Assembly: GCA_022563855.1 (NCBI GenBank)
Contig: JADFMN010000001.1
Span: 248,001 to 312,000, forward strand
DNA length: 64,000 bases
From: Armatimonadota bacterium
Lineage (GTDB): Bacteria; Armatimonadota; Fimbriimonadia; Fimbriimonadales; Fimbriimonadaceae
Reading direction: 5' to 3'
Position 1 is the first letter of the stretch, and every line of letters begins with the position of its first letter. Shown here piece after piece: positions 1-64,000 of the stretch. Both the position numbers and the translations under genes were made by a program. The notes beneath the pieces are model-generated. The model did no database searches and had not been told where the DNA came from. It worked only from the letters and a program-made list of their open reading frames with translations.

Positions 1-117
1 GTTCTTATGGATCAGCTCCGCCATCTTTCGCTGGTGGGCGGTGAGGACAGCGACGATCGGAAGCACGACGACGAGGCCGAAGCCGATGAGTACGCCAATA
101 ATGGCTACGACGTCCAC
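1..117 (-). CDS. Small membrane protein, 3' end cut by window edge
   Basis: This minus-strand reading frame opens at a GTG (117-115), one base after the stop of the upstream gene at 119, and runs off the window. The 39 visible residues hold one hydrophobic span (about residues 3-25, IIGVLIGFGLVVVLPIVAVL) followed by HQRKMAELIHKN. The upstream neighbour has the same plan and the closely related string HQRKMAEIIHRN, so these are tandem paralogues that are probably translationally coupled. The layout, one membrane helix then a charged helix, recalls PspB-like small stress proteins, but I see no diagnostic motif. Function unknown. Confidence 0.6.
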   Translation of the reverse strand, partial: MDVVAIIGVLIGFGLVVVLPIVAVLTAHQRKMAELIHKN

Positions 118-118
118 G

Positions 119-364
119 CTAGCTTTCGATCCTCCGTTGGACCTCGGTTGTGTCGTCGAGCCGAACGATCATGTCCGTCTGGCGGTCACGCAACTCCTGG
201 ACCTCACGTTCCAGCCTCGCAATCCGCGAACGGGCCTCCTCGTCCGGCCCGGCGTTCCTGTGAATGATCTCTGCCATCTTGCGCTGGTGTTTCGTCAGTA
301 TGGCTACTACGGGAATCAGCACGAACAGCCCCGTGATGAGCACCATTAGAATTTCATCTGGCAT
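119..364 (-). CDS. Small single-pass membrane protein with coiled coil
   Basis: This 81-aa protein has one transmembrane helix near the N-terminus (residues 6-24) followed by the conserved HQRKMAEIIH string and a heptad-like, strongly charged tail (residues 40-81, rich in Arg, Glu and Leu) that should form a coiled coil. Its stop lies one base before the start of a paralogue, so the pair is very likely co-transcribed. The topology resembles PspB or other small regulators of envelope stress, but this rests on topology alone. A membrane-anchored coiled-coil adaptor is the safest description. Confidence 0.6.
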   Translation of the reverse strand: MPDEILMVLITGLFVLIPVVAILTKHQRKMAEIIHRNAGPDEEARSRIARLEREVQELRDRQTDMIVRLDDTTEVQRRIES

Positions 365-439
365 CTGAATCCTCTATCGCGCGGGAGCCTGACTCGTTGC
401 GGTTTCCCGAAACTACGGATCCAAATTCTTCGGCGAAAA

Positions 440-1807
440 TCATGCCAGGCTGCCCATCGGATCCCACGGCTCGAGTTCTACCGGGTCTTGGTCGAGCACG
501 GCGACGACGTCGGGGCTCAGGTACTTCTTGCTCACCACGACCTCGAAGCTGTACTCGTCGAACCACGGGTCGGACATCTGGAAGTACCCTTTGTCGCCAG
601 GTTTGTCGCTCCACGAGTTCTCGACGCGCCACTTGCGCGGGCTCCCCGCGTCGTCCAGGTCGACGCCCGTGAAGACCATCGCGTGGTTCATCATCGAGTG
701 GCCGTACTGCAGCCGCTCAGCCTTGCCGAGATCGATATCCTCTCCGTAGACAAGATCGAACGAGTAGAGGTCTGTGTCCATGACGCCGAGGTCCCGGTGG
801 AGGTACTTTCCAACGTCGCAGCCGAACCAGACCGGCTCCCCGTCCTTGATCTGCTCGATCGTCGCTCGTTTCATCGTTTCGAGGTCGATGTTGACGTACG
901 CGATGGGGTCTCCACCGACGACGTTGCCAAGGAACTTAACGGTGTACAGGCGCTTGAAGTCGTGCCCCGGTCGCGGGTCGTTGATCAGGCAGACGAGGTC
1001 GTCCAGATCGGCCTTGATGTAATCGTCGTAGAACTTCTGCGGCGTGATTTCCCCCGCCCGTTTGAACGCTTTGTCTTTATCGCGCCACTGCCACTCGAAC
1101 GACGTCGGCGGCACGCCAAGGTGCACGCAGAGCATTTTGTAGACCTGTGCCATCTGCCTCATCTTCGTGTCTCGAAGCTCTTGCTGTGTCGCTCCATTCT
1201 CGCTGGCGGTGCGGAGTTTGAAGGCAAATTCCCGCAACCGCCCGGTGACTTGGCCGTTCATGGGCCGAGTGGCTGAACTGCTGTCCGTCTCTGGCATCGC
1301 AGACTGCGGCACGACGCCGTACTTCTTGATGAGGTTGACGAACATGTGCCACTGGCCGCCGTCTTGGATCGGATCCGAGAGGAGGTGGTCCAAAAGCCTG
1401 CTACCGACCGGCTCATCCAGGGTCGCGAGGATGTTCTCCAAGAAGTAGTTCGACTTCTCTAGCTTGTCGTAAAAGCACAGGTACGACTGGCTGAGCTCGA
1501 ACGAATCGGAGAGGTTCATCTCCTTGATTGCCGTCACGCGGAAGGTGTTGAGCGCGGCGAAAAGCCAGCATCGGCCCGACTGCTTTTGGTGAGTTATGGC
1601 GTTCTCTTCCAGGTGATCGCTAAAGCTGTGATCGATCCTCGCCGCCACTTCGTGATTGACGGCAACCTTGGTCAGCGGGGACTGTGCTACCGCGTTCATC
1701 GCCTGCAGATTGGCGCTGTCGCCGGTGAACGCCGCCTGAAACTGATCAAGCGCTTCAGGTGTGAGTTCGGGCTTGGTGGACGTATCGAGGATCGTGCTCA
1801 TGGGCAC
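440..1807 (-). CDS. pepC: C1-family cysteine aminopeptidase (bleomycin hydrolase / PepC type)
   Basis: Papain-fold aminopeptidase of the bleomycin hydrolase/PepC family (MEROPS C1B), 455 aa, the family's usual length. The catalytic centre is visible: oxyanion Gln76 and nucleophile Cys80 in QKQSGRCWLFAALNTF, the catalytic His in GHSMMNHAMVFTGV near residue 370, and Asn in WRVENSWSDKPG near residue 393. There is no signal peptide, so it should be cytoplasmic; family members form hexameric barrels that trim peptides from the N-terminus. The start is the first Met, though Met3 is equally possible. It lies three bases downstream of a GNAT gene on the same strand, suggesting co-transcription. The family assignment is secure; the substrate is unknown. 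Confidence 0.93.
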   Translation of the reverse strand: MPMSTILDTSTKPELTPEALDQFQAAFTGDSANLQAMNAVAQSPLTKVAVNHEVAARIDHSFSDHLEENAITHQKQSGRCWLFAALNTFRVTAIKEMNLSDSFELSQSYLCFYDKLEKSNYFLENILATLDEPVGSRLLDHLLSDPIQDGGQWHMFVNLIKKYGVVPQSAMPETDSSSATRPMNGQVTGRLREFAFKLRTASENGATQQELRDTKMRQMAQVYKMLCVHLGVPPTSFEWQWRDKDKAFKRAGEITPQKFYDDYIKADLDDLVCLINDPRPGHDFKRLYTVKFLGNVVGGDPIAYVNIDLETMKRATIEQIKDGEPVWFGCDVGKYLHRDLGVMDTDLYSFDLVYGEDIDLGKAERLQYGHSMMNHAMVFTGVDLDDAGSPRKWRVENSWSDKPGDKGYFQMSDPWFDEYSFEVVVSKKYLSPDVVAVLDQDPVELEPWDPMGSLA

Positions 1808-1810
1808 AGT

Positions 1811-2329
1811 CTACTCGGGCTTATCAAGCAGTGCCGAGGACTCGCCTGGCGAACTGAACTCAAAAACCGGCCCATTCCAGCTGGCTAGGCGCAGGTCATG
1901 CATCTTTCCGCCGGTGTATCGCCAGATGACCGTATGGAAAAACCTTCTCGCGATCCTGTTGTTGTCGGGGACCGGTACCTGCCACTTTCCGTGAAACGCG
2001 TTGAAGGCGATCCTCGCGATCTCCTCTCCGATGCCGAGCCGTCTGTAGCTGTTTAGAACGAAGAACTCGACTAGAGTGTGGATCGGCTCTTCGGTGACCG
2101 ATTCAACATCGCGAATGAGTACGAACCCTGCTATTCTGCCCTTAACGCGTATGAAGAAGGGGTGCCGGGCCGGCTCAACCCAATAGCATTGCAGGTGCTT
2201 GTACTCATAATTGCCGCTTTCGTCGATCTCGCGCGCGTCGTACGCCGATATTTCGTGCAGGTAGATATTGAGCAAGCTCTCCAAGATCGAACGTTCATCA
2301 AGCGTGACGCGTTCGATCTTGAGCGGCAT
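1811..2329 (-). CDS. GNAT-family N-acetyltransferase
   Basis: The protein shows the GNAT acyl-CoA fold. The strand VLIRD and the hydrophobic VEFFVLNSYR strand precede the acetyl-CoA loop RRLGIGEEIARIAFNAF (the R/Q-x-x-G-x-G/A motif). The segment KWQVPVPDNNRIARRFFHTV corresponds to the last helix region. I place the start at the Met beginning MPLKIERV (2329); the open frame continues upstream but that part is Arg/Ala-rich and unlike the family. The product is about 172 aa, normal for a GNAT. The gene ends three bases before pepC, so the two are probably one transcript. The acceptor substrate cannot be inferred. Confidence 0.8.
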   Translation of the reverse strand: MPLKIERVTLDERSILESLLNIYLHEISAYDAREIDESGNYEYKHLQCYWVEPARHPFFIRVKGRIAGFVLIRDVESVTEEPIHTLVEFFVLNSYRRLGIGEEIARIAFNAFHGKWQVPVPDNNRIARRFFHTVIWRYTGGKMHDLRLASWNGPVFEFSSPGESSALLDKPE

Positions 2330-2652
2330 CAGGCGTACACCTGCTCGCCCCGCGCGGCTCGCCGCAGCAACGCCGCTCCGAGTGTGCAACAGCGCTCATT
2401 TCTACCGTTCGTCATTTGCTTTCTAGGATTTGTTCTTGGTGGCTGCGTGCGGTACAGGCTTCAACAGCAGGCCCGGCGGTTTCGCTCCCGAAGATCGCCT
2501 CAAAACCCCGGCCCGGAGCAATTCTAGCCTAGCATTCGTCTGCACCGCGTACAACATAGACCTCTCGCGGACCAATTCCCGCAATTATTCGGGGGCCCTC
2601 GCGCTCGAATTGACGATCATGACTGTTCAGAACCGCAGTCCTAATATGAAGA
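2330..2652. other. Intergenic region without a convincing gene
   Basis: Open frames here are short, have biased composition and lack recognisable motifs. The stretch separates the GNAT gene from the rpsT terminator and should hold the GNAT promoter, but I see no clear -35/-10 pair. Confidence 0.4.
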
Positions 2653-2676
2653 ACCCCGATGCCTTGACATCGGGGT
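2653..2676 (-). terminator. Rho-independent terminator of rpsT
   Basis: ACCCCGATG at 2653-2661 pairs perfectly with CATCGGGGT at 2668-2676 around a 6-nt loop. On the minus strand it is followed by the T-rich TTCTTCATATTA. It sits 25 bp past the rpsT stop. Confidence 0.8.
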
Positions 2677-2701
2677 CACCTCAACCGGATCCTGACGCCG
2701 C

Positions 2702-2971
2702 CTACTTTTGCAATGCCTTTGCCGCAAGAGACGCGATGCGAGACTTTCTTCGCGCGGCTTGCTTCTTGTGTATCACACCGTGTTGCAAAGCCTTGTCCAA
2801 GTGCTTCTGGGCAACGATCATTTCCGCCTTGATCTTATCGGCGTCACCCTCTTCTACAGCTTGACGCACTTTCTTGATGCGCGTTTTCAGCGCAGTTCTG
2901 ACCGCAAGGTTTTGAGCCCTGCGCCTTCGGATTCTCCGCACGTCTTTCTTGGACGATTTCAGGTTGGCCAT
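2702..2971 (-). CDS. rpsT: 30S ribosomal protein S20
   Basis: Small-subunit protein that binds the 5' domain and helix 44 of 16S rRNA. The 89-aa sequence is a textbook S20: MANLKSSKKDVRRIRRR at the N-terminus, long basic helices, and the C-terminal VIHKKQAARRKSRIASL signature. Length and charge are normal. It is a single-gene unit: a minus-strand TATAAT box lies at 3007-3002, a GAGGAAA Shine-Dalgarno precedes the ATG, and a strong hairpin terminator follows. Like S20 elsewhere it may be autoregulated at translation, but nothing in this leader shows that. Confidence 0.97.
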   Translation of the reverse strand: MANLKSSKKDVRRIRRRRAQNLAVRTALKTRIKKVRQAVEEGDADKIKAEMIVAQKHLDKALQHGVIHKKQAARRKSRIASLAAKALQK

Positions 2972-3001
2972 TCGTTGATACTTTCCTCAGTTCGGCTTCA
3001 C

Positions 3002-3007
3002 ATTATA
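3002..3007 (-). promoter_or_regulatory. -10 box of the rpsT promoter
   Basis: On the minus strand this reads TATAAT, a perfect sigma-70 type -10. It would give a leader of roughly 25 nt before the rpsT ATG at 2971. No good -35 is visible 17 bp upstream. Confidence 0.6.
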
Positions 3008-3042
3008 GCAGTTCTAGCCTGTGCGTCGCGGTCATTCGACCG

Positions 3043-4866
3043 TTACTTTTTAATGATGAACTTCTTCTTGGTCTTATCGAAGCCCTGCTCGACTTTCTTG
3101 TGGTCGTAGTGCCACACCGGCGAGCCGGATCTCTGGTAGAAGCACAGATAACCGCTCAACAGCGAGGCAAGCATCCTTCGGCTAGTTCGGCGAACGACGT
3201 TGACCTCCCACAGTATGGTCAGGAAGTCCGCACCCTTCGGCCAGTTGGTCATTACTTCGCGCAGCACGTCGAAACTGCTGAGACCTTTCGCCCGCCCAGC
3301 GATCTCCCTTAGAGTCTCCATCCTCTGCACACTGATGTACACGACCGGGTCGGCTTGCTCCATCCACTCGAAGTCGAACACGTTCGGCTTGCTGGTCTTG
3401 GTCAATATGAAGACGGAACCGGACTCGACCGACTGGTCGAGCCACCAGTCTATAAGGTTGAACAGCAGCCTGGCTTTGTGGTTGAGCCAAACCGACAGCT
3501 CTCGGCCGTTAGGATCGACGAAGATCAGCTCCTGAATTTTCGGCTGCGCATCGAAGAATCCGGTGTGGAACTGGGACATCGGAAACGTTCCCAATTCGCG
3601 ATGAATGGATCGCAGAACGAGCCGCAGTGATTCGGGGATGGTCTTCGGCTCGGGGAGGATGTCTTCGTCCCTGACGTCGGTTGCCAGCGGGTGCATGAGG
3701 AGCTTGCGCAGTGAGCTGCTGAGTCCCTCGTCGGAAAGCTCTACGTCGATCAGCTCTCCTTCGACTTCGTCTACGTTCTTCGTCTTGACGAAACGGAACG
3801 GCGTCGGCACTTGGTTGATGAAGTCCGGGGCTGAATCCGGCTTCCTGAACCGGTCGCCGCCGACCCACCACACCTTGTCACTGTCCGCGAGGGTCGCCAT
3901 GACGTTCGCCAGGTCGTCGGGGTACGTCTTGACGGCAGGGGTTATCTCGAAAACCTCTTCTAGCAGAGCGATTGCGGCGACGGACTCCTTGCTGCTCGTG
4001 ACCCTCTTGATCAGAGCGCGCGCGTCCGCTGCCTTCAGCTCAAGCGGAGCGACGTCTTCGATTTCGATCGTGGGGGCGATCGACTCAGCGATTCTGACGG
4101 CGGTCTTGACCCACCTGCCGGTCGCGGACTCAGGATAAATCAGTCCGTCAGGCGAGTAAACGAAACCGGGGACGCTGAGAAGTTCGGCGTTGAACGCCCT
4201 CCATTCGTACAGTCCCAGAGCCAATGGATCCTGCGGGCTCAGCGCAAGCCAAGCGGCTGCGCCGAGCGCCTTCAATTTGACAGGAGAAACCTTCTCAAGC
4301 GCGAGCATGATGGCGTCGTCCTGCATCCAGTTGAAACGCCCGAGCTCCTGCTTTACCGCTTTGACTTGCTCTGCTGTGATCCTGTTGTCGATATAGGCGC
4401 GCTCAAGGGTTTCTTCGCTCGCAATGAAGACGATCGACGAAGGCACCAGGTCGTCGTGGCGCGTCAGGAAAATGTATCGGTCGGTGGCGGCGATCTTTCT
4501 GATGGCACGCTCGACCCACTCAGACGACCTGCCTCGGGTCCTGCTCAATTCTTGGACGGCAAGCTCGAGAGACATCGGTGCGCCGAACTTCTCGACGACG
4601 AGTTTCAGCGCTTCGTGAAACGGCGCTCCGTGGCCGGCGATCCGCGCCGCAGGCACCCACCTGCGCTCAGAGTAGGCGAACATCTCTGTGTTGGACGCCA
4701 GGAGCGATCTAACGGTCGGCAGCCCCAGACCTGAGTCCTTGAGCCGGTCCGCGATTTCGCTCGGCTTCATGACCTCGTACAGTTCGGTCAACTGCTCTAG
4801 GATCAGGCGGTCGGCGTATTCACGGGCTGATTGCTGTGCGGGCTTGAGGGTGGCTGTATCTGGCAA
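3043..4866 (-). CDS. Uncharacterised 607-aa protein with winged-helix-like N-terminus
   Basis: I do not recognise this protein. The frame is uninterrupted and has normal codon use. The N-terminal 170 residues (EQLTELYEVMKPSEIADRLK, then FGAPMSLELAVQELSRTRGR) look like two successive winged-helix/HARE-like helical units. The middle and C-terminal parts are mixed alpha/beta without a catalytic signature I can name, ending in a basic KKKFIIKK tail. There is no signal peptide or membrane helix, so it should be cytoplasmic. It stands alone between rpsT and fic. A regulatory or nucleic-acid-associated role is only a guess from the N-terminal fold impression. Confidence 0.75.
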   Translation of the reverse strand: MPDTATLKPAQQSAREYADRLILEQLTELYEVMKPSEIADRLKDSGLGLPTVRSLLASNTEMFAYSERRWVPAARIAGHGAPFHEALKLVVEKFGAPMSLELAVQELSRTRGRSSEWVERAIRKIAATDRYIFLTRHDDLVPSSIVFIASEETLERAYIDNRITAEQVKAVKQELGRFNWMQDDAIMLALEKVSPVKLKALGAAAWLALSPQDPLALGLYEWRAFNAELLSVPGFVYSPDGLIYPESATGRWVKTAVRIAESIAPTIEIEDVAPLELKAADARALIKRVTSSKESVAAIALLEEVFEITPAVKTYPDDLANVMATLADSDKVWWVGGDRFRKPDSAPDFINQVPTPFRFVKTKNVDEVEGELIDVELSDEGLSSSLRKLLMHPLATDVRDEDILPEPKTIPESLRLVLRSIHRELGTFPMSQFHTGFFDAQPKIQELIFVDPNGRELSVWLNHKARLLFNLIDWWLDQSVESGSVFILTKTSKPNVFDFEWMEQADPVVYISVQRMETLREIAGRAKGLSSFDVLREVMTNWPKGADFLTILWEVNVVRRTSRRMLASLLSGYLCFYQRSGSPVWHYDHKKVEQGFDKTKKKFIIKK

Positions 4867-5098
4867 GGAGAGACCTCTTAGGAGCGGTTAGCGCGAACTT
4901 AAATTATGGCATATCTCTCGCCTCTGGCACGGCGTCTGTCGGGTTGCTTTCCTATCCCTGTCCACCTGGAACCGGGACATGCTGCTCGCCTCGCTTCTCA
5001 GGGCAACCCTCGGTCGGGGGCCAGAGAGCAATCGCGCTCGTGGCCCGGTAGATTCGAGCATAGCGTATGAGACCGCCTCCGATCGACGGAACAGGATC

Positions 5099-5208
5099 AA
5101 ATCCACATATGCGCCCGATATGTACGTTCCAGCAGACCTAAATCGACACGAGGGTCGAATATGTACGAATGAGCCACCTTTAATCGACATATTCTGATAA
5201 CATGTACA
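5099..5208 (+). promoter_or_regulatory. Three copies of a 28-bp site at exactly 41-bp spacing, upstream of fic
   Basis: The block [A/T]AATC(G/C)ACA-N12-ATGTAC(G/A) occurs at 5099-5126, 5140-5167 and 5181-5208. Both half-blocks repeat with a period of exactly 41 bp, about four helical turns, placing the copies on one face of the DNA. The 12-nt centres differ. The last copy ends one base before the fic ATG (5210). GATAAC at 5195-5200 could be a -10 for a leaderless fic mRNA. This looks like an operator array. The most natural ligand would be the winged helix at the C-terminus of Fic, but that is inference. Confidence 0.6.
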
Positions 5209-5209
5209 C

Positions 5210-6349
5210 ATGGCGGATGAGCCATCACGGTCGGCGAAGCCAGAGCGACACGGGCTGTCAACGGAAGTCTCCTTCGACCGAGAGACTCCCAATAACAGCC
5301 TGCCTGAGCTGCCACCAAGAGTCAGCGTAGAAACCCCCAGGACACTGAAAAAAGCCATCGCTGTCAATGCTGCGCTTGGGGAGTTCAAGGGTGTCGAGAG
5401 CATCCTGCAAAACTCGGCGATCACCCTGTTGCGCGCGATTGTTGTTCAGGAGGCGAAGCACAGCTCTGAGATCGAGAACATCGTGACAACGAACGATGAG
5501 CTGTATCGCGTCATCGACGACGAACGGGCCACAGACCCGTTTGCGAAGGAAGTTATCGGATACTCAAACGCACTATGGTACGGCTACGAAGAGCTGTGCA
5601 ACGGACGGCCGCTAAGCACGACGCTCTTCACAGAGATTGCGAGTGTCATTCGGCGCACGCAGGTAGATGTTCGAAAGATGCCAGGAACGAAATTGACGAA
5701 TCCGAGTACTGGTGAAACGACGTACACGCCACCTGATGGTGAGGCTCTCATACGAAGCTTGCTAAAAAACCTCTGCGATTTCATAGCAGCGGACGACGAC
5801 ATAGACCCGCTGATCAAGATGGCGGTCGTGCACTACCAGTTCGAAGCGATCCACCCGTTCCGCGATGGCAACGGAAGGACAGGGCGCATATTGAGCATCC
5901 TGTTATTGGTCGAGAAGGGATTGACAAAGCTCCCTGTTCTATACATCAGCAGATTCATCATTCGCAACAAGAGCGAATACTATCGCTTGTTGCGCGCAGT
6001 CACCGAAGAAGGAAACTGGGAGGATTGGATCGTGTTCATGCTCGACGTCGTTGAAAAGACGGTGGCTGACGCGACCCGCGTTATGAGGGAAATCCAACAG
6101 GCGACCGACGATTGCAAGGCCAAGGTTCAAAGCCTGATGTCGATCCGAACTCCTAATGAACTTGTCGATCTGATCTTCGAGCAGCCGGTGACTAGGATCA
6201 GGTACGTGACCCGCCGCGGACTTGCGAAGAGACAGACTGCCTCACATTACTTGCAAGAACTAGAGAGAATCGGGGTCATGGAGTCGCGAAAGGTCGGTCG
6301 CGACGTGCTGTACATCAACCGCCGATTAATGGACATCTTGACAGAATAG
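5210..6349 (+). CDS. fic: Fic-domain protein adenylyltransferase with C-terminal winged helix
   Basis: Class II Fic enzyme, predicted to transfer AMP from ATP to a hydroxyl side chain on a target protein. The canonical Fic loop HPFRDGNGRTGR is complete at residues 215-226, with catalytic His215. The N-terminal inhibitory helix motif SSEIEN (residues 85-90) carries the Glu that normally blocks ATP binding. The Fic_N region covers residues 30-110. The C-terminal 65 residues (from NELVDLIFEQPVTRIRYVTRR) form a winged helix like that of SoFic-type proteins. Length, 379 aa, is typical. No Shine-Dalgarno precedes the ATG, so translation may be leaderless. No antitoxin gene is adjacent, as expected for the self-inhibited class. 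Target unknown. Confidence 0.92.
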   Translation: MADEPSRSAKPERHGLSTEVSFDRETPNNSLPELPPRVSVETPRTLKKAIAVNAALGEFKGVESILQNSAITLLRAIVVQEAKHSSEIENIVTTNDELYRVIDDERATDPFAKEVIGYSNALWYGYEELCNGRPLSTTLFTEIASVIRRTQVDVRKMPGTKLTNPSTGETTYTPPDGEALIRSLLKNLCDFIAADDDIDPLIKMAVVHYQFEAIHPFRDGNGRTGRILSILLLVEKGLTKLPVLYISRFIIRNKSEYYRLLRAVTEEGNWEDWIVFMLDVVEKTVADATRVMREIQQATDDCKAKVQSLMSIRTPNELVDLIFEQPVTRIRYVTRRGLAKRQTASHYLQELERIGVMESRKVGRDVLYINRRLMDILTE

Positions 6350-6581
6350 AGCTTGCGGCAAGGGGCAGACTCCACGCTATGCTCAACTAGCCAAATGGGC
6401 AATCGCACGGGCTGACAACGCAAGCATCGCAGGGAACTTCGCGCTGGCGCATTCTCTGATCGGGGCGGGTTCGCCTTTGGTGTTCACCACTGGCCGACGA
6501 CTTGCACGGTCTTCGGGAGATTGGCAGGTGTTGCAAGCGCCATCGAGAGCTTTGGCCGGGCACACGCGGTAAATTGGGCGC

Positions 6582-7325
6582 GTGGCTGTTAACACCGTGA
6601 CGATGCCCGAACTCCTTTACGCGCTCTTAGCCCTGGTCCTGCCCATCGGAGTCGGACTGTTGGCGGTCGGCTGGCTGAAACGCGCGGCGCGGCTCGCGGC
6701 CGACCGCCTGGGCCTCGAGGCCGCGGACACCGTCGCCCACACCATTCGCGGCCCCATCAAGACAGCCTCCTGGCTCTTGGGCGTCTACCTCGCCACGACC
6801 TACGTTCGAGAGTTCGAACTCGGTTGGGCGCGTAGCACGGACTGGGACGCCGTCGACCGCTGGATTATGGCTGCCGCGATACTGCTTGCCTTCCATCTCG
6901 GATACCGCGTGTTGTTCCAGGCGATCCGGGCCGCAGCGCTGCGCGCGGGCCGCGACCGTTCCGACGTCGCCCTCATACGAAAGGTGCTGGGAGCGCTCTT
7001 TGTAGTTATGGCAGCGTTGACGGTGCTTGGCCAACTGGGTGTGAGCATCGGGCCGGTGCTGGCGTCGCTTGGAGTCGCCGGCCTGGCCGTGGCGCTGGCG
7101 CTGAAGGACACGCTGGCAAACTACTTCGCCGGAATCACTTTAGCGATAGACAAACCGTTCACAGTTGGTGATTTTATTCAGCTCGACGGAGGACATGAAG
7201 GCCGTGTGGAAGCGATCGGCTGGAGGACCACTCGGCTGCTGTCGAAGGACGGGGCGACCATTACTGTTCCAAACGTTAAACTGACCACTTCCGTCGTCGT
7301 CAAGCCGAGCGCGCACGACGAATAG
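6582..7325 (+). CDS. Small mechanosensitive channel, MscS family
   Basis: Inner-membrane channel of the MscS superfamily. Three hydrophobic segments lie at about residues 8-30, 90-112 and 130-160. The pore-lining helix is recognisable in LASLGVAGLAVALALKDTLA, rich in Gly and Ala as in TM3a of MscS. It is followed by the conserved NYFAGITLAIDKPFTVGDFI and the beta domain GRVEAIGWRTTRLL. The protein stops soon after ITVPN (247 aa), so the C-terminal alpha/beta vestibule domain of E. coli MscS is missing. The start is a GTG at 6582, with an ATG at 6603 as alternative. The context does not indicate a dedicated partner. Confidence 0.88.
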   Translation: MAVNTVTMPELLYALLALVLPIGVGLLAVGWLKRAARLAADRLGLEAADTVAHTIRGPIKTASWLLGVYLATTYVREFELGWARSTDWDAVDRWIMAAAILLAFHLGYRVLFQAIRAAALRAGRDRSDVALIRKVLGALFVVMAALTVLGQLGVSIGPVLASLGVAGLAVALALKDTLANYFAGITLAIDKPFTVGDFIQLDGGHEGRVEAIGWRTTRLLSKDGATITVPNVKLTTSVVVKPSAHDE

Positions 7326-7762
7326 ACCAGCGGAAGCTGGATCCGATTGCAACTGCCTCTCTCTTCTGGCGCCCAGGAGATCGATCTTGTAGAAGTTCCA
7401 CACTTGGACGAGTCAGCAATGGGCCAAGGGTATCGGCCTTTTACAGACCTCGAGGTTGCCGAAAAGGTGATCGTGTCGGTCCTTCCGGGCTCGGTTCGCT
7501 CCCTCGCCTGACCGTCAACCGCGAATTCTGGTAACCTTGTAGCCTGAGTACGGGATCGAAGGGAAGAGCGCGTGAAGGTCGCCTAGGCCATACGAGTATC
7601 GATCGGCTTCAGGCCGGGCCCGAGAACTGAGGAAGTCAGGCCCCTCCCTCCCGACAGGCGGCGACCTCTTCTGTCGCAGCCACCTCTCGACTCGCTCGGC
7701 GGTCAGCGCAAGAAGCAGCAGGGTGAAGATGCGGGGCAACCCGTCATCCCCTATGGGATCAT
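7326..7762. other. 437-bp region without a supported gene
   Basis: Only short frames occur. A minus-strand frame at 7739-7515 begins with a hydrophobic MPRIFTLLLLALT but then turns Arg/Pro-rich and non-conserved in appearance; I leave it uncalled. Sequences between 7680 and 7760 presumably include the promoter of the dioxygenase gene, but no clear boxes are seen. Confidence 0.4.
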
Positions 7763-8524
7763 ATGGTACATGAGTTAAACATTTCTATCGAACATTCTCC
7801 GCGCAAAGACCTTATAGATAAGGGCTATGCCTGCTTCAACGGATCGGATCTAACTATTCCATCCCACCTACTGCGAGAGCTCGACTTGTTTTGCTCAGCT
7901 TTCGAAACCCTGCCACAGGACCCGTACTGCGAGAACGGCAACAGGTACCGCAGACATTCGCGTTACGTTCTGCTGCCTTGGCTGGGACTGCTGGAGCCGC
8001 GACCCATATCACAGTATTACCAGGATCGCGAGCTGAACTCGATGGACGGGGGCATGGCCCGCACGTTCGACAGGCTGGACGACGCGATGGAGGCCAACGA
8101 GTTCTTTCGCGAGCTGATCCTCTTCGACTTCCACCACACTACGTTTCCCGAGGCGGTCCGGTCGATGCCGATGGACGTCGGCATCCACGCGATCCGATAC
8201 GTTGCGCGGCAAGGCCTGCCGGGAATCTCCTCTCCGGCAGGGCTCCACAAAGATGGCGAGCCGTACACCTTCATCCACCTGATCGGGCGCCACGGCGTGA
8301 CGGGCGGCGAAAGCCTTGTGGCCGACAACGACAAGCGATCCCTGGCGAGAACGTCGCTCGCAGATCGCCTGGACACGGTCGTCGTTTCGGACGAAGACGT
8401 CTACCATGCTGTGACGCCGGTCGAAGTTGCTCCGGGTGAGACCGAGGGGTACCGCGACGTCCTGTTGATCGACTTTACGCCGTTGCATCCTGCGATCCTC
8501 AAAGCACCGAGAGTGCCCGCCTAA
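7763..8524 (+). CDS. 2-oxoglutarate/Fe(II)-dependent dioxygenase (amino-acid hydroxylase-like)
   Basis: Non-haem iron dioxygenase resembling the PF10014 family, which includes the L-isoleucine 4-hydroxylase IDO. The iron facial triad is visible as His162 and Asp164 in GLHKDGEPYTF and His215 in DVYHAVTPV; Arg231 in YRDVLLIDF is placed to bind the 2-oxoglutarate carboxylate. The N-terminal half (SRYVLLPW, then FDFHHTTFPE) matches the substrate-side fold. The 253-aa length is normal and there is no signal peptide. It is a lone plus-strand gene opposite an APH-type kinase. The substrate is probably a free amino acid or small metabolite, by family analogy only. Confidence 0.83.
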   Translation: MVHELNISIEHSPRKDLIDKGYACFNGSDLTIPSHLLRELDLFCSAFETLPQDPYCENGNRYRRHSRYVLLPWLGLLEPRPISQYYQDRELNSMDGGMARTFDRLDDAMEANEFFRELILFDFHHTTFPEAVRSMPMDVGIHAIRYVARQGLPGISSPAGLHKDGEPYTFIHLIGRHGVTGGESLVADNDKRSLARTSLADRLDTVVVSDEDVYHAVTPVEVAPGETEGYRDVLLIDFTPLHPAILKAPRVPA

Positions 8525-8560
8525 ACTCGCAAGCCAGCACCGCGACGAGCCGACTTTACC

Positions 8561-9478
8561 CTAGCCGAAAACCACCTCTGTAAACTTCGCTTTCGGGATG
8601 GTGTGCGCGTCTTCTGCCAGACGCACCATTCGCTGATGGTGGTTCGCCCTTTCCGCAGTCGGCGTGTCGATGTTGAACCTTCGGAAGCGCCAGAAAGAGG
8701 TCGCCGTTGCGGCGTACTCGACGAAGGTTTGCAAGGCTTCTCTCTCCTCATCGTTCATGCGCTGGACTTGTTGGTATCCGTCTACTAGGGCTCTTGCTCT
8801 GTGCAGGTCGATGGTCGTTCCATCGGCGCAGAGCCCCACGATCCCCATACCGACGTCGAACACCTTGTAGTAGCAGCAAGCCTCTTCAAAGTCGATAACA
8901 GCCTTAAGGTCTTCGTCTTCGAACAGGACGTTATCGTAGAACATATCGCCATGTATCAATCCTTTTGGCAGGCCTGAGGGGATGTTGCTTTCAAGATGAG
9001 CGAGTTCGTTAGACAGCCATGTCTCATACTCTGGATTGATCTTGCGGCCTATGACTTGTGAGAACGCCTGCCGACCGTAGGCGTGTTCGTCGGGCATGTA
9101 GTCGGGGGAAGGAACCTTGTGCAACCGGGCCATGGCCGCGCCAACCTGCGACACCATCTTCGCATCGAGGTCCATGACGACCTGCCCGTCGATGTACTCC
9201 TTCACCATCACGGGCTTGTCCCCGAACATCGTTGCCAGGGCTCCCTCTCTCGTCTGCAAGATGCGCGTCGTCGGGAACCCGTGATCTGCGAGCAGCTGCA
9301 GAAGCTTTCCGACCTTGTCCACTTCGGCCAGTGACTTCTCGTCAAAGACGGTCAGCACGTACTCGCCCTCGCGCGCATGGAGCGCGAAACTCGAGTTCGC
9401 GCCACCGTCGAAGGGCTCGACTTCGACCTCCGTCAGCGCGTAGTCGCCCGCTATCGCGTGAACGTCATCTTGTTGCAT
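8561..9478 (-). CDS. APH/homoserine-kinase-II-like phosphotransferase
   Basis: Kinase of the aminoglycoside phosphotransferase/ThrB2 superfamily, 305 aa. The N-lobe has GANSSFAL as nucleotide loop and VLTVFDEK as the strand bearing the ATP-contacting Lys. The catalytic loop LIHGDMFYDNVLF holds the Brenner motif HGD-(x)4-N, and VIDFEEACCYYKVFDVG supplies the metal-binding Asp, as in DFGx equivalents. The pattern KGLIHGD...FYDNVLF is typical of homoserine kinase type II (ThrB2), which phosphorylates L-homoserine for threonine synthesis. However, no thr genes are adjacent, so another small hydroxyl substrate is possible. It is monocistronic. Confidence 0.78.
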   Translation of the reverse strand: MQQDDVHAIAGDYALTEVEVEPFDGGANSSFALHAREGEYVLTVFDEKSLAEVDKVGKLLQLLADHGFPTTRILQTREGALATMFGDKPVMVKEYIDGQVVMDLDAKMVSQVGAAMARLHKVPSPDYMPDEHAYGRQAFSQVIGRKINPEYETWLSNELAHLESNIPSGLPKGLIHGDMFYDNVLFEDEDLKAVIDFEEACCYYKVFDVGMGIVGLCADGTTIDLHRARALVDGYQQVQRMNDEEREALQTFVEYAATATSFWRFRRFNIDTPTAERANHHQRMVRLAEDAHTIPKAKFTEVVFG

Positions 9479-9732
9479 GGTGCGCTACTAGGCATTCTTG
9501 AAGATACTATAGGCTGGCCGCTCTTGCTCAGGCACAGGAACATACCCGATTAAAGGCACGTCACGGTTGAGTGACCGACTCATCGCATCCCTCCACACTC
9601 GCAGTGTGGAGCGGTTCTATCGACCTAGCGCTTGTCGAATCACTGCTGTTGCGCACGGGCATCGTAACAACAGTGGCACAGGGGAACGGACACCGCATGA
9701 GTGGACAGAGATTCCGCGGTCCGCAACTTCGA

Positions 9733-10488
9733 CTACTGAGACTCTCCTTCGTTCAACAGATCGATGATGCTCTCTTGCGCCTCGACTTCATCTTCGTCGC
9801 CAGCCGTTATGCGGACTGCATAGTCCAAAGCAGTTTCTCCAGCGTTGTCCACTGCCTCGATGTTCGCCCCTTCGCTTACCAGCAACGAAACCATCGGTAA
9901 ACTCAACAAGTACACAGCGTTGTGTAAAGCTGTTTGCCCGTCATTCGCTTGCGCGTCAATGTCTGCACCGGCATCGAGTAGCAGTTTCGCGACGGCAGTA
10001 GAATCGGTCATCCCCAGGGCCATCACACCGTGCTTCTGCGCTATGTTTGGATCTGCGCCGTGTTCTAGGAGTAGCTTTACCAGGACGATGCTGCCCTTAA
10101 ATGCGGCAGAGATAATCGGCAGCGACTCGGATGAACCGTTTGGGTCTGCGCCTTCTGATAGAAGGAACTCCACGATCTCAACGTTTTCCTTAATTACAGC
10201 GAACGCTAGAGGAGATCTTTCGCCATCGTCGTAGATGTCGTTTATGTCCTTGCCGATCTCCGCGAAAACGCGCCGCACTTCGTCGATGTCGTCTGAACGC
10301 ACAGCACTCATCAGCCGCGTGCTGTCACTTTCTCGAGCACCATTGCTGACTTGACCATCGTTCTGTGTCTGTGAATCGGAGCGGTCGGATCCGCAGGAAG
10401 CCATCAAGATCGCAGCAAGCAGACACGCACCGTAAATCCACGCTCCAGCCTTGCCCTCACTTCGCCTTCTCATCTCATTGGATTTCAT
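9733..10488 (-). CDS. Ankyrin-repeat lipoprotein, copy 1
   Basis: Exported 251-aa lipoprotein. A basic N-region (MKSNEMRRRSEGK) precedes a hydrophobic core ending in the lipobox MASC with Cys32. A polar linker leads to about five ankyrin units (residues 80-240), such as SPLAFAVIKENVEIVEFLLS and GQTALHNAVYLLSLPMVSLL. Ankyrin domains bind other proteins; the partner is unknown. The next gene upstream on this strand (10617-11501) is a clear paralogue sharing the signal region, the segment SDDIDEVRRVFAEIGKDIND and even the 5' flanking DNA, showing a recent tandem duplication. Shine-Dalgarno AGGAG lies about 10 nt before the ATG. Confidence 0.85.
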   Translation of the reverse strand: MKSNEMRRRSEGKAGAWIYGACLLAAILMASCGSDRSDSQTQNDGQVSNGARESDSTRLMSAVRSDDIDEVRRVFAEIGKDINDIYDDGERSPLAFAVIKENVEIVEFLLSEGADPNGSSESLPIISAAFKGSIVLVKLLLEHGADPNIAQKHGVMALGMTDSTAVAKLLLDAGADIDAQANDGQTALHNAVYLLSLPMVSLLVSEGANIEAVDNAGETALDYAVRITAGDEDEVEAQESIIDLLNEGESQ

Positions 10489-10489
10489 C

Positions 10490-10616
10490 GCAGTTTTTCT
10501 CCTGCCGCACTACAGTGTACAACAACCGTGAAACGCCGGAACAGCACCCCATACGTGGACTGAGAGTCCACGATCCGGGATGCGGACTAAGAGTCCGCGC
10601 TCCGTAACGAGCTCCA
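10490..10616. repeat. Duplicated 5' flank with paired AGAGTCC palindromes, copy 1
   Basis: This block upstream of ankyrin copy 1 is nearly identical to 11503-11627 upstream of copy 2. It includes CACTACAGTGTACAACAACC and two adjacent hairpins: GTGGACTGAGAGTCCAC (10555-10571) and GCGGACTAAGAGTCCGC. The hairpin pair occurs a third time at 12704-12764 without a gene, so it is also an independent dispersed repeat. Confidence 0.8.
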
Positions 10617-11501
10617 CTATTGCGAATCTAGTTGATTCAACAGTTCGATGATGCTCTCTTGCGATTCGGCTCTAGCTTCGTCCCTGGCAACAGCCTTAGC
10701 TGCGTAATCGAGAGCGGACTCTCCGTAGACGTCGATTGCCTCGATGTTCGCCCCTTCGCTAACAAGGAACGATACGATCGGTAGATTCAACTGGCTTGCA
10801 GCTATGTGCAGAACCGTTCGCCCGTCATTTGCTTGCGTATCGATGTTCGCCCCCTCGCTAACGAGGAACGACACCATCGGCAGAAGCAACTCGATTGCAG
10901 CTACGTGCAGAGCCGTATGGCCGTCATCAGCCTGCGCATCTATGTCTGCTCCGGCATCGACCAGCAACCTTGCAACGACCGTTGACGTGGTCATCCCCAG
11001 CGCCGTAGCGCCATACACTTCCATCTTCGAGTTTGGATCTGCTCCGCGTTCTAAAAGCAGGGTTACCAGGACGATGTTGTCCATAAAGGCGGCGTAAACA
11101 ATCGGCGGCGATCTGGATGGACCATTTACGTCAGCACCTTCCGACAGAAAGAACTCTACCATCTCGATGTTTTCAAAAAGTACGGCAAACGCTAACGGAG
11201 ACTCTTCGCCTTCATCGTAGATGTCGTTTATGTCCTTGCCGATCTCCGCGAAGACGCGCCGCACTTCGTCGATGTCGTCTGAACGGACAGCTCTTTTCAG
11301 CCGGAAGCTGTCAGTCAATTGGTCGTCGCTGCTTGCTTGGGTTTCGCTCTTGACTTGATCATCGTTCTTTGCCTGCGTTCCTGATCCGTCCGAACTACAG
11401 GAAGAAAATAGAAAGGCAGCAAGCATGATTGGCAGGCTCGCACGCCAGTTCCTCGCTCTTGCCTTGCCCTCGCCTCGCCCTCTCATCTCATTGGATTTCA
11501 T
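10617..11501 (-). CDS. Ankyrin-repeat lipoprotein, copy 2
   Basis: Paralogue of the neighbouring ankyrin lipoprotein, 294 aa. The signal region MKSNEMRGRGEGK... ends in the lipobox FSSC with Cys35. The linker is longer (QVKSETQASSDDQ) and there is one additional ankyrin unit: the unit SEGANIDTQANDGRTVLH is an internal duplication of the unit before it, explaining most of the 43-aa length difference. The segment SDDIDEVRRVFAEIGKDIND is identical to copy 1. It is predicted to be anchored to the membrane by lipid at Cys35 with the ankyrin solenoid exposed outside the cytoplasm. Function unknown. Confidence 0.85.
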   Translation of the reverse strand: MKSNEMRGRGEGKARARNWRASLPIMLAAFLFSSCSSDGSGTQAKNDDQVKSETQASSDDQLTDSFRLKRAVRSDDIDEVRRVFAEIGKDINDIYDEGEESPLAFAVLFENIEMVEFFLSEGADVNGPSRSPPIVYAAFMDNIVLVTLLLERGADPNSKMEVYGATALGMTTSTVVARLLVDAGADIDAQADDGHTALHVAAIELLLPMVSFLVSEGANIDTQANDGRTVLHIAASQLNLPIVSFLVSEGANIEAIDVYGESALDYAAKAVARDEARAESQESIIELLNQLDSQ

Positions 11502-11502
11502 C

Positions 11503-11627
11503 GCAGTTTTTCTCCTGCCTCACTACAGTGTACAACAACCGTGAAACGCCGGAACAGCGCCCCATACGCGGACTGAGAGTCCACGATCCGGGATGCGGAC
11601 TAAGAGTCCGCGCTCCGTAACGAGCTC
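11503..11627. repeat. Duplicated 5' flank with paired AGAGTCC palindromes, copy 2
   Basis: Near-identical partner of 10490-10616. It carries the same pair of hairpins (GCGGACTGAGAGTCCACG and GCGGACTAAGAGTCCGC) and the same CGCTCCGTAACGAGCTCC end. It abuts the inverted-repeat element starting at 11628. Confidence 0.8.
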
Positions 11628-11773
11628 CATGCCTCAGGACGGGTTAGCGAACGTTCAACGATAGCCACTGCATACGTCCTGAGGCTTTCTGAATTGCCAA
11701 GTGCACGAATCTAAAGCCTCCGGACGTGGCTTGTTGCTGGCAGTTTCATGCAAAGAGCCCGTCCTGAGGCATG
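11628..11773. mobile_element. 146-bp non-autonomous element with 16-bp inverted ends, copy 1
   Basis: CATGCCTCAGGACGGG at 11628-11643 is perfectly inverted as CCCGTCCTGAGGCATG at 11758-11773. Inside is a second, subterminal pair (CGTCCTGAGGCTTT and AAAGCCTCCGGACG), so the single strand could fold into a nested cruciform. There is no coding capacity. A related 162-bp copy lies at 53766-53927. Size and ends suggest a MITE or large REP-type element mobilised in trans. Confidence 0.65.
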
Positions 11774-11855
11774 AAGGGCGACAAGCAATGTAGCCGCATG
11801 CTTTAGCTTGCGCGGCCCGCAACATCCCCGGACGCGACCTGAAGGACGCGGCTAC

Positions 11856-11964
11856 ATCGAACACGCGACTTCCCCGCTCGAGCTCGGCTACCTGACCTCG
11901 GTCGAGGCGGACGACGGCGAGCTGTTCGGCACGGTCGCACTCAGCGCAGAGGCGAACGATCTGA
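11856..11964 (+). pseudogene. Fragment of the phage protease/scaffold gene
   Basis: These 109 bp are about 90% identical to 13287-13395 within the Mu-like protease/scaffold gene and encode the same peptide with few changes (ATSPLELGYLTSVEAD, then LFGTV and LSAEAN). The sequence diverges abruptly at both ends and there is no start or continuing frame. It is a detached scrap of the prophage module, left by duplication or deletion. Confidence 0.75.
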
Positions 11965-12010
11965 CCGAGGGAACATGTGAGCTTGCCCGGCCACCCGACC
12001 GAATTCTCCT

Positions 12011-12430
12011 TCATGCAGGCGAGAAATAACCCATCCGCGTCAAAACCTCTGCGGTCAGAAACCATGTGGCGTAATAGACAGCGAAGAAAGGGGCATACAA
12101 GCTCAGACCAAAGAGAGACTTTGCAGACTCCCGAACTCCTCTGCTCTGGAAAAAGTATGCCGGCACAATGACAGGTCCCAGCAGCACAATCCACAACTTG
12201 TATACCGCCGAAAGGTAAAAGCCTCTCGCTAAACTGTCGTAGATGCACCACGCCAAAACACCGCCGCAGATTGTCATGGAGGATGCGATGTAAATGAGCA
12301 GGGCAAGACCCGGTTCGTAATAGAACATGACCTCTGCCACCGTTGGCAAGACGAACAGGATCAAAGAGCCGCCGTAAACATACCAACGGCGCTTTTCGTA
12401 ACGCTGCTTCTCTGTCCGTCCGAGAGTCAT
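12011..12430 (-). CDS. Four-helix integral membrane protein, unknown
   Basis: A 139-aa protein with four hydrophobic helices (about residues 17-34, 41-62, 74-95 and 106-128). The basic N-terminus MTLGRTEKQRYEKRRW favours a cytoplasmic N-terminus by the positive-inside rule. No signature motif is visible and I do not recognise the family. It lies in a repeat-rich accessory stretch between the ankyrin genes and the prophage remnant. Codon use looks genuine, and the hydrophobic periodicity makes a spurious frame unlikely. Confidence 0.65.
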   Translation of the reverse strand: MTLGRTEKQRYEKRRWYVYGGSLILFVLPTVAEVMFYYEPGLALLIYIASSMTICGGVLAWCIYDSLARGFYLSAVYKLWIVLLGPVIVPAYFFQSRGVRESAKSLFGLSLYAPFFAVYYATWFLTAEVLTRMGYFSPA

Positions 12431-12703
12431 CGGGAGAGTGGCCCCACAACTTGTTCTCCCGCATTATGACGGAATGCCTCCTGCTTTGGGGTGGGGAAGT
12501 GCGCTTGGCGGGCGGGTGGGCGGTCTGTGTGACCGCTAGCCCGTGTGGCAGGGTTGTTCAGCAAGACACATCGAACGAAGTCCTTTCCAAGCCCGACGGG
12601 TGGCATGGTTGTCCTAATGTCTGTGTAGGGCAGCCATGATCGTATTGCCAGGCTGGTTTAGGTTCAAATGAACCTGCGGGAGGGGTGCGCGGGGCTTGTG
12701 GGC

Positions 12704-12764
12704 GTGGACTAAGAGTCCACGATCCGGGATGCGGACTAAGAGTCCGCGCTCCGTAACGAGCTCC
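12704..12764. repeat. AGAGTCC hairpin pair, solitary copy 3
   Basis: It repeats GTGGACTAAGAGTCCACGAT and GCGGACTAAGAGTCCGCG followed by CTCCGTAACGAGCTCC, as upstream of both ankyrin genes. Both hairpins keep perfect stems although their sequences differ, which argues for selection on, or mobilisation of, the hairpin structure. Confidence 0.75.
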
Positions 12765-12814
12765 GGTCGCGGCTTGGGAGGGCGAGCGTCCTCGCGAGCC
12801 GCGCTAGTCACAAA

Positions 12815-12923
12815 CCTCCATCCCCCAACCCTCCTTTTCTTCGTCAAGCCCAGGACAGGCTCGCTCAGGACAGGCTTCTTCCTCCTCCCGCGCACAAACA
12901 TCGCAGCAAGAGGAAGGGGGCTC
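12815..12923. repeat. 109-bp dispersed repeat, copy 1
   Basis: The block starts CCTCCATCCCCCAACC, contains CAGGACAGGCTCGCTCAGGA and ends AAGAGGAAGGGGGCTC. A second copy with few differences lies at 54063-54170. It includes the CTCAGGACAGGCT core that recurs across the window. Confidence 0.75.
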
Positions 12924-12986
12924 AGACCTATCACGGTTGCCAAACGCACCACAGCAGACCGGAAGCAAGTGCATCAGGAGGTGCAA

Positions 12987-13925
12987 TTGAGAAAGAAACA
13001 TCCCGGCCGTGGGCCGGACATGGCGCTGCTGCGGCAGGCCGCTCTCATCGGGCCCGGTTACAAGGGCCAGCGCGAAGAGGCGAGCCGCGAGCAGCGAACG
13101 GAGCTGGCGGGGGCGTTCTCCGATCAGGGGATCGCGCCGCCCAGCTATCTTGTACACGACACGACGTGGATCGACCGGCGCGCCAAGCTGTTCGAGGCGG
13201 GCGACTACCCCGACAAGGGGATCACCGTCGACCCGGAGCATCTGAGCGGACTGGCGCAGGGGTTCGACCTGCCGGTGCCGCTGCTGATCGAACACGCGAC
13301 TTCCCCGCTCGAGCTCGGCTACCTGACGTCGGTCGAGGCGGACGGCGACGAGCTGTTCGGCACAGTCACCCTCAGCGCAGAGGCGAACGAGCTGATCGAG
13401 AAGTCCGGCGCACAGTCGCTGTCGCTCGGGCTCTCTCCAGAGCTGGACGTGATCCGCGAGGTCAGCTTGGTCAAGAAGCCGCGCATCGGATCTGCTCGGC
13501 TGTTCAACGAGGACGGCTACACGTTCTTCGGCTCAATCGTCGAGGAAGAGATCGACTGGCGGGCGAAGTACGAAAGCACGACAGCGCAGCACAGCAAGCA
13601 ACGCGCGGCAGACCAAGTTGGGCAGTTCATCGCGGACGGCAAACTCCTGCCAGCGCAGGCAAAGTTTGCCGAAGCGTTGTTGCAGCGCGACGACACCGTT
13701 CTATTCGATGGAGAAACAGTCGCGATCAACGAACTGGTCAAAGGACTGATCGAAAGCGGCCCGCAACACAACCTGTTCAAGGAGCTTGCGCCGAACCCGA
13801 CCAGCGACCAAGAGCAACACGACCTACCACCCGCGGAGGCGCAGTTCTACGCCCAGCACTTTCCAGGGCTCAGTCTCAGCGAAATCGCCAAGAGACGTGA
13901 GCCGCTCAACAGCAAACAGAGATAA
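12987..13925 (+). CDS. Mu-like phage head protease/scaffold protein (5' end possibly truncated)
   Basis: First gene of a phage head module. The protein has the alternating acidic/hydrophobic make-up of Mu gpI-type prohead protease/scaffold proteins: DPEHLSGLAQGFDLPVPLLI then TSPLELGYLTSVE, and a Gln/Lys-rich scaffold-like C-terminus (about residues 190-312). The order protease/scaffold, decoration protein, major head protein is that of Mu-like phages and supports the call. I choose TTG at 12987 because AGGAGGT at 12977-12983 is well spaced; an ATG lies at 13020. Upstream sequence is host repeat DNA, so the module has lost its neighbours, including portal and terminase genes. A 109-bp piece of this gene is duplicated at 11856-11964. 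Confidence 0.72.
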   Translation: MRKKHPGRGPDMALLRQAALIGPGYKGQREEASREQRTELAGAFSDQGIAPPSYLVHDTTWIDRRAKLFEAGDYPDKGITVDPEHLSGLAQGFDLPVPLLIEHATSPLELGYLTSVEADGDELFGTVTLSAEANELIEKSGAQSLSLGLSPELDVIREVSLVKKPRIGSARLFNEDGYTFFGSIVEEEIDWRAKYESTTAQHSKQRAADQVGQFIADGKLLPAQAKFAEALLQRDDTVLFDGETVAINELVKGLIESGPQHNLFKELAPNPTSDQEQHDLPPAEAQFYAQHFPGLSLSEIAKRREPLNSKQR

Positions 13926-13928
13926 CAT

Positions 13929-14366
13929 ATGGCAGCATTAACAAAAGCATTCGAAGCGTATGAGCGACCGGGATTGATCGTCTCGTACGCACTCAGCAAC
14001 GTCAAGGTTTACAAGGGAGCGATCGTCGCGGTGAACGCTACCGGCCACCTCGTCGCCGCAGACCACGCCACCGCAAGCTTGAGCCTTGTCGGCGTTGCGG
14101 CAGAAACGGTCGACAACAGCGCGGGCTCGCCGGGCGACAAGCGGCTCAACGTAACGAAGTCCGGTTCGTTCGTGATGAAGGCCAACGGCTTCACACCGGC
14201 GCAGGCCGATATCGGCGTCGCGGTTTACGCCAATACCGACTGGGAGGTTCAGGTCTCGACCGTTGGACTCACGAACATTTACCAGGCTGGCACGATCATC
14301 GCGATCGAAACGACCTCGGAGGGCTCGGCGGGCGTTCGCGTTCGCATCGACAACCACACCGTCTAG
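13929..14366 (+). CDS. DUF2190-like capsid decoration protein
   Basis: A 145-aa beta-rich protein with the alternating short-strand pattern seen in phage capsid cement proteins (DUF2190-like): SNVKVYKGAIVAVNATGHLV, SLVGVAAETVDNSAG, and a C-terminal VRIDNHTV strand. It sits between the scaffold/protease gene (3-bp gap) and the major head gene (19-bp gap), where such trimeric decoration proteins are normally encoded. No Shine-Dalgarno is evident; translation is probably coupled to the upstream gene. It would bind the outside of the expanded capsid. Confidence 0.68.
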   Translation: MAALTKAFEAYERPGLIVSYALSNVKVYKGAIVAVNATGHLVAADHATASLSLVGVAAETVDNSAGSPGDKRLNVTKSGSFVMKANGFTPAQADIGVAVYANTDWEVQVSTVGLTNIYQAGTIIAIETTSEGSAGVRVRIDNHTV

Positions 14367-14385
14367 CGCAGACAAGGAGAATTGA

Positions 14386-15330
14386 ATGGCATTAACAAGA
14401 AGTGACATCCCCGACCTTCTGCTACCCGGTCTGAAGACAGAGTTTGAGCTGGCTTACAGATCCGAGCAGGAGGACAGCGTCGCAGAGAAGATCGCGACCA
14501 TCATCAACACGACCCAACCGATCCAGAAGTACGCGTGGCTCGGCGCAACGCCGCCGATGCGCGAGTTCGTGGACGAGCGGCGACCAACCGGCTTGGCCGC
14601 GTTCGCGATCTCGATCGAAGACAAGGTGTACGAGTCGACGATCGCCGTGGACAGGAAGGCTATCGAAGACGACCAGCTGGACTTGATAAGACTAAGAGTG
14701 CGCGATCTGGCTTCGCGAGTCAGCTCGCACCGACACCAGATCACCGTCGAGGCGCTGCTCAAAGGCGACGTCGACTTCGGGTACGACGGCGTCGAGTTCT
14801 TCGGCGCGACCCACCCCGGACCGAGCGGAACGACGATCTCGAATCTAGACTCCAACGTTCTGAACGGTACGAACCTCTCGTCGGCGATCAAGTCGATGAT
14901 GGTCGTGCCGGACGACAGCGGAACCCCGCTCGGCATGGTCCCCGATACGCTCGTCGTCGGCCCGAACCTCATGTGGACGGCGATCGAGCTGGCAGAGAGC
15001 CCGGTCGTGGTCTACCAGGGCAACACGACCGACACCGCGCCATCGACCGATTACACGAACGCATTTCGCGGTCGGCTGCGCGTGATCGTCAGCCCGTACA
15101 TCGCCGGTGCGAAGGAAGGCTCGTGGTTCCTGCTCGACACCAAGCGACCGATCAAGGGCGTGATTCTGCAACAGCGATCGGACGTGCCGGTGGACTTCAC
15201 CGCGCTCGAGGGGAACAGCGGCTCCGAGTCGGCGTTCATCCGCGACCTGTTCCTTTACGGAGTGCGCGCGCGATACAACGTGGGCTACGGACTTTGGCAG
15301 GCGGCGCACGCAGGAAACATCGGTGCTTAG
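14386..15330 (+). CDS. Mu gpT-like major head protein
   Basis: Major capsid subunit of the Mu gpT family, 314 aa (Mu gpT is about 305). Diagnostic features include the N-terminal PGLKTEFELAYRS, the conserved QKYAWLGATPPMREFVDERR, the helix RVRDLASRVSSHRHQITVEA, and near the end FLYGVRARYNVGYGLWQ, which matches the gpT-family C-terminus. AAGGAG lies 7 nt before the ATG. This is the best-preserved gene of the module and anchors its Mu-like assignment. Codon use resembles that of the neighbouring host genes, so the element is not a very recent arrival. Confidence 0.9.
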   Translation: MALTRSDIPDLLLPGLKTEFELAYRSEQEDSVAEKIATIINTTQPIQKYAWLGATPPMREFVDERRPTGLAAFAISIEDKVYESTIAVDRKAIEDDQLDLIRLRVRDLASRVSSHRHQITVEALLKGDVDFGYDGVEFFGATHPGPSGTTISNLDSNVLNGTNLSSAIKSMMVVPDDSGTPLGMVPDTLVVGPNLMWTAIELAESPVVVYQGNTTDTAPSTDYTNAFRGRLRVIVSPYIAGAKEGSWFLLDTKRPIKGVILQQRSDVPVDFTALEGNSGSESAFIRDLFLYGVRARYNVGYGLWQAAHAGNIGA

Positions 15331-15556
15331 CCTCCTCGGTCTGCTCGGGATCGGCGGGTTCTTCGGCGGCGCGCTGGCTCTGTACTTTCAGGGTCAGCGG
15401 ATCTCTCGGCGGATCACGGAGTTGCGTGTGAAGTTCGAGCAGGCGCTGAAGACGCCGGCGAATGCGGACTTCCCTGCCCTCGTCGAAGAGTTCAAGGAGT
15501 TCGAGAGGGACACGAAGAAGTTCTTCGCCAACTTCCGCAAGGTGATCGGGAGGTAG
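15323..15556 (+). CDS. Small phage membrane protein
   Basis: A 77-aa protein that overlaps the end of the head gene by 8 bp. An N-terminal hydrophobic helix (LLGLLGIGGFFGGALALYF) is followed by a charged helical tail (ISRRITELRVKFEQALK...). Overlap and topology suggest a phage holin/spanin-like or accessory protein. The next gene has the same plan of one helix plus coiled coil, so the two could act as a pair. Confidence 0.55.
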   Translation: MLSLLGLLGIGGFFGGALALYFQGQRISRRITELRVKFEQALKTPANADFPALVEEFKEFERDTKKFFANFRKVIGR

Positions 15557-15560
15557 CCGC

Positions 15561-15839
15561 TTGGAAGACTGGCAACAGATCGTTGCGTTAGTGAGCGGTC
15601 TGGCCGCATCAGCGTTCGCGCTGGTGCGGCTGATCCTCAATCAGCAGAAGGTCATCACCGAGCGGTTCGTCAGCTTTCTTGAGGCGAGCTTGCGGCGGCA
15701 GGAAGAGACGATCGCGGGGTTTCGATCTTCTATTGATAATTTGAGTACGGGAGTTAATGAGAACACGCAGGTCGTGCGCCGGCTGGCAGAGCACGCGCAG
15801 ATAACGTTTGCGTCAAGGAGCAATCAGGAATGGGATTGA
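15561..15839 (+). CDS. Small phage membrane/coiled-coil protein
   Basis: It starts at a TTG (15561) preceded by GGGAGGT. The 92-aa product has one hydrophobic segment (IVALVSGLAASAFALVRLIL) then an amphipathic helix with regular hydrophobic spacing (VSFLEASLRRQEETIAGFRS). Its end overlaps the next gene by 10 bp, a normal phage arrangement. Holin-like or tail-accessory roles are possible; there is no decisive motif. Confidence 0.5.
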   Translation: MEDWQQIVALVSGLAASAFALVRLILNQQKVITERFVSFLEASLRRQEETIAGFRSSIDNLSTGVNENTQVVRRLAEHAQITFASRSNQEWD

Positions 15840-16252
15840 GTATCACACAGGCAGAGATCAAGGAGAAGGCGGGGATCACCGTCGCCGACTACGACGCCCA
15901 GATTACGAATCTGATCGACGAATGGACGCCGGTTATTGAATTTGCGATCGAGGATCAGTTTCTTGCTGACACCGGGAACGTCGGTTTGCAGGCGACTCTT
16001 AATCTGGGCGCGCGGGAGCTGATCGCCGGTGAGTTTCTGGCGCAGCTGTTGCGCTCCCCTGGCGCGGCAGATGAAGTGCGGCTGGGCTCAACTGTTGTTA
16101 AGCCTGCTTATTGGCGTCTCGCCGATCCGCATGGGCTGAAGTCGCAGGGCTTGCTTCGGCTTGGCGTCTTCTTGAAGCCCGATACGCATTTGGCTGGGAC
16201 TGTCGGGGTTGTCTCGGGCGGCGACCGTCCGAAGTTCGAGGTCGGCCAGTGA
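15830..16252 (+). CDS. Phage head-tail connector-like protein
   Basis: A 140-aa protein located just after the head genes. The N-terminal SITQAEIKEKAGITVADYDAQ and helix EWTPVIEFAIEDQFL resemble gp6-like/DUF1320-type head completion proteins, which start with a short helix bundle (ITxxxLK.. DDxxI). It shares a GTGA overlap with the following frame, showing translational coupling. It would sit between portal and tail if the particle were complete. Assignment is by context plus a weak sequence impression. Confidence 0.5.
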   Translation: MGLSITQAEIKEKAGITVADYDAQITNLIDEWTPVIEFAIEDQFLADTGNVGLQATLNLGARELIAGEFLAQLLRSPGAADEVRLGSTVVKPAYWRLADPHGLKSQGLLRLGVFLKPDTHLAGTVGVVSGGDRPKFEVGQ

Positions 16253-16551
16253 CGGTCGCGCAGCGGCGTGTTCGGGGAGCTGTTGCTCTGCGCGGTGACG
16301 CTTATACGGTTGGGGTTGATAGTCGTGTCGGCGTATTTTCCGTGTTGGCTATGGCTGATGCCGAGGGGTATCTGACCGCCGCTGAGATTGGGGCCGCCTC
16401 CTTGCCCCTGTACGCGGCGTACGTGGCGTTCGACGACGCGACAGTGGTGACCGATATGGTGGTCTGGAACGGCCTCTCGCTGACAGTGAAGCGCGTGATC
16501 GAACTGCGCTCACGGGACGTGACTGTAGCGAAGTTGCTGGTTTTGGTTTGA
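16249..16551 (+). CDS. Phage minor head-tail joining protein candidate
   Basis: The frame enters through a GTG (16249) that overlaps the previous stop as GTGA. The 100-aa product is beta-rich (GVFSVLAMADAEGYL, ATVVTDMVVWNGLSLTVKRV), like small head-tail adaptor proteins that follow gp6-like genes. It is the last recognisable gene of the module. No tail tube, tape-measure or integrase gene follows, so the prophage is a remnant. Confidence 0.5.
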   Translation: MTVAQRRVRGAVALRGDAYTVGVDSRVGVFSVLAMADAEGYLTAAEIGAASLPLYAAYVAFDDATVVTDMVVWNGLSLTVKRVIELRSRDVTVAKLLVLV

Positions 16552-16925
16552 CTGTGCTAGCGGTTACGGGAGGTATATCCTCGCTTCCGCGACGGATGTT
16601 CTCGCTCGGGAATTGTTCGCTCATTCTTCTGCGGTAACGTCCGCCGCTTGAGCGAAGCTCAGCCATTCCTCGGCCAGCACTCTCCTTTCCCGAGCAACAA
16701 CACCCCATTTCCCTCCCCTGGATGCTTCTCGCTCACGGTCTTGAACCTAAATCCGCTCTCGTAGCCGGTTTTCTCGCCCAGTGGCCCCTGCTCTCACCCG
16801 CTGTTCTGCATCGCAGTTGTTGACTAATCGATCCCACGCGTTCATTCGTCTAGCCACCTATTTCGTGATCTGATTAAATCGTCGGCTGTCTTCCGGACTC
16901 CCGGTACAATGAATTCGAGGCACTA
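16552..16925. other. 374-bp region between phage remnant and KAP gene
   Basis: No gene is supported. TACAAT at 16905-16910 lies 15 nt before the KAP GTG and may be its -10, with GAGG as a weak ribosome site. I see no attachment-site duplication around the remnant. Confidence 0.4.
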
Positions 16926-19031
16926 GTGGAGAACCAGATTCCAGCAAGGTTGCTTGACGTTCCGACAGAAGAAGATAGCCTTGCTCGCCACCGGGCAGCG
17001 CTGGCTGTGGCCAATACACTCTGTCAGCGGAGCACGGAGTGCGCGAATGTTGTCGCTGTTACGGGTGGCTGGGGCTCGGGCAAAAGCTCCTTTGTCCGAG
17101 CTGTCAGGTCAAACATCCAGCCTGGCGTGGCAGAGTTTTACGAATTCGATCCATGGATGATGGGCAGCGAAGAAGCCCTGATGGCCTCGTTCTTCCAGAT
17201 CCTCTATACCTTTCTCCCAAGAGCAAATAAAAAGCGAAGTGAGAAGGCCAGAGCCCGCAAATTCGGAGAGTTCGTAACGGCGCTTGGCGGAGCAGGCGGC
17301 ATGCTAGGAATCGGACTCGCCGTAGGCGGGAAGGCATTGGAGCTAGCAGGAAACTCTCCACTAAGCGACGAGCGAGACAGTCTCAAGAAGGAGTTTGCCA
17401 ACCTGGATTCCGTCAAGGTCGTCGTTATAGACGACATCGACAGGCTTGACGGATCTGAGATCCGAACACTGTTCAGAATCATCAAAGCGATCGCTGATTT
17501 ACCAAATGTCAGTTACCTTCTACTGTTTGACAGATCTCATGTATCACTTGCACTTGGTGCCAACGAAGAGGAAGAAGACGTCAACAGCCGCGGTGAGCAG
17601 TACTTGGACAAAATCGTTAGCGTGATGTTCGACCTGCCGCAATTCGACGCTGGCCAGCGTAAAAGAACTTTGATGGATTTAGCCAACGAGTTCCTTGGGG
17701 AACTTGAGGTTGAAGACGCAGAGGCACAGAGCAGGACTGCACTAGTTTTCGAAAACTTACTGCTGCCAGCATTTGACACCGTGCGGCAGATGAAAAAGTA
17801 CGTTCGGACAGTCGCTGCGTTGTTGCCAACTGTTAACCAGGAGGGCTACCTGGGAGTCGATCCAGCGGACTTCCTGACGGTGGAATACATACGCCAACGT
17901 GAGCCTGATCTGTACAGCGCACTCGTGCAAGAGGTCATGCCTCAAGCTGGCGGAACTCTTGCATTGTTCAGCCCCGATAGCGATCTCGGCAAGAAGATAG
18001 AGAAGCGGCGGATTGAGTCTCTTCCGGAGTCTGGGGCAAGAAGAGATTTGGCCGAAGAGGCGCTTGAGTGCCTTGGCAGAGAGGTAACGAGCGCAGGTAT
18101 GCACTTCACTATTGAGAACTCAGCGGCAGGCTTCGCCGAGCGCCGGTTCGCCTGTGGTTACTGCACGATGGCGTATTTCGGCTTCGATTCGGAGAAGGCG
18201 ACTATGCCTGAGTCGCTGTGGTCAGATCTCAAGTCGCGTCTGGCCAGCGGCGGCTCGCTCGACTTTTTGTTTGAGGAATTCGAAGTCGACGAGAGACGTC
18301 GGGAACTAACGCGGGCACTGGGGGACCGCATCCCACAGCACTTGGATGTCGATGAATCTAAGCTGTTGTTTCGCCGTCTAATGGAATGGGCAAATGACAG
18401 GCCGAAAGAGCGAGAGTCGTTCCTGGGCGGTCCTATGGCTTGGCCAATCGTAATTGATCTGTTAGGAACTGCATGTTTGAAGAACTTGACGCGTACTGAG
18501 GCGACCTCGTATGTTGCCGGGCTCGTCGACGCCGGTGAATTCATGGTTCCCTTGGCCCGTTTCGTTTCGTCGGAACTCATGCGGAGGAAGGAGGTTGCAG
18601 GAGGTGGAGACTGGTCGCACGGACAGAACTTTGACCGCGCTGTCGCAGAACTTCAAATTCGTCTCAAGGCGATGGTTGAGGATGATTCCATCTATGATCT
18701 GGCAAGCCCATACGACGCCATTGTCGCATGGAATCGGTTAACCCCTGACACCCTGCTTGCCGAGTGGAAGCAAGAACTATTTAGGGCTCCAGCGAAGCTT
18801 GCTTTGTATGTTAACAAGTTTCTCGGATCGCTGAAGGATGATAGCGATGGCGCTTGGCATGTTTCTGAGGACGATCCGCTGACACAAGCAATCCGTAACA
18901 TTGACATCTCCTTGCTCGACGAAAACGGTGTCTGGGCGAGGGACAAGCACCTTTCTTCTGCTAAGCGCTCCGGTACGTCCGGCGAAGACGATTCCGAGCC
19001 GCCGACGCAAGATCAACTCGGTGGTCGATAA
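16926..19031 (+). CDS. KAP-family P-loop NTPase
   Basis: Large STAND-like ATPase of the KAP (Kidins220/ARMS and PifA) group, 701 aa. Walker A is GGWGSGKS (residues 47-54) and Walker B is VVVIDDIDRL (from residue 165). Between them lies the hydrophobic insertion typical of KAP proteins (residues 118-142, Gly/Ala-rich), thought to be membrane-associated. FRIIKAIADLPNVSYLLLFD is the sensor-like region and VRQMKKYVRTV a characteristic downstream helix. The start is GTG with GAGG 5 nt upstream. The founding bacterial member, PifA, excludes phage T7, and KAP proteins are frequent in defence loci. Position next to a phage remnant fits that role, but no partner nuclease is fused. Confidence 0.88.
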   Translation: MENQIPARLLDVPTEEDSLARHRAALAVANTLCQRSTECANVVAVTGGWGSGKSSFVRAVRSNIQPGVAEFYEFDPWMMGSEEALMASFFQILYTFLPRANKKRSEKARARKFGEFVTALGGAGGMLGIGLAVGGKALELAGNSPLSDERDSLKKEFANLDSVKVVVIDDIDRLDGSEIRTLFRIIKAIADLPNVSYLLLFDRSHVSLALGANEEEEDVNSRGEQYLDKIVSVMFDLPQFDAGQRKRTLMDLANEFLGELEVEDAEAQSRTALVFENLLLPAFDTVRQMKKYVRTVAALLPTVNQEGYLGVDPADFLTVEYIRQREPDLYSALVQEVMPQAGGTLALFSPDSDLGKKIEKRRIESLPESGARRDLAEEALECLGREVTSAGMHFTIENSAAGFAERRFACGYCTMAYFGFDSEKATMPESLWSDLKSRLASGGSLDFLFEEFEVDERRRELTRALGDRIPQHLDVDESKLLFRRLMEWANDRPKERESFLGGPMAWPIVIDLLGTACLKNLTRTEATSYVAGLVDAGEFMVPLARFVSSELMRRKEVAGGGDWSHGQNFDRAVAELQIRLKAMVEDDSIYDLASPYDAIVAWNRLTPDTLLAEWKQELFRAPAKLALYVNKFLGSLKDDSDGAWHVSEDDPLTQAIRNIDISLLDENGVWARDKHLSSAKRSGTSGEDDSEPPTQDQLGGR

Positions 19032-19108
19032 TTGACTCTGCGGCCTTGGCTACACTATAAGCACGAAGGCCTACGGTTTGACCAACATGACTTTCGGTTG
19101 TGCAAGGG

Positions 19109-19558
19109 TCAAGCCTCGATCACATTCCGTATCCGCCGGCGTGTGAAGTAGCGGAACTCGTCTGTCTCCCTCATATTCTTTCCTTGTGCGTTGCACCAGG
19201 GAACGTCGCCGTAGGTCTCCTTGAAGCTGAGCAAGAACGCTCGCTCGAGCTTGTGCCAAGTCTTGACGCTCTTCCGTGGCGTGCACGTCACGATCCGTGC
19301 AGAGAACGACCGCACTCCGTGAATCCCAAAGATCTTCTCGGCTCTCTTCGCCACGCTGATTGCGATCCGAAGCATTCCCCTTGAAGTCGTGCCGATATAA
19401 GCGATCCTAGATCTCCCTCCGGCGTACCTGAGCCTCCTGTCGGCGACGAGGATGTAAACGAGCTTGGTCTTGCCGACGCCCACTGTCGTTGCGCGCAGCG
19501 CTTCGTTCCTCTTTAGGCTCACGGTCAGTCTTCGCGGCATGGACTGATTCTGCCCCAT
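19109..19558 (-). CDS. GIY-YIG-like nuclease domain protein
   Basis: A 149-aa protein with the arrangement of a minimal GIY-YIG fold: the strand LVYILVADRRLRY, then SRIAYIGTTSRGMLRIAISV (YIG with a following Arg), a central segment SFSARIVTCTPRK, and the helix KTWHKLERAFLLSFKETYGD placing the metal-binding Glu, followed by PWCNAQGKN. The first GIY is degenerate (VYI). It is convergent with the KAP gene and 77 bp away. Such small proteins occur in repair, restriction and homing contexts. Family assignment is moderately secure, function open. Confidence 0.62.
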   Translation of the reverse strand: MGQNQSMPRRLTVSLKRNEALRATTVGVGKTKLVYILVADRRLRYAGGRSRIAYIGTTSRGMLRIAISVAKRAEKIFGIHGVRSFSARIVTCTPRKSVKTWHKLERAFLLSFKETYGDVPWCNAQGKNMRETDEFRYFTRRRIRNVIEA

Positions 19559-19639
19559 CTGAAGCTTAGATTGGCCTGAGCCGACAACTGCACTTAGGGG
19601 GATGAAGTGGTCGTCGTTTTAATTCGGAAAGGACTTCTT

Positions 19640-19932
19640 TTCCTCGCACCCTCTCCTCATTCCTCTCCCAAGGGAGAGGAGGCATGGTCTTCACACCTTC
19701 CCCCTCATTCCCTCGACAAGCTCAGGACAGGCTCTCTCCCAAGGGAGAGGAGGCATGGTCTTCACACCCTCTCCTCAGTTCCTTCGACAAGCTCAGGACA
19801 GGCTCTCTCCCGAGGGAGAGGAGGCATGGTCTTCACGCCTTCCCCCTCATTCCCTCGATCCTTCGACCAGCTCAGGACAGGCCAAGCTCAGGACAGGCTC
19901 TCTCCCAAGGGAGAGGAGACTTGGTCTTCGCA
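19640..19932. repeat. Tandem array of about 71-bp units with CTCAGGACAGGCT core
   Basis: Four imperfect units follow each other. Each has CTCTCCCAAGGGAGAGGAG (a hairpin-forming CTCTCCC/GGGAGAG), a TGGTCTTCACACC stretch, a CCTCATTCC stretch and GACAAGCTCAGGACAGGCT. Unit four contains a doubled core. The units are nearly identical to each other, so amplification is recent. There are no spacers of constant length, so this is not CRISPR. Confidence 0.8.
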
Positions 19933-20014
19933 CCCTCACCGTAATCGTCTCCATCATGCGGGAGGAGACGAGCGACGGACAGACGGATTATTCGACCGAT
20001 TTGTCCGCGAACGG

Positions 20015-20653
20015 TCATCGATGGTTCGTAGACTCTTCGAGGTACGGATCGTCGAATAGGAAACCCGTCTCGCTGGCGATGATGTGGCCGAGCGTTCTCA
20101 GGCTGTGTATCCCCAGCGATCGGCATACCGTATGGCTCTTCCCGCCGTGTACGATGACCAGTTCGTCACGCACCTTGCTCGTCAGCCCGTCCGGTTCGAC
20201 AGCCCTCAGGGCCAGGTAGCCAGACTCGAACAAAACGACTCGCGTTTTCCCGATGGCGTACTTCCGCACCTCGAGGTAGCCGCGGCGGAGAGTCCACCAC
20301 CGGATATGGCGTTCGGCGAGATAGGCGACCGTCACTGGCGGCAGGCCGACAAGGAGTCCCCGCAACCACGCGGGCTCTAAATAGTCCGGCAGAAACACTC
20401 CGGCTACAGCCAGGACGCCTAAAAGCAACACAGGTTTCCAATCCGCAGTCGGATTCTGACGCACGTGAACCGCTCCGTCCTTCTTCGCCTTTGCAATCAG
20501 GTCCATCCCGATCTTGAACTTCTTGCCAACCTTCAGATGCGGACCGAATCTGATCTGCTGTCCGGGTCCAGGCGGCAACAGCCCTGCCGAACAGTAGTAG
20601 CACTGCTCGCCCTCACCCCGTTGCTCCCTTCCGCAAGACGGGCACGAAATCAT
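20015..20653 (-). CDS. Zinc-ribbon membrane protein with PH-like C-terminal domain
   Basis: A 212-aa protein beginning with a zinc ribbon (MISCPSCGREQRGEGEQCYYC, CxxC...CxxC). Residues 75-110 carry two hydrophobic helices (PVLLLGVLAVAGVFL and WLRGLLVGLPPVTVAYL). The C-terminal half (WTLRRGYLEVRKYAIGKTRV and FESGYLALRAV) has the strand pattern of bacterial PH-like domains. The zinc ribbon should face the cytoplasm. I know no defined role for this architecture. It is a single gene with a repeat cluster at its 3' side. Confidence 0.7.
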   Translation of the reverse strand: MISCPSCGREQRGEGEQCYYCSAGLLPPGPGQQIRFGPHLKVGKKFKIGMDLIAKAKKDGAVHVRQNPTADWKPVLLLGVLAVAGVFLPDYLEPAWLRGLLVGLPPVTVAYLAERHIRWWTLRRGYLEVRKYAIGKTRVVLFESGYLALRAVEPDGLTSKVRDELVIVHGGKSHTVCRSLGIHSLRTLGHIIASETGFLFDDPYLEESTNHR

Positions 20654-20705
20654 CAGCTCACTCCGCTTGGCACGCTGACATTGTACTTACTCGCGCGGCT
20701 CGGTG

Positions 20706-21320
20706 CTAAAGATAACCGTTCGCCACCGTCTCGCCATCAATGAGCGACGGCCAGAGGACGACGCTGCCTTTCAGAATACGAACACGCCAGTCGAATTCGA
20801 TTCCGAATCCTTTATTCGAGAGCTTGAACGCTTCAACACCCATACGCGCTATTCGTATTGACACGTCTGTCAAGAACTCCGTTCTAACGACCTCCCACAC
20901 CTTTCCTACCTTCTCAATCTTCATCGCGACTTCCCCCGTCTCTTGATGTTTGGTCGCGTGCTCCGACCCATCAATGTTGAACCACTCCCATGACCCCGTA
21001 TCCTCGTGGATCAGACGCCGCGCCGTAAAACCAAAGCCCGACGACTCCGCTCGAACCTCGGAGGCTCCTCCGGAAGTACCAAAGGAGAATTGATCGCTGA
21101 GTTCGATCATCTTGGAGTGTTGAACGCGATGACCCCGAGCCAACTTTGGAAGGCAAGGAACTTTCAGAACATCTAAGAAGTTCCCGCACACTGTGATCTC
21201 GACGTCGGCGAGCACGACGTCCTTCTCGCCCTCGTCGATCACCTCGTGCGTCTTGTCCGTCGCGACCCACGCCAAGTGCCCAATCTTTCGTTCTGTCTCC
21301 ACTACACCGCCTCCAAGCAC
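20706..21320 (-). CDS. Uncharacterised 204-aa protein
   Basis: A mixed alpha/beta protein with balanced composition (HLAWVATDKTHEVIDEGEKD, ITVCGNFLDVLKVPCLPKL, WEWFNIDGSEHATKHQETGE). There is no signal peptide or membrane helix. The C-terminal string GIEFDWRVRI is echoed at 21535-21575 on the same strand (VQFDWRVRI), 0.7 kb away, in a short fragment. I do not recognise the family. It is divergent from the next plus-strand genes. It is retained because its codon positions look like real coding sequence. Confidence 0.55.
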   Translation of the reverse strand: MLGGGVVETERKIGHLAWVATDKTHEVIDEGEKDVVLADVEITVCGNFLDVLKVPCLPKLARGHRVQHSKMIELSDQFSFGTSGGASEVRAESSGFGFTARRLIHEDTGSWEWFNIDGSEHATKHQETGEVAMKIEKVGKVWEVVRTEFLTDVSIRIARMGVEAFKLSNKGFGIEFDWRVRILKGSVVLWPSLIDGETVANGYL

Positions 21321-21390
21321 GGGTACGGAAGAGATTGGGAAAGGGTTTCGATGAGCGTCGCGCGCTACGTATCGTGGCTTATACTAAGCC

Positions 21391-21648
21391 ATGACGGTCA
21401 AGGAGCGGGAGCGGGCGCAGTGGCTTGCGGTTGCCTCCGTGTTGGGCGTCGTCGCCGTGCTGATGCACTTCGGTGAGAACTACATGTACATCGATCCTTT
21501 CCTTCGTCAAGCTCAGGACAGGCTGACCTATCGGTATGCGAACGCGCCAGTCGAACTGGACCGGAATCCATTCATCGAGAAGGGACACCGAAACGCCGTA
21601 AATCGCGCCGAATATCGGCGAGACTTAGCAGGTAGTATTCGACCATGA
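21391..21648 (+). CDS. Putative small membrane protein carrying a dispersed-repeat insertion
   Basis: The frame starts MTVKERERAQWLAVASVLGV, a basic N-terminus plus one clear transmembrane helix, and its stop overlaps the next start as ATGA, typical of a coupled gene pair. The middle is the dispersed GACAAGCTCAGGACAGGCT-type repeat (21503-21525), read in frame as RQAQDRL, so the C-terminal part may be non-native. It is either a real short membrane protein altered by repeat insertion or a decayed gene. Confidence 0.4.
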   Translation: MTVKERERAQWLAVASVLGVVAVLMHFGENYMYIDPFLRQAQDRLTYRYANAPVELDRNPFIEKGHRNAVNRAEYRRDLAGSIRP

Positions 21649-22010
21649 GGAGATACAAAATCATATGCGCCTGCCTTCCCTTGCTGGCGGTGCTTGCCAT
21701 GATAGGCGCCTGCAACAAGTCCAGTGAGTTAGCGACAGGAGAGGAGACCGATTACGTCGGCAATTGGAGCGGAACTGTAAACGGGGTGGAAAAAGTCGTC
21801 GACATCTACGCCGACGGTACGGCTCAGTACGAGGGCGAGACGCTGACATGGGAACGTGACGGTTTCGACCAGATAAAACTGACCTATCGCGATGGCCGCG
21901 AAGCGCACATGACCCCATTTGGCGCCGGCACTGACTTTGCACATTTCGAGGATAGCGACGGAGAGACCTTTCCACTCGCGAAGTGGCAGGACATGGATGA
22001 CTGGCCCTAA
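21645..22010 (+). CDS. Small lipoprotein
   Basis: A 121-aa lipoprotein with signal MRRYKIICACLPLLAVLAMI and lipobox IGAC (Cys23). The mature part reads like a compact beta domain (VGNWSGTVNGVEKVVDIYAD, YEGETLTWERDGFDQIKLTY), similar in style to small lipocalin-like proteins that start with an hxGxW motif, here YVGNWSG. Function unknown. Translation is probably coupled to the frame ending at 21648. Confidence 0.75.
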   Translation: MRRYKIICACLPLLAVLAMIGACNKSSELATGEETDYVGNWSGTVNGVEKVVDIYADGTAQYEGETLTWERDGFDQIKLTYRDGREAHMTPFGAGTDFAHFEDSDGETFPLAKWQDMDDWP

Positions 22011-22403
22011 CCAACTGCTCTGAGCGCCGAGCGTAGAGCAGCGAACGGGCTGCGCCAGTCGTCACAACATAAGTAGCACGAACGCACCGAGATCGCCGGA
22101 TTCGACCGTGGAGGTGCGGCGCGACGGCCGCGAGTCCACGGCGAGGCGAATGAGTTCGGAGGGGACTGTGTCTCTCCACACCCTCTCCTTAATCCTCTCC
22201 CAAGGAAAGAGGGAGAGGAGACCCCTGACGACTGCCCCCTCACCTTAGTCCTTTGTTCACTGCGGACTCTCCACAGGTGACTCCCTAGGAGAACAGTCTC
22301 GGGGGGAGAGGAGACCTGGCGACTGCCCCCTGACCTACAAACTGTGTGCGCTCAAGTCCCGCAAATCGCACTTTTTCGTCCAGATCGGTGTAACCTTATG
22401 GGG
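22011..22403. other. Repeat-containing region upstream of the YHS gene
   Basis: No gene is supported. From about 22181 to 22325 are two degraded units of the CTCTCCCAAGG...AGGGAGAGGAG repeat also seen at 19640-19932. TAACCT at 22391-22396, 7 nt before the ATG at 22404, is the only candidate -10 for the YHS lipoprotein. Confidence 0.5.
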
Positions 22404-22784
22404 ATGATTAGGTTTTCATGGCTTGCGCTAATCGCGCTGCTAATCTCGTTCGTGGCGTTCGGATGCGCCGCAGCCGATGATAATGAGTACGGCGCTGACG
22501 ACAGCAACGTCACCAACGACGTTGACAACGGCGATTCGAACGGTGACGACGAGTCTGACGGCTCTGAGGGCGACGATACGTCTTCCATCGACGTCGACAT
22601 GACGCTGGCGAGCAACGCCTACACGAATGACGATGGCGTCGCACTCTGCCCGGTGCGGGACAATCCGATCGAGGACGTCAGCACGGCCTCCTCACAAGAG
22701 TACGAAGACAAGACGTACTACTTCTGCTGAGGCGCTTGTCCGCCTGAATTCGCCGCTGACCCGGCGAAGTACGCAGTGGACTAG
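22404..22784 (+). CDS. YHS-domain lipoprotein, candidate selenoprotein (in-frame UGA at 22728)
   Basis: Exported lipoprotein: signal MIRFSWLALIALLISFVAF with the Cys of AFGC, an Asp/Ser/Gly/Asn-rich acidic linker (residues 25-65), then a YHS domain. YHS domains bind metal or serve redox/metal-handling functions. The domain opens with LCPVRDNPI and reaches YEDKTYYFC before a TGA (22728-22730). In the same frame it continues GACPPEFAADPAKYAVD to a TAG at 22782. This exactly completes the YHS consensus KTYYFC-x-xxC-xxxF-xxDPxKY. UGA would encode Sec109, next to Cys108 and near Cys112. A hairpin follows at SECIS distance, and the transcription terminator lies after the TAG, not after the TGA. The alternative is a nonsense mutation. 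Start ATG 22404; 22398 is possible. Confidence 0.75.
22749..22768 (+). promoter_or_regulatory. Candidate bacterial SECIS hairpin of the YHS gene
   Basis: TTCGCC (22749-22754) pairs with GGCGAA (22763-22768) around the 8-nt loop GCTGACCC. The loop starts with G and begins 25 nt after the UGA. This meets the described bacterial SECIS rules: a stem of at least 4 bp, loop of 3-14 nt, a G in the first two loop positions, and 16-37 nt from UGA to loop. A smaller GGCG/CGCC hairpin directly follows the UGA. Confidence 0.55.
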
Positions 22785-22807
22785 TTAGTCCGCATTAACA
22801 AAGACCG

Positions 22808-22833
22808 ACGGGCAGAGCGCAGGCTCTGCCCGT
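22808..22833 (+). terminator. Rho-independent terminator of the YHS gene
   Basis: ACGGGCAGAGC (22808-22818) pairs perfectly with GCTCTGCCCGT (22823-22833) around a GCAG tetraloop; TTCTCATT follows. It lies 24 bp after the TAG that ends the UGA-readthrough frame. Confidence 0.75.
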
Positions 22834-23010
22834 TCTCATTGCTGCTCGGCCAAGTTGGAGCGGCTCGTTTCTTCTTCTGTCTGTGCGAGAAGGACGGCGC
22901 CGTATCGTCAGCCGCGTCATTCCTATGCCGTCCACGTTCATCGCGCAGACATCCCAGCTGCCGTCGCGTTCGGGCTAGTACGCAAGATCGTTTGAAACAC
23001 ATAAAAATGC

Positions 23011-23033
23011 CCCCTCCGCCATTAGCAGAGGGG
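23011..23033 (-). terminator. Terminator of the first PEP-CTERM gene
   Basis: On the minus strand CCCCTCTGC pairs with GCGGAGGGG (one wobble) around a 5-nt loop and is followed by GGCATTTTTATG, a clear T-run. It begins 33 bp past the stop of the gene at 23066. Confidence 0.8.
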
Positions 23034-23065
23034 ACATGAGAGCAGATGGATATAACTTGTGAGGC

Positions 23066-23872
23066 TTACTTTCTCCGTCGGCGTGCGGCCAGGGCCGCCA
23101 GCGCCCCGCCTAGTATCAGCAAGGTCGCAGGCTCTGGAATCGGCACGTTTGCCGATATTCCTTCGTTTATCGTGACCTGCTGCCCTACAGGGATCGAAAG
23201 GTTCCACTGAAATGCGCCTGTGAAGTCCGGACCTCCGTACGGCATGCCCGTATTGTCCAGATTGGTGATGCCCGCGTCATCCAGCATATTCGTCAAACCA
23301 GGCCAATCAACAACCTGGAAAGCATTCGCGCCATCGCCGAAGAAATCTATGAAGTCGCCCGATGCCACGTCTGTGATGGTCATGATGTCACCAGCCATGG
23401 TCCCGCTGTCGCCGGCAAACGATCCGCCTACGTCAAAGTCCGCAAAGTTGAAAATGCTTATCGAAAGCGTCCCAGTAGACGTGTTCGTGATCAGCATCTC
23501 CTGCCTTACCGTTGCCTCGCCTGGCGAGGCGCCGTCGTTCAATTGGACCCTCAAGCCAGCGTCGAATATGGGGATATCACCGCGCGGATCGCTGATGGCG
23601 AATGCCCAACCCATGTTTGCTACGTTCGCTACATAGGATTGGGAATCGGCCGGGAATGGGAATCTGTTCTCCTGGGTATCGGTGCCGATTGCGGAGTTGA
23701 CCCGGTACCACCACCAATTCAAGAATAGGTGATCTGTGCCACTGTCAGGCTGGAAGTCAGTCGATCCTCCGGCGTTGTACTCCCATCTTGCGTTTCCGTC
23801 ATTGATTACGCCCTGAGGCCACGCGGCGACCGTAAGCGCAAAAGCGCAAAACAGCACAATAATCTTCTTCAT
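23066..23872 (-). CDS. PEP-CTERM sorting-domain exported protein, 1
   Basis: Secreted protein of 268 aa with signal peptide (MKKIIVLFCAFALTVAAWPQ) and a C-terminal PEP-CTERM sorting signal: VPIPEPATLLILGGALAALAARRRRK. In such signals the PEP motif, one transmembrane helix and a basic tail are processed by exosortase, usually in exopolysaccharide-producing bacteria. The body is beta-rich (SISIFNFADFDVGGSFAGD, WNLSIPVGQQVTINEG). Shine-Dalgarno GAGGAG is 8 nt before the ATG. It has its own terminator. Exosortase is not in this window. The role of the mature domain is unknown. Confidence 0.88.
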   Translation of the reverse strand: MKKIIVLFCAFALTVAAWPQGVINDGNARWEYNAGGSTDFQPDSGTDHLFLNWWWYRVNSAIGTDTQENRFPFPADSQSYVANVANMGWAFAISDPRGDIPIFDAGLRVQLNDGASPGEATVRQEMLITNTSTGTLSISIFNFADFDVGGSFAGDSGTMAGDIMTITDVASGDFIDFFGDGANAFQVVDWPGLTNMLDDAGITNLDNTGMPYGGPDFTGAFQWNLSIPVGQQVTINEGISANVPIPEPATLLILGGALAALAARRRRK

Positions 23873-24247
23873 ATTTTAAGCTCCTCACATATCAAGCAGT
23901 ATCTGAAGGCATCAGCCCGCAGAATCAATTGAAAGTCTATCACAAGATGCTGAAAACAGTTGCATGAGCCAGTGTACGGACGCAAATCCTAGCATTAGTA
24001 CCAGGTAATTGGTAAAAACTACCGTTTCCGATATGAACCTGCAGACGGAAGCCGTGGGAGCACGGCGCCACGGTTACGGGACCAAAAAAAAAATGGATGT
24101 CACGCATACATCGACCATGCCGAAGGACCACTGCGTTCACGTTCCGCTGGCTTGGCGAGCCCACACAGGTTCGAGCTTGAACTGCTCCCCTTGGCAAAGA
24201 GTGGAGCGCATCATCGCATCCGAACGCTCGACTCGGCACAAACGAAA
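23873..24247. other. Intergenic region between the two PEP-CTERM genes
   Basis: No gene is supported. ACCAGGTAATTGGTAAAAACT near 24000 contains an imperfect inverted repeat, and a run of nine A residues occurs near 24085. The promoter of the 23872 gene must lie here, but no clear consensus boxes are visible. Confidence 0.4.
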
Positions 24248-24276
24248 GTTCCTGGCCGGCTATGTACGGCCAGGAA
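24248..24276 (-). terminator. Terminator of the second PEP-CTERM gene
   Basis: GTTCCTGGCCG (24248-24258) pairs perfectly with CGGCCAGGAAC (24266-24276); on the minus strand TTTCGTTTGTG follows. It lies 30 bp past the stop at 24307. Confidence 0.8.
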
Positions 24277-24306
24277 CTCCAGATTCGCAGTCTAGGCGAG
24301 GGTCGT

Positions 24307-25152
24307 TTACTTCTTTCGACGACGTCGCGCGGCGAGAGCAGCAAGGCCAATACCAAGCGCAATCATCGACACGGGCTCGGGAACGATCGACGCATTGTCG
24401 AAGGCGAGCGCGTTTCCGGGAACGCCGCCTCCCCCGAAGAAGCGGTGATGATCCGGGTTCGCGCCCGGGCGCAGCCAGCGGTCCGCCGGATTGTGCGTGA
24501 CCACGGTGCCGGTGGTCAAGTCGGTTAGCCTCATCTCGAGCACCTGATTCGTGTTGAGGCTGAAGTCCGTCGCCCAGCGGTACCAGTGGTTGACCGCCAG
24601 GTTCTGGAAGTTCACATCCGGGACCTGCTCGAGGATCTGGGTGCCTCCCCCGTCAAACCAGACCATGTCGGCGTTCCAGCCGGAAGCCGTGGCCGGATCG
24701 ACCCAGCGCGCCAGGTTGATGATCGAGAACACGCCCGGTACGCCTTCGTTGAGCGAGAAGCTGCCGATGTTCTGAGCAGTGGGCAGCTGGCCGGTGAACG
24801 TAATCGCGATGTCAAACGCGGCGGTCCACACACCTAAGGCGCCAAATCCGCTCAGCCGCTGGGCGCGCGCGAACGTGCCACCAGCCGGACCGATGCCCGC
24901 GATGAACTGCGTTCCGCCATTCGGGTTCTGCGGCAGTCCGAGGGTGTTTCCAGCGTAAGTGTAAACGTTGAAGTCCGCGTCGTTCGGCGGACCATTCGGC
25001 AGGAAGTAGCCATCTTGGCCAGTCAAGACCGTGCCACCGGCCGAACCCGCCAGGCTGTCAAAGTCGGACTGATACTGTGCGAACGCCATCGGCGCGACAA
25101 ACATGCACAGCACGGCAATCGAAATTCGCATTCCCCTGTTAGTGATCTTCAT
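24307..25152 (-). CDS. PEP-CTERM sorting-domain exported protein, 2
   Basis: Signal peptide (MKITNRGMRISIAVLCMFVA, cut after AFAQ) followed by a beta-sandwich-like body typical of concanavalin/laminin-G-like PEP-CTERM proteins (DFDSLAGSAGGTVLTGQDG, then VWTAAFDIAITFTGQ, and WYRWATDFSLNTNQVLEMRL). The C-terminal sorting signal is IVPEPVSMIALGIGLAALAA plus RRRRKK. The Met at 25152 is chosen because GAGGAG lies 7 nt upstream; an in-frame Met at 25167 has no ribosome site. It is about 435 bp from another PEP-CTERM gene, each with its own terminator. Probably an extracellular, exosortase-processed protein that may bind carbohydrate. Confidence 0.88.
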   Translation of the reverse strand: MKITNRGMRISIAVLCMFVAPMAFAQYQSDFDSLAGSAGGTVLTGQDGYFLPNGPPNDADFNVYTYAGNTLGLPQNPNGGTQFIAGIGPAGGTFARAQRLSGFGALGVWTAAFDIAITFTGQLPTAQNIGSFSLNEGVPGVFSIINLARWVDPATASGWNADMVWFDGGGTQILEQVPDVNFQNLAVNHWYRWATDFSLNTNQVLEMRLTDLTTGTVVTHNPADRWLRPGANPDHHRFFGGGGVPGNALAFDNASIVPEPVSMIALGIGLAALAARRRRKK

Positions 25153-25381
25153 TAGTAAGCTCCTCAAAAAAATAACATTGGCTTAACAGGTGCTTTTACC
25201 TGCACTGCTTCCATAATATCACTTTCAAACGTGCCCTGGCGCGCACCGTTGAATAAACCTGTCAATAATACTGGGCAGGGCGCGGACGATCCGCTGACGT
25301 GGAACTGCACTTTAGCAAGGCGTTCTAGCTTGTTTCGCACGGTAGGCGCAGCGAACGCCCGAAGCAGTCGCGGGAGTATCG

Positions 25382-25810
25382 CTAGCCGTCGCGGTGGTAC
25401 GGCACGATGTTCTCCCACTCCGCCGCGTCGGACCTGGCGACGACGGCCATCACCGGCTCGGTGTCGCTCATGTTGAAGACCTCGTGCGGGACGTCCGGCT
25501 CGATGTAGATAAAGTCGCCGGCTCTGTTCTCCACGATCTGCTTCAAGCCCGGCCCGTACTCGTGACGGACCTCGCCCTGCAAGATGTAGAGCATCAGCTC
25601 GAACCCGACGTGTACGTGCGCCTTGGCGACGCCGCCTGGCGGGATGGTAGCAACGTTCATCGAAAGCTTGGCGGAGCCGACGTTCTTGGCCGACATGCCG
25701 ACCTTGTAGCGAATGCCGTTCCAACCGCGCAGGTCGCCACTGCCGCGGATGACGCTGATCCCGTCGCGACCCTCAACGTACCTGTTCAGATCGATCTGTT
25801 CGTCGGACAT
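25382..25810 (-). CDS. Cupin-domain protein
   Basis: A single conserved-barrel protein of 142 aa. Cupin motif 1 is visible as PPGGVAKAHVHVGFELMLYILQGEV (His, His, Glu metal ligands) and motif 2 as AGDFIYIEPDVPHEVFNMS (the later His). The metal site therefore looks complete. The N-terminus (MSDEQIDLNRYVEGRDGISV) is a short extension. The start is Met at 25810; the longer open frame upstream is repeat sequence. Such small cupins act as sugar isomerases, dioxygenases or sensory domains; nothing here narrows the substrate. Confidence 0.85.
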   Translation of the reverse strand: MSDEQIDLNRYVEGRDGISVIRGSGDLRGWNGIRYKVGMSAKNVGSAKLSMNVATIPPGGVAKAHVHVGFELMLYILQGEVRHEYGPGLKQIVENRAGDFIYIEPDVPHEVFNMSDTEPVMAVVARSDAAEWENIVPYHRDG

Positions 25811-25845
25811 AGTGCTCCACGGAGTGTACTCGCTGGTACAGAGGG

Positions 25846-25882
25846 AGTCCCGAGTCTTGAGTCCCGAGTCCCGAGAACAAAC
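25846..25882. repeat. GACTCGGGA direct/inverted repeat cluster, copy 1
   Basis: Several tandem GAGTCCCGAGTC units precede the cupin gene. The reverse complement closely matches 41768-41803 inside the alcohol dehydrogenase gene, where the repeat is translated. Confidence 0.7.
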
Positions 25883-26074
25883 CCGAACTCCCGAACCCCC
25901 CGAAACCAAACATAAAGAGAACGTCTCAGGCACGGGAAAGTGCGGCCAGGCTCGCGCGCTACAAAAGGGGGCAACTGACGAGAGATTCAAGGAACCGCAT
26001 GTGGTAGATTTGTGTTACGGCGTTTGACGTCAGCGCAGCCCCGCGAGCTGGCCAACGTCGATGAGGATATGGAA

Positions 26075-26509
26075 ATGACATTTCGAATTAAATCAGCGGT
26101 GGCAGTCGCCGCGTTTCTTAGCCTGATGCTTCTGGGTGCTTGTGGTCCGACCGAGGAAGCGACCAACGACGATGGCGAGACGACTCCTGTCGCGAGCAAC
26201 GGCGGTGGCGATGGCGGTGGCGGAGAGGTCGATCTTTCTACCGTCGATGTGAAGGCCGCTGTCCACAGCCAGATGATGACGGCTGAGGAAGCAGGCATGT
26301 ACGATTGCTGCCTAGTGATGCCGTGTACATTCTGCATGGTATTGATGGGCAGCTGTCCGTGCGAGGAGAACGCTAAATCCGACGGCAAAGTTTGCCGCGA
26401 GTGCAAAGGAGGCTGGGATGCTGGCGGCGGAGGAATCGACGGCATGACGACTGACGACATCAACGTTATGCCGCCCATGATGGGGGACATGGACATGGAC
26501 GGTATGTAG
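26075..26509 (+). CDS. Cys/Met-rich lipoprotein, possible metal-binding
   Basis: Lipoprotein of 144 aa: signal MTFRIKSAVAVAAFLSLML with lipobox LGAC, then a Gly/Asp/Asn linker. The mature core is remarkably rich in cysteine: YDCCLVMPCTFCMVLMG, SCPC and VCREC within about 50 residues, giving a CC, CxxC, CPC, CxxC series. The tail is rich in methionine and aspartate (MPPMMGDMDMDGM), a composition known from copper-binding segments. I chose the ATG at 26075 because GAGG lies 8 nt upstream. No partner is adjacent on this strand. A role in metal (perhaps copper) binding outside the cytoplasm is inference from composition alone. Confidence 0.72.
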   Translation: MTFRIKSAVAVAAFLSLMLLGACGPTEEATNDDGETTPVASNGGGDGGGGEVDLSTVDVKAAVHSQMMTAEEAGMYDCCLVMPCTFCMVLMGSCPCEENAKSDGKVCRECKGGWDAGGGGIDGMTTDDINVMPPMMGDMDMDGM

Positions 26510-26536
26510 AAGCCAGATTCAGCTCTGACTCGGTGA

Positions 26537-26923
26537 TCAGCGCGGAAGGTCTTTTAGGATTGCGCGAACAACATCGATGAGCTTGCCGATATCGATGGGC
26601 TTGGTAATGTGCTGCTGAGCCCCAGCGGCAAGAAACTCTTCGATGACGGCTTGTCGCACATCGGCGCTCACCATGACGACCGGAGTCCCCGCCGTCGCCG
26701 GGTCAGATCTAAAGTGTTTCAACAGCGTCGTCCCTTCGACGTTCGGGAGATTGACGTCCAGAAGGATGATGTCCGGGCGGAGTTCGACTGCGAGAAGCAT
26801 CGCTTCCTCCGCAGTCAGGGCGGTCACCACGTTCCAACCTGGAACGTCTTGAATCACCCGCTGCACGAGCAGAACATTCGATTCTGTGTCGTCAACTAGC
26901 AGGATCGTCGCTGAATCTTCCAC
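26537..26923 (-). CDS. Receiver-only response regulator (CheY-like)
   Basis: A single REC domain of 128 aa. The acidic pocket is at VDDTES (Asp11/12), the phospho-acceptor Asp in DIILLDVNLPNVEG near residue 57, the switch Ser in VVMVSADVR, and the conserved Lys in HITKPIDIGKL. There is no output domain, so it should act by protein-protein interaction as in CheY/Spo0F/DivK-like proteins. No histidine kinase gene is in the window. It lies 31 bp downstream of merR on the same strand and may be co-transcribed. Confidence 0.92.
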   Translation of the reverse strand: MEDSATILLVDDTESNVLLVQRVIQDVPGWNVVTALTAEEAMLLAVELRPDIILLDVNLPNVEGTTLLKHFRSDPATAGTPVVMVSADVRQAVIEEFLAAGAQQHITKPIDIGKLIDVVRAILKDLPR

Positions 26924-26954
26924 GGATATGCTCGGTACCTCCTAAAACGTGGAA

Positions 26955-27380
26955 TCATCGATCCCTTGGTCTCCTGCGCACAACGGCTCGGTCGCCGATG
27001 ATGATCTTTCCAGGATCGCTTTCAGCCTTCGCCTTCTTCGCGCTCGACCACGTCTTCAACCGTTCTTCCAGCACGCTTTCGATCTCAACAAGCCGCATTA
27101 TCTCCTTCTTGATCGTCGCAAGACGATCTTCGGCCATTCTTGAGATCGTCCGGCCTTCGTCCGGCTGGCCAATTGCTTCAAGAATCTGATGAATCTCTTG
27201 AAGCGTGAAGCCGAGGCTCTTGGCGGCCACGACGACCTCGACTCGGTCCAGGTCGGCATCAGCATATTCCCGATACCCCCCAGCTGTTCGCTGGGAGGCC
27301 GAGAGAAGTCCGCGCTTCTCGTAGTACCGCAACGTGGAAACGCTCACTCCTGTGCGCACCGCCAACTCTCCTATCCTCAT
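26955..27380 (-). CDS. MerR-family transcriptional regulator
   Basis: The N-terminal winged helix-turn-helix is canonical: MRIGELAVRTGVSVSTLRYY then EKRGLLSASQRTAGGYREYA. The dimerisation coiled coil spans residues about 75-125. The usual metal-binding cysteines of MerR, CueR or ZntR are absent, so this is not a metal sensor of those types. The short, charged C-terminus suggests a small or absent effector domain. The gene's own promoter has the overlong spacer with internal dyad that MerR proteins recognise, implying autoregulation. Targets other than itself and perhaps the following receiver gene are not apparent. Confidence 0.9.
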   Translation of the reverse strand: MRIGELAVRTGVSVSTLRYYEKRGLLSASQRTAGGYREYADADLDRVEVVVAAKSLGFTLQEIHQILEAIGQPDEGRTISRMAEDRLATIKKEIMRLVEIESVLEERLKTWSSAKKAKAESDPGKIIIGDRAVVRRRPRDR

Positions 27381-27400
27381 CGTTATACTGCTGATCGCAC

Positions 27401-27432
27401 AATATACACTCTTTACTATAGGTGAGAGTCAA
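27401..27432 (-). promoter_or_regulatory. MerR-type promoter with 20-bp spacer and dyad
   Basis: Minus strand: -35 TTGACT (27432-27427), -10 TATATT (27406-27401), spacer 20 bp instead of 17. A dyad ACTCT...AGAGT (27408-27429) fills the spacer. Overlong spacers with a centred dyad are the hallmark of promoters untwisted by MerR-family activators. Transcription would begin about 15 nt before the merR ATG. Confidence 0.7.
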
Positions 27433-27541
27433 GCGGAAAGGGCCACAGGGCCGAAGGTCGCGGGCTTTGTGGCGGTTGGAATGCGAAAGTCAGCCCAGCA
27501 GCATTCTCTCGCTGCGCCGTTCCCTACTCGTCTGAGCCTTT

Positions 27542-29215
27542 CTATTCCGGGCTACCGTCGTCGGGAGGAATCGGCTGATCCGACTCTTGTTGAGCGCTGG
27601 GCTGCTCCTGCTCGCTGCTTCTCTCCTTCGCTTTTCTGTTGATATCGACCGTAATCGCCGTCAAGAATAAAACTACTATGAAAGCGACCCCGACTTGCGA
27701 GAGGACGTTCTGCACTGAGATGCTGAGTCGCCGCCCCCTCCGCAACATTTCTACGAACGCGATGATCATCTGCCCCCCATCCATCGGTGGGAACGGCAGC
27801 AAGTTCATGATCCCCAGCGAGATGCTGAGCAAGGCCATGAGACTGATGATCGGATAGAGGCCTCGTTCGACGGCGCTGCCGGTGAACTCTGCGATCGTGG
27901 CGGGGCCGGCCAAACCGTCAGACGCGCTCTTCGGGCTCACGACCATCTTCGCAAGTCCTGCCACCATGAGAACCGGGTACTGGACGGCTTCGCGCAGCGC
28001 CGACGACGACGAGAGCCGGACGTACTTAGTGCCGTAATATACGCCGAGCGTGGCGCGAATCTCCTTCTCCTCAGACTGTGTGAGGTCAGGATTCCAGCCC
28101 GGAAGCGGTTCGCCGGTAATCTCTGGAGTAAGCGCGATCGTGTCTGTAACGCCGTCTCGCTCGAACGTCAGTATGAGTGGAACCCCGACGCGCTCGCCGT
28201 CTTCGAGCCGCCAACTGTCCTTGACGCCGCGAGTCAGATCGTAAAACGTCTCGACGATTCTGCCGTTGACCGAGATGACCCTGTCGCCGCTCTCAAGTCC
28301 CGCAAGATCAGCCGGGGAGTCTTCTTTGACGCTCGCAATCACTGGCTCGTTCACCGGCCTGTTTTCGCCGACGATCGTAAACAGGCCAACCATCAGAGCG
28401 ATTCCGAAAACGACGCTAAAAAGCGGTCCGGCAAACAGCACGACCCACCGTTTGAGTGGGCTCTTGCTGTAAAAGCCGTTGGGAACGTCCACCTCGCTCC
28501 CGTCTGGCTTTGCGTGCATGCCCTTGATCGCCGCAAACCCGCCGAGAGGCACGACGAGCAGTGAGAACTCCGTTCCAGATCGCGACGTCCGGTGCAATAG
28601 CGGCCTGTAGCGAACGGAGACGGTCTCCTTCCCCTCGTCGCCCTCGATCTCGATAGAACCGTAGCCCTGCTTGTCCTCCTCTCCGCTTGCGCCAGTGGGC
28701 CGGTAATAGACGAGAATCATCGCGACGATGGATGCAGCGATGAGGATGCCGACAGTCGATTCGAGCGCGATCCCCTGCCCGCGCGACCCAATCATCAGCA
28801 CCGCTAGACCGATACCACACGCAATGAACAAGGTCTTGATCCCGCTGAAACGTGGCAGATGGTACAGCGCCTCGAGCCGAAGAACGATCCAGATCGGAAG
28901 CGCGATGCCGACTAGCGCGAGACCTGCTTGATGCGCCGTAGCGTTCTCATTGAAGGCGCCAAGAAACGCTAAGAGGAACGCCGCCGTTCCGAATACAAAC
29001 AGCATCCATCGCGGTGCCATCGGCGCGCGCAGATACGGGCTGAGATCTGTCTTCCGAACTCCGCCGACCATGACCGCGAACGCGTTGACGTGCATGCCGT
29101 ACATCCTGGCGAAAAGGTAGTGGCCCAGTTCGTGCGCCGCTACGATGATCGTCAGCATCAACATGCCGACGGCGACTTTGCCGGCAAGGGTCAAGATTGA
29201 AATCAACGCTTCCAT
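27542..29215 (-). CDS. rseP: RIP metalloprotease RseP (site-2 protease)
   Basis: Membrane-embedded zinc protease of family M50B. The zinc motif HELGH is at residues 28-32 inside the first helix, and the third ligand motif is in NLLPFPPMDGGQMI near the C-terminus. A PDZ domain (about residues 290-370, SPADLAGLESGDRVISVNGR) lies between. The 557-aa length exceeds the usual 430-460 because of an extra multi-helix segment at residues 65-180. RseP cleaves anti-sigma factors and remnant signal peptides within the membrane. It starts 8 bp after dxr, giving the common dxr-rseP operon. Confidence 0.93.
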   Translation of the reverse strand: MEALISILTLAGKVAVGMLMLTIIVAAHELGHYLFARMYGMHVNAFAVMVGGVRKTDLSPYLRAPMAPRWMLFVFGTAAFLLAFLGAFNENATAHQAGLALVGIALPIWIVLRLEALYHLPRFSGIKTLFIACGIGLAVLMIGSRGQGIALESTVGILIAASIVAMILVYYRPTGASGEEDKQGYGSIEIEGDEGKETVSVRYRPLLHRTSRSGTEFSLLVVPLGGFAAIKGMHAKPDGSEVDVPNGFYSKSPLKRWVVLFAGPLFSVVFGIALMVGLFTIVGENRPVNEPVIASVKEDSPADLAGLESGDRVISVNGRIVETFYDLTRGVKDSWRLEDGERVGVPLILTFERDGVTDTIALTPEITGEPLPGWNPDLTQSEEKEIRATLGVYYGTKYVRLSSSSALREAVQYPVLMVAGLAKMVVSPKSASDGLAGPATIAEFTGSAVERGLYPIISLMALLSISLGIMNLLPFPPMDGGQMIIAFVEMLRRGRRLSISVQNVLSQVGVAFIVVLFLTAITVDINRKAKERSSEQEQPSAQQESDQPIPPDDGSPE

Positions 29216-29223
29216 ATCTGTTG

Positions 29224-30348
29224 TCAGTTAGCTCCCATCAAGCTGTGCGCCGTCTCGCGGGCCCACCGATCGGTCTCCAGAATGTTCTCCAGCTCCGGCT
29301 CACCCGGGGCGTGTTTGACCATCACCTCTTCTACGACGGTCGCGATCTGCAGGAAGGCACATTGGCCCTGTAAAAAGCCGTTTGCCGCGACCTCGTTCGC
29401 CGCGTTCATGGCGCACGGCATGGTCCCTCCGCGCTCAGACGCCTGCCGCGCCAGCCTCAGGCAGCGAAACGTGTCCTCGTCCGGCGGCTCAAACTCTAGG
29501 CTGGGCGTATCCAGGGGGCTCCACCGCTTCATCTCATTGGGGGCTCTCTCGGGGTAGAGCAGCGCGTACTGGATCGCCAGCCTCATATCGGGCCAGCCGA
29601 GCTGCGCCAGCACGCTGCCGTCCGTAAACTCCACGAACGAGTGGACGACGCTCTGCGGATGGATGACTACTTTCACCTGATCTAGGGTTACGTCGAACAG
29701 CCATTTCGCCTCGATGATCTCAAGCCCCTTGTTCATGAGCGTGGCTGAATCAACGGTGATCTTGCCGCCCATGCGCCACGTCGGGTGGTTGAGCGCCTGC
29801 TCTGTGGTGACGGCCCGCAGCTCCTCGGTCGTTCTGCCGCGGAACGGTCCGCCGCTGCCGGTGATGATGAGGCTCTGGATCTGGTTGTTCGTGTACCCCT
29901 GCATGCACTGGAACAGAGCGCTGTGCTCGCTGTCGATCGGCCTCAGGCTGACTTTGTGCTCCTTGGCCAGCGGCATGATGATCTCACCTGCTGCGACCAG
30001 AATCTCCTTGCTTGCGAGGGCGATCTGCTTGCCTGCCTGGATCGCGGCGATCGTCGGCATGAGGCCGATCACACCTGCCACCGCGACCACGACGAGGTCG
30101 ACGTCGTCGGCCGCCGCTATGGCCGTCACGGCGTCCATCCCACCTGGAATCCCTGCTGCCTTCGCAGCGCTCTCGTCGCTCAGGGCGATCCGCTCAGCGC
30201 CGAATTCCGCTGCCTGCTCCCGAATTCGGTCTGCGTTGCGATACGCCGCCAGTCCGACAACCTTGAGCCGGTCGGGGTGCTGACGCACGATGTCGAGCGT
30301 TTGGACCCCGATGGAGCCGGTTGAGCCGAGGACTGCGACGCGCTGCAC
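29224..30348 (-). CDS. dxr: 1-deoxy-D-xylulose 5-phosphate reductoisomerase
   Basis: NADPH-dependent enzyme of the MEP isoprenoid pathway; converts DXP to MEP in the cytoplasm. The N-terminal nucleotide site VLGSTGSIGVQTLDIV, the ALASKEILVAAGE segment and the metal/substrate loop RPIDSEHSALFQC (the Asp and Glu ligands) are all present, as are the flexible-loop GGKITVDSATLMNKGLE and the C-terminal CAMNAANEVAA motifs. Length 374 aa is normal. It is the first gene of an apparent dxr-rseP operon and is divergent from lysA with about 60 bp between starts. The call is secure. Confidence 0.97.
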   Translation of the reverse strand: MQRVAVLGSTGSIGVQTLDIVRQHPDRLKVVGLAAYRNADRIREQAAEFGAERIALSDESAAKAAGIPGGMDAVTAIAAADDVDLVVVAVAGVIGLMPTIAAIQAGKQIALASKEILVAAGEIIMPLAKEHKVSLRPIDSEHSALFQCMQGYTNNQIQSLIITGSGGPFRGRTTEELRAVTTEQALNHPTWRMGGKITVDSATLMNKGLEIIEAKWLFDVTLDQVKVVIHPQSVVHSFVEFTDGSVLAQLGWPDMRLAIQYALLYPERAPNEMKRWSPLDTPSLEFEPPDEDTFRCLRLARQASERGGTMPCAMNAANEVAANGFLQGQCAFLQIATVVEEVMVKHAPGEPELENILETDRWARETAHSLMGAN

Positions 30349-30414
30349 TCGCAGCAGTTTATCCGACCTGGCCAGGCCCTGCTGAGGCCGTGAGGCTATG
30401 TCATAATTTTGCCG

Positions 30415-31728
30415 ATGCCGACCGACGCTTCGGTAGAGTCTCGGCTCATCCTGTCCGATGAGCTAGCCCGCTCGCTTGTCAAGGGGTACGGCACCCCGCT
30501 CTACGTTCTCGACGAGGCGCATCTTCGAGGGAGGGTCAAGCGGTATCTGAGCGCCTTCGCCGCAGCGTGCGACAGGAGCGAGCTGACCTATGCGAGCAAG
30601 GCGAACAGCACCTTCGCCGTGCTGGCAATCGTTGCGTCCGAGGGTTGCATGATCGACGTAGCAAGCGAGGGGGAGCTGCGCGCGGCGATCGCGGCCGGTG
30701 TGCCAGCGAGCAAGTGCCACTTCCATGGCAACGCGAAGACAGCGGATGAGATCGCGTTCGCGATCGGGGCTGGCATCAACCAGATCGTCATGGACAACTT
30801 TGATGAGATACGGACGATCGCCGCTGCTGGTAACAGCAGCCCGGATTTGGTTCTACGTTTGGCACCAGGGGTTGATCCGAAGACGCACGAGAAGATCGCG
30901 ACCGGACAGGCCGACACCAAGTTCGGCTTCAACGTTGCAGACGGCTCTGCAGAGAGCGCGCTCTTGCTGTGCTTGAAACTGCGTCTTCCGGTCATCGGTT
31001 TTCACTGTCATGTGGGTTCGCAACTGCTCGATCCGACCGCGCAGATCAACGGAGGACAGATCGTTGCGGAGTTTGCGAGCCAGATGAGGTCTGTGCACGG
31101 ATTCGAAACCACAGTCCTGAACGTCGGCGGCGGGATTGGCATCCGATATTGCGAAGAGGATGAGCCGGAAGAAGTCGAGCGGTACTGCGCCGATCTCGTC
31201 AACGGCGTGCGATCTGGGCTGGCCGACTCCGGACTCGATCCGGTGCTCGTGCAAGAGCCCGGCCGGTGGCTCGTAGGAGAATCTGGGGTTACGCTGTACC
31301 GCGTTATGAACGTCAAGACCGTGCCGATCGAAGGCGGCTCACGGATCTATGTGAGCGTTGACGGAGGCCTCAGCGACAACCCGCGACCCGCCATGTACGG
31401 CAGCTCGTATCCGGTTCGGTTGATCGCCGCAGACGGTCGCAAGGGAGCAGATCCGATCAAGGTGCGCGTTTCTGGCAAGCACTGCGAGACCGATACCCTG
31501 TTCGACAACGTCTCTTTACCGGGCGACACGCTGTGCGGCGACATCCTGCAGGTCTTGTGCACCGGCGCCTACAACAGTTCTATGGCAAGCAACTACAACC
31601 GATACCCGCGCCCCGCGACCGCTCTCGTCCGGACGGACGGCAGTCACTGCCTCGTCCAAGAGCGAGAGAGTTGGGACGGCATGTTCGCACGGGAAATCGT
31701 ACCCGAGGGATTGGGGAACGGACGATGA
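30415..31728 (+). CDS. lysA: Diaminopimelate decarboxylase
   Basis: PLP-dependent, fold-III decarboxylase that makes L-lysine from meso-DAP. The PLP lysine is in ELTYASKANSTFAVL, the glycine-rich phosphate loop is NVGGGIGIRY, PEPGRWLVGESG carries the substrate/PLP contact Arg, and GKHCETDTLFDN contains the active-site Cys-Glu pair that completes the site across the dimer; GAYNSSMASNYN is the C-terminal signature. I use ATG 30415; CATAAT ends 7 nt before it, so the mRNA may be leaderless. Its stop overlaps the next start as ATGA. Confidence 0.96.
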   Translation: MPTDASVESRLILSDELARSLVKGYGTPLYVLDEAHLRGRVKRYLSAFAAACDRSELTYASKANSTFAVLAIVASEGCMIDVASEGELRAAIAAGVPASKCHFHGNAKTADEIAFAIGAGINQIVMDNFDEIRTIAAAGNSSPDLVLRLAPGVDPKTHEKIATGQADTKFGFNVADGSAESALLLCLKLRLPVIGFHCHVGSQLLDPTAQINGGQIVAEFASQMRSVHGFETTVLNVGGGIGIRYCEEDEPEEVERYCADLVNGVRSGLADSGLDPVLVQEPGRWLVGESGVTLYRVMNVKTVPIEGGSRIYVSVDGGLSDNPRPAMYGSSYPVRLIAADGRKGADPIKVRVSGKHCETDTLFDNVSLPGDTLCGDILQVLCTGAYNSSMASNYNRYPRPATALVRTDGSHCLVQERESWDGMFAREIVPEGLGNGR

Positions 31729-32420
31729 CCCTACCTCCGATCGACTTCCTCATCGCCTTCGGTATCGTGATCTTCACGGCTATCGGATTCCACGAGTACG
31801 CCCACTGCAAAGTCGCTGACATGGCGGGCGACCCGACCCCCCGGCTCCATGGCCGTGTCACGCTCAATCTGACCAAGCACTTCGAGCCAATGGGGACCAT
31901 GATGATCATCTTCACGCTGCTGAGCGGCTTCGGCATCGGCTGGGGCCGTCCTGCTCCGTTCAACCCGAGGCTGATGCGGAACCCGCGCTGGGACCTCCTT
32001 GCCTCGGTTGTCGCCGGCCCCGCGAGCAACATCCTGCAGGCGGCGATATGGGCGAGCATGCTGAGGATGGCAATGATCTTCTCACCTGAAATCCTGTCGA
32101 CGCCGGGCGCGGACCTGTCGTTCATCGGCCTGCTGCTCTACTACGGTGTTCTCATAAACCTAGTGCTCGCGATATTCAACCTCATCCCGCTTGGACCTCT
32201 CGACGGGCACTGGATCATCGGACAGCTCTTGCCCGACAAGCCGCGCCTGTACTGGTACCGCTTCCATCGTAAGGTAGGCATGTTCGGCTTGATCGCGCTC
32301 ATCATCGGTTCACAGCTCATTCGAAACCAAACGGACATCAACCCGTTATGGGACGTGCTAACTCCGCCAGTGAACTTCATGTTCTCGTTCTTCACCGGGC
32401 TACCGGGAGACGTCTTATGA
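31725..32420 (+). CDS. Site-2-protease-like M50 membrane metalloprotease
   Basis: Polytopic protease of 231 aa, no PDZ domain. The zinc motif FHEYAH (HExxH) is in the first helix and the second motif is in FNLIPLGPLDGHWI (NxxPxxxLDG). RLHGRVTLNLTKHFEPMGT is the conserved segment between helices in short soluble-domain-free S2P homologues. About five to six transmembrane helices are predicted. It starts inside the lysA stop (ATGA) and ends inside the trpS start (ATGA), so lysA-S2P-trpS are translationally coupled. The target is unknown. Confidence 0.9.
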   Translation: MTLPPIDFLIAFGIVIFTAIGFHEYAHCKVADMAGDPTPRLHGRVTLNLTKHFEPMGTMMIIFTLLSGFGIGWGRPAPFNPRLMRNPRWDLLASVVAGPASNILQAAIWASMLRMAMIFSPEILSTPGADLSFIGLLLYYGVLINLVLAIFNLIPLGPLDGHWIIGQLLPDKPRLYWYRFHRKVGMFGLIALIIGSQLIRNQTDINPLWDVLTPPVNFMFSFFTGLPGDVL

Positions 32421-33436
32421 GCGCGGAGCGGAAACGGATTTTGAGCGGTATGCGGGCGACCAACCCGAAGCTGCACCTCGGCAACTACGAGGGCGCGCTG
32501 CGAAACTGGGTCACGCTGCAAGACGAAGGGTGCGAGATGTACTGCATGGTCGCGGACTACCACGCGCTGACGACGATGAGCGCAGAGCCGCAGGACTTGG
32601 CGCACAACTCCCGTGAGGTCGCAAAGGACTTCATCGCAGGCGGCATCGATCCGGAGAAGTCCGCGATCTTCGTGCAGTCACAGGTCCATCAGCACGCCGA
32701 GCTGCAGTTGATCTTCAGCATGGTCACCGGGCTTGGAAAGCTCGAGCGGGTGCCGACGTTCAAGGAGAAAAAGGAAGACCTGGCCGCAGGGGTTTCGGTG
32801 TCGTTTGGGCTGCTCGGATACCCGGTGCTGCAAGCGTCCGACATCCTGCTGTACAAGCCGTACGGCGTCCCCGTCGGAAAAGACCAGGCGGCGCACCTTG
32901 AGCTGACGCGCGAGATCGGCAGGTCATTCAACTCGACTTTCGGAACAGATGTGTTCGACGAGATCGAGTATCTCATCGACGACGACGAGCTGCGAAGCAA
33001 GCTCCCCGGCCTCGACGCCGACGACGCAGGCAAGCTGCGAAAGATGTCGAAGAGCTACGACAACTGCATTTACATCAACGAGAGCCCCGACGAAACAGCG
33101 AAGAAGATCAAGTCCGCGTTCACGACGCCGACCAAGATCAAGCTGACCGATCCTGGCGTCCCCGAGGGGTGCGCGGTATGTCAGTACCTCCGCCTGTACT
33201 CCCCCGACTGGGAGAAGCAGTGGAGCGAGGACGTGGACGGGCTCCGAGGCTGTTCGCAGAACAAGAAGGAGCTGACGGAGTGCATCAACGAGTTCCTGCG
33301 GCCGATGCGGGAGCGGCGCGCCCAGATCGACGACGCCACGATCGACGGAATCCTGAGCAAGGGCGCTGAAAAGGCCAGCGAACGGGCCGAGATCACGATG
33401 CAGGAGGTTCGAGAGGCCATGAGACTCACTCGATGA
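32417..33436 (+). CDS. trpS: Tryptophanyl-tRNA synthetase
   Basis: Class I aminoacyl-tRNA synthetase. The HIGH-like motif is KLHLGNYEGAL (residues 15-25), KMSKS is intact in LRKMSKSYDN, and GYPVLQASDILLYKPYGVPVGKDQ is the classical TrpRS tryptophan/ATP region. Length 339 aa matches bacterial TrpRS. The start ATG overlaps the upstream stop. It charges tRNA-Trp for translation; UGG is thus the tryptophan codon here, and nothing suggests UGA is read as Trp. Confidence 0.97.
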   Translation: MSAERKRILSGMRATNPKLHLGNYEGALRNWVTLQDEGCEMYCMVADYHALTTMSAEPQDLAHNSREVAKDFIAGGIDPEKSAIFVQSQVHQHAELQLIFSMVTGLGKLERVPTFKEKKEDLAAGVSVSFGLLGYPVLQASDILLYKPYGVPVGKDQAAHLELTREIGRSFNSTFGTDVFDEIEYLIDDDELRSKLPGLDADDAGKLRKMSKSYDNCIYINESPDETAKKIKSAFTTPTKIKLTDPGVPEGCAVCQYLRLYSPDWEKQWSEDVDGLRGCSQNKKELTECINEFLRPMRERRAQIDDATIDGILSKGAEKASERAEITMQEVREAMRLTR

Positions 33437-33510
33437 ATCGTTTTTGCCTGGAACCTAGTCAAAGGACAGAGCCCCTATATGGAATGTGAGAGATAGGACG
33501 GTGTTGACAG

Positions 33511-34338
33511 ATGAGCCTCGATAAGAGCTTCTCGGCTCCAAAGGTTGAATCTAGCGTGACGGCAAAACCGATCTTTGCCGACGTAAAGGCCGTCTTCTTC
33601 GATCTGGACGACACGCTGTGCGCCTACTGGGAAGCCGCTAAGCGCGGGTTGCGGGCTACATTCGACTGCTATCCGATCGCCGGGCACACGACCGACGAGA
33701 TGATCGAGCACTGGGGCGAAGTTTTCAGGACGTTCGCGCCAGCGATCAAAAATTCGCATTGGTACGAGAAGTACCTACAGTCCGGTGAAATAACGCGCGT
33801 CGAGCTGATGCGGCTGCTCCTGGAGCGGGTCGGGAACTTCGACACCGACCTGGCAGATCGACTCAGCGACACGTACTACGTCGAGCGGCACGCTGCGCTC
33901 GAGCTGTTCCCCGAGGCTGAGGAGGTACTCGACCAACTGCACAAGTCATTCACGGTCGGCATAATCACGAACGGCCCAGCGGACATACAGCGGCAAGAGA
34001 TCGAGACGCTTAGGATCAAGAAGTACTTTGACCACATCCTCGTCGAGGGGGAAATGGGAATAGGAAAGCCGTCGCCGGAGGTGATGGCGCGTGCAGAAGA
34101 GCTGTGCGGCTATTCCGGTGAAGCCGTTCTATTCGTCGGCAACAGCTACAAGCACGATATCGTGCCAGCGATGAAAGCGGGCTGGCGCCAGGCGTGGGTT
34201 CGGCGACCGAGCGACGTCCCGCCAACGTCCAACGCGAGCAGCCCAGTGCCGATGCCTGAGAATGCGCAAGAACCCGATCTCACGATCACAGATTTACGGG
34301 AGCTGTTGCCGGCGCTCGGTATCGCGGAGCAACTCTAG
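33511..34338 (+). CDS. HAD-superfamily hydrolase
   Basis: A 275-aa phosphatase of the HAD-like class with all motifs: motif I VFFDLDDTL (nucleophile Asp and acid/base Asp), motif II VGIITNGPA, the Lys of motif III in GEMGIGKPSPEVM, and motif IV in AVLFVGNSYKHDIVPAMKAG. A helical cap (residues 45-125) lies between motifs I and II. It resembles YjjG/haloacid-dehalogenase-like nucleotidases and phosphoglycolate phosphatases. The substrate cannot be specified. Its 3' end overlaps the convergent BFN-domain gene by 4 bp. Confidence 0.9.
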   Translation: MSLDKSFSAPKVESSVTAKPIFADVKAVFFDLDDTLCAYWEAAKRGLRATFDCYPIAGHTTDEMIEHWGEVFRTFAPAIKNSHWYEKYLQSGEITRVELMRLLLERVGNFDTDLADRLSDTYYVERHAALELFPEAEEVLDQLHKSFTVGIITNGPADIQRQEIETLRIKKYFDHILVEGEMGIGKPSPEVMARAEELCGYSGEAVLFVGNSYKHDIVPAMKAGWRQAWVRRPSDVPPTSNASSPVPMPENAQEPDLTITDLRELLPALGIAEQL

Positions 34339-34832
34339 GACTGGAGAATGCCCTCGACGACGAAAATCTTCGCTCCGAAGCGAACCGCTAGCGCCAGGGC
34401 GTCCGAAGGTCGGCCATCGATCTCCATCTCCTCCTTGGTCTTCAGCAGCAACAGATATATCTTTGCGTAGTACGTCGTGCCCCAGATGTCGTCGATGACT
34501 ATGCGGTCAACGCGCGCACCGAGCTTTTCGATCATATTTTGAAAAAGATCATGCGTCATCGGCCGCTCGGCTTGGATCTTGTCGAGCGCCATGCTGATCG
34601 CGATCGCCTCAAAGTGCCCGATCACGATAGGCAGACGGCGTTCGCCATCAGTCAGCAGTACGAACCGCTGAATCTGCTCTTCCGTCTGCGCTGCATATAC
34701 CGCCTCCACCTCGACCTCCACCAGCCGTTTGCTCGATGGATCGCCGAGCTCTGGCGCCTCGCCCTCTCCGTAAGGGAAGAACGCGGGCGGCTTATCGAGG
34801 TCCTCAGGCTCGTCGGCATGCTCGTCCGGCAT
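34335..34832 (-). CDS. Bifunctional nuclease family (BFN, DUF151) protein
   Basis: A 165-aa protein of the BFN/DUF151 family: RFVLLTDGERRLPIVIGHFE, AISMALDKIQAERPMTHDLF, and the C-terminal IDGRPSDALALAVRFGAKIF are the signature segments. An acidic Pro-rich N-terminal extension precedes the domain. Plant and Thermotoga homologues have nuclease activity or known structure; in bacteria the biological role is unclear. It is convergent with the HAD gene and lies 34 bp upstream of carB-C on the opposite reading side of a short gap. Confidence 0.88.
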   Translation of the reverse strand: MPDEHADEPEDLDKPPAFFPYGEGEAPELGDPSSKRLVEVEVEAVYAAQTEEQIQRFVLLTDGERRLPIVIGHFEAIAISMALDKIQAERPMTHDLFQNMIEKLGARVDRIVIDDIWGTTYYAKIYLLLLKTKEEMEIDGRPSDALALAVRFGAKIFVVEGILQS

Positions 34833-34866
34833 AAGAATAAGATACCACGACTCTCGGCAGTTCGGA

Positions 34867-36525
34867 TTACGTGAGGTACTCCGCCACGGTCTTGCACGAC
34901 GCCAGCGAGGGGTCTTCGAACACTTTCAGGGCATTTGCGAGGGCCTTTGCGGTGTCGATGCTGGTAACGCACGCGACACCGGTCTCGATGCACGCTCGAC
35001 GGATGCGACTGGCATCGCTGCCCGCCTTCTGGCCGTGCGCCGGGGTGTTGATCATCAGGCTCACTTCACCTTCGGCGATCATGTCTAGCAGGTTCGGAGA
35101 GCCGTCCTTGATCTTCTTCAATAGCAGCGAGGGAATGCCTGCGGCCCTCATGGCGTCGCCGGTGCCGAACGTCGCTGCGAGCTGATACCCTCTCCTGTGC
35201 AGCATCGCGCCGATTTCAACTGCGTCGTGCTTATCCTCGTTTCGCACGGTTATGATCACCTTGCCCTTCGGCTTGAAGTCGATGCCGCTGGCGACGAGCG
35301 CCTTGTAGAGCGCGGCCTCGTACGTGTAATCGATCCCCAGCACCTCGCCGGTGGACTTCATTTCTGGGCCGAGGCTCGGGTCGACCATCGCTAGCTTTTG
35401 AAAGCTGAACACGGGCGCCTTGACGGCGAAGATCGTGGGCTCGGGGATAGTCGGCGTCCCGGTCTTGAAACGCCTTTCAGGAATGATCGCGCCGGGCACC
35501 GCGCCCTTCATGCACGGCTTTGCGCCCTTGTGGTCGGCTCGCAGCGTCCATAGACCACTGCTGAAACCGATCTCCTCCAGCGTCTCACCCATCATGCAGC
35601 GCGTCGCTAGCTGCACGATCGGGATGCCAGTGACCTTGCTGAGATACGGGACCGTCCGGCTGGCGCGCGGGTTGACCTCGATGACGTAGGCGACCTCATC
35701 GACGACCACGAACTGAATGTTCATGATGCCCTTGATACCGATCCTTTTGGCGATGTCGCAGGCGGAGTTGACGATCTGTCGCTGCACGGAATCGGTAAGG
35801 CTAACGGGCGGGTAAACCGCGAGCGAATCGCCGCTGTGAATTCCAGACCGATCGACGTGCTGCATGATGCCAGGCAAGAGCGTGTGCCGGCCATCGCTGA
35901 TGACGTCGACCTCTGCCTCCACGCCGAGGAAGTACTTGTCGACCAGCACTGGCTGTCCGGGGTTGGCCTCCTCCGCCTCGCGATAGAAGTTGAGCAGGTG
36001 CGCGTCGTCGTAGATGATGTCCATCGCACGCCCACCGAGCACGAAGCTGGGGCGGATGAGCACCGGGTAACCGATCTCTCTTGCGACTTCGACCGCTTCA
36101 TCCAGGCTTCGGACAGCGCGGCCCGGCGGCTTCGGAATCTCTAGGTTCGAGAGCAGCTTTTCGAATTGGTCGCGGTCTTCCGCCAAAGCGATCGCGTCAG
36201 GCTGAGTGCCCAGAATCTTGACACCGGCATCGAGCAGTCCTTGGGCGATGTTGATCGCGGTCTGCCCGCCGAACTGCACGACGACGCCCATCGGATTCTC
36301 GTGAGCGATCACGTCGAGCACGTCTTCGAGGGTCACGGGCTCGAAGTACAGGCCGTCGCTCGTGTCGAAGTCTGTGCTGACCGTCTCCGGGTTGTTATTG
36401 ATGATGATCGCTCGGTAGCCGAGCGATTCGAGCGTCCAAACGCAGTGCACGCACGAGTAGTCGAACTCGATGCCTTGTCCGATGCGGATCGGGCCGGAGC
36501 CAAGGACGAGGACGGTGGGCTTCAT
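34867..36525 (-). CDS. carB: Carbamoyl-phosphate synthase large subunit, C-terminal half
   Basis: Carbamate-phosphorylating half of CPSase. It starts MKPTVLVLGSGPIRIGQGIE, equal to residue about 555 of E. coli CarB, and covers the second ATP-grasp domain (GGRAMDIIYDD, VIEVNPRASRTVPYLS) and the allosteric MGS-like domain (residues about 425-552, ending with LMINTPAHGQKAGSDASRIR). At 552 aa it is a complete half. It is preceded by its own CATAAT -10 and separated from the N-terminal half gene by 223 bp containing a strong terminator. Split CarB proteins are known in some archaea and deep-branching bacteria, where the halves associate. Confidence 0.95.
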   Translation of the reverse strand: MKPTVLVLGSGPIRIGQGIEFDYSCVHCVWTLESLGYRAIIINNNPETVSTDFDTSDGLYFEPVTLEDVLDVIAHENPMGVVVQFGGQTAINIAQGLLDAGVKILGTQPDAIALAEDRDQFEKLLSNLEIPKPPGRAVRSLDEAVEVAREIGYPVLIRPSFVLGGRAMDIIYDDAHLLNFYREAEEANPGQPVLVDKYFLGVEAEVDVISDGRHTLLPGIMQHVDRSGIHSGDSLAVYPPVSLTDSVQRQIVNSACDIAKRIGIKGIMNIQFVVVDEVAYVIEVNPRASRTVPYLSKVTGIPIVQLATRCMMGETLEEIGFSSGLWTLRADHKGAKPCMKGAVPGAIIPERRFKTGTPTIPEPTIFAVKAPVFSFQKLAMVDPSLGPEMKSTGEVLGIDYTYEAALYKALVASGIDFKPKGKVIITVRNEDKHDAVEIGAMLHRRGYQLAATFGTGDAMRAAGIPSLLLKKIKDGSPNLLDMIAEGEVSLMINTPAHGQKAGSDASRIRRACIETGVACVTSIDTAKALANALKVFEDPSLASCKTVAEYLT

Positions 36526-36606
36526 GCGGCTGATCTATTATGCGCGATCTCCATCCACGGCCTAATCGCTTTAGTGATTACGTCTGGACTTGATCAGAGG
36601 ACAAAA

Positions 36607-36632
36607 AACCCCCACCTGCTAGGGCGGGGGTT
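36607..36632 (-). terminator. Terminator between the two carB halves
   Basis: AACCCCC (36607-36613) pairs with GGGGGTT (36626-36632), extended by two G-C pairs past one mismatch; on the minus strand TTTTTT follows. It lies about 115 bp after the N-terminal half's stop and 80 bp before the C-terminal half's start, so the two are separately transcribed or linked only by readthrough. Confidence 0.8.
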
Positions 36633-36748
36633 GTGAGTGTCTATGGGGATCGACGTTGAGCCACGTTAGTGGCGGCTCAATCGTTCGGGCACAGCCGAAG
36701 CTGCAACCGTTTATCGTAAGGCCCGACGCTCCCGATAGTTCCAAATGT

Positions 36749-39439
<2,691 letters not shown>

Positions 39440-39701
39440 TGCGCGGGGAGCGGTCGCGCCCTAAAGATTGATTATGCCAGACAGGTGGCAGTTTTCAGCG
39501 GGCAGTCGGCAGTTTGGCGCGCAGGCAGGGGCCCGCACGCCTGCCGCAACGCGGACAAACCCTTCGGAATTGTGGTGCGGGTCTCCAGACCTGCGCGCCT
39601 AGCGCGAGCGCCACTCTCCATCGAACACGGACAAACCATCCGGGCCTGACCGTGGCACACTTGTTTTGGTAGTTGCAAAAATCTGGCCTATCATATATTC
39701 A
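39440..39701. other. Intergenic region with CACGGACAAACC repeat
   Basis: The carB-N leader occupies the left end. GGACAAACCCTTCGG (39551) and ACGGACAAACCATCCGGGCC followed by TGACCGTGGCACAC (39625-39661) belong to the dispersed CACGG...CCGTG hairpin family also found at 46431 and 47441. No gene is supported. Confidence 0.6.
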
Positions 39702-40079
39702 GTGGAAGAAGTCCAGCCTGATCCTATTGCGACGGTGCAAATCAAAGAGACGACGCCAAGTCGATCTAAGAGGCGTCTGTTCTATCTGTCCCCGCCAGTG
39801 GAGCAAAGACCAGCGTTCTGGCGACGGTTGGCTTACGAGATTCCGCTCGCCGGCTGGCTCGGATACCACCTCGTAGGATGGTCCATTAATGGCCAATATT
39901 GGAATCATTATCTTCCGCCATCGGCTAGCGACGTGCTGTATTGGACTGTGCTTCCTTCTCTGCCAGCCTGTTGGATATTCCTAGCGCTTAGCAGGGCGAA
40001 TTGGTGGCACTACCTTGTGGCACCCATCTGGCTTTTGGGCGTTGCTATTCTCGACCCGCTCTTCTACATGTCCCACTGA
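39702..40079 (+). CDS. Membrane protein, unknown
   Basis: About 125 aa with three hydrophobic segments in the C-terminal two thirds (IPLAGWLGYHLVGWSI, VLYWTVLPSLPACWIFLAL and WHYLVAPIWLLGVAILDPLF). The N-terminal 45 residues are polar and basic, so should be cytoplasmic. I propose GTG 39702 as start; a TTG at 39666 is in frame but lies in repeat-derived sequence. TATCATATAT just upstream could be a -10. The family is not recognised. It converges on yceI with 5 bp between stops. Confidence 0.6.
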   Translation: MEEVQPDPIATVQIKETTPSRSKRRLFYLSPPVEQRPAFWRRLAYEIPLAGWLGYHLVGWSINGQYWNHYLPPSASDVLYWTVLPSLPACWIFLALSRANWWHYLVAPIWLLGVAILDPLFYMSH

Positions 40080-40084
40080 CCGAT

Positions 40085-40720
40085 CTACTTCGTCGCGGCC
40101 CGGGCGAATGAGCCGATGGAGAACTCGATCTTGACGACATCGGAGACTATGTCGAGCGTCTGATTCCCAATTACGCCGAAGTCCGACCGCTTGATCTCGA
40201 ACGCTGAGCGCAAGACGATCAGGTCGCCCGCCCTGCGGTTCCGCTTGCGCAGCTGGCCAGGAAGGTGGGTCAGGCGCACGGGGATCGTCATCGACTTCTT
40301 GACGCCGTGCAACATGAAGTCGCCGGTCACGCTCATGCTCCACGAGGCGTCGTCCATGTCGAGCTTCTTGACGTTCGTAATCTTCTTGATCTCAAATTCG
40401 ATGGTCGGATATTTCTCGGTGTCGAGCCACATGGGACCGTGCATGTGCTCCGTCATGTTGGCGACGTTCGTCGCGAGGCTGGCCGCCTGCACGACGATCT
40501 TTCCGCGCGTAGCCGCAACGTCCTCCGGGTCGAAGGTGAAGTCCCCCGCGATCCCAGTGGCCACCCCCGAGAACTGCTCGATCCGCCCATCGAGGGTGAA
40601 CCGCATCGAGTTGACGCTCTTCGGGTCTTTGAGCGTGAAGGACGTGGCCTTGCTGGCCACGAACGCTAGGGATAGGAGAGAGACGGTTACGGCGATGATG
40701 ATCAACAGTTGTTTACGCAT
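40085..40720 (-). CDS. YceI-family exported lipocalin-like protein
   Basis: Periplasmic YceI-like protein of 211 aa. A signal peptide/anchor (KQLLIIIAVTVSLLSLAFVA) precedes the beta barrel: FTLDGRIEQFSGVATGIAGD, MTEHMHGPMWLDTEKYPTIE, and WSMSVTGDFMLHGVKKSMTI (the conserved G-x-L-x-hHGhxxxh motif), ending FGVIGNQTLDIVSDVVKIEF. The start is the Met at 40720; the frame upstream is not protein-like. YceI proteins bind isoprenoid quinones or amphiphilic lipids. It is monocistronic here. Confidence 0.9.
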   Translation of the reverse strand: MRKQLLIIIAVTVSLLSLAFVASKATSFTLKDPKSVNSMRFTLDGRIEQFSGVATGIAGDFTFDPEDVAATRGKIVVQAASLATNVANMTEHMHGPMWLDTEKYPTIEFEIKKITNVKKLDMDDASWSMSVTGDFMLHGVKKSMTIPVRLTHLPGQLRKRNRRAGDLIVLRSAFEIKRSDFGVIGNQTLDIVSDVVKIEFSIGSFARAATK

Positions 40721-40897
40721 GGTCGGCTCCAGATATAACAATAGGATACGCGATTGTGGAGTGCCGTCGTTGGCCGGTCTGTCAAAGCAAACGAATTCTT
40801 GGACTAAGAGTTCACAAGCCTGGACGCGATCCTTCGACAAGCTCAGGACAGGCTGAGTTCAGGAGAGAGTCCTCGCTCCGATCGGCACGAAGTCATC

Positions 40898-42013
40898 TCA
40901 GAAAACGACAACTCCACGCACGCTCACGCCTTTGAGCATATCGTCGTACGCCTCATTGATCTGATCCAGGTCGTATCGGTGGCTGATGAGCCGGTCGATC
41001 GGCAGCTTCCCTTCCTTGTACAGCCTCGCGTAGAGGGGAAAGTCTGCGGCTGTGTTGGCTGTGCCGTAGTACGAGCCCATGACCGTCTTTTCCTGACGGA
41101 CCAGCGTCGAGCCCGGGATGTTCGTCTCGCTTCCGACCGGCGAAAGGCCGCTGAACACGATAACCCCGCCGGGCCTGGCACAGTCGATAGCCACCTCTTG
41201 CAATCCGGTTGTGCCGGCCGCTTCGAACACGTAGTCTGCGCCGCGCCCCTCGGTCAGTTCTCTGATGGCCTCGGGCTCAGCCTTCGGAAGCACGTGCGTT
41301 GCGCCGAGCGCTAGGGCAGCCGACCGCCTGGACTCGAGAGGATCGACGGCTATGATGGACGAAGCGCCTGCCAGCACGGCACCCATCACGGTGCTCAAGC
41401 CAACCCCGCCAGCGCCGAGCACGACCACGCTGCTGCCGCTGCGCATTTGCGCTGTGTTGATGACGCTTCCGACGCCGGTGGTCACCGCGCACCCGATCAC
41501 TGCGGCGATCTCGGGCTCCAGATCGGCGGGCATCTTGACGCAGCACGGCGCAGGAACGACGCACTGCTCGGCGAAGCAGGCCAGCGCGCTGTAGTGATAG
41601 ATCGGCTCGCCCTTGCGGGAAAGACGGGTCGTCCCATCGAGCATAGTGCCAGCCCAGACCGCTTCAACGTACGTCTCACAAAGATTCGGCCTGTCGTGCG
41701 TGCAGTAAAAGCAAGAGCCGCAGTTCGGCGCCCAATTGAGCGCCACCAGATCCCCAACGCTTATGGGTTCCCGACTCGGGACTCGGGATTCACGACTCGG
41801 GACCACCTCTTCGACAACCCCCGCCCCTTCATGCCCAGGCACCAGCGGCATCGGGTGTCGGGTATCTCCCGTCACCAGGTGCCAGTCGGAGTGACAGACG
41901 CCGACCGCCAGCACGCGGACGCGTACTTCGCCTACTCGCGGCTCGGCCAGGTCCAGGTGCTGTACGTGAAACTGGCCGCCGACCGACTCGAGAACGGCTG
42001 CGCGAACCTTCAT
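40898..42013 (-). CDS. Zinc-dependent medium-chain alcohol dehydrogenase
   Basis: MDR-superfamily dehydrogenase, 371 aa. Catalytic zinc ligands are in GVCHSDWHL (Cys) and PGHEGAGVVEEV (His/Glu); structural zinc cysteines are in NWAPNCGSCFYCTHDRPNLC; the NAD site is VVVLGAGGVGLSTVMGAVLA. It resembles class III/aryl-alcohol dehydrogenases. After VVEEV there is an extra peptide VPSRESRVPSREP encoded by a dispersed GACTCGGGA repeat (41768-41803). The insertion is in frame and lies in a loop before the conserved GDLVALNW, so the enzyme may still fold. The substrate is uncertain. Confidence 0.9.
   Translation of the reverse strand: MKVRAAVLESVGGQFHVQHLDLAEPRVGEVRVRVLAVGVCHSDWHLVTGDTRHPMPLVPGHEGAGVVEEVVPSRESRVPSREPISVGDLVALNWAPNCGSCFYCTHDRPNLCETYVEAVWAGTMLDGTTRLSRKGEPIYHYSALACFAEQCVVPAPCCVKMPADLEPEIAAVIGCAVTTGVGSVINTAQMRSGSSVVVLGAGGVGLSTVMGAVLAGASSIIAVDPLESRRSAALALGATHVLPKAEPEAIRELTEGRGADYVFEAAGTTGLQEVAIDCARPGGVIVFSGLSPVGSETNIPGSTLVRQEKTVMGSYYGTANTAADFPLYARLYKEGKLPIDRLISHRYDLDQINEAYDDMLKGVSVRGVVVF
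41768..41803. repeat. GACTCGGGA repeat inside the alcohol dehydrogenase gene, copy 2
   Basis: CCGACTCGGGACTCGGGATT followed by CACGACTCGGGACC. It is the inverse of the cluster at 25846-25882. Within the coding frame it adds about 12 residues absent from normal MDR enzymes. Confidence 0.7.
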
Positions 42014-42082
42014 TGATCGTCAGAGTCTACCGATGGGCGCATCGTCTGATTGAGCCAATAGGGCTCGCGTCAAGCAAGAAAA

Positions 42083-42113
42083 AGAGGCCCCAGGCGATCT
42101 GCCCAGGGCCTCT
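42083..42113 (-). terminator. Terminator of the redox gene cluster
   Basis: AGAGGCCC (42083-42090) pairs with GGGCCTCT (42106-42113), with an inner partly paired GGGC/GCC(T) region. On the minus strand TTTTTCTTG follows. It lies 18 bp beyond the redoxin stop. Confidence 0.82.
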
Positions 42114-42131
42114 GAACGGTCAATCAACGAT

Positions 42132-42755
42132 CTATTTGTATTTGACCGAGCAACCGTATGGCCGCGTCTTTGCCTTCTTCACTTTCTCGCCGGCTAGCAC
42201 CGAATCTAGAGCGATCGTGAAGAACTGGTCGGACTCCTTCTGCTTCGCAGCGCTCGCGCTGTACGATCCGTCGATCGCGCCGTCGTAGCGTAACACGCCC
42301 GCCTTGTCGATCACATACATTTGCGGCGTGGTCTTCGCATCATACTGATGTCCGACCTTGCCGGTGGGATCAAGCAGCACATAGCTCGGGGATGCCTTGC
42401 GGGATTTCGTGAGCCCGTTGGCGCGTTTGCCGTCCGCATAACCCTGCTTGCCTTCCGCGGAGGAGATGATGGTCAGCCACACGACACCCTCCTTCTTGTA
42501 GCTCTTCTGCATGGCCTGAATGCCGCCCTGGTAGTGGCCCACGACGAAGGGGCAGCCGTCGTTCGTCCACTCCAGCACGACGACCTTGCCCTTGAAGTCG
42601 CCCAGGTTTACAGCCTTGCCGTTCGAGTCAGTGAGCGAGAAGGTCGGTGCGGCCTTGCCGATCTCGGCTTCACCGCCTGTGGTCGGAGCGTTCCCCAACA
42701 TCGCGATCGAGGCCGCCGCCACAGATGCTATTACAATTGCTTTCGTGTATTTCAT
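42132..42755 (-). CDS. Exported thioredoxin-fold redoxin (AhpC/TSA-like)
   Basis: A 207-aa exported protein: signal peptide MKYTKAIVIASVAAASIAML, then a redoxin domain (KAAPTFSLTDSNGKAVNLGD, FKGKVVVLEWTNDGCPFVVG, TTPQMYVIDKAGVLRYDGAI). The active-site region DGCPF has a single cysteine, as in peroxiredoxin-like members that carry NxxCPF. The C-terminus contains another Cys (PYGCSVKYK) that could resolve it. It overlaps the upstream DsbD-N-like gene by 4 bp (ATGA) and ends at a strong terminator. It probably works with that protein in extracytoplasmic thiol chemistry. Confidence 0.87.
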   Translation of the reverse strand: MKYTKAIVIASVAAASIAMLGNAPTTGGEAEIGKAAPTFSLTDSNGKAVNLGDFKGKVVVLEWTNDGCPFVVGHYQGGIQAMQKSYKKEGVVWLTIISSAEGKQGYADGKRANGLTKSRKASPSYVLLDPTGKVGHQYDAKTTPQMYVIDKAGVLRYDGAIDGSYSASAAKQKESDQFFTIALDSVLAGEKVKKAKTRPYGCSVKYK

Positions 42756-43591
42756 TTTTGGCTATCCTGCTGTTTCTTAAACTCTATTGCTACTGTTCTG
42801 TCTTTCAACTGTACGACCAAAACGCCCTCGGGCTTTTTGATTCTACCGTTTGCGTACTTCGAAATCCTCGCCGTTACCGTGATTACCTTGCCGTGAATGC
42901 GCCATTTCTGCTCTGCCGCGTGGTCGATCACGTCTTCTCCGACAGCGAAGAAGTACGCCTTCTTCACGTCGGCCAGCAACACGCTTCCTAACTCAATTCC
43001 TAGTTCGACGGTTCCCTCTTGCTGGCTGAAATCTAGGCGATCCAGAGAAGTGATAATCGGATAGTCCCTCAGGGGTGCAAGCGGCGGTCCCTTTGGGAAA
43101 GAATCGATGTCGAAAGTTGCTGATACGGATTCAGACGCCGTCAGACACAACTCCTCGCAGATCAAGTAGTTGATTTGGGCGCTGATCGGTATGGCAGCGC
43201 CCGGCTCAAAACCCTTCGGCAACCTGATATCGACTAGAAGCGTGGGTGTGCCCTCGTGCGCATAACTGACGATCCCTCCAACCGAGACGCGATGAGGGAT
43301 CGGCCAAGACGTGCCGGCAATTTTGAATCCCGCTGGCAAAGTCCAATCGACTACCGGCGGCATGCCAGCATCGCCTGGATTCTTCCAATAGATGTGCCAC
43401 CCAGGGTCCAATCTGAACCGAAGTCCGACCGTCATAAGGTCGTTCGACTTTAACCGAAACGAGATCGGCACGAGATCGACTGTTGAATGCGGGCTGGTGT
43501 CCTCTTGGGCGGATACGACTGCTGGCGCCAGCCATGCCGAGACAGCCACGGCGGCACAAAACAACCTCAGAACTACGCGGGAGCCCAGCAT
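42752..43591 (-). CDS. DsbD N-terminal-domain-like exported protein
   Basis: Exported 279-aa protein with signal peptide (VVLRLFCAAVAVSAWLAPAV, cut after VSAQ). The body matches the N-terminal periplasmic domain of DsbD/ScsB-type reductases: MTVGLRFRLDPGWHIYWKNP, GDAGMPPVVDWTLPAGF, and NYLICEELCLTASES with the CxxxC pair that accepts electrons in DsbD-alpha. The membrane and thioredoxin domains of DsbD are absent, so an electron source must come from elsewhere. It is coupled to the redoxin gene and lies 49 bp downstream of the candidate selenoprotein. Confidence 0.85.
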   Translation of the reverse strand: MLGSRVVLRLFCAAVAVSAWLAPAVVSAQEDTSPHSTVDLVPISFRLKSNDLMTVGLRFRLDPGWHIYWKNPGDAGMPPVVDWTLPAGFKIAGTSWPIPHRVSVGGIVSYAHEGTPTLLVDIRLPKGFEPGAAIPISAQINYLICEELCLTASESVSATFDIDSFPKGPPLAPLRDYPIITSLDRLDFSQQEGTVELGIELGSVLLADVKKAYFFAVGEDVIDHAAEQKWRIHGKVITVTARISKYANGRIKKPEGVLVVQLKDRTVAIEFKKQQDSQK

Positions 43592-43640
43592 CTGCTACTA
43601 GTACCTACGCATGAACCCTGCCCAAGTTCAGCCTGATTCG

Positions 43641-44813
43641 TCAAAAACCCATGTCGTCTTTGAACGGGTTCAGGTACTCGGCCCAGAAGAAGCTCTGCTG
43701 CGGCGGGACGTCCTTGGAGATCGCGTCGTTCACGTCGAGCATCCCGATGATGAGCGGAAACTTCCCTTCTGGCGCACCGCTGGTGTTGCGGTGGTCGCCC
43801 CACGCCTCGGCCTCCGCCCACGCCCGGAACTTCGTACATTTCATGGTTTTCAGATCGACAGTGAACGCCGCGTCGAAAGTGCCGACCATGCCGCGCGTGC
43901 CGTTCTTACCGTTCGCCGACTCGCAGTCGAAGTCGCCATGGATCGTGTAAGTGTCCTCGGCGATCCGCGTGACTTTGAAGTCCATCTTCTTGATCTCGTC
44001 GAGGAACCAGCGGTCCGGCTCGCCCCTCACGAAGTCGAGCATGTGGAAGCGCACGATCTTCAGCGCGGTCGCTTGCGGAAGATCGAACACGCGGCCGCTC
44101 TTTTCAACTATCTGCCTGATTTCATCTGCGAACAGCCACATGTAATCGCGCCCGATCTGCAGATTCTTCTGCGGTGCGCCCTCCGGCAGCGGGCGTATGC
44201 GCGAAAACACGCGTAGAACGGTTGTGTCATCGGCCAGTTGCTTCGTCCAGCTGGCCTCTTGCTGCGCCTCCGTAACTTTCACGCGAGCTGGCGGGTCAGC
44301 CCAATACTCGACGAGCCCGTGGTTGAGAAAATTGTGCAGCCGTGACTCTCCTCGAAAGTTGCCAGCGTTGTACCGCTTTCCGTCCGGCCCGAGGATGTAG
44401 AACCCCTGCGTCGTGCCGCCGCCGATCTGCCCCGGCCTTCCGATGGCGGCCATGAACCACTCTTGCGTTTCGGAAGGCGTGACCTGCAGCTCGTGCGTGT
44501 TGCCCGCGAACGGGATAAAGTCCGCGCTCAGTCGCTCGACGACCGAATCGTGATTGAAGGTGACCGCCCGGTCAGCCTGACCGTTGCCTCAAGTGCAGCC
44601 GAACGGATGGCCGTTCATGATCCACAGGAACATCGGCTTGCCGCTTTGTTGCGACTCGACCCGCGCCTTCATCAGGTTGGTGCGCCACGGGATTTCCATC
44701 CAACGCTCCTCGTGCGGCTGCGGCTGGATCGACGCGACCTTCGCATCGAGATCGGCGAACTGGCCGTGGGCTAAGGCGATCGCTAGCGCGAGCATAGCTA
44801 TATTGTACGGCAA
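43641..44813 (-). CDS. Exported thioredoxin-fold protein with Cys-Thr-Sec, candidate selenoprotein (UGA at 44591-44589)
   Basis: Reading the in-frame UGA as selenocysteine gives one 390-aa protein. Residues 1-18 are a signal peptide (LALAIALAHG). Residues 30-75 look like the start of a thioredoxin fold: WMEIPWRTNLMKARVESQQS, GKPMFLWIMNGHPFGCT then Sec75. After the UGA the frame continues GNGQADRAVTFNHDSVVERL and SADFIPFAGNTHELQV, the normal continuation of such a domain, then GFYILGPDGKRYNAGNFRGE and a C-terminal domain of unknown type. There is no start codon in the 45 codons after the UGA. A SECIS-like hairpin follows it. Neighbours on the same strand are an M61 peptidase (8 bp upstream), a DsbD-N-like protein and a redoxin, supporting a redox role. 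The alternative is a nonsense mutation. Confidence 0.75.
44559..44577 (-). promoter_or_regulatory. Candidate bacterial SECIS hairpin of the CxU gene
   Basis: On the minus strand TGACC pairs with GGTCA around the loop GGGC, extended by GG/CC past a bulged C. The loop begins with G, 20 nt after the UGA, within the 16-37 nt window described for bacterial SECIS elements. A competing fold CGGTCA-GGC-TGACCG also has a G-starting loop, but only 12 nt after the UGA. Confidence 0.5.
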
Positions 44814-44821
44814 CTAGATGG

Positions 44822-46309
44822 CTAGCGGTTGCCTGGGGGCGTCTTTGGAACCGCAAACGGCCACACCTCACCGATCGACCTCGCCGCGTCGGATGCAATG
44901 TCGTTGATCTTGAATCCGCCGACCGTCATCTTCAATGCGGTGAGCAGCATCGGCTGAGTAATGGGCACGGGGCCGGGGCGCATCACCGCTGCATCGTACA
45001 CTTCTCCCAACTGTTCGCCGCCGTACTGGATGCACAGTTGCCGAATCCGATCCTCTGCAAAACCAGGGCCGTTCACGGTCTCTTTGTACAGGTCGTGCAT
45101 CACGTTGTCGAGGCTGTACTTGCCGTTTGAAAAACCTCGGATAGCGAGGTCGAGCACTATGCCGACGTTCTGACCCTTCGCGTAGTAGCTGATTCCGTAC
45201 CCTCGGCTTCCCCTTGCTTCCCAAACGCGGCGGCTCGACTCGTATGCTGAGACTTCAAGAAACTGTCTGTTCCGTACGAGACTGGTCAGGCCCCGTCCCA
45301 TACTGTTCATGAACTCCTGCTGCGAGATCAGTCCTGCACGGCAGGCGAACACCGCGGCGTAGTAGCTGGTGACTCCCTCAAACCACCAGAGCGCGCCGGT
45401 CACCGCCGGCTTCGTGTAGTCGAACGGCTTGAGCGCCTTGTCGCGGATGCGCTTGACGTTGAACGTGTGAAAGTACTCGTGGAACATGATGCTACGGGCT
45501 TGCCTGGCACTCGCGCGTCGCGAAATCCCGATGCGAGTGCTGTCGAGGTGCTCGAGCCCGCCGCCCGGACCGCCGAAGTCGAACATGAAGTAGTACCGGT
45601 CGTAAGGCAGTTCGCCAAACAGCTTGAACGCCTCCTCAACGACCTTTCTCGCGTTGTCCTCGAACTTCTTAAGGTCGACGCCTCCGCTCTTGTTGTAGCC
45701 TACGATTGCGTGCGACTTTCCATGGACCTCGAACTCATGGATCCGCACGTTGTCGCCAACCACGATCGGCGAGTCGATCAGCTCGTCGTAGTTGACGGCG
45801 CTATATGAAGCTGCCCCCTGCATCGGATCGATCGGATCGAGCGAACAGGCAACCTTTGCGCTCTCGGTGTTCAACATCACGTGTAGGGTCTGCTTCTCGT
45901 CGGCGTGGCCGGCGAACCAGCCGAACACGCCCGGTCCGCTGACGAACATCTCGTCTTGCGTCACGCGCAGATTTGGGCTGAAGGTGCCTCGGCTCTCGTT
46001 GACGATGTACTCGACCACGTTTGCTCCGCCTTCTATGGTCCAAAGATTAACGTCGCTGCCCTTCTTCGCCGTGACCTGTTCCCCGTTCAACGAGAACTTC
46101 ACCTGCTCGATCTTCTTGCCGTAGTTGAACATTTCGTAGTCGCCCGGCGCCCATCCGGGCATACGAAACTCGGTCGCAGTGTCACCATCTTCCAATACCA
46201 CCACGACCCGCGCCTGCTTGGTGTCGGGCATCGCTGCGATGAAATACCACGCCGGACGACACACCGCCGCGAGCATCACAACGGCGAAGAAGACCAAGAG
46301 CCTTTTCAT
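44822..46309 (-). CDS. M61-family metallopeptidase (glycyl aminopeptidase type)
   Basis: Exported zinc peptidase of about 495 aa. The signal region MKRLLVFFAVVMLAAV is followed by an N-terminal beta domain (ATEFRMPGWAPGDYEMFNYG) and the catalytic domain with MFHEYFHTFNVKRIRDKALK, the family's HExxH plus the KRIRP-like extension (His281 and His285 counting from the first Met at 46321); a downstream Glu in WWFEGVTSYYA is the third ligand. The usual C-terminal PDZ domain is missing: only about 100 residues follow the helical domain. The start is set at Met5 of the frame (46309). It is followed after 8 bp by the candidate selenoprotein gene. Confidence 0.9.
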   Translation of the reverse strand: MKRLLVFFAVVMLAAVCRPAWYFIAAMPDTKQARVVVVLEDGDTATEFRMPGWAPGDYEMFNYGKKIEQVKFSLNGEQVTAKKGSDVNLWTIEGGANVVEYIVNESRGTFSPNLRVTQDEMFVSGPGVFGWFAGHADEKQTLHVMLNTESAKVACSLDPIDPMQGAASYSAVNYDELIDSPIVVGDNVRIHEFEVHGKSHAIVGYNKSGGVDLKKFEDNARKVVEEAFKLFGELPYDRYYFMFDFGGPGGGLEHLDSTRIGISRRASARQARSIMFHEYFHTFNVKRIRDKALKPFDYTKPAVTGALWWFEGVTSYYAAVFACRAGLISQQEFMNSMGRGLTSLVRNRQFLEVSAYESSRRVWEARGSRGYGISYYAKGQNVGIVLDLAIRGFSNGKYSLDNVMHDLYKETVNGPGFAEDRIRQLCIQYGGEQLGEVYDAAVMRPGPVPITQPMLLTALKMTVGGFKINDIASDAARSIGEVWPFAVPKTPPGNR

Positions 46310-46641
46310 GGGATGAATCATAGCAGAGACGTGCGTGGCGGGTTCGGGGTTTCGGTCGCTGGGAGGGCGAGCGTCCTCGCGAGCCGGGCTCTAGATCAGC
46401 GTCCTGAGAAAATGCGCAAAGACACGGACAAACCCTTCGGGACAGACCGTGGCACCCTAGACGAGGTTCGGGAGTTCGGAAATTCGGTGGTTCGTCCCGA
46501 ATCCCTCGCCAGGCCTGCTGGCTAGCGATTGCCTGAGGCTTCTACGACCGGGGAAGGTCAGGTGGGGGCCGATCCTGAAGTGAGAGTCCAAAAGCCGGGT
46601 GCGATCCTTCGATCCTTCGACAAGCTCAGGACAGGCTGAGC
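46310..46641. other. Intergenic repeat cluster
   Basis: No gene. It contains the GAGGGCGAGCGTCCTCGCGA repeat (46361-46386), a CACGGACAAACCCTTCGGG hairpin copy (46431-46455) and, at 46575-46660, the hybrid of AGTGAGAGTCC with CGACAAGCTCAGGACAGGCT also seen at 40800-40880. These are dispersed elements nested next to each other. Confidence 0.6.
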
Positions 46642-47289
46642 TCAGAAGAGAGCCTGCGCTGCATTGGAGGGCAGCGCACGTCTTCCCTGTTTCAATTTTA
46701 TGGAGGACCTAATGTCCGTCAACGTCGACGAGTAGGACACGATCACGCCCCTGGCGGTGTCGAACGTCGTCTTGACGGTAATAGGCCAACCTTCTCCGTC
46801 CTCTACCGGAAATTCACCCTTCAATCTTAACGTCGCGAGCGTCCCGGTCGGTCCTCCCAGGCTCACGAACTTTCCTTCAAGTTCGATAGTTATTTCAACA
46901 ACGGGGATCACGCACTTGACCTTGAACGAGCCACCGACTTCGACAGGCTCTTCCGGCAGAGCAAGAAAAGCGAGGAAGGCCCGGGTGTTCGTGGTACCGG
47001 CTACGAGCTTGCCATACTTCGTCATCGTTACATCTCCAGCCCTAAGATCACCGCTAGCGGCTCTGCCTTCGTTCCGGAATACGACTTGGGACATAGAGAC
47101 GATGTAGGTTTTCTCGCCCGCCTTCTTCACAGTCATGACCAGCTCCCCGGTCGAGTCCAAGAGGATCGGCGACATCTTCTGGTCAACCGTATACGTCAGT
47201 TCGTCGCCAACCTTCCAGCGAAGTTGAAAGTCGACCTTGTCCGGAACAGAGGAACCGAGAATGGCGGCACAGGCAACGGCGGTCAGCAT
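46642..47289 (-). CDS. Exported protein, unknown
   Basis: A 215-aa protein with a short signal peptide (MLTAVACAAILGSSV) and a beta-rich mature part (KVDFQLRWKVGDELTYTVDQ, ELVMTVKKAGEKTYIVSMSQ, ITIELEGKFVSLGGPTGTL). The alternating pattern suggests a lipocalin-like or DUF-type periplasmic beta domain. The last dozen residues (RRALPSNAAQALF) are encoded by a dispersed repeat, so the native C-terminus may have been replaced. No family assignment. Confidence 0.65.
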   Translation of the reverse strand: MLTAVACAAILGSSVPDKVDFQLRWKVGDELTYTVDQKMSPILLDSTGELVMTVKKAGEKTYIVSMSQVVFRNEGRAASGDLRAGDVTMTKYGKLVAGTTNTRAFLAFLALPEEPVEVGGSFKVKCVIPVVEITIELEGKFVSLGGPTGTLATLRLKGEFPVEDGEGWPITVKTTFDTARGVIVSYSSTLTDIRSSIKLKQGRRALPSNAAQALF

Positions 47290-47609
47290 TTCGTAGTTCC
47301 TTCTCTAAAGAGTTTATCACGTTGAGCACAGATGAAACGCCCTTGACGACGGACACATGTAACGACGGCATCCTTGCTGTCGAGGCCAGCGGAGGTCGAT
47401 GAGCGCTTTTCAACGCGCATGTGAAATACGCAAGCCCGTTCACGGACAAACCCTTCGGGCCTGACCGTGGCACACCGGATGAGGTTCGGTATGGGAGTGC
47501 GCGGGCCACCCTCCTGGAGATGTCCAGGCGAACTCTGTAGCGTGAGCGAGGAGAGTTGACTTATTGCAAGGCGGACACCTGTTGTCAGTGAAAACGAGCA
47601 CATAACACA
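47290..47609. other. 320-bp intergenic region with a CACGG...CCGTG repeat
   Basis: No gene is supported. CACGGACAAACCCTTCGGGC followed by CTGACCGTGGCACAC (47441-47475) is the best-preserved copy of this hairpin family: outer stem CACGG/CCGTG and inner CCC-TTCG-GG. The promoter for the peptidase gene at 47610 should be in its last 100 bp. Confidence 0.5.
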
Positions 47610-48302
47610 ATGGCAACAGGACAGGAACTACTCGCCATCGCCAAGAAGCACATAGGGGAGAGATACATCTTCGGCGCGCGCGCACCGGTGGACAATCCTT
47701 ATTGGAAGGGGCCGTGGGACTGCGCGGAGTTCACGACTTGGGTCGTGTACCAGGCGACGAAGAAACTGTACGGCACAACGAACAACGCGAAGCCGTCGGT
47801 AGCCGACGCCTACACCGGCGCGTGGTGGCGCGACTCGAAGAAGTTGGGCAAGCGTGTGACGGTCGCTGAGGCCGCGGCCACGCCCGGCGCTTGCCTGCTG
47901 AGACAACCGCTGAGCAACCGGGTCGGGCACATAGCTTTTTCGGACGGCTGCGGCAAGACGGTCGAGGCGATGGGCACAGCGTTCGGCGTTCGAGCGGGCA
48001 GCGTGTCTGGCCGGGTGTGGGACTGCGGAGTCCTGGTGCCGTGGATCAAATACAAGGCTGGGGACGCACCGGTCATAGATCCCCCGTCGTCGCCTGTGTA
48101 CCGGCTGAAGAGGCCGTTGATGCGCGGTCCGCAGGTGATGGCCATCCAACGAGCGTTGAAGCGGCTCGGTTTCGATCCGGGGCCGATCGACGGTTTTTAC
48201 GGCCAGTTGACGGCGTCTGCGGTCGCGGTGTTCCAAGCCGTCTCCGGTGTCGTCACAGACGGCCAAGCTGGGCCGATCACGATGGCGCTGCTGGGCGTTT
48301 GA
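47610..48302 (+). CDS. NlpC/P60-like peptidase with peptidoglycan-binding domain (endolysin-like)
   Basis: A 230-aa protein with two domains. Residues 1-155 look like an NlpC/P60-type cysteine peptidase: Cys38 in GPWDCAEFTTWVV and His107 in NRVGHIAFSDG. Residues 165-230 are a PG_binding_1 domain (MRGPQVMAIQRALKRLGFDP, then IDGFYGQLTASAVAVFQAVS). There is no signal peptide, which with the domain order suggests a phage endolysin rather than a host cell-wall remodelling enzyme. No phage genes flank it, so it may be a domesticated lysin or exported by a non-Sec path. Confidence 0.8.
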   Translation: MATGQELLAIAKKHIGERYIFGARAPVDNPYWKGPWDCAEFTTWVVYQATKKLYGTTNNAKPSVADAYTGAWWRDSKKLGKRVTVAEAAATPGACLLRQPLSNRVGHIAFSDGCGKTVEAMGTAFGVRAGSVSGRVWDCGVLVPWIKYKAGDAPVIDPPSSPVYRLKRPLMRGPQVMAIQRALKRLGFDPGPIDGFYGQLTASAVAVFQAVSGVVTDGQAGPITMALLGV

Positions 48303-48376
48303 CGTCGCCCGTTTTGCGTCCCCTGGTCTTCGACTGGTTTGGCCCGTGGAATACCCCCTCCCTAACCTTGGCGCGG

Positions 48377-48401
48377 GCGCAGCCTCCACAGGAGGCTGCG
48401 C
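48377..48401. repeat. Perfect 11-bp stem hairpin between convergent genes
   Basis: GCGCAGCCTCC and GGAGGCTGCGC flank ACA. No T-run follows on either strand, so it is either a bidirectional non-canonical terminator for the convergent peptidase and carA genes or a REP-type hairpin. Confidence 0.6.
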
Positions 48402-48459
48402 GCGGCCAATCCCAAGGGGGAGGGAACGAACCTCGCACCTTGCACCTCGTACCCCGCAC

Positions 48460-49569
48460 CTAGACCCTAGATCCCACGATCCGATCCACAAATTGCACGA
48501 AGTACTTCCGCGAGTCCCAGGGGCCGGGGGCGGCTTCGGGGTGGTACTGGATGCTCGACGCGTCGGCCGAAGCGATCTGAATCCCCTCGACCGTTCCGTC
48601 GTTCACATTCAGCTGCGTCACCTCGGCGCCGGTGCCCTCGAGTGAGTCGGGGTGGACCGCGTAGCCGTGGTTCTGCGAGGTGATCGTCACCGTTCCGTCG
48701 AGCAGGTCCTTGACCGGGTGGTTCGACCCTCGGTGGCCGAACTTCAGCTTGTAAGTCGAGCCCCCGACCGCGCGGCACAGCATCTGGTTGCCGAGGCAGA
48801 TGCCGAACATCGGCCGCTGTCCCAAAAGCGACTTCACGGTCTCGACGACTTCATCGAGCTGCACGGGGTCCCCGGGACCCGGTGAGAGCAGAATGCCGTC
48901 CGGCTTGTAAGACATCACTTCGTCTGCGGACGTACTCGCCGGTACGACGATCGATCTCACGTGCAGATTGGCAAGACGGCGGAGAATGTTAAACTTCAAT
49001 CCGCAATCGAGCACGACGACCCGAGCCTTGTACCCCTCGTCGGACGCGCCGATCTCCTCCCTGAACGACTTGCCCCAGGCGTACGGCTTCTCGGTCGTCA
49101 CTTTGGCGACGAAGTTCTGTTCATCGTAGCTCTCGACTGTCTTCAGATGGGCGATGGCCTCGTCAGGATCGCCTGTCGTGATGCAGCCCATCGTGACGCC
49201 CGCGCTGCGGATTCGCTTCGTCAGCATCCGGGTGTCGATGCCTTGGATGCCGACCATTCCCCTCTCCTTCAGCAGCGCGTTGATCGTTTTCTTGCTGCGC
49301 CAGTTGCTCGGTTTCTCGCACGCCTCGCGCACGATGATCCCGGCGGGCTGCAGGCGGTCCGACTCGAAATCGTCGTCGTTGATCCCGTAGTTCCCGATCA
49401 TCGGGTAGGTGAACAGGACGATCTGTCCGGCGTAGGAGGGGTCGCTGAGGATCTCCTGATAGCCGGTCATGCCCGTGTTGAAAACGACTTCGCCGGTGGT
49501 CTGGCCTTCCGCTCCGAGCGGCCTGCCTTCGATCACCGTTCCGTCTGCGAGTACGAGGTGTGCGGGCAC
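48460..49569 (-). CDS. carA: Carbamoyl-phosphate synthase small subunit (glutaminase)
   Basis: Class I glutamine amidotransferase subunit supplying ammonia to CarB for arginine and pyrimidine synthesis. The N-terminal CPSase_sm domain (HLVLADGTVIEGRPLGAEGQ, VVFNTGMTGYQEILSDPSYA) is followed by the GATase domain with nucleophile Cys258 in MFGICLGNQML and the His/Glu pair in IQYHPEAAPGP. In the nucleophile elbow Asn replaces the usual His (GICLGNQ versus GICLGHQ). Length 369 aa is normal. It lies 9 kb from the two carB genes rather than next to them. Confidence 0.96.
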   Translation of the reverse strand: MPAHLVLADGTVIEGRPLGAEGQTTGEVVFNTGMTGYQEILSDPSYAGQIVLFTYPMIGNYGINDDDFESDRLQPAGIIVREACEKPSNWRSKKTINALLKERGMVGIQGIDTRMLTKRIRSAGVTMGCITTGDPDEAIAHLKTVESYDEQNFVAKVTTEKPYAWGKSFREEIGASDEGYKARVVVLDCGLKFNILRRLANLHVRSIVVPASTSADEVMSYKPDGILLSPGPGDPVQLDEVVETVKSLLGQRPMFGICLGNQMLCRAVGGSTYKLKFGHRGSNHPVKDLLDGTVTITSQNHGYAVHPDSLEGTGAEVTQLNVNDGTVEGIQIASADASSIQYHPEAAPGPWDSRKYFVQFVDRIVGSRV

Positions 49570-49639
49570 TGAGGTCGGCGCTGTTATACCTGGGTTGGCG
49601 CTTCGCTGACACGTGCCAGCGCTGTCGCTCGGAATCTCG

Positions 49640-49969
49640 CTACTTATAGGAATCCGGCACTTCGACGTCCGTTTCGACCTCTACCCTTGTCACTTTGCCG
49701 TCCATCATCCAGATTATCAACATCGGAGCATCTTCGACGTTGAAGTAGACGAGTCGGTCTTGCGAAGCGCTGTACGGATCGAGCATCGTATCCCCCGATA
49801 TCGGACCGACCCTCCACCTCGGCTCACCAAGCACGTCGATTACCTCTTGTTCTGTCATTCCAATCGTAACGTCATCGGCGGACTTTGCGTCGCTTGCCGA
49901 CGAGCTACAACCGACCGCGATCATCAAGAAAACACCAAGCACGGCGAGTCTTGCTCCGGGTTTTTTCAT
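49640..49969 (-). CDS. SmpA/OmlA-like lipoprotein, array member 1
   Basis: First (promoter-distal in position) of nine tandem paralogues on this strand. It has 109 aa: signal and lipobox AVGC, a short Ser/Asp linker, then the SmpA/OmlA(BamE)-like domain with VTIGMTEQEVIDVLGEPRWR and a closing YFNVEDAPMLIIWMMDGKVT strand. Such domains bind partner proteins in the outer-membrane assembly machinery or act as inhibitors; in this genome the role is unknown. TATAGT lies exactly 8 nt before the ATG. An unrelated lipoprotein on the other strand separates it from the rest of the array. Confidence 0.82.
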   Translation of the reverse strand: MKKPGARLAVLGVFLMIAVGCSSSASDAKSADDVTIGMTEQEVIDVLGEPRWRVGPISGDTMLDPYSASQDRLVYFNVEDAPMLIIWMMDGKVTRVEVETDVEVPDSYK

Positions 49970-50083
49970 CGGGCTCTACTATACAGGATTGCCTTACATG
50001 GAGTTCTGTGAACTGCGCACACCGTTCTGGCTCAAATCGACACTCTACACGTCGTGCCCTGGTACGATCAAGCCAAAGGAATC

Positions 50084-50488
50084 GTGATACAGCGCAGTTT
50101 ACTCTTCGCCCTCTTCGTTGGAGCATTGCTTCTGCCATGTTCTTGCAGCAAGACCGGAGGGTCCAAGTTGGCCAAGGAGGTCCTTGCCGTGCCCATACTC
50201 ATAGAAAACGGGTTCGAATGGACCAACGCAGGAGAAAGGGACTCGACGGGTCGAATCTGGCATACCGCCGGCGGATCCTGTACAATACCGTTACCGAGGC
50301 TGAAAGCGGTGGAGGCGGTTCAACGGACGCTTTCGCCTGAAAATGGCTGGACCCGGGACGACGAAGACGGTATTTTCATCTCGCTTCTAAAGATAGTCGA
50401 ACACGACGAGGAAGTCCTAGTCTTCTTCCGACTTAGTCCGCTCGATAAGTCGACCATCGTGACCGTGATGAAGACCAACAGGTATTAG
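50084..50488 (+). CDS. Small lipoprotein on the opposite strand of the array
   Basis: About 134 aa from GTG 50084 (GTG 50054 is also in frame). Signal RSLLFALFVGALLLP ends in a lipobox-like CSCSK. The mature region (VPILIENGFEWTNAGERDST, then GGSCTIPLPRLKAVEAVQRT) has no motif I recognise and is not related to the SmpA-like neighbours. It interrupts the tandem array and is its only plus-strand gene. AAAGGA lies close before the GTG. Confidence 0.65.
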   Translation: MIQRSLLFALFVGALLLPCSCSKTGGSKLAKEVLAVPILIENGFEWTNAGERDSTGRIWHTAGGSCTIPLPRLKAVEAVQRTLSPENGWTRDDEDGIFISLLKIVEHDEEVLVFFRLSPLDKSTIVTVMKTNRY

Positions 50489-50632
50489 TCGCATCCACGC
50501 AATGTATCAACACACCTTGGCGCGCTTCCAGCACTGCTCTCTACATCTCAACCGATAATCCCGTCCAATTCTTGAACAGGTTGCCGACTTCCTTCGAAGA
50601 CGTACTAGCCGACATGAGGTGTTGGACGCGAA

Positions 50633-50670
50633 CTAAAAAGAACGCCGACGACGGCGAGTCTTGCTCCGAG
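50633..50670 (-). pseudogene. Relic of an SmpA-like lipoprotein signal peptide, A
   Basis: On the minus strand this reads LGARLAVVGVLF then stop, the core of the array's shared signal sequence (KKLGAGLAVLGVFLM), without the initial MKK and without the mature domain. It marks an extra array unit that has been lost. Confidence 0.65.
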
Positions 50671-50697
50671 TCCTCTCGTAGGAGCAAATTATGACCG

Positions 50698-50967
50698 CTA
50701 GTCGGACAACACTGTCTCTCTCGAGTCAACCTTCGTCACTTTGCCGTCCTTGAACCAGACCATTATGTCTTCGCCCTCAACGTCCATGTATAAAAGTCGG
50801 TTTTGTCCAGAGCTGTCCGTGTTGACCGTCCCCATAGGCTCGCCGAGCACGTCGATGACCTGGTTTTCCGTCATGCCGACCTTGACCTTGTCCGCAGGCG
50901 AGCCGCAACCGACTGCGATCATCAAGAGAACGCCGAGTACCGCGAGTCCTGCTCCGAGTTTTTTCAT
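50698..50967 (-). CDS. SmpA/OmlA-like lipoprotein, array member 2
   Basis: The shortest member, 89 aa, with almost no linker: lipobox AVGCG is followed directly by KVKVGMTENQVIDVLGEPMG. The last strand is YMDVEGEDIMVWFKDGKVTK. It is closest to members 1 and 3 in the mature part. An AATAAT hexamer lies 8 nt before the ATG. It ends next to relic A and is separated from member 3 by only 9 bp. Confidence 0.82.
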   Translation of the reverse strand: MKKLGAGLAVLGVLLMIAVGCGSPADKVKVGMTENQVIDVLGEPMGTVNTDSSGQNRLLYMDVEGEDIMVWFKDGKVTKVDSRETVLSD

Positions 50968-50976
50968 ACGACCATA

Positions 50977-51261
50977 TTATTCCGGAGGGCCGAAACCCTC
51001 GGGTGCCGATGGGAAGATCAGTACGCTCGTCACTGTGCCGTACCTGAACAAGATATTTATGTTCTCGCCGTCAACGTCATAGTAGAGAAAGCGGATTTCA
51101 TCGGTCATGTAGGTGGGCCTCCTATATCTAGGCTCGCCGAGCACGGCGATGACCTCCTGTTCCGTCATGCCGACCTCAATTTTTTCGGCCGGCGAGCCGC
51201 AACCAACCGCAATCATCAAGAGAACGGCGAGTGCCGCAAGTCTCGCTCCTAGCTTTTTCAT
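50977..51261 (-). CDS. SmpA/OmlA-like lipoprotein, array member 3
   Basis: A 94-aa paralogue starting at Met 51261 (the open frame continues upstream through repeat sequence). Lipobox AVGCG is followed by EKIEVGMTEQEVIAVLGEPR. The C-terminal strands include IRFLYYDVDGENINILFRYG. TACAAT is 8 nt before the ATG. Its mature domain is near that of member 2, suggesting one duplication between them. Confidence 0.82.
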   Translation of the reverse strand: MKKLGARLAALAVLLMIAVGCGSPAEKIEVGMTEQEVIAVLGEPRYRRPTYMTDEIRFLYYDVDGENINILFRYGTVTSVLIFPSAPEGFGPPE

Positions 51262-51346
51262 GGGGCTCCATTGTACACGGTCGCCGCGTGAGTGGCACAA
51301 CCGTGCGCGCTCACCCCGGTCTTCCTTTCCGCAAGGCGGCAGACCG

Positions 51347-51691
51347 TCACTGGGCTTTCCCGTCAATCCACGGAAGATAAATCACTTTGCCGTCCAGAAA
51401 ATTGACTCCCGTTTGTATGCCTGCGTCGGTGTCGTATACCCAAGTCGCCTCCCTGGGGTCCGACATTGGCAACAACAGCTTAGGCTCGCCGAGCAAGTCT
51501 CGAACCTGCTGTTCTGTCATACCAATCCGTACCTGTCTTACCAAGTCGTTCGATACCGGTCCGCTGGAATCTACGCCGCCCGTGGAATATCCGCTGTCAG
51601 AGGACGAGCTGTCATTGGCGGACGAGTTGCAACCGACAGCCATTATTAAGAAAACGCCAAGTGCGGCGAGTCCTGCTGCTAGTTTTTTCAT
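51347..51691 (-). CDS. SmpA/OmlA-like lipoprotein, array member 4
   Basis: A 114-aa protein with a long Ser/Gly/Asp linker (SSSSDSGYSTGGVDSSGPVS) before VRIGMTEQQVRDLLGEPKLL. The domain ends GVNFLDGKVIYLPWIDGKAQ. It is nearly identical to member 7 (52568-52912) in domain and flanks, so the two derive from one recent duplication of a multi-gene block. TACAAT lies 8 nt before the ATG. Confidence 0.83.
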   Translation of the reverse strand: MKKLAAGLAALGVFLIMAVGCNSSANDSSSSDSGYSTGGVDSSGPVSNDLVRQVRIGMTEQQVRDLLGEPKLLLPMSDPREATWVYDTDAGIQTGVNFLDGKVIYLPWIDGKAQ

Positions 51692-51724
51692 GGAACTTTA
51701 TTGTACACGGTCGCCGTACGAGTT

Positions 51725-51787
51725 TCAACCGACCGGGCTTATCAAGAGCGCGCCTAGCGCCACGAGTCTTGCTCCATGTTTCTTCAT
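51725..51787 (-). pseudogene. Relic of an SmpA-like lipoprotein, B (20 codons)
   Basis: ATG followed by KKHGARLVALGALLISPVG and a stop. This is the shared signal peptide with the lipobox Cys replaced by the stop region; no SmpA domain follows. It lies between members 4 and 5 and shows that the array also loses copies. Confidence 0.75.
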
Positions 51788-51792
51788 CTGCA

Positions 51793-52110
51793 TCACTTGC
51801 TCGATGAGGCAACGTCAATCACTCGGCCGTTGTCAAACGACACGATGGTCTTCTTGCCGTCTGCCTGCACATAAGACCATGCGTCCATTTCGTCCCATGA
51901 TGAAGGCATTGTTCTACTAGGCTCACCTAGGATGTCGCGCACCTCTTGTTCTGACATGCCTAGTTGTACCCCCGACTCGCCGCCGTCCGAAAGCTGAGCG
52001 TTGGAACCGGCGCCAGAGCCAGACGAGCCACCGTCATCGGACGAGTTGCAACCGACTGCGATCATTAAGAAAACACCGAGTACGGCGAGTCCTGCTCCGA
52101 GTTTTTTCAT
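51793..52110 (-). CDS. SmpA/OmlA-like lipoprotein, array member 5
   Basis: A 105-aa member with a Gly/Ser linker (DDGGSSGSGAGSNAQLSDGG) and domain VQLGMSEQEVRDILGEPSRT, ending IVSFDNGRVIDVASSSK. It is the most divergent mature domain of the set. Its 5' flank, with TACAAT 8 nt before the ATG and the downstream GGTGGTGTACAAT region, is shared word for word with member 8. Confidence 0.82.
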   Translation of the reverse strand: MKKLGAGLAVLGVFLMIAVGCNSSDDGGSSGSGAGSNAQLSDGGESGVQLGMSEQEVRDILGEPSRTMPSSWDEMDAWSYVQADGKKTIVSFDNGRVIDVASSSK

Positions 52111-52152
52111 AGGACTGTATTGTACACCACCGTTCCTTGGCCACTGGTTGAA

Positions 52153-52482
52153 CTACCGTTTCCTAGAAGTCATCCGCGAGGCTGTCACTTTGCCATCCAC
52201 GAGCGTGACCGATATGTCTGCCACATAGATGTTCGCGTATTCAAATCGAATAGTTCCTTCACCCATGTTCATCCTGTCAGTCGGCTCGCCGAGCAAGTCG
52301 ATGACCTCCTGTTCTGTCATGCCAAGCTTAAACTGCCTTGCGTAATCATCTAGATTCTGTGCCGTGCCGACCAATCTATCGTCGGCAGGAGAACTGTCAT
52401 TGGCGGACGAGCTGTCGTTGCAACCGACTGCGATCATTAAGAAAACGCCAAGTACCGCGAATCCTGCTCCGAGTTTTTTCAT
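52153..52482 (-). CDS. SmpA/OmlA-like lipoprotein, array member 6
   Basis: A 109-aa member with the linker SSSANDSSPADDRLVGTAQN and domain FKLGMTEQEVIDLLGEPTDR. It ends ADISVTLVDGKVTASRMTSR. It is nearly identical to member 9 (53392-53721) across linker, domain and the 3' flank. This pairing, together with members 4/7 and 5/8 flanks, shows duplication of a block of about 1.2 kb. TACAAT lies 8 nt before the ATG. Confidence 0.83.
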   Translation of the reverse strand: MKKLGAGFAVLGVFLMIAVGCNDSSSANDSSPADDRLVGTAQNLDDYARQFKLGMTEQEVIDLLGEPTDRMNMGEGTIRFEYANIYVADISVTLVDGKVTASRMTSRKR

Positions 52483-52567
52483 GGGGCTTTATTGTACACG
52501 GTCGCCGCGTGAGTGGAATAAGCGCGCGCGCTCACCCCAGCCCTCCCGTTCGCAAGACGGCAGACTG

Positions 52568-52912
52568 TCATTGGGGCTTGCCGTCAATCGACGGAAGATA
52601 AGGCACTTTGCCGTCCACGAACCCGACTATCGTTTGTATGCCTCCGTCGGTGTCGTATACCCAAGCCGCCGCATTGGGGTCCCCCGTTGGCAACAACAGC
52701 TTAGGCTCGCCGAGCAAGTCTCGAACCTGCTGTTCTGTCATACCGATCTGCACCTGTCTTACCAGGGCGTTCGATACCGGTACGCTGGAATTTGCGCCGC
52801 CGGTGGAAATTGCGCTTCCGGAGGACGAGCTGTCATTGGCGGACGAGTTGCAACCGACTGCGATCATCAAGAAAACACCAAGCACGGCGAAGATTGCTCC
52901 TAGCTTTTTCAT
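52568..52912 (-). CDS. SmpA/OmlA-like lipoprotein, array member 7
   Basis: Twin of member 4: 114 aa, linker SSSSGSAISTGGANSSVPVS, domain VQIGMTEQQVRDLLGEPKLL, and end IVGFVDGKVPYLPSIDGKPQ. Differences are mainly in the linker and in two C-terminal positions, while the GMTEQQVRDLLGEP core is identical, suggesting constraint on the core. TACAAT lies 8 nt before the ATG. Confidence 0.83.
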   Translation of the reverse strand: MKKLGAIFAVLGVFLMIAVGCNSSANDSSSSGSAISTGGANSSVPVSNALVRQVQIGMTEQQVRDLLGEPKLLLPTGDPNAAAWVYDTDGGIQTIVGFVDGKVPYLPSIDGKPQ

Positions 52913-52998
52913 GGGGCTTCATTGTACACGCTCGCCGCGTGAGTGGCATAACCGTGCGCGCTCACCCCGGTTCTTCCTGTCCGCAGGACAGCAGATGC

Positions 52999-53349
52999 TT
53001 ATCGGGGGTTGTTTCCAATCTGAGGAAGCTCACCCACTTTGCCGTCCAGGAAGGAAACCACCGATCCGTCATTCGCGCCAGAGCCCCACGTGTACATCCA
53101 GCCCGCATGCCTCGGATCCTTCATTGGCAACTTTCTATCAGGTTCACCGAGCAACTCGCGGACCTCCTGTTCCGTCATACCGACCTGCACCTGTAACACC
53201 AAGGCCTCCGTTGCCTGAATGTTGGACGTCGAGCCGCCCGTGGAATTTCCGCCGTCGGAGGACGAGCTGTCATTACCGGACGAGTTGCAACCGACTGCGA
53301 TCATTAAGAAAACGCCAAGCGCGGCGAGTCCTGCTCCGAGTTTTTTCAT
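52999..53349 (-). CDS. SmpA/OmlA-like lipoprotein, array member 8
   Basis: At 116 aa it is the longest. Linker SSSSDGGNSTGGSTSNIQAT resembles members 4 and 7; domain VQVGMTEQEVRELLGEPDRK; then HAGWMYTWGSGANDGSVVSF and DGKVGELPQIGNNPR. Its 5' flank matches that of member 5, so the unit is a mosaic, consistent with unequal crossing-over or gene conversion in the array. TACAAT lies 8 nt before the ATG. Confidence 0.83.
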   Translation of the reverse strand: MKKLGAGLAALGVFLMIAVGCNSSGNDSSSSDGGNSTGGSTSNIQATEALVLQVQVGMTEQEVRELLGEPDRKLPMKDPRHAGWMYTWGSGANDGSVVSFLDGKVGELPQIGNNPR

Positions 53350-53391
53350 AGGACTGTATTGTACACCACCGTTCCTTGGCCACTGGTTGAA

Positions 53392-53721
53392 CTACCGTTT
53401 CCTAGAAGTCATCTCCGAGGCTGTCATTTTGCCGTCCACGAACGTGACCGATATGTCTGCTTTATAAATGTTCGTGTATTCAAATCGCTCCCTTCCGTCA
53501 CCCATGTTCATCCTGTCAGTCGGCTCGCCGAGCAAGGCGATGATCTCCTGTTCTGTCATGCCAAACGCAAGCCCTTTTGCGTAATCATTTAAATTCTGTG
53601 CAGTGCCGACCAATCTATCGTCGGCAGGCGAACTGTCATTGGCGGACGAGCTGTCGTTGCAACCGACAGCCATTATTAAGACAATGCCAAGCGCGGCGAG
53701 TCCTGCTCCTAGTTTTTTCAT
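53392..53721 (-). CDS. SmpA/OmlA-like lipoprotein, array member 9
   Basis: The promoter-proximal end of the array; twin of member 6 with 109 aa. The linker SSSANDSSPADDRLVGTAQN is unchanged, the domain reads LAFGMTEQEIIALLGEPTDR, and the last strands are ADISVTFVDGKMTASEMTSR. Substitutions are concentrated around the GMTEQ core, unlike the 4/7 pair, suggesting functional divergence. TACAAT lies 8 nt before the ATG. Upstream is the 162-bp inverted-repeat element. Confidence 0.83.
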   Translation of the reverse strand: MKKLGAGLAALGIVLIMAVGCNDSSSANDSSPADDRLVGTAQNLNDYAKGLAFGMTEQEIIALLGEPTDRMNMGDGRERFEYTNIYKADISVTFVDGKMTASEMTSRKR

Positions 53722-53765
53722 GGGACTTTATTGTACACGGTCGCCGTGTGAGTGCCAGCACTGTA

Positions 53766-53927
53766 CATGCCTCAGGACGGGCAAGCGGGAGGCGATCGTA
53801 CGGCACATATCACGTCCGGAGGCTTCGAGCTTTCGACCTCGGGCATAGCAGTCGGATGGCACCGCTTAAGCCTCAGGACGTGGCAGGAGTCACGCAGTAA
53901 CTTGCGCCTAGCCCGTCCTGATGCATG
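53766..53927. mobile_element. 162-bp non-autonomous element with 16-bp inverted ends, copy 2
   Basis: CATGCCTCAGGACGGG (53766-53781) and CCCGTCCTGATGCATG (53912-53927) form inverted ends with one mismatch. Subterminal arms ACGTCCGGAGGCTT and AAGCCTCAGGACGT repeat the nested design of the copy at 11628-11773; the interior sequence between arms differs. Confidence 0.65.
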
Positions 53928-54062
53928 CAAAACCAAAGTCTGCGACTGGCACGAACCCCCAATCGCGCTCCTTTCCTTCGATCCGCTCAGGACAGGCTCG
54001 CTCAGGATGACGATTGGGGGTTCTGACCATCGGCGCCGCTGTTTTCCGGCGTTCGGACGGAA

Positions 54063-54170
54063 CCTCCATCCCCCAACCCCTCCTTTCCTTCGTCAAGCTC
54101 AGGACAGGCTCGCTCAGGACGGGCTTTCCTCCTCCCGTCCGCTTCGCTGCCTGCAAGAGGAAGGGGGCTC
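54063..54170. repeat. 109-bp dispersed repeat, copy 2
   Basis: Partner of 12815-12923. Two further CTCAGGACAGGCTCGCTCAGGA cores occur just upstream at 53985-54010 in inverted context with ATTGGGGGTTC. The region 53928-54240 holds no gene. Confidence 0.75.
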
Positions 54171-54240
54171 CGCACTCACTCCTATCCTACGCCGGGTGAA
54201 ACGAGTGGTTGATACCGCTCGAACCGGCCCATAATGGTGT

Positions 54241-56454
54241 ATGCGTCGTTGGTGTACGGCTCTGCTCCTGGTCTTGCTGTCGGCGGTCGCTATCGGCCAG
54301 TTGCCGACGGCCCCGAACGACCACACCAAGGATTACGAGAAGCTGATCGGCGACGCGAAGGCGATCCCGCGGCTTGGCACTGGCAGCAACGTGATCATCG
54401 CCGGGCCGGACGCGTTCGCGCTGGTCACGGCCAACTCGGTCGGCAATACGGCGGCCATCGTGGGCGCAAGCCGATACGGTCTTGGGCTGGCGGTCGTCTT
54501 CGGAAACACTCCCTACTTGGGCCGCCAGGGCCTCAACGACAAGACCATCGCCGGCTTGATAGATCGGATTATCAGGTTCGGCCTCAAGCAGCAGCGCGAA
54601 CCGCGAATCGCGGTCTACAACTCTCCCGGCCTGCTCGCGTCGCTCACGGACGCCGGTTACTTGGCGAAAGAGTTCAAGGGAGTCGACTGGACGAAAGACT
54701 TAAAGTTCTATGACGCCGTACTGACCTCAAACATCGTGGTCGGTAACGGACGGGACATCAATGCGCTACGCGAGTACATACGGACCGGAGGAACTTTCCT
54801 CGCGGCGGGAAACGGGTGGCAGTGGCAGCGCCAGAATCCGACGCGGCTCCTGTGGGCCAACAACCATATCAACGCCGTGCTGAATCAGGCGGGGCTCGTG
54901 CTTGGCCAAAAACCAGTCTACGCAATCCGAAACATCGTGCCTGCCGACGTCGCGAACACGCACAGCCAGATGGCGCTCAAGCGGCTCGTCGAGCACCGCG
55001 ACCGGAAAGTCAAGCTCAACGATCAGCAGTTGAGACAGTACTCCGGGATTCTGATGGATGCGCTCAAAGACGTCAGCCCGTACGACGTTTTTGTGCGTCG
55101 GCAGCTTGAGAACGTCCTCGAGTACGTCAACACGCGCATCGTGCCGACGGAAGCCAAGCCGCTGCTGGTCTCCAAACCGCTCGAACGACTTTCGCTGTAT
55201 CAGAACTTCTTGAACGACAGCAGCCTGTCCGCTGCGGAGGTCACTTCCCACGCGGCCGCGCGCGAGTTTCCCGGCACCGTGCCCCGCCGGGCTCCGCGGG
55301 TGAACCGCGCCGTTTTGATGGACTCCGGGATCCCAGGGTGGTCGAGCACGGGGCTGTACGCCAACGCCGGAGACCGCATCACCATCACGCTCGCAGCCAG
55401 CCTTGTCAAGAAGGGAATCAAACTGAGAATCGGGGCTCACACGGATCAGCTTTGGCTTTTGAACAGTTGGAAGCGGCACCCGGTCGTCAGTCGCGAATAC
55501 GCCCTCGACAAAACGGACGTCGAAGTCCGAAGCGCGTTCGGCGGGCTGATCTACGTCGTCGTTCCGGGCGCGAGGGGGCTTCCGGCGTTCTCCGTCGAGA
55601 TCGACGGCGCCGTCCCTGCTCCGTTCTTCAAAATCGGCACGACCTCTAAAGAAGAGTGGATCACGACGATTCGCGATCTCCCTGCGCCGTGGGCGGAGCT
55701 GGAGGCGAACAACATTGTGCTTACCGTGCCGAGCGAAGTCGTTCGAGAGCTGGACGACCCGCAGGACCTGCTCAACTTCTGGGATAGCGTGATGGCGAAG
55801 TACGCCGAGCTTTCGACCCGGCCGTTGCCCACAAGGAAGCAACGCATGGTCTGCGACGTGCAGATTTCTGCTGGTTATATGCACTCCGGGTATCCGATCA
55901 TGATGTGGATGGATCAGCCGGAAAACCTTGTCAGTATTCATCTTTCCGACAAAGGTCCGCGCGATAACTGGGGGTTCTGGCACGAGCTTGGCCACAACTT
56001 CCAGCATCCGGATTGGACGTTTGTCGGCACGACGGAGGTGACGTGCAACCTTTACAGCATGTACGTCTTGGACACCGTTTTTGGAACCGACCCGATGACC
56101 GCCGCTCAGTACGACGTTGCGAAACTGCGCGAGTTCTTGGACGCCGGAGCGAGCTTCAATCAGTGGAAGCGCGAGCCGTTCCTCGCGCTGATGTTATACG
56201 CGCAGCTTCAGTCCGAGTTTGGGTGGGATGCGTTCAAGAAGGTGTTCGAAGTGTATCGGCGGCTGCCTAATACCGAGCGTCCGAAGAACGACGCGCAGAA
56301 GCGTGACCAGTGGATGGTGCGGTTCTCCAGGGCGGTCGGTCGAAACCTCGGGCCGTTCTTCATGGCGTGGGGCATTCCCGTGACCGATTCTGCGCGGCGC
56401 TCGATCTCCGGACTGCCGATCTGGATGCCCGAAGACCTGGGGTCAATGAACTAG
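54241..56454 (+). CDS. Exported M60-family (enhancin-like) metallopeptidase
   Basis: A 737-aa exported protein: signal peptide MRRWCTALLLVLLSAVAIGQ. The N-terminal 230 residues form a glutamine-amidotransferase-like domain (NVIIAGPDAFALVTANSVGN, GGTFLAAGNGWQWQ), as in TCAF-type proteins. A middle beta domain (YANAGDRITITLAASLVKKG) leads to the M60 catalytic domain with GFWHELGHNFQHPDW (HExxH at residues 581-585) and a downstream Glu for zinc in the following helix. M60 peptidases cleave mucin-type or other glycoproteins. The order matches M60-containing proteins of animals and bacteria. The next gene starts directly after the stop. Confidence 0.9.
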   Translation: MRRWCTALLLVLLSAVAIGQLPTAPNDHTKDYEKLIGDAKAIPRLGTGSNVIIAGPDAFALVTANSVGNTAAIVGASRYGLGLAVVFGNTPYLGRQGLNDKTIAGLIDRIIRFGLKQQREPRIAVYNSPGLLASLTDAGYLAKEFKGVDWTKDLKFYDAVLTSNIVVGNGRDINALREYIRTGGTFLAAGNGWQWQRQNPTRLLWANNHINAVLNQAGLVLGQKPVYAIRNIVPADVANTHSQMALKRLVEHRDRKVKLNDQQLRQYSGILMDALKDVSPYDVFVRRQLENVLEYVNTRIVPTEAKPLLVSKPLERLSLYQNFLNDSSLSAAEVTSHAAAREFPGTVPRRAPRVNRAVLMDSGIPGWSSTGLYANAGDRITITLAASLVKKGIKLRIGAHTDQLWLLNSWKRHPVVSREYALDKTDVEVRSAFGGLIYVVVPGARGLPAFSVEIDGAVPAPFFKIGTTSKEEWITTIRDLPAPWAELEANNIVLTVPSEVVRELDDPQDLLNFWDSVMAKYAELSTRPLPTRKQRMVCDVQISAGYMHSGYPIMMWMDQPENLVSIHLSDKGPRDNWGFWHELGHNFQHPDWTFVGTTEVTCNLYSMYVLDTVFGTDPMTAAQYDVAKLREFLDAGASFNQWKREPFLALMLYAQLQSEFGWDAFKKVFEVYRRLPNTERPKNDAQKRDQWMVRFSRAVGRNLGPFFMAWGIPVTDSARRSISGLPIWMPEDLGSMN

Positions 56455-56907
56455 ATGAGTGATAGAACGGATGATCTTCTCGAAAGAGAGTTGGGCAAAC
56501 TCGGTGCTATTGGTGGCATAGCCGGCGGCGCCGTTGGATCCCTAGCAGGAGCGGCAGGCGCAAGAATCGCTGCAAGATTTCTCCCGACGGAGCAGTACGA
56601 ACAAGAGCTGCATTTGCAGAGACCGGCGGATGCTGTTCTTAGGCAAGCATTCACACTTCTGTCTAGCCAAGGACAGATCATAGACGAAGACGAGAGCGAT
56701 CGATCTGAGCAACCAAAAATATCCGCTGTTGTCGGGTCTGGAGCCTTGAACATGAATCCAACGATACTGAGCATTGCGGTCGTTGATTGGAACACAGAAT
56801 CCTGCACAATTTTGGTTTTCGCCGCTGCAAAAGAAGGACTGATCAAGCAGAAGACAGCAGAGAAAGCAGTGCACCGCTTCGTCAACCTTCTTAGACCAGG
56901 TAGCTGA
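56455..56907 (+). CDS. Uncharacterised protein with Gly/Ala-rich hydrophobic segment
   Basis: A 150-aa protein starting at the base after the M60 stop, so co-translated with it. Residues 15-42 are Gly/Ala-rich and hydrophobic (GAIGGIAGGAVGSLAGAAGA), like glycine-zipper membrane segments. The rest (DAVLRQAFTLLSSQGQIIDE, then TILSIAVVDWNTESCTILVF) is an alpha/beta domain. There is no signal peptide. Family unknown; a membrane-associated accessory of the peptidase is possible. Confidence 0.7.
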   Translation: MSDRTDDLLERELGKLGAIGGIAGGAVGSLAGAAGARIAARFLPTEQYEQELHLQRPADAVLRQAFTLLSSQGQIIDEDESDRSEQPKISAVVGSGALNMNPTILSIAVVDWNTESCTILVFAAAKEGLIKQKTAEKAVHRFVNLLRPGS

Positions 56908-56908
56908 C

Positions 56909-59608
56909 TTAACCGCCAGGCTCGTACCAATTTGCGACCGCTCGAACCGTTGCGACCGGATCGCTCTTCAAGCTCAGGAAGTCAGCTCTGTAGGCGTCTG
57001 GGCAGCGTCCCTCCAGACGAATGAGGCATTCAATCCTCACGCCCGGTCGCGGGTCGATCAACATCCCACCGATCTTCGCAAGGTCTTCGTCAGCGCCTAG
57101 CGCGGCCAGAAGCTCAAGGCCGATCCTCACGCGGAACTCGTCCGTGCGCGCAGCGAAAGTGTTCCCTATCGATCGCGCGTCGTCTGGGAACAAGGCCAAC
57201 AGACCGAGCGCGGACTTGCGCACCAGCAAATCCGAATGCGTCAGAAGCGCCTGAGCCGTTCCGAGAGATTGCTTGTCGCCGATTTGCCGCAAAGACACGA
57301 TTGCGGAGCGAACGAGCAGAGCTTCTCCCGACCTGCAGAGCGCCATCAACGCTGGCACTGCGGCCGTTGCCTTCAGCACTCCTGCCGCTGCGACCGCTGC
57401 ACGGCGCAAAGTCGGTTTCTTGAACAGCGACGGCAAGACCGATCCGAAGTCCGTCACGCGCGCGTCTGACGCGATTCTGATCAAGGGGAGCATCTCCTGA
57501 TCCGTGGCGTTGAACGCCTTCACGCCGACCAGCCGAACTCCTTCTTCTCCAAGAGCTTTGACGACGTGGACGAACGCGCGGATGTGCAGTCGATTTGCCG
57601 TAGCAAGGCGATTGTCGAGCATCCAAGCAAGCGCTGGCGATCCTATCGCTACAAGCGCGTCCAGGCTCTCGGCCACCTCGTCTTGCGCGGTACCGACGCC
57701 CCACTGAGTCGCCTTGTCGTAAATCGTCGCGATCTCCTGCTCGGAGGGCATTTGCCGGGAGCCGGGCACGATCACGCTGGCCTCAGTATCGATCACGACT
57801 TCGATCTCGTCGGGAATGATCAGCGCGCGATCAAGCGCAACGCCCCAACTCGCCGTCGCGTATGCCGTCCCATCCTCAAGGCCGAACTTGTAAATGTCCG
57901 TACCGTTGAGATCGACGAACACGCCGAGCGAGCCTGAGCCCCGCGCAGGGTTTCCTTTGCCGGGTGGGCCGTGATACCTGTCGATTCCGTCCGCGTCCAC
58001 GAAAATCCCGAGTCCGTTCGCGTTGCCAAGCCCCGGCGTGCTGTCGCGGCTGGCGAAGATATCGTCGCCGGCGCGGTCGAGCAGGAACGCAACCCCGTAG
58101 TCGTGCCCGATCGCGTGCGCCGCTCCGACTTTCACGACGTACGCGTCGTGCCCGCTGAGGTCGAAAAGGTACGCCGCGCACATGTGCATCGCGCTCGACT
58201 GGCAGTAGTGGTGGCCGGTGTACGTGTCGTTTCCGCTCGCGTCGTAGAGCGAGCCGAGCGAGAACCAGTAGGATGCGGCCTGCTGGTACGTCTCGCCGAG
58301 GTAGAAGTCGTCACCGGCGAAATCCGTGAGCAGCCCGACGCCTCCGCTGATGCCGCCCGTGTCCTCGCGGTACCCCATCGCAAAACCTTGGGCGAACGAG
58401 TAGTGCGCGGTCGCGAAGAGCGGCGAGTTGAGGATCAGGCCTCCTGCGCGGTACTCGTCTGTGCCGCCGCGGTCGACAATCCATCCGAGGCCAGCGGTTC
58501 TTGCTGCGCCCTGGCCGTACAGCGCGACGTGGTACTTGTCCGCGCCGTCGGTATCGACCAGCAGTCCGATGCCGAACAGCCCGAACCCCTGCGACAGCGT
58601 GTGCGAGCGGTAGACGTCGTTGCCGCCCTTCTTCTGCAACGCTCCCACGCCTGCCAGACCGGCTCCAAACGTGAGCGATCCGCCAGTGAAGGTGTCGTCG
58701 CCGCCCTCATCGTACGCGAGCCCAACGCCGAGGATAGCAGCGCCGATGCTCAGATCGCCGACGTCGTATCTGTCGTTGCCCGCGAGGTCGATTAGCACGG
58801 ACGCGTACCCTGCGCCTGCGCCGTGCCGGCCGACGTACGTGTCGTTGCCGCCCAGGTCGATGGTCAGCACGGCGTCGGTCGCTGTGTGCACATCGTCGCC
58901 TCTACCAGCCAGTACGACCGCCATACCGCCCAGCTTGAAACGGACGATGCCCTCAACGTCGGAAGATGCAGCGTGCAGCCGAGGGATCTCCCGTTCCACT
59001 GCCTCGCTCAGACGGGCAGCCGCTGATCGGATCGCCACCAGATCGACTTTGTCGAGCAGCGCCAGAATCTCGTCTTGCTTTGCGGTCGCAGACTGAACGA
59101 AGCTAAAGCTGACCGTCGGCTCTTCGACAGCCCACACCGGCAGCGACTCGATCAGCAAGCGTCGCTCAACCTCGGTCAACCCTCGCATCGCACGCTTGAT
59201 CTCCATGTTCGCAGAGTTGATCCAGTTTGCCAGCGTGAGTATCGGACCTCGCAGATCTTCCGGCAGGTCCGGCAGACCGGCTATCGGCGGATCGTGCTGA
59301 ATCGACCCGATCGGCTCCTCGAAAACACGCCCCATGGCGACCGCAAGCAGATCTGAAACCGTCCCTCCAGCGCCGCTGTGCAGACCCATCAGTTCGTCTG
59401 CAAACGCTAACGGCGAGTCGATGGCGCGGTCGATGATCGCCATCCGGTAACGGTCTGTGAACGGCTTGCGCTCAAAGTTGAGATCGCTCAGACGCATGTT
59501 CCCAACGAAAAGGGCCTCCTCGATCCCCGCCTTTTCAACGTCTGTAAGCTGTCCAAGCGCAGAGCAGGCCAGAGCCAGAGTCAGGATCAAGCAGCGAAAC
59601 CGATGCAT
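56909..59608 (-). CDS. Large exported protein with aspartate/glycine beta-roll repeats and HEAT repeats
   Basis: An 899-aa exported protein (signal MHRFRCLILTLALACSALGQ). Residues 1-220 are helical. Residues 230-600 contain about a dozen irregular units around DxxGNDxY or DxxGxDxY (LTIDLGGNDTYVGRHGAGAG, LIDLAGNDRYDVGDL, YDEGGDDTFTGG), resembling a calcium-binding beta roll/helix though not the strict RTX nonapeptide. Residues 690-890 are HEAT-type helical pairs (AAGVLKATAAVPALMALCRS). It is the last gene of a tight minus-strand series (gaps 7 and 3 bp) after a VanZ-like and an ApgM-like protein. Function unknown; surface or periplasmic scaffold likely. Confidence 0.82.
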   Translation of the reverse strand: MHRFRCLILTLALACSALGQLTDVEKAGIEEALFVGNMRLSDLNFERKPFTDRYRMAIIDRAIDSPLAFADELMGLHSGAGGTVSDLLAVAMGRVFEEPIGSIQHDPPIAGLPDLPEDLRGPILTLANWINSANMEIKRAMRGLTEVERRLLIESLPVWAVEEPTVSFSFVQSATAKQDEILALLDKVDLVAIRSAAARLSEAVEREIPRLHAASSDVEGIVRFKLGGMAVVLAGRGDDVHTATDAVLTIDLGGNDTYVGRHGAGAGYASVLIDLAGNDRYDVGDLSIGAAILGVGLAYDEGGDDTFTGGSLTFGAGLAGVGALQKKGGNDVYRSHTLSQGFGLFGIGLLVDTDGADKYHVALYGQGAARTAGLGWIVDRGGTDEYRAGGLILNSPLFATAHYSFAQGFAMGYREDTGGISGGVGLLTDFAGDDFYLGETYQQAASYWFSLGSLYDASGNDTYTGHHYCQSSAMHMCAAYLFDLSGHDAYVVKVGAAHAIGHDYGVAFLLDRAGDDIFASRDSTPGLGNANGLGIFVDADGIDRYHGPPGKGNPARGSGSLGVFVDLNGTDIYKFGLEDGTAYATASWGVALDRALIIPDEIEVVIDTEASVIVPGSRQMPSEQEIATIYDKATQWGVGTAQDEVAESLDALVAIGSPALAWMLDNRLATANRLHIRAFVHVVKALGEEGVRLVGVKAFNATDQEMLPLIRIASDARVTDFGSVLPSLFKKPTLRRAAVAAAGVLKATAAVPALMALCRSGEALLVRSAIVSLRQIGDKQSLGTAQALLTHSDLLVRKSALGLLALFPDDARSIGNTFAARTDEFRVRIGLELLAALGADEDLAKIGGMLIDPRPGVRIECLIRLEGRCPDAYRADFLSLKSDPVATVRAVANWYEPGG

Positions 59609-59611
59609 GCC

Positions 59612-60766
59612 CTAGTCTATCCCGGAGAACCCCGGCTCGATGAACTGCCACGGGTCGATCAGGGGCAACCGTGCGTCATCGATCACCCGCTCGTCGAACG
59701 GAAACCTGTTGTCAGCCGGTCGCTCACTGTCGAAAAACAGCCCCAGGCCGATGGTCGAGGCACGCTCTGGCGGCTCGGAACCATCGAACGAACACCGTCC
59801 TCCCGGCGCCAAGATGCGTAGCTGGAATGGGGAGGAATCGCTCTTTGACATCAGAGGCTCTAAGACGGACTCCGCCAACTGCTCAACGACCCACATGACG
59901 TCGTCTACGCGCCCGTGCCGCTGCATCTCCTCGACCGTGTGGATCAGGGCGACCGACAGGCGAGACTCCATGAGCCGTGCGCCCAACTTTGGAAAGTCGA
60001 TGCGGAGCCCCGTTGCGAACGTCGCGCGGTCCGCATGGGTGTAGCCGACAAGTTTGCACAGGCCGTGCAGTTGCAGCGACGCGCTGTGCACTGTGGCGAT
60101 GTCGCCTCGACTCAGCGGCAGGAGCGGAAGATTCGGCCGGAACCCTTGCCCCCACGGCCACAGCGCGTTCAGAGGTTGCAGTCCCTCGTCCAGGCGTCGT
60201 CTGTTCACTGGATTGCCGGAGAGCAAATTGATCGAATCGTCGATGAACCGCCTCAACTCACGGTCGTGATCTCCGTCCGGCAGGCAGTTCTTCAACGCCG
60301 AACCGTACGCCTCTGTCATTGGAGTCGTCATCATTTCGAGCGAACCGTTCTCCATGACCAGGGCGTGTTCGACTCCCTCTCCGACAAGGAGCGTAAGCGA
60401 CCTGGTTGCCAGGCGATCGGCTTCTTCCATCAACTTTCGCACGTCTTCAAAGTTTTGGCGAGCGTCCGGTTTGCTGAGCAGACCTGCGCCGTCGACGGAG
60501 CAAAGCGTTAGCCGAAAGTGGACGGAATCTGCCGGCGGGTGATGACCAAGCGCCGCGATCAGAAGCGGGCCTGGAGCGACCGCTGTTTCGAGCGGGTTCA
60601 TTCCGAGCCATGCCGCTTCGGGCGTTGCACAGGCGGGGATCGGATTCAAGCGAACGATCTGCGCCCGGTCGACGATTTCCCCCAGCGCGACCGGCGGATC
60701 GCGCAGAGCCGAGTCGTCAATCGGCTTGCTCACCAGATAGGGGATGACGATCGACACGCGCCGCAT
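59612..60766 (-). CDS. ApgM-like protein, probable pseudoenzyme
   Basis: A 384-aa protein with recognisable features of archaeal-type cofactor-independent phosphoglycerate mutase (ApgM, alkaline phosphatase superfamily): LNALWPWGQGFRPNLPLLPL, VHFRLTLCSVDGAGLLSKPD and HTVEEMQRHGRVDDVMWVVE correspond to conserved blocks. However, the N-terminal metal site (normally DGxGD) reads IPYLVSKPID, the catalytic Ser-Asp segment reads ACATPEAAWLGM, and only part of the last metal cluster remains. It therefore probably lacks mutase activity. It is 3 bp upstream of the 899-aa gene and 7 bp downstream of the VanZ-like gene. Confidence 0.6.
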   Translation of the reverse strand: MRRVSIVIPYLVSKPIDDSALRDPPVALGEIVDRAQIVRLNPIPACATPEAAWLGMNPLETAVAPGPLLIAALGHHPPADSVHFRLTLCSVDGAGLLSKPDARQNFEDVRKLMEEADRLATRSLTLLVGEGVEHALVMENGSLEMMTTPMTEAYGSALKNCLPDGDHDRELRRFIDDSINLLSGNPVNRRRLDEGLQPLNALWPWGQGFRPNLPLLPLSRGDIATVHSASLQLHGLCKLVGYTHADRATFATGLRIDFPKLGARLMESRLSVALIHTVEEMQRHGRVDDVMWVVEQLAESVLEPLMSKSDSSPFQLRILAPGGRCSFDGSEPPERASTIGLGLFFDSERPADNRFPFDERVIDDARLPLIDPWQFIEPGFSGID

Positions 60767-60773
60767 GGCGCTA

Positions 60774-61520
60774 TTATGCTTTCCGCTGGCGCCTTCTCCA
60801 GTGCAACCAGACGATCAGCAGCGCTGCGCCCGCTCCGCTCATGTCGATCAGGACGTCCCAAACACTGCCGGTCCGAGAGTCGAACGACATCTGCGTGGCT
60901 TCGTCGAAGACGGAGTGGCTGAACGCCCAGATAACGGCGAGTCGCGCGGCGATGTTGAAATCCAGTTTCGCGGCCAGCGCCGCGCGCGCAAGCGAGTACG
61001 AGAGCGCACAGTAGAAGACCACGTGAGTGGACTTGCGAAAGACAAAGGTTCCGACCTCGGCGCGCTCTAGCGACCATCCGGCCACCGACTGCAACCACGC
61101 GATCATCGGATCAGCGTCGCCAACTGCGCCCGAGAACACTGCTACAAGCAGCCCCATTCCCATCGCGAGCGTCAGCCAGCGCACCGACTTGCCTCGGGCT
61201 GAGAGCTGGTATCCAAGCAGAATCGGCAGAGTGCAAATCGCGAGCCAACTGATTTTTGCGACTGGGCCTGGGATATGCATGAGGTTCTCCAGGCGATCGG
61301 ACATCAGGCCTAAACCGACCGCCAAAGAGAACGCGACGACATACCTCAGCACCCATCGCAAGGCGTCGGCAGCCGCATGCAGCGACCGCACAATCGGCCA
61401 GCAGCCTGCAACTACGAGTACGATCAAGACGGCGCGAAAACCTACCGTTCCGACGGAGATTGCAGCGCCCAGCAAAAGCAGCACATCCGCCATCGCTACT
61501 TTCCAGCTACTTGCCGCCAC
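60774..61520 (-). CDS. VanZ-like membrane protein
   Basis: A 248-aa protein with seven or so transmembrane helices. The C-terminal half carries the VanZ-like signature: FRKSTHVVFYCALSYSLARA (the K-x-x-H helix) and FSHSVFDEATQMSFDSRTGS then VWDVLIDMSGAGAALLI. VanZ itself gives low-level teicoplanin resistance, but most VanZ-like proteins have unknown roles in the envelope. It is the first gene of a three-gene minus-strand operon. Confidence 0.87.
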   Translation of the reverse strand: MAASSWKVAMADVLLLLGAAISVGTVGFRAVLIVLVVAGCWPIVRSLHAAADALRWVLRYVVAFSLAVGLGLMSDRLENLMHIPGPVAKISWLAICTLPILLGYQLSARGKSVRWLTLAMGMGLLVAVFSGAVGDADPMIAWLQSVAGWSLERAEVGTFVFRKSTHVVFYCALSYSLARAALAAKLDFNIAARLAVIWAFSHSVFDEATQMSFDSRTGSVWDVLIDMSGAGAALLIVWLHWRRRQRKA

Positions 61521-61564
61521 GACGGCATTTTATCACTTCGAACCAAAGCGGTAACCTGGGGACC

Positions 61565-62320
61565 ATGCGCATCTTGGTGACCAACGACGACGGCATTCAC
61601 GCCGAAGGCCTTCGAAGCTTGGTCGACGCGGTCAGCGGTTTCGGTGAGATCGCTGTGGTCGCGCCGGATGTGGAGCGCAGCGCGTGCGGGCATGGGATGA
61701 CGTTGCGCGACCCGCTGCGGGTCAAGGAGTCGAGCGCGTTCGACTGTCCGGCGTTCGAGGTCAACGGCCTGCCGGTCGATTGCGTCAACGTCGCGCTGTC
61801 GCTCTGCTTCCCCGATGGGTGCGACCTCGTGCTGAGCGGCATCAACGTCGGGCCGAATCTAGGGTTTGACATCACGTACTCTGGGACGGTTGCGGCTGCG
61901 ATGGAGGCCGCCATCAACGGCATCAAAGGCATTGCGATTTCGATGTCGGTATTCGCGGACGGCGCTCCGTCGCATCTCGATACCGGTGCCGGCTGGATTC
62001 GCGACAACTGGCCGCTGCTCCTCGATCTGCCGACCGGCGAACGGACGTTTTGGAACATCAACGTGCCTGCAATTGCGGCGTCCGAGATAGCGGGCAATAG
62101 GTTCGTCAAGACGGGCGATCGTGTGTATGAGGACCGGGTCGAGAGGCGCGATGACCCGTGGGGCAGGCCGTACTACTGGCAGGGCGGAGTCGTCGTCATG
62201 CGCCCCGATCAGCACGGCACGGACGTTCAAGCCGTAAGCGAAGGGTACGTTGCGATCACTCCGCTCACCGTCGATTGGACCGACCACACGGTCCTTACCG
62301 AGTGCGAAGCTCTCGAGTAA
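61565..62320 (+). CDS. surE: 5'/3'-nucleotidase SurE
   Basis: Metal-dependent survival protein phosphatase, 251 aa. The N-terminal MRILVTNDDGIHAEGLRSL supplies the metal-binding Asp-Asp pair; APDVERSACGHGMTL carries the conserved Ser; VLSGINVGPNLGFDITYSGT then VAAAMEA is the signature with the metal-binding Asn. It hydrolyses nucleoside monophosphates and short polyphosphates. The ATG at 61565 gives a start directly at the first strand. Its 3' end overlaps the convergent neighbour by 26 bp. Confidence 0.95.
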   Translation: MRILVTNDDGIHAEGLRSLVDAVSGFGEIAVVAPDVERSACGHGMTLRDPLRVKESSAFDCPAFEVNGLPVDCVNVALSLCFPDGCDLVLSGINVGPNLGFDITYSGTVAAAMEAAINGIKGIAISMSVFADGAPSHLDTGAGWIRDNWPLLLDLPTGERTFWNINVPAIAASEIAGNRFVKTGDRVYEDRVERRDDPWGRPYYWQGGVVVMRPDQHGTDVQAVSEGYVAITPLTVDWTDHTVLTECEALE

Positions 62321-63011
62321 GCCAATCGGCAACTGGACTCGAGCGGTGATCTTGTACGAACGCCCTCAAGCTATAGTCCCCTGCCACCCATCGCAAAACT
62401 TGGTGCGGCGCCTCTTCGATCTCTCGATCCGCCATCGGAGGCGGCCAGGCCAAGTGCTTCCCCTTGATGCCGGACATGCCTGCGGCCCTCGTCAGGTTCA
62501 GCACTCTCGAGCGGTGAAACAGGCTCTTCTCCACCAACGATAAGGCGTCGTTGACGGCCTCATCACGGCCTCGCGAGTCACCGACCGGCGACGACAGTTT
62601 CCCCAACGTTCCGACACTCAGTTCTTCGAACGGGGTCGGTCGATTGATGTCGCCATACTCTAGCGGCCAACTGGGCGTTTCTTCCTCCTCGATTTCCGAT
62701 GGCAGGTAAACCATGGCTGCGCTCTTCCCCGTCATGCGCCGAGAGCAGTCCTCGTTCAAGGTTAGGATGACCACGTCAGCATTGTCGAGCGCCTCTTCTA
62801 GCACCGGCCTGCGAAAGACGTCGTGCTCGCGGTCCGATAGGTCCATGATAGTTCCGGCGAGCTGAAAGTACAGGTCTAGCCGCTCTTGGTTCGCATCGTA
62901 CAGCCGGATATCGAGCCCCTCCAGCGCGTCCAAACCTGCGATTGACGCGAGAACGGCCGGGCAACAGCGAATGTTCCCGGCACCGACCAGCGCTAGCGAG
63001 CGGCGACTCAT
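62295..63011 (-). CDS. Rossmann-fold protein similar to GH4 / LDH-like N-terminus
   Basis: A 238-aa protein. The first 80 residues are a dinucleotide-binding fold: SLALVGAGNIRCCPAVLASI (GxGxxR), EGLDIRLYDANQERLDLYFQ (acidic end of strand 2), DNADVVILTLNED. This order is that of family 4 glycosidases and the 6-phospho-glucosidase group, whose signature is GxGS..P. The usual catalytic Cys-His manganese site of GH4 is not evident, and the protein is half the GH4 length. It may be a divergent, shortened NAD-binding protein. It converges with surE. Confidence 0.6.
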   Translation of the reverse strand: MSRRSLALVGAGNIRCCPAVLASIAGLDALEGLDIRLYDANQERLDLYFQLAGTIMDLSDREHDVFRRPVLEEALDNADVVILTLNEDCSRRMTGKSAAMVYLPSEIEEEETPSWPLEYGDINRPTPFEELSVGTLGKLSSPVGDSRGRDEAVNDALSLVEKSLFHRSRVLNLTRAAGMSGIKGKHLAWPPPMADREIEEAPHQVLRWVAGDYSLRAFVQDHRSSPVADWLTRELRTR

Positions 63012-63068
63012 GTACGCATTTTACGCCGTGACGGCCATCCGGGGCGACGGGTATTCTCAACTGGACGC

Positions 63069-64000
63069 ATGGATGCCTTCTCCGACGATCATCCCGAGTT
63101 CACTGGCGCGTTGATCTCCATGGAATTTGGCGCCGGTGGGCGGATACACCAGCTATGGGCGTCCGACCCAGATCTGCCTGACGAGGGCGAGGACTTTCAG
63201 TTCATCCTATCGCCGGTCGCCTTTGGCCAGGAGACGGCGGAAGACTACTACCCTGGCACGATCCTCATCGGTATTCGCTCTGATCCAGGCGACCCTTGGG
63301 TTTTGAGCCGCAACAGTCGAGCGAGGCGGCCGGAGGCCGATGACGAGCCGGACGACGACAGCACGGTCGAATTCGAATACGAGATGCCTCTCATCGACGA
63401 CTTGAAGGTCACGGGCCGTTACTTCGAGCTTCCAGGCACGATGCCACAGGTTGTCTGGGAGGTCACGTTGAAGAACAGGAGCCGGCACGCGGTGGAGATC
63501 GGCGAACTCGGATTTCCCTTGGCGTTTAACAATCTGTACGACGGGTTTGGCTGGAACGACGATCAGCTCAAGCGCTTGTGGAATTCGCGGGTGTACGTGC
63601 ACAAGTTCATCGGCGGCGGAGCGAGCTGGCTGTTCGCTCAGCGAATGACCGCTGAGACGCCGGGGCTGCTCGTGTTCCCCGGCACCGATACTTCCTGGGA
63701 GTTCTACAATCACGTCCGAGCGAGCTTGACGACCTCGTACCAGTGGGAGGGGATTCCCGTCGTTTACGTCTACAGCAAGGCGACAATCGAGAGGGAGCGC
63801 GGTGAAGGTTGGCACAACGACCACACGTCCCTCATCCTCGAGCCGGGCGAAGAGCGGACTATGCAGATGCGGTTCGTCCCGACGGAGAGCGATCAGCAGG
63901 ACGGCGTCCACCAGACTCTGGTGGCGTGCGACCGACCGGCGGTGCGCCTGCTCCCGGGCGCGGTTGCTCCGATCGACGTCGGGATCGCGATCGAGGTCGC
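63069..64000 (+). CDS. Uncharacterised beta-rich protein, cut by window edge
   Basis: The frame is open from ATG 63069 to the last base (310 residues visible). The sequence is beta-rich with aromatic clusters (FNNLYDGFGWNDDQLKRLWN, VHKFIGGGASWLFAQRMTA, TDTSWEFYNHVRASLTTSYQ) and resembles the supersandwich N-terminal domain of large glycan-active proteins such as DUF5695-type six-hairpin enzymes. There is no obvious signal peptide at this start. The catalytic part, if any, would lie beyond the window. Family assignment is tentative. Confidence 0.65.
   Translation, partial: MDAFSDDHPEFTGALISMEFGAGGRIHQLWASDPDLPDEGEDFQFILSPVAFGQETAEDYYPGTILIGIRSDPGDPWVLSRNSRARRPEADDEPDDDSTVEFEYEMPLIDDLKVTGRYFELPGTMPQVVWEVTLKNRSRHAVEIGELGFPLAFNNLYDGFGWNDDQLKRLWNSRVYVHKFIGGGASWLFAQRMTAETPGLLVFPGTDTSWEFYNHVRASLTTSYQWEGIPVVYVYSKATIERERGEGWHNDHTSLILEPGEERTMQMRFVPTESDQQDGVHQTLVACDRPAVRLLPGAVAPIDVGIAIEV

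Follow-up and report, generated by a model that had tools for sequence, protein, structure and literature searches.

The window analyzed here, a 64,000-nt stretch of an Armatimonadota genome (3.18 Mb, 22 contigs, 96% complete), carries on its minus strand a coding sequence of 384 codons (43641..44795) that is interrupted by an in-frame TGA at codon 69 (44589..44591) and terminated by a second TGA at 43643-43641. A preliminary description had the frame broken by the internal TGA alone, and this was the case: no other stop was found between 44795 and the terminal codon. With the TGA read as selenocysteine (Sec), the residues at the interruption are Cys67-Thr68-Sec69 (Cys67 codon, 44595..44597) within the motif WIMNGHPFGCT-U-GNGQADR; two further cysteines, Cys291 and Cys320, were present. 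The start is most likely ATG 44795, which we preferred over the originally proposed TTG 44813; the latter would add 6 residues and is immediately preceded by an in-frame TAG. The earlier length of 390 aa and Sec position of 75 were corrected accordingly to 384 aa and residue 69.

The encoded N-terminus (MLALAIALAHGQ; 44760..44795, minus strand) was short, hydrophobic, and uncharged, and is a possible signal peptide. Its 11-residue mean hydropathy of 1.95 was borderline, just short of the threshold of 2.0 used in a simple hydropathy rule. By this rule, 57 of the 89 homologues with an assigned start looked exported; a lipobox was found in three, and Chloroflexota members such as L093, L094, L100, and L118 had no hydrophobic N-terminus. 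The label "exported" that the protein had been given is therefore kept as likely, if unproven, for the window protein, but it does not describe the family as a whole.

Approximately 50 bp past the stop, on the same strand, lies a gene for a DsbD N-terminal-domain protein (42752..43591; PF11412, E = 6.6e-15). It overlaps by 4 bases the next ORF, also on the minus strand, which encodes an AhpC/TSA-redoxin family protein (42132..42755; PF00578, E = 1.6e-14) with a signal-peptide-like N-terminus. An extracytoplasmic redox cluster in the source genome is plausible, but the redox neighbors were not found at other loci and the cluster is thus only a hint. A conserved operon was considered and rejected: near the other copies of the gene, tblastn recovered nothing homologous to the DsbD-N protein and no more than a weak match to the redoxin. 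Clustering of flanking ORFs across loci showed lineage-local synteny only.

Elsewhere on the minus strand of the window, the ORF of a carbamoyl-phosphate synthase large chain (carB; 896 aa, 36749..39439) contained a Y1/IS200-like (RAYT-type) transposase domain in frame. This domain sits between the ATP-binding and oligomerization domains, so that a core gene carries an in-frame insertion, and GQDAHAT/GQDARAT repeats occur near it. The second carB half lies at 34867..36525.

Conservation of the TGA and of a downstream hairpin

A search of 60 relatives plus the source genome gave matches in 22 genomes, nearly all of them holding one internal TGA. The TGA column was invariant in an alignment of 19 sequences, even though identity to the window protein dropped to approximately 20%. 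Homologues from other genera aligned over the TGA at 36-44% identity, in every case with the TGA in the same column, in agreement with the initial view that both halves belong to one protein. A GTDB-wide scan using the 19-sequence alignment recovered 240 relatives; among the best 80 of these, the TGA was at exactly the same place in all 80 loci. The pattern used for the scan sits upstream of the Sec codon, and therefore the scan does not select for TGA.

The best 80 of the 240 relatives came from Armatimonadota (mostly Fimbriimonadaceae), Planctomycetota, Chloroflexota, Thermomicrobiota, Poribacteria, Hydrogenedentota, Gemmatimonadota, Latescibacterota, Marinimicrobia, Verrucomicrobiota, and Kiritimatiellota, with one Cyanobacteriota metagenome-assembled genome (MAG) and one "Proteobacteria" MAG. 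Judged from sequence, the predicted selenoprotein family spans more than 10 bacterial phyla. Most homologue records are MAGs, so a single record assigned to an unexpected phylum may reflect a binning error. Among 99 distinct proteins, the site motif was CTU in 81, CVU in 13, and CAU, TTU, STU, MTU, and ATU in one each; Cys67 was thus retained in 95 and replaced by T, S, M, or A in four. A divergent paralogue in the source genome (L046 1387-2607, G000:C4:281780-282994) has kept Sec, but its partner Cys is replaced by Met (GMTUFNG). Some remoter relatives (L042 1384-2613, L183, and L185) have adjacent Cys and Sec (GHCUQNG, GRCUGGA, GNCUAGS), which suggests that Fimbriimonadaceae and Planctomycetota contain sister families of selenoproteins with a CU motif.

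The genes for Sec insertion, whose presence in the same genome had been proposed as a check, were all found. The source genome has a tRNA-Sec (74 bits, anticodon UCA), SelA (513 bits; cut-off, 268), SelB (345 bits; cut-off, 242), and SelD (359 bits; cut-off, 125). The selD match (L017, G000:C4:338766-339668) has an in-frame TGA of its own; therefore, the selenophosphate synthetase is probably a selenoprotein as well. Within Armatimonadota, a strong match containing the TGA (E ≤ 1e-10) was present in 50 genomes, and selA was over the cut-off in 45 of them (Fisher P = 1e-11); it was likewise over the cut-off in 28 of the 30 homologue-holding genomes from other phyla or groups. The five Armatimonadota genomes with the TGA form and no selA match over the cut-off included two that are 73-78% complete and three recorded as 92-97% complete.

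TGA normally terminates translation, and the locus could in principle be a pseudogene, a pair of separate proteins (with translation of the second half possibly starting from an internal ATG at 44453), or the product of a sequencing error. Such a true stop is in effect refuted by a TGA held in the same column in 19/19 aligned homologues and 80/80 of the best loci and by protein conservation that resumes immediately past it; the full Sec machinery and the conserved hairpin described below also speak against it. Assembly error was excluded because the same TGA occurs in well over 100 independent sequences.

A bacterial SECIS hairpin was predicted at 44558..44578 (minus strand; +11 to +31 after the UGA) from the fold, from family-level hairpin conservation, and from published criteria. 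The hairpin GG-c-UGACC-GGGC-GGUCA-CC (44577..44559), which one more A-U pair can extend to 44578..44558, comprises a 5-bp upper stem (UGACC/GGUCA), a GGGC loop, a bulged C, and a 3-bp lower stem. The bSECIS criteria are a loop of 3-9 nt, a stem of 4-16 bp, a G in the first two loop positions, a distance of 16-37 nt from the UGA, and an MFE ≤ -7.5 (PMC13188914). The window hairpin met them with its 4-nt loop, 5-bp upper stem, G as the first loop base, UGA-to-loop spacing of 19 nt, and energy of -9.8 kcal/mol with the first 9 nt after the UGA, assumed to be inside the ribosome, held unpaired. When no bases were masked, the minimum-energy fold favored a competing hairpin closer to the UGA (-10.8 kcal/mol). 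The SECIS register of the window was off by a few bases from that of its closest relatives. A hairpin beginning 20 nt after the UGA had been reported previously; this is correct for the loop, which starts at +20, but the stem starts at +11.

Across 72 non-redundant sequences, helices of at least 5 bp centered at +21 were found in 38, compared with 13.9 ± 2.9 in synonymous-codon shuffles (z = 8.3), and helices centered at +25 were found in 11, compared with 1.2 ± 1.1 (z = 9.2). Other centers were mostly near the null expectation, although +13 and +24 showed smaller excesses (z approximately 3.5). Compensating stem changes were seen across the family (GCUGGAC/GUCCAGC, GCUCGAC/GUCGAGC, and GGCGAGC/GCUCGCC). 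Hairpin conservation past the UGA exceeds the constraint of the protein sequence (z = 8-9). General mRNA structure in this region, measured as plain minimum energy, showed only a slight excess over other regions (mean z = -0.5), and the useful signal came from the position-specific test.

The identity of the inserted residue does not follow from an open frame by itself, and the TGA might be read as another amino acid (e.g., Trp, as in code 4) or be passed by non-specific readthrough. However, TGA is also the terminal stop of the window ORF and of many homologous ORFs, no homologue had Trp at the site (non-TGA sites had Cys, Ser, or Asp), and the TGA form co-occurred with selA and was followed by a SECIS-like hairpin. 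We regard decoding as a residue other than Sec, or non-specific readthrough, as scarcely credible. Decoding of the UGA as Sec is close to certain as a prediction; actual insertion is inferred, without peptide or selenium-labeling data. Three outcomes had been named beforehand as refuting a selenoprotein (no Cys- or Sec-containing homologues spanning the UGA, absence of selB/selC, and an assembly error); all were examined and none occurred.

Fold, known families, and proposed function

The AlphaFold2 model of the protein, built from a 76-sequence alignment, had a mean pLDDT of 94.8 and a pTM of 0.92. In this model, the N-terminal domain (approximately residues 27-168; 44292..44717, minus strand) has a thioredoxin fold, with Sec69 directly ahead of helix 70-79 and after strand 55-60. 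The redox residue thus stands at the N-terminus of the helix that follows the central strand, as membership in the fold requires. The closest solved folds were a domain of a Bacteroides exported protein (3f9u; VIA-align Z = 13.4), ERp18/19, AGR2/3, DsbH, and DsbD-gamma; the thioredoxin fold that had been proposed from the letters alone is well supported. Likeness to the DsbD-gamma, DsbH, and AGR2/AGR3/ERp18 folds (Z = 9-13 over 108-123 residues; rmsd, 2.2-3.6) was confined to the N-terminal domain and came with only 12-18% identity. These proteins have Cys at the active site and are not known to have Sec there.

The C-terminal domain (approximately residues 188-376; 43668..44234, minus strand) was mainly beta and barrel-like, and when modeled by itself it had a pLDDT of 95.5. 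No Foldseek match was found for it at E ≤ 0.001 (best E of at least 0.05). Its best VIA-align Z of 6.4 was at background level, and the fold is therefore unassigned rather than shown to be new.

The window protein had no Pfam or NCBIfam match above the cut-off, none of PF13899, PF13098, PF00085, and PF13192 passing the gathering cut-off. Searching 20 homologues against Pfam and NCBIfam gave sub-cut-off matches only, among them PF13899 in one of the 20 (E = 0.046, below the gathering cut-off). A PDB sequence search with the window protein returned nothing of note. These results, with the lack of a clear PDB match for the C-terminal domain, uphold the earlier statement that no characterized selenoprotein is known to have this two-domain layout.

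Two thioredoxin-like families already in NCBIfam were the nearest candidates for membership. VPGUxxT (NF041382/NF041383) resembles the window family in having a thioredoxin-like domain with a Sec motif and shows weak N-terminal-domain similarity in a few homologues; Trx7/PDZ (NF041199) has a Thioredoxin_7-like domain and includes some members that carry Sec. Weak matches to NF041383, NF041382, or NF041199 over the thioredoxin domain were obtained for some homologues (E = 4e-6 to 1e-3). However, the best homologue reached only 26.6 bits against the VPGUxxT models, whose cut-offs are 350 (NF041382) and 275 (NF041383). Scores were at least tenfold under the cut-off, matches covered only approximately 35-95 N-terminal positions, and the C-terminal domain lay outside them. 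The window protein itself had no match at E ≤ 1 to any of the three models, and no match to NF041383 over the cut-off was found in 201 genomes of the source phylum. The Sec motif of the family is MNG[HN]P-x-G-C-T-U-NNG (GHPFGCTUGNG in the window) and lacks VPGU. One homologue matched Trx7/PDZ over 35 residues at 18.1 bits (cut-off, 300), no PDZ domain was found in the window family, and the Trx7/PDZ motif is CxxU (PMC13188914, Table 1), as opposed to CxU here. We therefore consider membership in either family highly unlikely.

A Cys-x-Sec motif is shared with the thioredoxin-like selenoprotein Sec.1 (PF13192), the UshA-like family (NF041198), rhodanese (NF041203), and ferredoxin-thioredoxin reductase (NF041072), which are tabulated as CxU selenoproteins (PMC13188914, Table 1). 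No Pfam or NCBIfam match to these four was found for the window protein or the 20 homologues. No family in that table was matched to the motif of the window protein, although an earlier listing of the family in large candidate lists, such as that of a groundwater MAG study (ref. 66 of PMC13188914), is not excluded. For Armatimonadetes, Fimbriimonadia, Planctomycetota, and Chloroflexota, literature searches turned up no specific mention of the family. The family is widespread and apparently uncatalogued; its two-domain layout is unusual, and Cys counterparts are almost lacking. This suggests that routine annotation splits or truncates many genes of Armatimonadota, Planctomycetota, and Chloroflexota, and it hints at a hidden class of selenoproteins.

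We have high confidence that the locus is a true selenoprotein gene, with the UGA decoded as Sec via the downstream stem-loop and a product that combines a thioredoxin-fold domain bearing Cys-Thr-Sec with a beta-barrel-like domain, by inference as a selenol oxidoreductase. In the proposed mechanism, SelB with Sec-tRNA-Sec would be brought by the stem-loop just 3′ of the UGA and would insert Sec, and translation past the UGA would yield the 384-residue protein. The position of Sec and the near-constant Cys two residues earlier suggest selenol/thiol redox chemistry. The Sec selenolate would attack a disulfide, a peroxide, or another oxidized group; Cys67 would resolve the intermediate as a Cys-Sec selenenylsulfide (C67-U69), which an external thiol donor would then reduce. 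The C-terminal domain may hold or select the substrate, and the DsbD-N-like and redoxin neighbors are candidate partners in the source genome. A selenol-based oxidoreductase, probably extracytoplasmic in the source organism, is the most likely function, inferred from fold and motif only.

The protein might instead be a selenoprotein whose main role is not thiol-disulfide exchange: it could, for example, act as a selenol peroxidase, or it could carry a metal or a ligand, with a hydrophobic ligand bound by the barrel. The few members that dispense with Cys67 agree with this, as does the C-terminal domain, which resembles ligand-binding barrels in arrangement only. The presence of Cys two residues before Sec in the great majority of members and the placement of Sec at the classic active-site position of the thioredoxin fold argue against it, and we judge it unlikely without dismissing it. 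For thiol-disulfide exchange, Cys67 is the probable resolving thiol, and its replacement in 4/99 proteins means that this role is not universal. The CxU active site inferred at the outset is accordingly probable, but Cys67 is not strictly conserved and Sec is the indispensable residue.

Selenocysteine and its replacements

Homologues with Cys at the Sec position, which had been sought as a check, do exist but are very rare. Profile searches covered 291 Armatimonadota and 294 Planctomycetota genomes; Sec was entered as Cys in the profile, and the search would therefore favor Cys forms. Strong TGA-containing forms were found in 50 of the Armatimonadota genomes, and 91 near-full-length TGA forms were found in Planctomycetota. 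Against approximately 150 Sec forms in the two phyla, only one Cys-containing homologue was recovered (L031, CDDC), from a Sec-decoding genome that also holds Sec paralogues. The other Sec-less forms had Ser (G164, G034, and G485) or Asp (G024, G005, G476, and G514); in G489, G414, and G425, the site aligned to Ser but the loop was rearranged. Within the window's own family, three of the four Sec-less forms were in genomes without a selA match. In a maximum-likelihood tree, the Sec-less forms fell in few groups, with three state changes in total, and no shuffle gave a number as low. The tree was built quickly and its deep branches are weak, and the direction of change between Sec and Sec-less states is inferred only.

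According to a 2026 review, Cys homologues exist for nearly every selenoprotein (PMC13188914). The authors of deep-Sep likewise note that all known selenoproteins appear to have them, and that their method may miss selenoproteins that do not (PMC12013277). Discovery methods in the literature presuppose Cys homologues, a possible reason for the absence of the family from catalogues. We advance only tentatively, as possible but short of probable, the broader proposal that Sec is essentially irreplaceable by Cys in this large multi-phylum family, with a chemistry beyond that of thiols and a C-terminal fold not in the PDB, and that the family was overlooked because the methods require Cys homologues. 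Where Sec is lost, Ser or Asp takes its place, as if Cys were unable to do the job, and a single enzyme thus allows a direct test of why selenium is used rather than sulfur.

Three Planctomycetota genomes each hold a Sec-less copy (Ser or Asp) within a few kb of a Sec copy on the same contig (L181, G425:C37; G476:C321; and L183, G514:C104), as if one partner of the pair had lost its redox site.
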